IMG/VR virus record: IMGVR_UViG_3300013120_000912
Coordinates: 1 to 20,536 of that record
Direction: 5' to 3' (one strand)
Source of the DNA: a virus
DNA length: 20,536 nt
Numbering within the stretch: position 1 is the first letter of the stretch; each line of letters opens with the position of its first letter. The notes under the pieces are model-generated. The model was not told the origin of the DNA and searched no databases. It saw only the letters and a program-made list of their open reading frames with translations. Of the stretch, positions 1-20,536 are shown one piece after another. Both the position numbers and the translations under genes were made by a program.

Positions 1-39
1 CGCCGTCATCGGATGCAGTCTCAGTCTACGTGGCCGCAT
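1..39 (-). CDS. 5' end of a gene leaving the window
   Basis: Thirteen codons are open from an ATG at 39-37 to the window edge (product begins MRPRRLRLHPMTA). The start is supported by a near-perfect Shine-Dalgarno, AAGGAGGT on the minus strand at 52-45, five bases before the ATG, and by a promoter-like sequence 30-60 bases upstream. Too little protein is visible to assign a family. A basic N-terminus is all that can be said. The call rests only on the translation and transcription signals. Confidence 0.4.
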   Translation of the reverse strand, partial: MRPRRLRLHPMTA

Positions 40-41
40 GG

Positions 42-57
42 CAGACCTCCTTGTCTG
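42..57 (-). promoter_or_regulatory. Small hairpin presenting the ribosome binding site in its loop
   Basis: CAGAC (42-46) and GTCTG (53-57) are perfect inverted arms around a 6-base loop that, on the minus strand, reads AAGGAG. In the mRNA of the leftmost gene the core of the ribosome binding site would therefore sit in the loop of a 5-bp hairpin. This may only keep the site exposed. No regulator is evident. Confidence 0.3.
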
Positions 58-66
58 GTCTACCAT

Positions 67-95
67 AGTATACCACACCAGAACGAACATGTCCT
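67..95 (-). promoter_or_regulatory. Sigma-70-type promoter with extended -10, reading left
   Basis: On the minus strand there is AGGACA (95-90, 4 of 6 match to TTGACA), a 17-base spacer and TATACT (72-67) preceded by TGG, which makes an extended -10. It lies about 28 bases upstream of the ATG at 39 and would drive the gene that runs off the left edge. The pattern match is direct; activity is inferred. Confidence 0.5.
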
Positions 96-166
96 GTTAT
101 TTATGCGAGGATGTATAACAGTGCTGATGAGCGCGGCTGTCACCCGGAATGGGGCTGTTAGCAGTA

Positions 167-191
167 TTACTTCCTTCTCAGAAGGGAGTAA
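167..191. repeat. 12-bp near-perfect palindrome abutting the tRNA 5' end
   Basis: The arms TTACTTCCTTCT (167-178) and AGAAGGGAGTAA (180-191) are inverted complements around a single C, with one T/G wobble position. The right arm ends three bases before the mature 5' end of the tRNA at 195. In RNA a 10-12 bp stem with a minimal loop would sit directly against the RNase P cleavage site. In DNA it has the form of a dyad operator or recombinase site. No poly-T follows, so it is not an intrinsic terminator. Confidence 0.55.
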
Positions 192-194
192 CGT

Positions 195-280
195 GCCGGG
201 GTGGCGGAATTGGCAGACGCACTAGATTGCCAATCTAGTATCATTAGCATGGTGTGCGGGTTCGAGTCCCGTCCCCGGCA
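195..280 (+). tRNA. Class II tRNA: leucine-type body with glycine anticodon GCC
   Basis: A full cloverleaf can be drawn. The acceptor is GCCGGGG (195-201) with CCCCGGC (273-279), and the discriminator is A280. The D-arm has a 3-bp stem (204-206/218-220) and the leucine-type run GGAATTGGCAGACGC. The anticodon stem is CTAGA (222-226) with TCTAG (234-238), all paired. The loop is TTGCCAA (227-233), so the anticodon at 229-231 is GCC. The long variable arm is ATCAT (240-244) with ATGGT (249-253) around TAGC. The T-arm is GCGGG/TTCGAGT/CCCGT (256-272). CCA is not encoded; CAC and a T7 run (284-290) follow. The body matches bacterial tRNA-Leu, including A73, whereas the anticodon reads the glycine codon GGC; ordinary tRNA-Gly is class I without a long variable arm. 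Because bacterial LeuRS largely ignores the anticodon, leucylation is possible but not shown. Confidence 0.9.
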
Positions 281-309
281 CACTTTTTTTGGAAATGCGC
301 TTGACTATG

Positions 310-372
310 CGGGACTTGTATCCGATAATACTTGCGCTAATGATACTAGGCGGGCAATCACCGCCACCCGAC
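310..372 (-). pseudogene. Degenerate inverted second copy of the tRNA
   Basis: Read on the minus strand, this stretch repeats blocks of the tRNA at 195-280 in the same order. GGGTGGCGG (369-361) equals tRNA 199-207. GATTGCC (359-353) equals 225-231, which includes the GCC anticodon. After three mismatches, CTAGTATCATTAGC (349-336) equals 235-248. AGTCCCG (316-310) equals 265-271. The D-loop and 5' anticodon-stem part are missing and the T-arm is decayed, so a functional cloverleaf cannot be built. It is most simply a broken inverted duplicate. Because it lies opposite the tRNA, a read-through transcript would carry a 24-base antisense of the tRNA anticodon and variable arms with three mismatches. 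Confidence 0.6.
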
Positions 373-399
373 GCCGCTAGGCAAGCGGCGTCTTTTTTT
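370..399 (+). terminator. Strong intrinsic terminator
   Basis: GACGCCGC (370-377) and GCGGCGTC (385-392) form a perfect 8-bp GC-rich stem around the loop TAGGCAA, followed directly by seven T (393-399). It would stop rightward transcription coming through the tRNA region and insulate the small gene starting at 539. Confidence 0.9.
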
Positions 400-538
400 G
401 CGCCTGTCAATCCGCCACCCCTTTAGCCAGAACACGAGTAGTGGGTCAGTTTGAATAATTCCGCTTGACGGACAGCCCCAATACGTCCAAACTCGTGCTT
501 GCCAATCCTTTTGGGGCACATAGGGAAAGGGAAGCATC
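400..538. other. Leader of the SANT-like gene; weak signals only
   Basis: No coding region is convincing here. TTGACG (465-470) is a good -35, but the hexamer 17 bases later, CAAACT, is a poor -10. A 7-bp inverted repeat, CACGAGT (433-439) and ACTCGTG (491-497), flanks this region at 51 bases spacing and could be a paired binding site for the small DNA-binding protein encoded next. This is speculative. Confidence 0.3.
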
Positions 539-745
539 ATGACCAAGTCAAACCGGAACAGCGGCAAACGATGGACTGGCGCCGAGGTGCGCAAGCTAGA
601 GAAGCTCGCGCAGGGAAACACCCCCACAAGAGTCATCGGGCTTCAGCTTGGCCGAACGGAAAACGCCGTTTACTCCAAAGCGTGCGAGCTTCAGGTTAGC
701 TTGAAGCCGACCAACCAGTCACCGTATAATCGAAAGAAGGGCTGA
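539..745 (+). CDS. Small SANT/Myb-like DNA-binding protein
   Basis: The product is a 68-residue basic protein. The start ATG is preceded by a GGGAAAGGGAAG purine run at suitable spacing. Residues 11-50 (RWTGAEVRKLEKLAQ, then TPTRVIGLQLGRTENAV) have the pattern of SANT/Myb-type helix-turn-helix proteins. An initial tryptophan in an RWT motif is followed by a helix, and then by a recognition helix of the kind that ends in LGRTxxAVxSKA. The tail SLKPTNQSPYNRKK matches what I recall of a widespread family of about 70 residues in bacterial genomes and phages, of unproven role. DNA binding is inferred, as is a regulatory role in this accessory segment. Its last 27 bases overlap the convergent minus-strand ORF 719-862. 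Confidence 0.75.
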   Translation: MTKSNRNSGKRWTGAEVRKLEKLAQGNTPTRVIGLQLGRTENAVYSKACELQVSLKPTNQSPYNRKKG

Positions 746-862
746 CACGCCAGATTCATATGTGGCGCGTTCCTCTCTTGTCCATACGTGGCCAATGTCC
801 ACTAAGGCCACGGCCAGGGTGTCAAGAGCGCGCAATGCTACTTGAGCGGCGTCTTTCGGCAT
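719..862 (-). CDS. Hypothetical 47-residue protein
   Basis: The frame is open further upstream, but the likely start is the ATG at 862-860. It follows AAAGGAGACACC, a strong Shine-Dalgarno with good spacing. The product runs from MPKDAAQVALRALDTLAVAL to VSALLSIIR and is helical and mildly acidic. I do not recognise a family. It diverges from the SLATT gene, with 97 bases between the two starts, and converges on the SANT-like gene, overlapping its 3' end by 27 bases. The ribosome binding site and the natural amino-acid composition are the only support. Confidence 0.5.
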   Translation of the reverse strand: MPKDAAQVALRALDTLAVALVDIGHVWTREERATYESGVSALLSIIR

Positions 863-959
863 GGTGTCTCCTTTGGCATGTCTGCCTGCCTGGTAAGTGT
901 TGCTGTGCGGCTTTGGATTTTGTGTGTTAGCAAGCGCCCCCGTATCTGGAGATAATCTG

Positions 960-1412
960 ATGCCAGAACTCATGTCACCTGAGGACTACGTTGAGCAACG
1001 GCTTGATGACCAGATAGCTTGGTACGACGGCAAGAGCACTTCGCACAAGCGCAAGTTCCAGCGGATTCGCCTGATTGAGGTAGTTGCGGCTGCAGCAATC
1101 CCTTTTCTCTCTGCGTTCGTGTCACCCGCGTACCTCTGGCCGGTGTATCTGTCAGGTGCCCTAGGTATCGCCGTAACAGTGTGTGCAGGCAGTGTGGCTA
1201 TATTGCAGCTCCAGGAGAACTGGATAAAGTACAGAACAACAGCCGAATCACTGAAGAAGGAACGATTCCTTTTCCTGACGCAGATTGAACCTTACGATGG
1301 CGAAGACCGCTTCGAAATGTTGGTCCAACGCGTTGAGGGCCTGATATCACAGGAAAACACTAACTGGGCACAATACATGATGAAATCTGACAAGGAGAAG
1401 AAACATGGCTAA
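960..1412 (+). CDS. SLATT-domain (DUF4231-like) two-TM membrane protein, putative defence effector
   Basis: The product has 150 residues. An upstream GTG at 897 is in frame, but ATG 960 has GGAG eight bases ahead and is preferred. The order is a charged N-terminal helix (1-36), TM1 (about 38-57, VVAAAAIPFLSAFVSP), TM2 (about 60-83) and then a cytoplasmic helix with the motif W88xxYRxxAExLKxE, typical of DUF4231/SLATT proteins. The SLATT family was described as predicted pore-forming effectors attached to nucleotide-signal or TIR-type conflict systems. Here the gene overlaps the TIR-like gene by 8 bases (ATGGCTAA), so the two are translationally coupled. The inferred role is membrane permeabilisation on infection. 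The segment is less GC-rich than the structural genes, consistent with transfer as cargo. Confidence 0.8.
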   Translation: MPELMSPEDYVEQRLDDQIAWYDGKSTSHKRKFQRIRLIEVVAAAAIPFLSAFVSPAYLWPVYLSGALGIAVTVCAGSVAILQLQENWIKYRTTAESLKKERFLFLTQIEPYDGEDRFEMLVQRVEGLISQENTNWAQYMMKSDKEKKHG

Positions 1413-1800
1413 GACGATCTTCATTAGTTACGACTATGATGAGGACAAGCACTACAAGAATCTGCTTGTTGCATGGGACAAGAACAACGAGTTCGACTTC
1501 CGGTTTTATGATGGGTCCGTAACTACACGAGTCAATAGCACGGACGCCGACTACATCAAGAGCCGGATCAAGCCGAAGATCGCCGCAGCATCATGCCTGC
1601 TCTGCATCGTCGGTAAGCACACGTCTAGGAGCGGTTGGGTTGACTGGGAGCTTATGACGGCTGCGAGTCTAGGTAAGAAACTCATCGGCGTGAAAACAGA
1701 GAAGGCGAACACAAGCCCTCACAGACTCCTCAATACCGGGGCCAAGTGGGCGATGTCGTTTACCTTCGCCGCAATCAAGAAGGCGGTAGACGAAGCGTAG
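1405..1800 (+). CDS. TIR-like (ThsB/MTH538-type) signalling protein
   Basis: The product has 131 residues, and GGAG lies nine bases before the ATG. The N-terminus KTIFISYDYDED is the first beta strand and loop of TIR-like/PF08937 proteins. It is followed by NLLVAWDKNNEFDFRFYDGS (about 19-38), a central strand ASCLLCIVG (62-70), and SGWVDWELMTAASLGKKLIGV (76-96). Glu82 in the WVDWE motif is the expected catalytic glutamate of NAD-using TIR enzymes. The ThsB family in Thoeris senses phage and makes a nucleotide signal from NAD. The partner here is the SLATT membrane protein rather than a SIR2 or Macro protein. The inferred pathway is phage sensing, signal, then SLATT activation. Family membership is fairly secure; the chemistry is inferred. 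Confidence 0.8.
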   Translation: MAKTIFISYDYDEDKHYKNLLVAWDKNNEFDFRFYDGSVTTRVNSTDADYIKSRIKPKIAAASCLLCIVGKHTSRSGWVDWELMTAASLGKKLIGVKTEKANTSPHRLLNTGAKWAMSFTFAAIKKAVDEA

Positions 1801-1811
1801 CGTGCTAGCGT

Positions 1812-2015
1812 CTAAACTCGCTCATAGGTTTCGGCAAACACGTCCGGTTTACACGGATACTTCTCGCCCTTCACGCCGGTGATGATCCAGTCCCCCGCCT
1901 CGGCCTGCATATCCCCCTCCAGGGTATGAATCGTGATGGGGTTTGGCCCGGCGTGCTGATATGCGCTTACTATGATCGGACGTTTCTTGAATAGCTGACT
2001 CCTGGTGGCTGCCAT
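1812..2015 (-). CDS. Conserved small phage protein
   Basis: The product has 67 residues. The block from ITIHTLEGDMQAEAGDWIIT to GVKGEKYPCKPDVFAETYE matches what I remember of a very common small protein of tailed phages and prophages (GDWIIxGVKGExYPCKPDIFxxTYE). Its function is unknown. It is probably a single small beta-barrel-like domain. It is convergent with the TIR gene, with 11 bases between the stops. The ribosome binding site is poor: the leader reads GGCGGGATTCGAATACA before the ATG and contains the tRNA-end-like sequence described separately. Confidence 0.75.
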   Translation of the reverse strand: MAATRSQLFKKRPIIVSAYQHAGPNPITIHTLEGDMQAEAGDWIITGVKGEKYPCKPDVFAETYERV

Positions 2016-2019
2016 TGTA

Positions 2020-2042
2020 TTCGAATCCCGCCCTCTCCTACG
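2020..2042 (+). other. tRNA 3'-end-like sequence, possible attachment-site core
   Basis: The plus strand reads ATTCGAATCCCGC then CCTCTCC, which is a T-loop, the 3' half of a T-stem and the 3' strand of an acceptor stem, as in class II tRNA-Ser genes with a GGAGAGG acceptor. The matching 5' halves are absent upstream, so this is not a gene. Such 3' tRNA remnants mark integrase crossover sites. It sits at the change from low-GC accessory DNA to the GC-rich structural run. No second copy was found in the window, and the discriminator would be T rather than the G usual in tRNA-Ser. Confidence 0.35.
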
Positions 2043-2047
2043 TCTCC

Positions 2048-2057
2048 CTTCGCGAAG
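2048..2057. repeat. 10-bp perfect palindrome CTTCGCGAAG
   Basis: This is a perfect dyad just beyond the tRNA-like 3' end and upstream of the 67-residue phage gene on the minus strand. It could be an operator or part of an attachment region, but a palindrome this short can arise by chance. Confidence 0.25.
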
Positions 2058-2087
2058 TTACCGTCCTATCGCCTCAGGGCCTTGTTA

Positions 2088-2678
2088 TCAGAAGGTACTC
2101 CCGGCGTAGATAGTCGGCGTGGCGGGGGCGGTGTCGTCGGCGACGACTGGGCCGACCACGGCGGCGGGCGAACGGACCGCCGTCGCGGAAAAGGCCGTCA
2201 CGGCGAAGTAGTAGGTCGCCCCGTCGGCCAAGGTGATGTCCTTGGAGTAGCTTCCGTCGGCCGTATAGGTCTCGGTGGCGTCGGCGGCCCCACCGGTGTC
2301 CACGGGCAGGCCGCTGCCGTGCCAGATGGCAAAGCCCGACGGCGCGGTGTTGTCGCGGGGGGTGGTGTAGCTCCACCGCAGGCGAATCTCCCCGCCGTCG
2401 ATGACCTCGGCCCGAAAGCCGGAGACCGCCGCCGGGCGGTTGCCCTCCCAGTCGGCATCGGCATCTATCGACACCTCGACGGTGCAGGAGTAGTCCGGCG
2501 TCTCAAGGTCGGCGAGAACCGGGCGCAGGACATACGTGTACTTCCTGGAGGCCGTATGCCCCAGCCCCGCCAGGGAGATACTGTCGTTCCCCGCCGCGAC
2601 CGAGCCAACAGAACTGGAGAAATCCACATTCCCCAGCCCGCCGGTGCCGCGATAGACTCTGTAGCCGGTGAAGGGCAT
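2088..2678 (-). CDS. Fibronectin type III-like phage tail/surface protein
   Basis: The product has 196 residues from ATG 2678, with GGAG eleven bases upstream. The frame stays open to a GTG at 2738. The N-terminal half (GYRVYRGTGGLGNVDF and following) is beta-rich. The C-terminal half has fibronectin III character: GEIRLRWSYTTP, SGFAIWHGSG, then YSKDITLADGATYYFAVTAFS and a terminal DDTAPATPTIYAGSTF. Such domains decorate tail tips and fibres and may bind surface carbohydrate. It follows the tail-type genes in direction but is now separated from them by the Fic cassette. The gene family is inferred from the fold pattern only. Confidence 0.65.
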   Translation of the reverse strand: MPFTGYRVYRGTGGLGNVDFSSSVGSVAAGNDSISLAGLGHTASRKYTYVLRPVLADLETPDYSCTVEVSIDADADWEGNRPAAVSGFRAEVIDGGEIRLRWSYTTPRDNTAPSGFAIWHGSGLPVDTGGAADATETYTADGSYSKDITLADGATYYFAVTAFSATAVRSPAAVVGPVVADDTAPATPTIYAGSTF

Positions 2679-2771
2679 CAGCCAATCAACTCCAATCACT
2701 TCGGGCGAACTGACCGGGCACAGCGAAGCAGCACACACACCACCCGGAGATCATTGGCGCAGACAGTTTCA

Positions 2772-3281
2772 CTACTGTGGGATGATCGCAAACCGCCGGT
2801 GCAGAGAGTAGAGCGGCCCGTAGTCCATTCGTTCAACGGATGCCTCAATGGCATCGAGGTATGCGTTACGCAGTTTACTGTTTGGTTTGCGGACATCGAT
2901 TGGCCACATGACAATCTTCCGTGTCTCTTGGCGGAGATAGATGTTCGCCATAAGCCGTGCCCATCGTCCATTGCCATCTGCAAACGGATGTATTCTCACG
3001 GCTTCGGAGTGTAGGTCAGCGGACGCTTCGACGGGGTCGTGAGCCCAGGCGTGGATGTTGTCAGCTAACTCTGATAGACATAGCCGCACTCGACCGCTGG
3101 GGACCCCGAACCTTGGCCGGTCCGGCCGGATGGTCCCCGCAAAATGCCAGGCGCGACCAAAGATCTCTTTGTGCAGCCCCAGCATCCACTCCACTGTAAA
3201 CGGGGCCATGCGCTTGGTGGCTCGGCGTTTGAGATACCGCTCTGTCACCAACTGGAGCCCGATATCTCCTTCGTCTGCCAT
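2772..3281 (-). CDS. Fic-domain protein (mobile mystery protein B-like)
   Basis: The product has 169 residues. The Fic active-site motif HPFADGNGRWAR is intact at 98-109, with catalytic His98, the nucleotide-binding DGNGR loop and Arg109. A flap-like GVPSGRV is seen at 59-65. The segment GLHKEIFGRAWHFAGT (35-50) and the overall length resemble the family named mobile mystery protein B. Fic enzymes usually transfer AMP from ATP to a target protein hydroxyl. I see no clear inhibitory S/TxxxE(G/N) motif in this protein or in its partner. The start ATG lies 6 bases after the stop of the XRE gene, so the two form one operon, with the regulator first. The likely role is the toxin of a stabilising or phage-exclusion cassette. 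Confidence 0.85.
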   Translation of the reverse strand: MADEGDIGLQLVTERYLKRRATKRMAPFTVEWMLGLHKEIFGRAWHFAGTIRPDRPRFGVPSGRVRLCLSELADNIHAWAHDPVEASADLHSEAVRIHPFADGNGRWARLMANIYLRQETRKIVMWPIDVRKPNSKLRNAYLDAIEASVERMDYGPLYSLHRRFAIIPQ

Positions 3282-3287
3282 TGCCGA

Positions 3288-3668
3288 CTATGCCCATAGC
3301 GCGTAGTTGGATCCCCTTAGCAGCCTCTGGCTCGCCCCCCTTCGAAACTGCGCCGCATCTTTCTCAGTAATAAACCGATTTTCCAGTGCAGCATTACCCC
3401 TGGTAAGTTGTACCAGCCATTGGGCTTTGCCATCAGCCTGCCTTCGGCGAACCGCAGAAACTGTACTCTCACCCACGATGCCAATACGCACACCCAGCAC
3501 GCCTGCCATTGCGCAGATCACGGCGTAGGAATCCGTACCCCGACCCCGCAATGCACGCTGGACTGTAGCCACCCCGAGTCCCGCATGCCGAGCCAGGTTC
3601 GCTATGGAAAGGCCAAGCTCACGGCGCCGCTTGTCGAGAACCGCCAGTATGTCATGCTGCGTAGCCAT
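3288..3668 (-). CDS. XRE-family transcriptional regulator, probable antitoxin partner of Fic
   Basis: The product has 126 residues from ATG 3668, preceded by AGGAGGTGA, an excellent Shine-Dalgarno; the in-frame ATG at 3704 lacks one. Residues 4-60 form a helix-turn-helix of the lambda-repressor class (ILAVLDKRRRELGLSIANLA, then VATVQRALRGRG). The C-terminal part, QWLVQLTRGNAALENRF to RLLRGSNYALW, matches the LVxxxQGTxALExQ...LLxGSxxxLW tail I associate with a subset of XRE regulators. It probably binds the palindrome at 3720-3747 and represses its own operon. Antitoxin function is inferred from its position directly upstream of fic. Confidence 0.8.
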   Translation of the reverse strand: MATQHDILAVLDKRRRELGLSIANLARHAGLGVATVQRALRGRGTDSYAVICAMAGVLGVRIGIVGESTVSAVRRRQADGKAQWLVQLTRGNAALENRFITEKDAAQFRRGASQRLLRGSNYALWA

Positions 3669-3687
3669 CTCTGTCACCTCCTGAGAT

Positions 3688-3717
3688 ATTATACAGATCG
3701 GCAACAGAAAATGTAAG
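3688..3717 (-). promoter_or_regulatory. Promoter of the XRE-Fic operon
   Basis: The minus strand reads CTTACA (3717-3712, 4 of 6 to the -35 consensus), an 18-base spacer and TATAAT (3693-3688), a perfect -10. The -10 ends 19 bases before the XRE start codon. The strong dyad 3720-3747 begins three bases beyond the -35, a usual place for an autoregulatory operator. Confidence 0.65.
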
Positions 3718-3719
3718 CT

Positions 3720-3747
3720 AAAATTATATCCAATATGATATAATTTT
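3720..3747. promoter_or_regulatory. AT-rich 11-bp palindrome, likely operator of the XRE regulator
   Basis: AAAATTATATC (3720-3730) and GATATAATTTT (3737-3747) are perfect inverted repeats around CAATAT. Each arm contains a TATAAT on one strand, so the dyad could also be a -10 element in either direction. It stands out as very AT-rich within GC-rich DNA and lies directly upstream of the XRE-Fic promoter. Confidence 0.65.
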
Positions 3748-3791
3748 AACGGTCTAGATATAGGTAAGTAACTTTATATACAGGGGTTCAC

Positions 3792-3807
3792 GTGTTTGGG
3801 CAAACAC
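3792..3807. repeat. 6-bp inverted repeat GTGTTT/AAACAC
   Basis: GTGTTT (3792-3797) and AAACAC (3802-3807) flank GGGC, forming a second dyad in the 176-base intergenic region between the XRE gene and the tail-type gene ending at 3845. It may be a weak terminator stem for the leftward structural transcript or another protein-binding site. No T-run follows on either strand. Confidence 0.3.
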
Positions 3808-3844
3808 AATGCAAACACCCTCCAAGCAACTTCGCTGGTGCCCA

Positions 3845-4330
3845 TTACCCGATCAGCTCGTAAATCGCTCGGCCGCGATAGTCGGTGATGTCTTCATGCG
3901 TGTAGGTGTCGCCCGAGCCGAGCGCCGATGCGGTGCCGGTGGCGATGGTGGCCAGGGGGATGTGCGGCGTCGCCGACGGGTCGGGGAAGGCCGAGGTGTT
4001 AACATACAGCGTCAGCGCCCCGGAATCGACCTGGAGCCAGATGTAGTTGGTGGTGTCATCGGTGAGGCTCTGCTCGGTCGCCCCGGCGTAGGAGTACACG
4101 TTGGTGCCGTGCGATGCCCTGCCCGCACGCACGCCGAAGGTCAACGCCCCGTCCTGGTAGACGCGGAGTTCGTTGACGAGCTTCTCGACTTCCAGCATCC
4201 GCTGGAGCATGCGGTACATCGTCGTGTAGTACGTCGATTCCCCGATGGTCGGATAGACGGCATCGGTGTCCGAGTCGGTCGTGCCGCTCAGCGCGTTGGC
4301 GGCGGCATTGGAAAGTGCGGTTTCTGCCAT
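3845..4330 (-). CDS. Phage tail/baseplate-type hypothetical protein
   Basis: The product has 161 residues. An N-terminal Ala/Thr-rich segment is followed by a helix (YYTTMYRMLQRMLEVEKLVNEL, about 34-55) and then a beta-rich C-terminal half that includes NYIWLQVDSGALTLYVNTS and PHIPLATIATG. That pattern (a short helix for trimerisation, then a beta domain) is common in phage fibre and head-decoration proteins. The start ATG overlaps the stop of the 242-residue gene by one base (TGATG), so it is translated by coupling. This was probably next to the fibronectin-like gene before the Fic cassette arrived. Confidence 0.6.
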   Translation of the reverse strand: MAETALSNAAANALSGTTDSDTDAVYPTIGESTYYTTMYRMLQRMLEVEKLVNELRVYQDGALTFGVRAGRASHGTNVYSYAGATEQSLTDDTTNYIWLQVDSGALTLYVNTSAFPDPSATPHIPLATIATGTASALGSGDTYTHEDITDYRGRAIYELIG

Positions 4331-5058
4331 CAGGTAATGTCCTCAGATTCGGTGAACGACAGGACCAGCGTGTCGGTTCCCTTGGTGTAGCTGCTGACCG
4401 ACAGGCTCTGCGCCGGGCGGGCGTAGGCGGTCAGCGTGATGGTGTCGGTGGCGGCGGTGGATTCGTTCCCGGCGGCATCGACGATGCTGGACTTCACCGG
4501 GTACGTCCCCGGCGGCAGGGGCTTGGAAGTCCATTCGAGCATCTCGCAGTCGAAGCCGAACTCGCCGTAGCCGAAGTTGTAGCCGAAGCCCTTGGCCGCG
4601 AAGCCGTCGAAGCCGAAGCCGCCGTAGCCGAAGTGATAGCCGACCCCGACGCCTCGTCCGCCCCGGCGGATAAGCCGGTCGTGGGCCAGGATGGTCGCCT
4701 CCCCGTCGCCCGCGTCGCCCCGGTACACTCGCCAGCGGTCGCCGGGCCGGAAGGGGGCGATCGTCTCGGCCATGCGAACCCGCAGGCGGTTGGCCGTGGC
4801 GTCCGGGAAGGCGTCGGAAAAGTAGTTCCTGCGGGCGTCGGCCGCATCCACCGCCAGCAGGAACAGCGTGTCGCATGGGTCGGCGGTCGGCAGCGTGACG
4901 GTCCACCGGTCCGCCGCGGCGGACTGCCACGCGGCGAGGGAGCCGTTGACGTAGCACTGCAGCAGCTTGTCGGCGTTCGTGTTGGCCACGCGCAGCATGA
5001 CCCCGCCGTCATACCGGACGACCTCCAGAACGGTAATCCCCGATTCGGTGTAGCTCAT
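4330..5058 (-). CDS. Tail adhesin-like protein with duplicated Gly/aromatic motif and Ig-like domain
   Basis: The product has 242 residues. Residues 1-115 are beta-rich (LLQCYVNGSLAAWQ, then WTVTLPTADPCDTLFLLAVD). Residues 140-170 contain two copies of GY[H/N]FGYG[G/E]FGFD spaced 19 residues apart. The C-terminal part (PPGTYPVKSSIVDAAGNESTA) has the look of a bacterial Ig-like domain. Gly- and aromatic-rich loops are known in receptor-binding tips of some phages, such as T-even gp38 adhesins, so surface recognition is a reasonable inference. It overlaps the upstream gene by 4 bases (ATGA) and the downstream gene by 1 base. Confidence 0.6.
   Translation of the reverse strand: MSYTESGITVLEVVRYDGGVMLRVANTNADKLLQCYVNGSLAAWQSAAADRWTVTLPTADPCDTLFLLAVDAADARRNYFSDAFPDATANRLRVRMAETIAPFRPGDRWRVYRGDAGDGEATILAHDRLIRRGGRGVGVGYHFGYGGFGFDGFAAKGFGYNFGYGEFGFDCEMLEWTSKPLPPGTYPVKSSIVDAAGNESTAATDTITLTAYARPAQSLSVSSYTKGTDTLVLSFTESEDIT
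4549..4641 (-). repeat. Tandem-like repeat encoding Gly/Tyr/Phe motif
   Basis: The DNA repeats GTAGCCGAAG-type units. The two longest copies encode the 12-residue motif GYxFGYGxFGFD at residues 140-151 and 159-170 of the adhesin-like protein, 57 bases apart. This kind of internal repeat can expand or contract by recombination and so change a binding surface. Confidence 0.6.
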
Positions 5059-5462
5059 GGCACCAGTTGAAGCAGTTGGGCGTGGACGGGCAGGTAGGCC
5101 GTGTAGGTGCTATCGCCCGTCTTGGCGACCTGGACGGCACCGTGCGTGTAGGATTGGAGGATGCAGTGGTCGTAGTCTTCCCCGTCGGTGCCGGTGAAGG
5201 TGGCCACGGTGTCCCCGTCGGCCAGGGCTTCGCGCTGGCGGAAGGCGTTCATGACGGCGGCCCTGGCGGCCGTGGCGGAGGCGCCGGTGGCGGTCAGCAG
5301 GCCGTCGGCGGCGAGGGCCCGGCCGCCGGTGCCGTGGGGCTGGGCGTAGAGCCCGTTGCAGCCGGGGACGGCCTCGGTGTAGGCCCGCGCTTCCCGGCAG
5401 CCGATGCGGTTGTGTGCGGCGGCTGCAGTCAGCGCGGTGTTGTCGAAGGTGGGGTTAGCCAT
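5055..5462 (-). CDS. Phage structural hypothetical protein
   Basis: The product has 135 residues and begins MANPTFDNTALTAAAAHNRI. Alanine-rich helices fill the first 75 residues. A beta-rich C-terminal part (ATFTGTDGEDYDHCILQSY, then DSTYTAYLPVHAQLLQLVP) follows. I do not recognise a family. Its position between the tail-tube-like gene and the adhesin-like gene suggests a tail tip or baseplate component. Its last four bases overlap the next start (ATGA). The leader from the preceding gene is only 9 bases. Confidence 0.55.
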   Translation of the reverse strand: MANPTFDNTALTAAAAHNRIGCREARAYTEAVPGCNGLYAQPHGTGGRALAADGLLTATGASATAARAAVMNAFRQREALADGDTVATFTGTDGEDYDHCILQSYTHGAVQVAKTGDSTYTAYLPVHAQLLQLVP

Positions 5463-5471
5463 CAGGATTCT

Positions 5472-5945
5472 CTACAGCCGGCCGATTCGCGAGGCGGCGT
5501 TGCCGGCCCGGTCGGCGGGCGTGGTCATGTACTGCACGCCGATGTGGATGATGTTCGCGGCGGGGAGGGGGGCCGGCGGCGCCGCCATGTCGGCCCGCTC
5601 CGGCACAGGCGCCGCCCGGGCCATGGCCCGGGTGGGATCGGCAACGTCGGGGGCGGGCGCCGTCAGCGGCCCCGGCGGCGGCGTGGCAGCGGCAGGGGCA
5701 TCGGCAGACCCGGGCGACTCGATCCCCGTGGCGGCTTGGGCGCCGGCCGCCTCGTCGACGGCCGCGACCGCCGGCGAGGACGCCTTATCTCCCAGCGCCG
5801 GCTTCCGGGCCGACAGGATCGACCGTACGGCATGGCGGATCGAGCCACGCCACCCCGCGGCGCCAAGCGTGCCTTCGTGGTCGACTCCGAATCGACGGGC
5901 CTCGGCGACCGATGGGGAGAGGTTTCCGTGGAGTTGTGTGCTCAT
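5472..5945 (-). CDS. Ala/Pro-rich protein in the tape-measure position
   Basis: The product has 157 residues. The ATG at 5945 has GGAG ahead and overlaps the previous stop by 4 bases; the longer open frame upstream is a shadow. An N-terminal part (MSTQLHGNLSPSVAEARRFG, then WRGSIRHAVRSIL) is followed by a low-complexity Ala/Pro region at about 60-125 and a conserved-looking end, ANIIHIGVQYMTTPADRAGN. Tape-measure proteins normally follow the tail tube and assembly-chaperone genes and are far longer. This gene sits there but is short and not coiled-coil. It may be a linker or a very reduced tape measure. The function is unknown. Confidence 0.5.
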   Translation of the reverse strand: MSTQLHGNLSPSVAEARRFGVDHEGTLGAAGWRGSIRHAVRSILSARKPALGDKASSPAVAAVDEAAGAQAATGIESPGSADAPAAATPPPGPLTAPAPDVADPTRAMARAAPVPERADMAAPPAPLPAANIIHIGVQYMTTPADRAGNAASRIGRL

Positions 5946-6490
5946 GGCGATCTCCAGAACTGCCACCACCGCTTGGCCGGGGACGGGCGGCCGCGGGAGC
6001 CAATGTCGGCGTCTTGGGCCGGCAGGTCGGTGTGGCCGGTGTGGGCCCACTGCACGATTTGCGGGATCCACTCCGGCAGACGGCCGGGATCGAACCGGAG
6101 CAATCCGGCGATCTCCTGATCGCTCAACTCGTACTGCCGCGCGAGCAGCCTCACCGCCAGTGTGGCGCATCGGCCGAGGAATACCGCGTCGCGCTGGGCC
6201 TCCACCACCAGTGAGGCCCCGACGGGTCGGCCGCAGGTGCGGCAGGTCTTCTCGCCAATGGCCGCGCTGGCCAGGACGGCTCGGGCCTCCGGCCAGGTTT
6301 CTCCCTGCACCGGCTCGACGTGGGCGCCGTGGGAGTCAAAGCGGAAGGTGATCCAGCCCTCTTGCCTCGGAGGGATGGCGAAGGGGACGCCGCCGAGGTG
6401 CAGTTTCGGGCACGTGTCCGGATGCACCGCGCCGGCGCGCCGGCGGGTGGCCTCCAGTTCCTTCAGCCGCTGCAGCTCGGCCGCGCGCAT
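5942..6490 (-). CDS. Phage protein with CxxC, downstream of tail-tube-like gene
   Basis: The product has 182 residues from ATG 6490, coupled to the previous stop by a 1-base overlap. A basic N-terminal helix is followed by a beta segment (EGWITFRFDSHGAHVEPV), a single CRTC (about 84-87) and a helical C-terminal half (LARQYELSDQEIAGLLRFDP, then LPEWIPQIVQWA). It ends in a Trp-rich tail. The position fits a tail assembly chaperone, but no slippery frameshift arrangement is evident. No family was recognised with certainty. Confidence 0.55.
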   Translation of the reverse strand: MRAAELQRLKELEATRRRAGAVHPDTCPKLHLGGVPFAIPPRQEGWITFRFDSHGAHVEPVQGETWPEARAVLASAAIGEKTCRTCGRPVGASLVVEAQRDAVFLGRCATLAVRLLARQYELSDQEIAGLLRFDPGRLPEWIPQIVQWAHTGHTDLPAQDADIGSRGRPSPAKRWWQFWRSP

Positions 6491-6870
6491 CAACTGACCT
6501 GCGGGGCCGACTCGGCGACAAACGACAGCGTCGCGGCCGAGGCGGCATCGCGCCCGACGACGCCGTCCCACGGGCCGATCGAGCAGTTGGCGATGGTGAC
6601 GGTCTTGTCGGCGGCGCCCTTGACGTCCTGCCAAACGAAGCTGAGCGTGCCGGAGCTGCCGGCGGCCGCGGCGGCCTGCGTGGGGTCTACCAGCGTAATC
6701 GTCCCGCCGGTGCGGCCGGTTGTGTAGCGGGCCACGCTCTCGTGCGTGTCGTCGTCGGCCGCGGCGTGGATCTCGCCGAACCGCTGGGCCACCGTAACCG
6801 ACGCCACACCGGTAATGGGCGTGCTGCCGATCTGGACGGACTTGGGGTTGTGGTAGACGTTGAATGCCAT
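6490..6870 (-). CDS. Probable tail tube protein
   Basis: The product has 126 residues. It begins MAFNVYHNPKSVQIGSTPIT, then GVASVTVAQRFGEIHAAADD, and has a central strand GGTITLVDPTQ and the end SAATLSFVAES. Alternating beta strands with an exposed N-terminal arm and this length are what is expected of small tail tube or major tail proteins. An AAGGAGTTCC ribosome binding site is present close to the ATG. The assignment is by fold pattern and position; sequence identity to a named family is not claimed. Confidence 0.55.
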   Translation of the reverse strand: MAFNVYHNPKSVQIGSTPITGVASVTVAQRFGEIHAAADDDTHESVARYTTGRTGGTITLVDPTQAAAAAGSSGTLSFVWQDVKGAADKTVTIANCSIGPWDGVVGRDAASAATLSFVAESAPQVS

Positions 6871-6904
6871 GGAGGAACTCCTTGCGGGGCTTTCGGCGAG
6901 CGGG

Positions 6905-7408
6905 TTAGTGCGATGTTCCGTCGGCCAAGGTATACGACACCGTCAACGGCAGGGCGACGACCACCCACGGGGCCGCTTCGCCGGCGTCGATCCGCGGGGA
7001 ACCCCATTGCAGCCTGTCGCGCCAGTGCCGGCCGTCGCCCCAATAATGCGCCGCCGACGGGGGGGACGCCTCGATCGCGTTCTTGGCCGCGTTGGCCAGA
7101 CGCAGGGCTTCGCGGACGCGGTCGGCCTGGTCGGCCCCGCGGGGGCTCACCTTGCCCGCCAGGGTCAGCGCCACCGAGACCGCACACCCGCGAATGCTCT
7201 CGGGGGATTCATCTTCGATACTCTCGACGTAGCGTACGATCGCGATGGGGTGGTCGCCGCGGAACTGGGCCTCCCTCGCCTGATCGGCCGCGACGGCGAC
7301 GGTGACCTGCTTGAACACGGTCGCGCCGCCCACGGTGGCGCCGGCCAGCGCCGCGCTGAGGTCGTCAATGATGTCCCAGTCTTTGTTGGCTACGGTAATT
7401 GCCGTCAT
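6905..7408 (-). CDS. Probable tail completion/terminator-type protein
   Basis: The product has 167 residues. It begins with MTAITVANKDWDIIDDLSAA, a helix, and continues with beta strands typical of tail terminator or minor tail proteins: IAIVRYVESI, RGCAVSVALTLAGKV and a final VVVALPLTVSYTLAD. In tailed phages such a gene directly precedes the tail tube gene, as it does here, with 34 bases between. The fold is inferred from length, strand pattern and gene order. Confidence 0.5.
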   Translation of the reverse strand: MTAITVANKDWDIIDDLSAALAGATVGGATVFKQVTVAVAADQAREAQFRGDHPIAIVRYVESIEDESPESIRGCAVSVALTLAGKVSPRGADQADRVREALRLANAAKNAIEASPPSAAHYWGDGRHWRDRLQWGSPRIDAGEAAPWVVVALPLTVSYTLADGTSH

Positions 7409-7615
7409 GGAGGGGATCCCGCTTCAGGTCAAGTGCACGCGGATCGCGGCCGGGCTTAGAGCAACTCAAGTTTGATCTGCCGCATTCATGCTGCCTGTGG
7501 CGTCGGCTGGCGGCGTCACGCTGCATCGACAACCCTATTGGGTTGCCTGCTTTGCGTTCCTTGCCAGCCTCCTCCTCGGCGACGCCTGAATACGACATCT
7601 CAATCTCTTATTGCT
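7409..7615. other. 207-base gap between appendage and tail genes
   Basis: Among densely overlapping genes this gap is exceptional. It holds a small perfect hairpin, CAACCC (7530-7535) and GGGTTG (7540-7545) around TATT, with no T-run. An open frame on the minus strand from 7598 has no good ribosome binding site and reads like shadow coding. It could be the site of a lost gene, an internal promoter or a processing region. No convincing -10/-35 pair was found. Confidence 0.45.
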
Positions 7616-8467
7616 CTAGGCCCTGGCAGGCCGGTGGCTGCTGGTCGCGCCGCGGGCGGCTGCGTTGTCGCCCGAGCCGCTCTTGACGGCCAGGACCAGC
7701 GAGGTCAGCGCCCGCTGGTATTCGGCGTTGTGATAGTCGCGAAGTTCGCTGTAGGCCGTCTCGGACGCCCGCTGGTGCTCCCGGCCCAGGGCAATCGCCA
7801 GCGCCCTATGAGCACAGCCGATGCGAAGCTGGCCGGGGTTGGCGATGCGGCGGAGGTCGGGGTAGTTGCGGGATGCGTCGGTGATGAACCACGCCTCGGC
7901 CGACCCGTGGCCGCCGAGCTCATCTTTGAACATCTTGGCCACCGCCCCTAGCACGTCTTCCCCGGCGAAACGGATGAACTCGGCCATGCCGTAGGTGCTG
8001 TCGTAGCCGTTCAGGTCGTCGATGGCGTCCCAGAGGGAATCGAGGTCTTCATCCACGCACAAGGCCACTTGTACGGGAACATTCGCGTCATTGGTGTACT
8101 GGTGAATCCAGAACGAACCGGAAAGGCCGCTGGAGTTGGACTGGCTCAAGGTAACTTCGGCGGCGTTGGTTCCCGTCCCATCCGTCGAAGACACGTCGGC
8201 CGTACCCGTGGCGACCGCATTCCCCGAGGCCAAACCGTCATCCTTGTACAGCGTGGCGGTGGCCGTGTCGCCGCTCTTGGTCATCTTCAGCCACAGGACG
8301 CCGCTGTCGGTGTTCTGGCCGTCCTCCTTGGTCTTGATGCCGGTCAGCCGCCAGCGGGAGGTGTGGAAATTACTGCGGTCCTCGTAGGAAATGACCGACT
8401 CCCATCGGCGGGCGAACGGGGCGGACCCGGAAGCGGCTGTACCCGTATGCGTTGAAGAGGTTGCCAT
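7616..8467 (-). CDS. Phage appendage hypothetical protein
   Basis: The product has 283 residues from ATG 8467, coupled by TAATG to the preceding gene. The first 150 residues are beta-rich (WRLTGIKTKEDGQNTDSGVL, then WLKMTKSGDTATATLYKDDG). A middle and C-terminal helical region follows (SLWDAIDDLNGYDSTYGMAE, then YSELRDYHNAEYQRALTSLV) with a basic disordered end. It is probably part of the tail fibre or spike assembly encoded by the two preceding genes. The family was not recognised. Confidence 0.55.
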   Translation of the reverse strand: MATSSTHTGTAASGSAPFARRWESVISYEDRSNFHTSRWRLTGIKTKEDGQNTDSGVLWLKMTKSGDTATATLYKDDGLASGNAVATGTADVSSTDGTGTNAAEVTLSQSNSSGLSGSFWIHQYTNDANVPVQVALCVDEDLDSLWDAIDDLNGYDSTYGMAEFIRFAGEDVLGAVAKMFKDELGGHGSAEAWFITDASRNYPDLRRIANPGQLRIGCAHRALAIALGREHQRASETAYSELRDYHNAEYQRALTSLVLAVKSGSGDNAAARGATSSHRPARA

Positions 8468-9342
8468 TAGCTGCTCACCGTCAATGTCGCGGGGTTCGTG
8501 AAGTTGTAACCGGACAACTGCTGCCACAGGTAGTACGTGCCGGCGTCCAGCATGAACGTCGCCTGGCCGTTGGCGTCGGTGGTCAGTGTGCCGGCGACGA
8601 TGTTGCTGCCGCCCTCGTCGGAGGTCACCCATACCTCCGCGCCGTCCAGGGCGTTGGAGTCCCCATCCTGGATGGTCACCGTGTAGCTGATGGCCCCGGA
8701 GCCCTGCACGGTGATGGCGTCAACTTGGTCGGACAAGGTTTCCAGCGTGTCGCCGTCGGCGCCCACGCGGGCAATCTGCGTGGCACCGGTGTCGGCGGAG
8801 GAGACCGGGAAGGCGGTGGACTCGTCGAACTTGGCGCTGGTGATGGCGTCGTCGGCCAATACCACGCCGTCGCTTCCCGTGTCCGCCAAGATAAGGTCAA
8901 CGTCCGTCCAGAGCTGCTGCCCCGCCTTGCCCGCGTCGGTGTGCCCTGTCGCCGTCTCGTCCCATACAGCATCGGCGATCTCGGCGGCGCCGAGGTCCTC
9001 GATCAGGCTGACTTCCAGCCGTCCAACCTGGCGTTCGCTGCCGTCCTGAACGATCAACGTCACGGCCGCCACGCCGGAGGCAAAGGCCGCGTCGGGCCAA
9101 TCCACACGGTATTCCCCCTTGGCGTGGCTCGAATCGAGTTCGATGGCCTTGTTGGCGCCGTAGGCGCTGTCCACCTGCGCCAGGGCCGTCGCGTTGGTAT
9201 CCACTATCGCCGCACCTGGACGACAATACACAAGGTCCAGGTCGGTAATCGTCGCCCCGGTCAGTGGCCCGTTGGTCGTCGGGTCCACCAGGCCCATCAC
9301 CAGGGAAACATTAGTTGAGGCTTTGGGAATTGTCACGCTCAC
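8467..9342 (-). CDS. Tail fibre-like protein with DAVWDE motif and Ig-like C-terminal domain
   Basis: The product has 291 residues. Residues 1-115 form a beta-rich domain (GATITDLDLVYCRPGA, then KGEYRVDWPDAAF). Residues 121-145 carry EIADAVWDETATGHTDAGKAG, a motif I know from many phage tail fibre proteins. A linker follows, and the C-terminal domain (about 225-290, including TTDANGQATFMLDAGTYYLW) resembles carboxypeptidase-regulatory-like or Ig-like beta sandwiches. The inferred role is a structural fibre component or connector to the spike encoded upstream. There are three bases between the spike stop and this ATG. Confidence 0.65.
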   Translation of the reverse strand: MSVTIPKASTNVSLVMGLVDPTTNGPLTGATITDLDLVYCRPGAAIVDTNATALAQVDSAYGANKAIELDSSHAKGEYRVDWPDAAFASGVAAVTLIVQDGSERQVGRLEVSLIEDLGAAEIADAVWDETATGHTDAGKAGQQLWTDVDLILADTGSDGVVLADDAITSAKFDESTAFPVSSADTGATQIARVGADGDTLETLSDQVDAITVQGSGAISYTVTIQDGDSNALDGAEVWVTSDEGGSNIVAGTLTTDANGQATFMLDAGTYYLWQQLSGYNFTNPATLTVSS

Positions 9343-9345
9343 GGC

Positions 9346-10683
9346 TTATCCTTTCGGCCCCACGAGGGGCAGCGTCGGCAGCCCGGCGGCGAAGCGGGCG
9401 GTGTTAAGCCCGTCGAGCATGGTCATCGGCTGGCGGTAGGCGGCGGCGCCAAGGGCGAGTGTGTACTTGTTGCTGCTTTGGTCTTCGTACCCCTCGACGA
9501 CCGAACCCGGCGCTCCCGCTGTAATGTCCCGCGTCGTGACCCCTTGCCAGTTGGGATAGGCGGTGTCACCGGTGACGGCGCTTCCATTCTGGTCGCCGTA
9601 GTAGTTCCACAGGTCACCCACGAAGGCGTTGTCCGCCAGCAGGCCGGCGGCCGTGTTGTTCGTCAATCGACAGCCCACAACCGAGCCGTTGGTAAACACC
9701 TTCACCCCGTAGCCGTTGGAGTCGCAGACGCACTGGGCGACGTGGACGCCGCTGGCCCCCGAGATGCCCGCGTCGGCGTTGCCGTAGGCCGCGCAGCCCC
9801 ACAGAAGGCACCCGTTCTCCGTGCGGAAGCCCCGCCCCCCGGCGGTTTGATTGTCCGAGGCGGTCGACAGCAGGATCGTCGAGTACTGCCAGCCCGTCGT
9901 CTGGCCGACGGCGTTGTCGTTGCCGTCCAGGTGGCAGCCGAGGATCAGGGAGAAGTAGAAGTACTTGCTCGACCCGATCGCCCGGCCGATGCCGACGGCG
10001 TTGTTGTAGATGTCGCAGTCGACGATGTGCCAGGTGTAGACGTTGGCCGTGTTGGACAGCCCCACGCCCGCGTCGGTCATCGAATGGATCGCGAAGTGCT
10101 CCAGCGTGAAGCTGTCCTTATCGTCGATGCGGATGCCGCAGGCGGCCAACGAGTTGCCGTCCAGTTCCGCCCGGTCGCCGGCCGTCACGTTCCAATCGGC
10201 GTCGGTGCCGATCAGGCGGATCGGCTGCCCGGCGGCCATGTCGCCCTCGTTGGTGTCGACCCAGATGCCTTCGGCGTCGGAGCTGCCGATTGTCCGCTGC
10301 TCGGCGGCGTCGGTGTTATTGACCCCGTTGCCATCATTGATGTCCGACTCGTCGAAGCCGGCATCGAGCCAGATCAGGATGTCGTCGTTGTCGATGATCT
10401 CCACGATGACGCCCTGCCATTCGTTGCCGGTGTTGTAGTCCTGGACGGCGTCCCCGATGCTCCACGCCATGACGGCGCCGAGGCTGAGGTGGACGAGCCT
10501 GCTCAGGTCGCCGGTCCCCTTGACGTACAGCGTGTCGTCGGCGGCGAGGGCCGTCGCGTTGCCGGTGCCGCGAATGGCGGCCTGCAGCCCGGCCGGGCCG
10601 GTCAACTTGTTCGTCGTGCCGTCGGCGCCGGTGCGATCGGCGAAGGTGCCTTCCGACAGGTCGCAGTAGTAGGTGTTACCCAT
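9346..10683 (-). CDS. Right-handed beta-helix tail spike candidate
   Basis: The product has 445 residues. An N-terminal part (YYCDLSEGTFADRTGADGTT, then GLQAAIRGTGNAT) resembles a head-binding segment. Residues from about 170 to 345 show repeated short rungs of Asn, Gly and aliphatic residues (FTLEHFAIHSMTDAGVGLSN, HIVDCDIYNNAVGIG, CVCDSNGYGVKVFTNGS, CRLTNNTAAGLLADN), the pattern of pectate-lyase-type beta helices. Phage spikes with this fold bind and often cut surface polysaccharide. A catalytic pair cannot be assigned by eye. It starts 8 bases inside the preceding gene (ATGGGTAA). Confidence 0.7.
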   Translation of the reverse strand: MGNTYYCDLSEGTFADRTGADGTTNKLTGPAGLQAAIRGTGNATALAADDTLYVKGTGDLSRLVHLSLGAVMAWSIGDAVQDYNTGNEWQGVIVEIIDNDDILIWLDAGFDESDINDGNGVNNTDAAEQRTIGSSDAEGIWVDTNEGDMAAGQPIRLIGTDADWNVTAGDRAELDGNSLAACGIRIDDKDSFTLEHFAIHSMTDAGVGLSNTANVYTWHIVDCDIYNNAVGIGRAIGSSKYFYFSLILGCHLDGNDNAVGQTTGWQYSTILLSTASDNQTAGGRGFRTENGCLLWGCAAYGNADAGISGASGVHVAQCVCDSNGYGVKVFTNGSVVGCRLTNNTAAGLLADNAFVGDLWNYYGDQNGSAVTGDTAYPNWQGVTTRDITAGAPGSVVEGYEDQSSNKYTLALGAAAYRQPMTMLDGLNTARFAAGLPTLPLVGPKG

Positions 10684-11011
10684 CGGACACCCCCTCTTCG
10701 ACCGCCTTGGCCGCGACCGCCGCGTCGGTGACTTCGCCCTTGACGCCCCGGCCGACCCACGCGGTCATGGGCTGCTCGACGGAGAGCATCTCGCCGCTCG
10801 GCGGTGAGCCCGTGGTCGGACCTTCCACGTCGACCTCGACGGTCTCGGTCCACCGCAGCCGCTGGCTCCGCTGGCACTTCTCGACCGTCGCGTCGTCGGG
10901 TACCCGGCAGTTGGTCAGGTTGCAGCGGCGGTAGACATTGCCCGCCTGGCCGACGTGGATCGGCGTATTGGGCTCCGCCTGGGCGAAGTTTTTCCGCTCA
11001 TACGTCGGCAT
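10676..11011 (-). CDS. Small phage hypothetical protein
   Basis: The product has 111 residues from ATG 11011, with GGAG about seven bases upstream; the longer open frame is a shadow of the two preceding genes. It contains PIHVGQAGNVYRRCNLTNC and a third cysteine in VEKCQRSQ. The spacing C-x4-C-x10-C could hold metal, but a fourth ligand is unclear. The acidic C-terminus carries VEVDVEGPTTGSPPSG. It overlaps the previous stop by 14 bases and the spike start by 8. The function is unknown. Confidence 0.55.
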   Translation of the reverse strand: MPTYERKNFAQAEPNTPIHVGQAGNVYRRCNLTNCRVPDDATVEKCQRSQRLRWTETVEVDVEGPTTGSPPSGEMLSVEQPMTAWVGRGVKGEVTDAAVAAKAVEEGVSDG

Positions 11012-11234
11012 GGAACATCTCCGCGAAGGTTTGGCAGACCGCGGCCAGGGCCTTGAGGTCGCCGTATTGGGCCAGCAGGGCCAGACGTCGGCCACGGTCC
11101 AACTGCGGCCACACAGATGCGAGCGGGGCCAAATCGGCCGACACGTTGGCCAGCGCCTCGACCGCCTGTCGGCACCCGGCGCTGTCGATGCTGACGGTGT
11201 GCTTGACGACGCGTTGTCGCTTCTGTTTGCCCAC
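10998..11234 (-). CDS. Small helical phage protein
   Basis: The product has 78 residues: a basic N-terminal MGKQKRQRVVKHTVSIDSAG, then helices AVEALANVSADLAPLASVW and RLALLAQYGDLKALAAVCQT. It sits between the GNGPTL protein and the small Cys-containing protein in a run of coupled genes. The size and position suggest a head-tail connector accessory, but no family is recognised. Confidence 0.55.
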   Translation of the reverse strand: MGKQKRQRVVKHTVSIDSAGCRQAVEALANVSADLAPLASVWPQLDRGRRLALLAQYGDLKALAAVCQTFAEMFHADV

Positions 11235-11250
11235 GCCAACTCCTTGGCTG

Positions 11251-11970
11251 TCATCGGCCGGATTGCGGGGACGCCAGGGCGGCCCGCAGGGCTTGCCGCA
11301 ACTCGCCTTGATCGATGCACGGCCACGCGGCGGCGACTTCCCGCAGCGTCACGCCATCGGGTATCGCCTGGGTCACACCGGGAAAGTCTACCTCCAGGCG
11401 AGTCAGTTCCCGCCGCATCCCGTGCAGCGTCAGGCCCGGCTTATGCCTTGGGTTGACGCCGTAGAAATCCGTCCGCTCGCCATCGTAGGCCGCCCCCATG
11501 CCCACGAGGTACACCGGGCGACAGCCGAGGGCCAACGCCCACCGTGCCGCACAACAACCGGTGCTGGCGTTGACGCACAACTCGGTGGGCGTGCTTTGGT
11601 GCGTCAGCGCCGCGTCGCCCACGTGCGTCTTGAGCCCTACGTGGAACGGCCGCCTCGCTACCGAGCGGTCACATACCAGCAGCGCCCCGGAAGCGTCCAT
11701 CATCTCGCCGTAGGCCGGATCGTCACGGGCAACCGAGCCGTCGGCCCAAAGCAGCACCGTGGGCGTGAAGCCGGAGAGCAGGATGCGGTTCACACCGACA
11801 GTGAATTGCCCGGTCAGGCAGTCCAGGTCGTCCACCGGCAGCGTCGGGCCATTGCCCAGGATGAACGCGGGGCGATGGGCCAGACCGTCAACGGGCGGCT
11901 CGGCCGGCCACCTTCTTCGCGGCCCGCTCGTGCATCCGACGGAGGGTTCGTTTCTCGGTGTCGGAAACAT
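11251..11970 (-). CDS. Rossmann-like protein with GNGPTL motif (DUF115/GT42-like)
   Basis: From ATG 11970 the product has 239 residues. The conserved part begins only near residue 33: PAFILGNGPTLPVDDLDCLT, then FTVGVNRILLSGFTPTVLLW, and later NASTGCCAARWALALGCRPV with YLVGMGAAYDGERTDFYG (152-171). This order (GNGPSL-type loop, GVNR strand, then ALxLGCxxxYLVGM and a DFYG loop) resembles DUF115/MptE-like and sialyltransferase-like (GT42) proteins. The possible role is nucleotide-sugar or nucleotide-dependent modification of the virion or cell surface. The start is doubtful: residues 1-29 overlap the 50-codon ORF, and no ATG, GTG or TTG lies in frame between that ORF's stop and the conserved region, only a CTG at 11883. 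Confidence 0.55.
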   Translation of the reverse strand: MFPTPRNEPSVGCTSGPRRRWPAEPPVDGLAHRPAFILGNGPTLPVDDLDCLTGQFTVGVNRILLSGFTPTVLLWADGSVARDDPAYGEMMDASGALLVCDRSVARRPFHVGLKTHVGDAALTHQSTPTELCVNASTGCCAARWALALGCRPVYLVGMGAAYDGERTDFYGVNPRHKPGLTLHGMRRELTRLEVDFPGVTQAIPDGVTLREVAAAWPCIDQGELRQALRAALASPQSGR

Positions 11971-12040
11971 GGCGGATCCGCTGCAGTTGGCGGATGTGTT
12001 CGCCGGCGGTCTTATCAACTATTGTCCTGTTCAGTGGCAC
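11888..12040 (-). CDS. Small basic helical protein, GTG start
   Basis: Fifty codons run from GTG 12040, with AAGGA nine bases upstream, and overlap the previous gene by 26 bases. The product includes TIVDKTAGEHIRQLQRIRH and ends KRTLRRMHERAAKKVAGRAA. It is strongly basic and helical. The residue pattern looks more natural than the competing frame used by the N-terminus of the GNGPTL protein, so this is probably the real use of the DNA. The function is unknown. Confidence 0.5.
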   Translation of the reverse strand: MPLNRTIVDKTAGEHIRQLQRIRHVSDTEKRTLRRMHERAAKKVAGRAAR

Positions 12041-12689
12041 GCTTGTTGGTCCTTCGCTTGGCCTTGACGGCACTTGGCGCCGCGGGCCCTCCGACGACCT
12101 CGCCGGCAGGGGTGGCCTCGGGGGCCGGAGCGGTTACCAGGCCGGCCTTGGCCAGCTCGCCGTCCATACGGGCGCGGACCTCGCCGGCGGTAACGTCACG
12201 CCGGCGCCGCAGCAGGCGAATGTCCTGCTCGCTCGGGGCGTGCGGGGAGTCGAAGGGATGCTTGTACCCTTTGACGTTGCGGTACCAGTCGATGTTCGAC
12301 ATTCCCGGATGCCCGTTGATCCGCTTGTCGATCGGGCGAGCGGTGAGTTGCTTGGCGTACGTAACAGCGCCGTCCGGGCCGACCACCGCGCGCCACCGGC
12401 CGGTCCACATCTCCACGCGGTTGTTCCGCCACGGGGCGCCGCCGCCGCCCGGGGCGCCCGGGTCTTTTGCCGAGCCCTCGGCGAAGAATCGCCACAGCAC
12501 GCCGCCCGGGTCCACCAGGAATCGCCGCGAGCGGAGCACCACGTAGTCCAGCGGCACGGGGTTGCCGGCCCCGTCCAGCAGCAGGTTGCCGTCTCGGTCG
12601 ACGTGGTACAACCCGCCGTGGGTGGTGATCCGGGCGGCGATCTCCTCGTATTGTCCCCGTTCCGGCTCGGTCAGCTCGTAGGTCTGCAT
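12015..12689 (-). CDS. Phage protein downstream of capsid gene
   Basis: The product has 224 residues from ATG 12689, preceded by AAAGGACCTCC. The N-terminal LTEPERGQYEEIAARITTHG is a helix. It is followed by beta segments (GLYHVDRDGNLLLDGAG, YVVLRSRRFLVDPGGVLWRF), a conserved-looking block MSNIDWYRNVKGYKHPFDSP, and an Ala/Pro-rich basic C-terminal tail with KAKRRTNKR. Its position after the capsid gene is typical of head-tail connector or head decoration proteins. No family was recognised. Confidence 0.55.
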   Translation of the reverse strand: MQTYELTEPERGQYEEIAARITTHGGLYHVDRDGNLLLDGAGNPVPLDYVVLRSRRFLVDPGGVLWRFFAEGSAKDPGAPGGGGAPWRNNRVEMWTGRWRAVVGPDGAVTYAKQLTARPIDKRINGHPGMSNIDWYRNVKGYKHPFDSPHAPSEQDIRLLRRRRDVTAGEVRARMDGELAKAGLVTAPAPEATPAGEVVGGPAAPSAVKAKRRTNKRATEQDNS

Positions 12690-12766
12690 GGAGGTCCTTT
12701 CTCGTGGGTCCCGGGATAGCGGAAGGGCGAAGTCCGTCGTTGGGGGAACGCGCGGCACGACCGGTG

Positions 12767-12807
12767 CCGGGCCCGGCCGGGGCACCGAAAGGCCCCGGCC
12801 GGCCCGG
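12767..12807 (-). promoter_or_regulatory. Very stable GC hairpin after the capsid gene
   Basis: CCGGGCC (12767-12773) and GGCCGGGGC (12775-12783), with one bulged C between them, pair with GCCCCGGCC (12792-12800) and GGCCCGG (12801-12807) around an 8-base loop. It lies in the 127-base gap after the capsid stop. No T-run follows in the direction of transcription, so it is more likely an attenuator or RNA-stabilising 3' structure than a full terminator. Confidence 0.5.
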
Positions 12808-12816
12808 AGGGGGTCG

Positions 12817-13686
12817 CTACGCGTCGGTCTCGATGGGGACACCGTAGCCGTCGACGACCTCGCAGACGCCGTAGGCGGCGGTGACCACCACCTCGCGGGC
12901 CCGCTTGGAGGCGTCGTAGTCGTACTCGACCGTGACCGGGCGAAGCTGCACGAAGGCCATCGCCTGGCCCGTGAACATCGCCCCGCAGCGGTCGGCGCTG
13001 GTGTTGACCAGATCCACCTCGGTGGTCTGGTAGATCGGCACGCCGAAGAGCTGGCCGACGAACCCGGCCGCCGGCTGGCCCTCGGGCAGGACGCCCTGGC
13101 GGATCAACTCGGGCAGATTCTGGTAGACCGCCCCAGTGCCGGTCAGCGCGGTGAACAGGTCCGCCACCTGGCGCGCGTGCAGCACGCAGCGCTTCTGGCC
13201 CGGGGCGTTGTTGTTGTCGAGGGTGTACATCGCCTCGACGAAGTCCGCCACGGCGATGTCGGTCCCCGAGGTGCCCACCGCCGAAGAGCCGTTCAGGTCG
13301 GCGAACAGGGCGCACAGGTCGCCGGTGACCTTCTGGGCGATCGCCCGGCCCTGGCTCTCGGCCCACAACAGGACCTGGTTCTCCAGGCGGGAGGTCTCCT
13401 CGGCCAGCTTGGTCAGTTCGGTGGACAGCCCGACCTCGGAGATCTGGGTGTACACCCGGCTGACGGTCCGCGCGCCGGCGGTGATGTCGCTGGCCTCGGT
13501 CACCGCCGCGGCGGCGGTGGTCGGCAGGATCACCTTCTGCCACGTGCTGCCCTCACCCTTGGGCTGGATCTCGTTGAGCACCAGCGGGGCAACGATGTTG
13601 AAGGGCCTGGCCTCGGTGACCACCGCGGCCACGATGTGCTCGGTGGGCAGGGAGTACTGCAACGTAGAGGTAGTCGTCTGTGCCAT
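12817..13686 (-). CDS. Major capsid protein
   Basis: The product has 289 residues. It starts MAQTTTSTLQYSLPTEHIVA and contains EIQPKGEGSTWQKVILPTTA, a helical spine region (VGLSTELTKLAEETSRLENQ, then GRAIAQKVTGDLCALFADLN), an assembly loop region, and the ending QLFGVPIYQTTEVDLV, AMAFVQLRPVTVEYDY, REVVVTAAYGVCEVVDGYG. The alternation of E-loop-type strands, a long spine helix and a final A-domain strand set fits HK97-fold capsid proteins. Gene order (terminase, portal, scaffold, capsid) supports it strongly. There is no N-terminal protease-delta extension, since the separate scaffold gene supplies scaffolding. Confidence 0.85.
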   Translation of the reverse strand: MAQTTTSTLQYSLPTEHIVAAVVTEARPFNIVAPLVLNEIQPKGEGSTWQKVILPTTAAAAVTEASDITAGARTVSRVYTQISEVGLSTELTKLAEETSRLENQVLLWAESQGRAIAQKVTGDLCALFADLNGSSAVGTSGTDIAVADFVEAMYTLDNNNAPGQKRCVLHARQVADLFTALTGTGAVYQNLPELIRQGVLPEGQPAAGFVGQLFGVPIYQTTEVDLVNTSADRCGAMFTGQAMAFVQLRPVTVEYDYDASKRAREVVVTAAYGVCEVVDGYGVPIETDA

Positions 13687-13724
13687 CTTCGATCAAGTTC
13701 CTTTCAAGTTTCCAGAGCGGCGGT

Positions 13725-13736
13725 GCCCGTTCGGGC
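13725..13736 (-). repeat. 5-bp hairpin between scaffold and capsid genes
   Basis: GCCCG (13725-13729) and CGGGC (13732-13736) form a short GC hairpin with a minimal loop in the 61-base gap between the capsid start and the scaffold stop. It is one of three hairpins flanking the scaffold and capsid genes. Alone it could be chance in GC-rich DNA. Confidence 0.3.
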
Positions 13737-13747
13737 GGCCGTCGCGG

Positions 13748-14575
13748 TTACAGGTACCCCGCTTCGGCCGACGGCGTCAGGCCCAGCAGGGCCTGGCGCT
13801 GCTGCCGGCTAATGCCCAGGGCCACCGCCCGCCGCCGCTCGGGCGGCAGGGCGTTGAACTGGGCCAGCGTGCGGGGGGCCACCTCGGCGCCTGTCGAGCC
13901 ACCGGCCGGCTTGGCGCCGCTGCCGGGGGCCGACGATGACCGCAGGAGGTTGGCGTTGTCCGGCTGCGACAGGAAACGGGCCACGAACGTCTCCAGGCCC
14001 ATCGGCGAGCCGTTGTCGTCCAACAACGGCCGGCCGGACGCATCGAGGATGCCCGGGGCGAACTGCCCGTCGGACCCCTCGGCCATCACCACGTGCGACC
14101 TCAGCATGGCCACCATCTGGTCGGGGTTGACCGCTCCGGCCTTGGCGGCCGCCGTACGAAGCCGCTGGTCGCGCAGGATGCCGGCCAACTGGTCTTCCCG
14201 GCTTCGCAGCCGTTTTCGAAGGGCCGATAGCTCCCCGTCGGGGGGCTGGGGCGATGCGGCCGGTGAGCCGGCCGGGTCGGCCACGGCCAACCCTTCATCC
14301 CCGGCCGCGCAATCCTGCCCGGCCGTCGATTCGGTCGAATCCGGCAACTGCTCCCGCAGTGCCGTCAATGCCTGCTCGGCCTTGCGGGCCCGGTCCTTCG
14401 CCGCCTGTCGCTCGGCGATCACCTTGGCCAACTCCGCGCGGGAGACAACCTCCCGCGCCTCTTCATTCGGCTCATCCGAGCCGCCGGCCGCCGCGTCCGC
14501 CTGGGCGGAAACGTCGATCGGCTCCTGCGCCTCCCGTCCGGTCGGCGCGACAGTGCTTTCAGTCTCATGCGTCAT
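13748..14575 (-). CDS. Capsid scaffold-like protein
   Basis: The product has 275 residues from ATG 14575. An acidic, disordered N-terminus is followed by predicted coiled coils at about 41-77 (REVVSRAELAKVIAERQAAK and on to ALREQLP) and 114-145 (GELSALRKRLRSREDQLAGI). A small conserved block AAKAGAVNPDQMVAML (about 143-158) and a C-terminal helix LAQFNALPPERRRAVALGIS complete it. The segment NPDQMxxLL next to a coiled coil is typical of phage scaffold proteins. The place between portal and capsid genes fits. No serine protease motif is visible, so it appears to be scaffold only. Confidence 0.75.
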   Translation of the reverse strand: MTHETESTVAPTGREAQEPIDVSAQADAAAGGSDEPNEEAREVVSRAELAKVIAERQAAKDRARKAEQALTALREQLPDSTESTAGQDCAAGDEGLAVADPAGSPAASPQPPDGELSALRKRLRSREDQLAGILRDQRLRTAAAKAGAVNPDQMVAMLRSHVVMAEGSDGQFAPGILDASGRPLLDDNGSPMGLETFVARFLSQPDNANLLRSSSAPGSGAKPAGGSTGAEVAPRTLAQFNALPPERRRAVALGISRQQRQALLGLTPSAEAGYL

Positions 14576-14592
14576 GAAGGTGGGATCTCCTG

Positions 14593-14608
14593 CGGCCCGG
14601 TCGGGCCG
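14593..14608 (-). repeat. 7-bp GC hairpin between portal and scaffold genes
   Basis: CGGCCCG (14593-14599) and CGGGCCG (14602-14608) are perfect inverted arms with a 2-base centre, so in RNA about six pairs would form. They lie in the 65-base gap between the scaffold start and the portal stop. No T-run follows. Confidence 0.35.
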
Positions 14609-14640
14609 GGAAAGGGGACACACTGGTCACCCCATCGCGC

Positions 14641-16110
14641 TCAGCCCGGCGAGGGCGCTTCGCCGGCCAGGGCCGCCGCGTCGATTTCGGCCATGGCGGC
14701 GCGGTAGGCGTCGGTGCCGTCGCGGCAGAGCATGTTGGTCAGTTGGCGGAGCATCTCGCGGGTGATCTGTTTGACGTCGGTCGACACGGCCGAGCAGCCG
14801 CGGACCCACTTGCCGATGTTCTCGAGCATCTCGCCGACCGGATCGAGGACGAAGTCGCGGTTGTAGCCGACGCTGTAGCCCAGCTCCTCGGCGGCCCGCT
14901 CGGGGGCGATGTGGACGCCTTTGACCAGGCAGACGGCCTGGCGCATCATCTCCAACTCGGTCGCTTCGAGGCGGGCGGCGGTGGCGCGGAGTTCGTTGTC
15001 CAGGTCGGTCCGCTCGATGGCGAGCTTGAGCCCCGAGCCGGCGGTGGCGTTGATCTCGGCCATGCCGCCGCGGAACTTCAGCAGGCGGAGGATCTCGGCG
15101 AGGTACAGCAGCAGCCACTGGCGTTTCTCGGCGATGTGGGCCACGTCGCCCTGAGCCACGGTGAGCCGGGCCTCGGGGTTGGGAATCTTCCACACTACCC
15201 CGGGGGCGTACGTGTCGGGCAGTTCCTCGGCACCGGCCCCGGAGAGCATCCATCGCGTCACAGCCGCCAGCAGGTCGGCGTCGGCCTGGCTCTTGAGGTC
15301 CATCGCCACCTTGGCCACCAGAGCGGGCCGGGTCAACAGCGACAGCGGCACGCCGCCCTGGCCACCCTTGCGGGACTCGGAGAAGTACAGCTTGATGATC
15401 GGCGGCCGGCCGAGCGGGTTGGCCCCGGTGCCGACCAGTTCGACGGCGGTCTTCCCGGCGCCATCGGCGGCCCGGCGGGCCCGCCACCGGCGCCAGCGGT
15501 CGGCGGTGAGCGTCAGGAAGTGGGTTACCACGGCCTCGCCGGCGTCGCGTTCGTCGGCCCTCGGCTGGGCGCCCAGGCAGTAGCGGGCCCAGGTGAAGTT
15601 GCCCGAGCCGTTGACCGCCCAGTCGGGCCGCTGCAGCGGGCCGAACCGCATGAAATACGGGCGAAGCCCCGCGGCCCGTTCGTCGGCGACGGTCTCGAAA
15701 CGCCGCCCGTCGGCCGCGGTGACCTGCGTGACGATGTCGACGCCGGTGACATACATGTCCCAGCACGCCCCTTGCATGAAGGCGTCCAGCGGCGTCCCGT
15801 CCCCGTCGGCGTCGGCCACGAGGCGGGCGAGCAGTTCGGCGTATTGGCCCGGCCGAATGTCACGCTTGGGGCCGGTGCGCCACAGGTTATCCACCCGAAT
15901 CCGCACGCCGTCGCGGCACATGTCCAACGGGCAGCACATGCTCCGACGGTAGGCGTAGTCGTCGGGGTGCTCGGCGTCGGAGAACCGCCGCAGGTACGCT
16001 CCCCCCGCTACCACATCGAGGGTGAACTCGCTGACGTCCAGCTCGAGCTGCCAGCGGGGAGCGTGGCGGTCGTAAAGCGGGCTGGCCTGGAACGGATCGA
16101 ACTCGGTCAT
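14641..16110 (-). CDS. Portal protein
   Basis: The product has 489 residues. The ATG at 16110 overlaps the terminase stop by 4 bases (ATGA); the frame upstream is a shadow of terminase. The N-terminal part is mixed alpha/beta (WQLELDVSEFTLDVVAGGAY, RIRVDNLWRTGPKRDIRPG). The centre has FTWARYCLGAQPRADERD, then VTHFLTLTADRWRRW and PIIKLYFSESRKGGQG. The long helical C-terminal part (SLLTRPALVAKVAMDLKSQA, LYLAEILRLLKFRGGM, KQITREMLRQLTNMLCRDG) fits the stem and crown of SPP1-type portals. The size is within the usual range. It forms the dodecameric ring through which terminase packages DNA. The assignment rests on length, helical pattern and position. Confidence 0.8.
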   Translation of the reverse strand: MTEFDPFQASPLYDRHAPRWQLELDVSEFTLDVVAGGAYLRRFSDAEHPDDYAYRRSMCCPLDMCRDGVRIRVDNLWRTGPKRDIRPGQYAELLARLVADADGDGTPLDAFMQGACWDMYVTGVDIVTQVTAADGRRFETVADERAAGLRPYFMRFGPLQRPDWAVNGSGNFTWARYCLGAQPRADERDAGEAVVTHFLTLTADRWRRWRARRAADGAGKTAVELVGTGANPLGRPPIIKLYFSESRKGGQGGVPLSLLTRPALVAKVAMDLKSQADADLLAAVTRWMLSGAGAEELPDTYAPGVVWKIPNPEARLTVAQGDVAHIAEKRQWLLLYLAEILRLLKFRGGMAEINATAGSGLKLAIERTDLDNELRATAARLEATELEMMRQAVCLVKGVHIAPERAAEELGYSVGYNRDFVLDPVGEMLENIGKWVRGCSAVSTDVKQITREMLRQLTNMLCRDGTDAYRAAMAEIDAAALAGEAPSPG

Positions 16111-17573
16111 CCGGTGTATCCCAACGGTTTGGCCTGGGCTCGCACGGGCCCGTGGCGGTTGACGAAGTAGTAACGCAGGGCGTCCATGGGGTGGTCGCAC
16201 GCCTGCGGCTTGATCGGTTCGTCGAGGTATTCCCCGTTGACCTGCCGCAGCCGGTACGACTCGAACGCCTTGATGAGCTTTTCGCACGCACCCGCCACGA
16301 AGAATCGCGGCGGCCCGGCCGCCGGGACCAGGGCGGCGCGAATCAGGTTGATGCCCCCGCCGACCTGCCTGGCCCACGGGGCCAGCGTGTAGGTGCAGCG
16401 GATGCCATGGGCGGCGAAGACGTCGATATCGCTGTAGCCGGTCTGGTCGCTCCGGCTTCGCCCGGCCGGGTCGCAATAGGTGGCCTCCACGCGAGTGCCC
16501 GCGTCCCTGGCGGCGACGGCCTTGGCGTTTTGGGCGACGGTCGCCTGGGTCGACCAGTATTCATCCACCACACGCGTCCGGCCGTGCTTGTCGGCCTGGA
16601 GCCACAGGCAGACGAAATCGTTCAGTCCCCAGTCGATGGTCCGGAAGATCGGCAGGTTTTCGTCGAAGTCCACATCGGCGGCCACGTGCACCCGCCGGTC
16701 GAACTGCGGGTACACCAGCCCTTCCATCGCCGGCCGCTGGCATTCGGCCTCGGCCGCCCACTGCCGGGCGGACCACTGGGAATACTGCTTGACGGCGTCG
16801 TCGACGGCGAACAGCCCGCATGCCTGCGAGGCCACCCCCACCCGGGCCCGTGGATCGATCTGCCGGGCCTTGCCCAGGCAGGCCGGCCCCAGCTTGCAGG
16901 CCTGGCACCCGCGGCCGTGGCCGTGGCGCTCCGGCGGGCAGCGGGCGATGGACTCCCAAATGTTCCACTTGTGCAGGGAGAAGCCCTTCGCCTCGGCCGA
17001 GGCGACCAACTCACCCATCGGCCCGTGGGCCTGGTGCCAGGTGGAGGTGCCCACCACCCGGGCGGCGACCCCGTGCAGGCTGGTCAGCGTGCCGATGCTG
17101 GCCGCGAGGATCGACGGGTCGATCTCGTCGACCTCGTCCCAGAATAGCCGTTGAATGCCGGGTCCGCGTACCCGCTTGGGTGAGGCGGCGAGGATTTCGA
17201 AGTCGCCGTTGTCCAGCCGCGTGATCAGCCGCCCGGGCTCGGCGGCCAGCCGATCGCGGAGCAGCCCCCAGCACCACTGCTGCCAATACTCATACAGCGT
17301 CCGGGCTTGGTCCTCGCTGCCGGCCAGCACGCGCCCTTTGACCGGCGACGCGAAGAAGCGGTACTCCAGCGCCGCCAAGATGCTCGCCGCCAGCGTCTTG
17401 ATCCCCCGGCGGTTGGCCCAGGCCAGCACGTCACGCCGCGGATGGAAGAACCCCTCGGCGACAAAGTCGAACGGGCTGCTGTGGCCGGGGGTGAAAACCT
17501 TCCACGGCAGGTCGATCCCGAAGTGAATCGAGATGAAGCCCCAAAGCTGTCGGCGGGTCCGCGGCCGTTCCAC
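16107..17573 (-). CDS. terL: Terminase large subunit (ATPase-nuclease)
   Basis: The product has 488 residues, starting at GTG 17573, one base after the small-subunit stop. The ATPase domain has Walker A-like ANRRGIKT (53-60) and Walker B LFWDEVDEID (143-152). An insertion with four cysteines (212, 223, 226, 232; GCQACKLGPACLG) looks like a zinc site. The RNase H-like nuclease domain shows TIDWGLND (312-319), YCDPAG (366-371) and DHPMDALRYY (460-469), giving the three acidic positions Asp314, Asp368 and Asp460/464. It cuts concatemers and pumps DNA into the prohead through the portal encoded next. This is the most secure assignment in the window. Confidence 0.93.
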   Translation of the reverse strand: MERPRTRRQLWGFISIHFGIDLPWKVFTPGHSSPFDFVAEGFFHPRRDVLAWANRRGIKTLAASILAALEYRFFASPVKGRVLAGSEDQARTLYEYWQQWCWGLLRDRLAAEPGRLITRLDNGDFEILAASPKRVRGPGIQRLFWDEVDEIDPSILAASIGTLTSLHGVAARVVGTSTWHQAHGPMGELVASAEAKGFSLHKWNIWESIARCPPERHGHGRGCQACKLGPACLGKARQIDPRARVGVASQACGLFAVDDAVKQYSQWSARQWAAEAECQRPAMEGLVYPQFDRRVHVAADVDFDENLPIFRTIDWGLNDFVCLWLQADKHGRTRVVDEYWSTQATVAQNAKAVAARDAGTRVEATYCDPAGRSRSDQTGYSDIDVFAAHGIRCTYTLAPWARQVGGGINLIRAALVPAAGPPRFFVAGACEKLIKAFESYRLRQVNGEYLDEPIKPQACDHPMDALRYYFVNRHGPVRAQAKPLGYTG

Positions 17574-17574
17574 A

Positions 17575-18000
17575 CTAGTCGTTGGGTCCCCCGCGTTTGG
17601 CGGCGATGTCGGCGTATTCCTCGGCGGACAGGCCGGGGAAGGGGTTCTCCCCGGCTGGGGGGCGATCGGCCTTGGCCATGTCGGAGAAGGCGTACTTCAG
17701 CAGGTCGGCGGCGGCCTTTCGCCGGGTTTCGGCGTTGACGCCTTCGGCCTTCTCGTCGGTCAGGCGAAGCAGCACACCCACCGCGGGCCGGGCACCGCGC
17801 CAACCGAGCCGGCGGGCGGCGTTGAGGTACTCGGCCGCGGCGGCGTTGATTCGCGGTTGCAGGTCCGGACGAAGCTCCCCCCGGGAAATTCGCGCGACCT
17901 CCACCTCGGTCAGGCCGAAGGCGTCGGCAATGTGGGCGCAGCCGTGCTCGGCCTTGGCGATGGCCAGGATCAGTTCTTCGTCGTCGATGTTTCGCTTCAT
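17575..18000 (-). CDS. Probable terminase small subunit
   Basis: The product has 141 residues from ATG 18000, which overlaps the ABC-GNAT stop by 4 bases. Residues 8-45 form a helix-turn-helix (EELILAIAKAEHGCAHIADA, then GLTEVEVARISRGE), expected for DNA recognition by small terminases. A helical middle (PRINAAAAEYLNAARRLG) and C-terminal KAAADLLKYAFSDMAKADRP follow, with a final FPGLSAEEYADIAAK that may contact the large subunit. It lies immediately upstream of the large subunit. The length is typical of the family. Confidence 0.75.
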   Translation of the reverse strand: MKRNIDDEELILAIAKAEHGCAHIADAFGLTEVEVARISRGELRPDLQPRINAAAAEYLNAARRLGWRGARPAVGVLLRLTDEKAEGVNAETRRKAAADLLKYAFSDMAKADRPPAGENPFPGLSAEEYADIAAKRGGPND

Positions 18001-19094
18001 CCGCTGTCGCGTGAGCCGAGGAAACAGAAGCTCGCGACGGCCCGGGCGGTCGACTCGCTGCCGGCCAAGCGGCGGTTGGTGTTTCGCCCGCGGCCGCACG
18101 GGGAGAACTTCACCGTCCGCCAGTTCGGGCTGCGCCGCAGGTGGGCGATCATCGCCGGATGGCCGGTGGTGATGCCCACCCGCTTGCCGCGCCGCCGATA
18201 CAGTTCGCACACCGCGTCGAGTGTTTGCCCGGCGATACCCACGCCCTGGAAGTCCGGCAGCGTGACCAGTCGCGTGACCCGCACGGCGTGCCGGCGCCCG
18301 GCGGCCTGGAGCACGGCCACAAAGCAAACCGGGGCGTCTTCCCACGTGGCCAGGTAACACTGGGCCGCGCTGTGCAAGCTGCCGCTCAAATAGTGATGCT
18401 TCGCAAACAGTCGCCACGCCTCACGGCTGCAACGAAAGATGCGGAGTGTGATCTTCGGCCGTCGAAGGCACCCCCGGGCCAACTGGAAGGTCGCCATGTC
18501 CACGACCCAGTCGGGGCCGAGCCATTCGAGAATGTCGTAATGGCATGAGACGGCCACGAAACGTTTGCCCAGCCCCTTGGGGGCCAGTCGGCCGGAACGA
18601 ATGGCCTTGGCCACCGCGGCCGAGCCGATCTTCGCCACCGTCCGGTCCACCACGGAGGCGAACTCGTCGAAGACCACAACGTCGCGGTCGCTCAGCAGGG
18701 CGCGGGCCAGGTCGCAGCGGAAACGCTCGCCGTTGCTCAGCACGACATACGGCTTGATCCACGCCGGCGGGCTGGAAAACCCCACGGCCGTGAGGGTACG
18801 GGTGATGGTCTTGATGGGCAGGTCACCAAACCCGTCGATGACCGCCTTGTCGGTCGGCCAGGGGCGGGCCTCATGTACCGCCCCGCCGAAGGCCCGCCGG
18901 GCAATGGTGCTCTTGCCGCTGCCGGAGGGGCCCACGATCGCGCCCACGCGCCACGGCTCGGCGAGGTCGGGCACCTCGACGGTGAATTGCTCCCGCGCGG
19001 TTTTCGGCAAGGCCACGTCGAACAGCCCCGCCACCTGCTGCACGCGGAAACTGTCGTGCACGGGGCATTGGACTACAGCATCGACAACCGGCAT
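17997..19094 (-). CDS. ABC-type ATPase fused to a GNAT acyltransferase
   Basis: The product has 365 residues from ATG 19094 with GAGGGG ahead, overlapping the ParB-like gene by 22 bases. ATPase half: Walker A GPSGSGKS (55-62), signature-like LSNGERFRCDLARAL (119-133), Walker B DVVVFDEFASVVD (138-150) and H-loop SCHYDILEWL with His185. No transmembrane segments are present, so it is a soluble ABC ATPase rather than a transporter. GNAT half: about 215-340, with HHYLSG (233-238) and the acyl-CoA loop RLVTLPDFQGVGIAGQTL (275-292). The coupling of ParB, ABC-GNAT and terminase suggests action on phage DNA. Phage Mu Mom, a GNAT-fold adenine-modifying enzyme, is the nearest precedent I know. The substrate is unknown. 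Confidence 0.8.
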   Translation of the reverse strand: MPVVDAVVQCPVHDSFRVQQVAGLFDVALPKTAREQFTVEVPDLAEPWRVGAIVGPSGSGKSTIARRAFGGAVHEARPWPTDKAVIDGFGDLPIKTITRTLTAVGFSSPPAWIKPYVVLSNGERFRCDLARALLSDRDVVVFDEFASVVDRTVAKIGSAAVAKAIRSGRLAPKGLGKRFVAVSCHYDILEWLGPDWVVDMATFQLARGCLRRPKITLRIFRCSREAWRLFAKHHYLSGSLHSAAQCYLATWEDAPVCFVAVLQAAGRRHAVRVTRLVTLPDFQGVGIAGQTLDAVCELYRRRGKRVGITTGHPAMIAHLRRSPNWRTVKFSPCGRGRNTNRRLAGSESTARAVASFCFLGSRDSG

Positions 19095-19624
19095 TTGAGC
19101 CCCTCGGCCGTCAGCCGCTCGAACAGCCGCCGCTGGTGCGGCTCGTCGTTGCACTCGACGACCACTTGGAAGGCCTCGGGAATCGTGACGTCATCGTCCA
19201 GGGCGCCGGCGTCGAGGGCGGCGATCATGCCGTCGATATCGTCCCGCCGAAAGCCGGTGGCCGCCGGCAGGTTCAATTCCGTCTGATCCAACTCGGCCAG
19301 CAGTTCGGCCAATTGGTCCGGTTGATACTGCCCCTGGGCGCCGGGGTTATTCAGCGCGATGTTCAGGGCCTTGGCCTGCTCGTCGCTGACCCCCTCGAGG
19401 AAAACGCACGGCACCTTCGCGTCGGGCACCGCCCGCCGGGCGTTGGCCTTGAGCCGCTGGTGCCCGCCGATCAGCAGCCGGTCTTCCCGCCGGGCGATCA
19501 CCGGATCGACGAACCCGTGCGTCTCCAGCAGCGCCGTCAGCCGCTTCAGGGCCGCCTCGTCGATCGCCCGCGGATTGTACGGCGCCGGCACCAGCGAGTC
19601 GGGGGTGACGTACTCGATCTGCAT
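19073..19624 (-). CDS. ParB-like (ParB/Srx fold) protein
   Basis: The product has 183 residues from ATG 19624; the frame upstream is longer but overlaps DUF2335 coding. Residues 8-60 contain the ParB core: PDSLVPAPYNPRAID, then ETHGFVDPVIARREDRLLIG with GGHQRLKA (53-60), the nucleotide-binding GxxR element. Then come NNPGAQGQYQPDQLAELLAE and GFRRDDIDGMI. The C-terminal FQVVVECNDEPHQRRLFERL, then TAEGLKCRLSML, is a tail often attached to phage ParB-domain proteins. It lacks a partition-type HTH and there is no parA, so plasmid partition is unlikely. ParB/Srx domains bind CTP or ATP; some are reported as nucleases. It is coupled to the ABC-GNAT fusion. Confidence 0.85.
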   Translation of the reverse strand: MQIEYVTPDSLVPAPYNPRAIDEAALKRLTALLETHGFVDPVIARREDRLLIGGHQRLKANARRAVPDAKVPCVFLEGVSDEQAKALNIALNNPGAQGQYQPDQLAELLAELDQTELNLPAATGFRRDDIDGMIAALDAGALDDDVTIPEAFQVVVECNDEPHQRRLFERLTAEGLKCRLSML

Positions 19625-19706
19625 GGTTCGACAGGAGGAGCCCCCTGGCGCGATTAATCCGGGTCCCTGTATCCTCGTCCTTTGCCGGGACAAGGGCCGC
19701 GCTTTA
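19625..19706. other. Intergenic region before parB-like gene
   Basis: Eighty-two bases separate the DUF2335 stop and the ParB-like start. The minus strand contains GGGGGCTCCTCC near the start codon as a possible ribosome binding site. No clear terminator or promoter is visible. Confidence 0.3.
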
Positions 19707-20210
19707 TCATTGCTCGTCGGGAGTCTCTTCTGCCTCTGGTGACTTGGCTCTTCTGCCAAGGATGAACACCGTCACCAAGCTGACCAGACCGCCGCCACCT
19801 ATCACGGAACTGCTGATCCCTCCGGACAACCCCGGGTTCAGCCAGTTGATCAGCACCGCGCAAACCATGGCAGCGACTACGATCACTAGAGCAAATACCT
19901 GTCCCAGCCTTGCCTCGCGCCGCTCGGCCCGGTCGTCTTCGATCTGTCCGTCGACGACCTTGGTCTCCATTTGTCGGCGGTGAGCCGACTGGTTCTCAGC
20001 CATCGTCAGAATCCGATCTGCTGCACCGGGGATGAGTTGATCGTATCCCTTGAGAACCTGTGGAGGCGGTATCGGCCCCTGGAAGGCCATCTCAACTGAA
20101 GTGATCTTCCCCTCCGGCATCTGCGCCGAGGGAGCCGACTCTCGCCGTGAGCTCTTGCTATTAACCTGCTTTGGAAGCTGGCTGTTCCTTCGCTTACGCT
20201 TTGCAGCCAT
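19707..20210 (-). CDS. DUF2335 membrane protein
   Basis: The product has 167 residues from ATG 20210; a GTG two codons earlier is also possible. A basic disordered N-terminus is followed by GPIPPPQVLKGYDQLIPGAA then DRILTMAENQSAHRRQMETK (46-83), the signature of DUF2335. A helix leads to two transmembrane segments at about 103-123 and 131-152, and an acidic tail. DUF2335 proteins are common in prophages and genomic islands, and their role is not known. It overlaps the small upstream gene by 17 bases. Its place ahead of the packaging genes suggests an early or moron-type gene. Confidence 0.8.
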   Translation of the reverse strand: MAAKRKRRNSQLPKQVNSKSSRRESAPSAQMPEGKITSVEMAFQGPIPPPQVLKGYDQLIPGAADRILTMAENQSAHRRQMETKVVDGQIEDDRAERREARLGQVFALVIVVAAMVCAVLINWLNPGLSGGISSSVIGGGGLVSLVTVFILGRRAKSPEAEETPDEQ

Positions 20211-20406
20211 GGTCACCGTTCTCGTCGGCGAACTTGCTGGCCGCGACCCCTATGTCGTGGCCCACCTGTGCCCAATCGCTGCGCAGAGCTTGCGCGTCGT
20301 TCATTTGGCAGGGAAACGATCGCTCGCGTGCAGTTGCAGCCCCGCTCGGAAGAATCTCAAGCACAGAGCCAATCCCCCGAAAGATGTTCCTCAGAGCCCT
20401 AGTCAT
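20194..20406 (-). CDS. Small protein paired with DUF2335
   Basis: The product has 70 residues. AAGGTGAC lies just before the ATG. The start, MTRALRNIFRGIGSVLEILP, resembles small proteins I recall directly upstream of DUF2335 genes (RNIFKGIGSVLxIxP), which supports it being real. The rest, SDWAQVGHDIGVAASKFADE, is helical. The N-terminal amphipathic part may touch the membrane. The function is unknown. Confidence 0.65.
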   Translation of the reverse strand: MTRALRNIFRGIGSVLEILPSGAATARERSFPCQMNDAQALRSDWAQVGHDIGVAASKFADENGDHGCKA

Positions 20407-20536
20407 CGCGTCACCTTCCCGTACACCCAGAATCCTACCTCGGCCTCCTCGGCTGGTTCGATAGCCAAGTCCACTTGTAGTATAACTCTCGTCGGCCGCC
20501 GCGGGAACGGGAATCTGCCAGAATCTTCACTGCAGA
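20407..20536 (-). promoter_or_regulatory. Upstream region of the packaging operon, weak promoter candidate
   Basis: No gene is seen. On the minus strand TATACT lies at 20484-20479, about 75 bases before the first start codon. The hexamer 17 bases upstream, TTCCCG, is a weak -35, so an activator or a different sigma factor may be needed, or this may not be the true promoter. Confidence 0.3.

What the first reader, a model, noticed from the sequence alone, without database searches (positions are those of the whole stretch)
195..280. A tRNA with a leucine-type class II body and a glycine GCC anticodon
Seen: all stems pair, the variable arm is long with a 5-bp stem, the discriminator is A, and the 7-base loop is TTGCCAA with anticodon GCC. 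Known: bacterial tRNA-Gly is class I, bacterial LeuRS largely ignores the anticodon, and nematode nev-tRNAs with long variable arms and Gly/Ile anticodons can be charged with leucine. Inferred: this tRNA may insert leucine at GGC. The neighbouring genes use GGC for essential glycines: all three Walker A glycines of the ABC-GNAT protein and the first glycine of the Fic DGNGR loop. Active mistranslation would therefore be harmful. Alternatives are a toxic or abortive device, a decoy for anticodon nucleases, a stress-induced mistranslation tRNA, or a silent relic.
Basis: partly seen in the sequence, partly recalled or inferred. Interest (0 to 1): 0.82.

Follow-up and report, generated by a model that had tools for sequence, protein, structure and literature searches.

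The report
Wrong-anticodon tRNA with antisense RNA partner
A phage fragment carries a tRNA built like a leucine tRNA but bearing a glycine anticodon, followed by what looks like a small antisense RNA gene made to pair with it; the same two-RNA unit, with other wrong anticodons and matching antisense RNAs, recurs in unrelated bacteria and looks like a protein-free toxin-antitoxin pair that has not been described.

Summary
In detail: window 195-280 is an intact class II tRNA with a leucine body (A73, Leu D-arm, long variable arm) and anticodon GCC. Downstream, a sigma70-type promoter (301-329) precedes a ~65-nt RNA gene whose 5' end (336-359) pairs with the tRNA's anticodon loop and variable arm; 361-369 pairs with its acceptor/D-arm, and a rho-independent terminator follows.

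This is a recurrent two-RNA module. I found 20: the window, a second virus contig, one Acidobacteriota genome and 17 tRNAs in 16 of 395 Gemmatimonadota genomes. Anticodons are GCC, GCG, CGC, GGC, GTC or GTG, and each antisense matches its own tRNA. Own-pair scores are mostly 39-51.5; swapped pairs average 21.9; 30 ordinary Leu tRNAs from the same genomes never exceed 30.5. Between homologous modules, 59 of 68 tRNA changes are compensated in the antisense RNA. No protein gene recurs nearby.

Best explanation (inferred): the tRNA is charged with leucine, misreads abundant codons and is toxic; the sRNA is its antisense antitoxin. I found no published description. Pairing is strongly supported by sequence; expression, charging and toxicity are untested.

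The parts
167..191 (+). Leader hairpin abutting the tRNA 5' end (TTACTTCCTTCTCAGAAGGGAGTAA), -12.7 kcal/mol; role unknown. Similar hairpins precede six other module tRNAs (L346-L349, L352, L358), but the feature is not significant over the whole set.
195..280 (+). Class II tRNA, leucine body, anticodon GCC at 229-231, loop 227-233 TTGCCAA, A73; putative toxin / mis-decoding tRNA
301..329 (+). Promoter of the antisense RNA: TTGACT (301-306), 17-nt spacer, GATAAT (324-329), 10 of 12 consensus matches
336..399 (+). Predicted antisense sRNA (start inferred from the promoter, about 335-337)
336..359 (+). Antisense segment 1: 21 of 24 bases complementary to tRNA 225-248 (anticodon loop, 3' anticodon stem, variable arm)
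   Evidence: score 45.5 against shuffle mean 19.1, z 10.2
361..369 (+). Antisense segment 2: CCGCCACCC, exact complement of tRNA 199-207 (GGGTGGCGG, acceptor/D-arm)
370..399 (+). Rho-independent terminator of the sRNA: 9-bp stem GACGCCGCT/AGCGGCGTC followed by T7

Best explanation
The locus is a two-RNA module. RNA 1 is a leucine-bodied tRNA whose anticodon was replaced by that of another, usually very common, codon (here GCC, reading GGC/GGU). RNA 2 is an independently promoted small RNA whose 5' end is antisense to the anticodon arm of that tRNA (here also the variable arm and the acceptor/D-arm) and which ends in a terminator. Likely mechanism: LeuRS, which in E. coli ignores the anticodon, charges the tRNA with leucine; free tRNA would put leucine at glycine codons and poison the proteome; the sRNA invades the anticodon arm and keeps the tRNA inactive. 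If sRNA synthesis stops (loss of the element, phage takeover or shutoff of host transcription), the labile sRNA would vanish and the stable tRNA would act, giving addiction or abortive infection. Shown by sequence: the tRNA structure, the antisense gene with promoter and terminator, recurrence, co-variation, and absence at ordinary Leu tRNAs. Inferred: expression, leucylation, toxicity, antitoxin action, trigger.
For: Inverted repeat between tRNA and downstream gene, with promoter and terminator. The architecture recurs in 20 modules. Own-pair complementarity is 39-51.5 in 18 of 22 tested loci, against 21.9 +/- 4.1 for 462 swaps (99th percentile 34) and at most 30.5 for 30 ordinary Leu tRNAs of the same genomes, p = 2.8e-7. 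Compensatory change: 59 of 68 tRNA differences between homologous modules matched on both sides, 3 by wobble, 6 broken. In most modules the antisense starts 1-7 nt after a recognisable -10 box. Window tRNA and sRNA alone -37.6 and -10.4 kcal/mol, complex -64.5. The sRNA of L031 scores 44 with its own tRNA but 23 with the genome's normal tRNA-Gly(GCC). Anticodons mostly read the commonest codons: GCG, GGC, GCC, CGC, GAC rank 1, 2, 3, 6, 8; CAC ranks 25. No protein family recurs nearby. Decay fits a TA pair: in L351 the acceptor stem is broken and the antisense gone, while L026 keeps two extra sRNAs fitting other tRNAs. E. coli LeuRS ignores the anticodon (PMC9976931).
Against: No expression, charging or toxicity data. 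Upstream of most Gemmatimonadota module tRNAs no sigma70 promoter is recognisable, so how the tRNA is expressed is unclear; the scan also fails for about half of ordinary Leu tRNAs. Most modules lie in chromosomes with no obvious mobile element, so addiction is not evident. L002 lacks a clear sRNA promoter. L026 has its matching antisense at +347, not directly downstream. No related phage carrying the module was found.
Confidence: 0.6

Rival explanations
1. Regulated mistranslation: the same pairing, but the purpose is a controlled stress response (statistical proteome, slowed growth), with the sRNA as a regulator rather than an antitoxin.
For: Mostly chromosomal, without mobile genes; separate promoters for the two RNAs, the tRNA one not sigma70-like in Gemmatimonadota; up to two modules in a genome (G265).
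Against: Patchy distribution (16 of 395 Gemmatimonadota, 1 of 247 Acidobacteriota, none of 149 Planctomycetota) and rapid change of anticodon between homologous modules look more like a selfish or defence element. A phage copy is hard to explain this way.
Confidence: 0.2
2. Decoy for anticodon nucleases or GNAT toxins that act on tRNA-Gly and other tRNAs: the Leu body offers a bait loop.
For: The loop TTGCCAA equals that of ordinary tRNA-Gly(GCC); a phage copy; the window has a defence-like pair SLATT + ThsB-TIR next to it.
Against: A bait needs no antisense RNA that masks exactly the loop it offers; no nuclease or toxin gene recurs near the modules.
Confidence: 0.07
3. The sRNA is the effector and the tRNA its sponge, or the sRNA protects the cell from foreign mis-decoding tRNAs (anti-tRNA immunity).
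For: L026 has three tandem sRNAs with different anti-anticodon parts but one tRNA nearby; one unit fits the GTC tRNA of another genome.
Against: In nearly all loci the sRNA matches its adjacent tRNA best and, where tested, spares the normal isoacceptor.
Confidence: 0.08
4. Relic or hitch-hiker: a tRNA fragment with a chance inverted copy, for example an attachment site.
For: Phage and island ends often carry tRNA pieces.
Against: Intact folds, recurrence in distant lineages, compensatory changes, promoter and terminator, and absence beside ordinary Leu tRNAs.
Confidence: 0.02

Closest known systems
Type VIII toxin-antitoxin, SdsR/RyeA of E. coli
   Same: Toxin and antitoxin are both small RNAs, the antitoxin acting by base pairing (PMC6610125).
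   Different: SdsR/RyeA are cis-encoded on opposite strands; here the antitoxin is a separate gene on the same strand and the toxin would be a tRNA acting in decoding.
CreTA (CRISPR-regulated toxin RNA that sequesters rare tRNAs)
   Same: RNA-only addiction logic aimed at decoding (PMC8501985).
   Different: CreT is a mini-ORF RNA that ties up a rare tRNA and CreA is a crRNA variant needing Cascade; here the toxin is itself a tRNA and the antitoxin a plain antisense RNA.
Type I toxin-antitoxin (hok/sok-like)
   Same: Antisense RNA antitoxin with its own promoter; a labile antitoxin against a stable toxin RNA would give addiction.
   Different: No toxin protein or toxin mRNA.
Nematode nev-tRNAs and other tRNAs with isotype/anticodon conflict
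   Different: No antisense RNA partner known to me; eukaryotic. tRNAscan-SE 2.0 only flags anticodon/isotype conflicts (PMC8450103).
T-box riboswitches
   Same: An RNA with a GGC-like specifier that pairs with an anticodon, followed by a terminator.
   Different: Pairing here covers 12-24 nt of one particular tRNA and co-varies with its stem; no gene is controlled downstream; the RNA starts at its own promoter.

Membership tests
Functional bacterial tRNA-Leu (body) | Class II fold, Leu D-arm, A73 | tested here: met
Functional bacterial tRNA-Leu (body) | Leu anticodon (A35) | tested here: not met
   Anticodon GCC
Bacterial tRNA-Gly | Class I body like host tRNA-Gly | tested here: not met
   63% identity to an ordinary tRNA-Gly(GCC), class II arm present
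Type VIII RNA-RNA toxin-antitoxin | Two non-coding RNAs with base-pairing complementarity | tested here: met
Type VIII RNA-RNA toxin-antitoxin | One RNA toxic, neutralised by the other | not testable with these tools
   needs growth assays
Type VIII RNA-RNA toxin-antitoxin | Both RNAs expressed | tested here: inconclusive
   Promoter and terminator found for most sRNAs; tRNA promoter recognised in few
CreTA | Associated cas genes, repeat-like creA, mini-ORF toxin | tested here: inconclusive
   No protein family recurs near 20 loci, so a linked cas operon is not a constant feature; the window genes checked are not cas; the toxin candidate is a tRNA, not a mini-ORF RNA. Repeat-like sequence was not searched for.
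Type I toxin-antitoxin | Small hydrophobic toxin ORF overlapping the antisense target | tested here: not met
   The antisense target is a tRNA
T-box riboswitch | Match to the T-box model | tested here: not met
   cmscan with all Rfam families on the window finds only the tRNA
Group I intron-split tRNA-Leu | Anticodon-like GCC is the start of an intron | tested here: not met
   Contiguous anticodon stem in the window; four other pattern hits (L005, L014, L034, L040) look like this by eye and were set aside

The most novel reading that the evidence does not exclude
A new class of protein-free toxin-antitoxin or abortive-infection system in which the toxin is a leucine tRNA given the anticodon of an abundant codon and the antitoxin is a dedicated antisense RNA that masks its anticodon arm; anticodon and antisense co-evolve, and the module moves between bacteria and phages.
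Probability: 0.55. Interest if true: 0.95.

Novelty: categorically new. Interest (0 to 1): 0.9.

Why it matters
If true, cells and phages carry tRNAs that rewrite the genetic code on command and hold them in check with dedicated antisense RNAs. That would be a toxin-antitoxin class with no protein part, a natural example of switchable codon mis-assignment, and a source of specific RNA tools for silencing single tRNAs. It also gives a meaning to some of the wrong-anticodon tRNAs that annotation programs flag as isotype conflicts. Each module carries its own test: express the tRNA with and without its sRNA.

Tried and rejected
Attachment-site, relic and group I intron readings (rejected: contiguous anticodon stem, promoter/terminator, swap test, compensation). 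Four genome hits (L005, L014, L034, L040) look like intron-split tRNA-Leu and many others are chance matches in coding DNA. Leu-bodied tRNAs with GCC but no antisense (L003/L032, L006, L007, L011, L017, L028, L033) are not counted as modules; several have weak acceptor stems. Viral tRNAs with other wrong anticodons (TCC, GTC, TGG, TCA, TTA, CTA and others) showed no antisense. Ser-bodied wrong-anticodon tRNAs in 200 Gemmatimonadota: none; the 28 genomes hit carry ordinary tRNA-Tyr. Relaxed viral search: no new tRNA. A tail-gene search found no relatives; terminase relatives carry no tRNA in the parts held. A leader hairpin before the tRNA is present in several modules but not significant overall. 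A first identity calculation was wrong (parsing fault) and was replaced. Ten literature searches gave no description of a tRNA paired with an antisense antitoxin; no bioRxiv preprints were held, so an unpublished description is possible.

Full report
Observation. The window is a complete IMG/VR virus record of 20,536 bases, probably a fragment, with phage genes mostly on the minus strand. At 195-280 lies one tRNA, 58.6 bits with Rfam tRNA. It has a leucine body with A73, a Leu-type D arm, a 5-bp variable stem and the loop TTGCCAA with anticodon GCC. Its closest tested relatives apart from other module tRNAs are Leu isoacceptors (76%), against 63% for an ordinary tRNA-Gly(GCC) and at most 68% for any ordinary non-Leu tRNA tested.

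What was missed. A repeat search found an inverted repeat between 225-248 in the tRNA and 336-359 downstream, 21 of 24 positions. The downstream copy lies directly behind a sigma70-type promoter TTGACT-N17-GATAAT (301-329) and before a rho-independent terminator at 370-399: a predicted RNA of about 65 nt starting with the antisense. A second segment, CCGCCACCC at 361-369, is complementary to tRNA 199-207. Predicted energies are -37.6 (tRNA), -10.4 (sRNA 5' part) and -64.5 kcal/mol (complex).

Recurrence. A pattern for Leu-bodied tRNAs with GCC, scanned over 84,980 species genomes and IMG/VR, gave about a dozen true tRNAs. L023 (Acidobacteria), L031 (Gemmatimonadota) and the virus contig L002 have an antisense downstream of the tRNA; L023 and L031 show promoter, antisense and terminator as in the window, while L002 lacks a clear promoter. 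Searching 395 Gemmatimonadota genomes for any non-Leu anticodon on a Leu body gave 18 tRNAs in 16 genomes, with anticodons GTC, CGC, GTG, GCG, GCC, GGC and TGG. Sixteen of the 18 have a downstream antisense to their own anticodon arm; one more module, L335, has a different D loop. In all, 20 modules: GCC 6, GCG 7, CGC 3, GGC 2, GTC 1, GTG 1. Acidobacteriota gave 1 of 247 genomes, Planctomycetota none with an antisense among 149 (2 pattern hits; the antisense was tested in one, L033/L328; the other reads as a CTA-anticodon tRNA).

Tests. Complementarity in the 150 nt downstream was 39-51.5 for 18 of 22 loci; 462 swapped pairs averaged 21.9 (99th percentile 34); 30 ordinary Leu tRNAs of the same genomes reached at most 30.5; the 150 nt upstream of modules reached at most 28.5; p = 2.8e-7. 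The score picks the best local alignment, so the swap and ordinary-tRNA controls are what count. The exceptions: L355 (TGG) has none; L351 has a broken acceptor stem; L026/L350 has its match at +347; L347 scores 32. Between homologous modules, 59 of 68 differences at paired tRNA positions are matched by changes in the sRNA, 3 are kept by wobble, 6 are broken (comparisons within a group are not independent). One homologous family (L335, L356, L357) has even changed anticodon between GCC and GCG with the matching change in the sRNA. In most modules the antisense begins 1-7 nt after a recognisable -10 box. Some antisense RNAs are bipartite, also covering the acceptor/D-arm (window, L335, L031).

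Context. ORFs from 20 loci compared all against all show no recurrent neighbour (one cluster in 3 loci): the module appears to consist of RNA only. In L026 three tandem sRNA units follow one tRNA and precede infC; one of them fits the GTC tRNA of L342, like an orphan antitoxin. In L351 tRNA and antisense have decayed together, the intact copy L359 being in the same genome. G001 has an ordinary tRNA-Gly(GCC), which the module's sRNA pairs with poorly (23 against 44). The anticodons mostly read the commonest codons of these GC-rich genomes.

Mechanism. In E. coli leucine identity rests on A73 and not on the anticodon or the variable arm (PMC9976931), so leucylation of these tRNAs is expected from established knowledge but not shown. 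A leucine carrier that reads GGC, CGC, GCC, GCG, GAC or CAC should be toxic; an antisense RNA covering the anticodon arm would keep it silent. This is the logic of a toxin-antitoxin pair made of two RNAs. A regulated mistranslation programme uses the same parts and cannot be excluded. Steps shown: structure, pairing, co-variation, specificity against ordinary tRNAs. Steps inferred: transcription, charging, toxicity, neutralisation, trigger.

Known systems. The nearest are type VIII pairs of two sRNAs (SdsR/RyeA, PMC6610125) and CreTA (PMC8501985); neither has a tRNA as toxin or an antisense RNA against a tRNA. Literature searches found no description; no bioRxiv preprints were held. Filing it as type VIII would need the toxicity test.

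Limits. Everything is sequence-based; many carriers are metagenome-assembled genomes (G001 is a complete chromosome, CP070823.1). The patterns fix parts of the D arm and miss variants. The host of the window phage is unknown; terminase relatives in IMG/VR are 47-66% identical and carry no tRNA in the parts held.

Noticed in passing
window 960-1800 (+): Adjacent genes for a SLATT/DUF4231 2TM protein and a ThsB-type TIR protein, a possible Thoeris-like defence pair next to the tRNA module.
   Followed up: partly
window 2772-3668 (-): Fic/DOC protein behind an HTH protein; the two look like a toxin-antitoxin-type pair.
   Followed up: no
window 17997-19759 (-): ABC-ATPase/GNAT fusion next to a ParB-N-like protein, upstream of the terminase.
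   Followed up: no
L337 2381-2780 (minus strand coordinates): Three tandem sRNA-like units behind one GCC tRNA and before infC, sharing GTGGCGGTTYYAYCG (anti D-arm) but with different anti-anticodon parts; possible orphan antitoxins.
   Followed up: partly
L028 307-1020: Tandem array of four Leu-bodied tRNAs with anticodons GCC, CGC, GCC, CGC, period about 207 nt, in an alphaproteobacterial genome; no sRNA of the module type seen.
   Followed up: partly
L003 7833-7917, L006 3355-3438, L007 7215-7295: Leu-like tRNAs with GCC, very similar bodies but poor acceptor stems, in a Firmicutes element (also L032), a Clostridia and a Chitinophagaceae genome; possible tRNA mimics.
   Followed up: no
L283, L292, L305, L310: Identical or near-identical Leu-bodied tRNAs with TCA anticodon in four viral contigs, candidate opal suppressors.
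   Followed up: no
upstream of tRNAs in L344, L346, L348, L349, L352: A shared GC-rich element (about CGACTCG...GCGCGC.TCGCAG.GCGCG) in place of a sigma70 promoter, perhaps an operator or another sigma factor's promoter.
   Followed up: no
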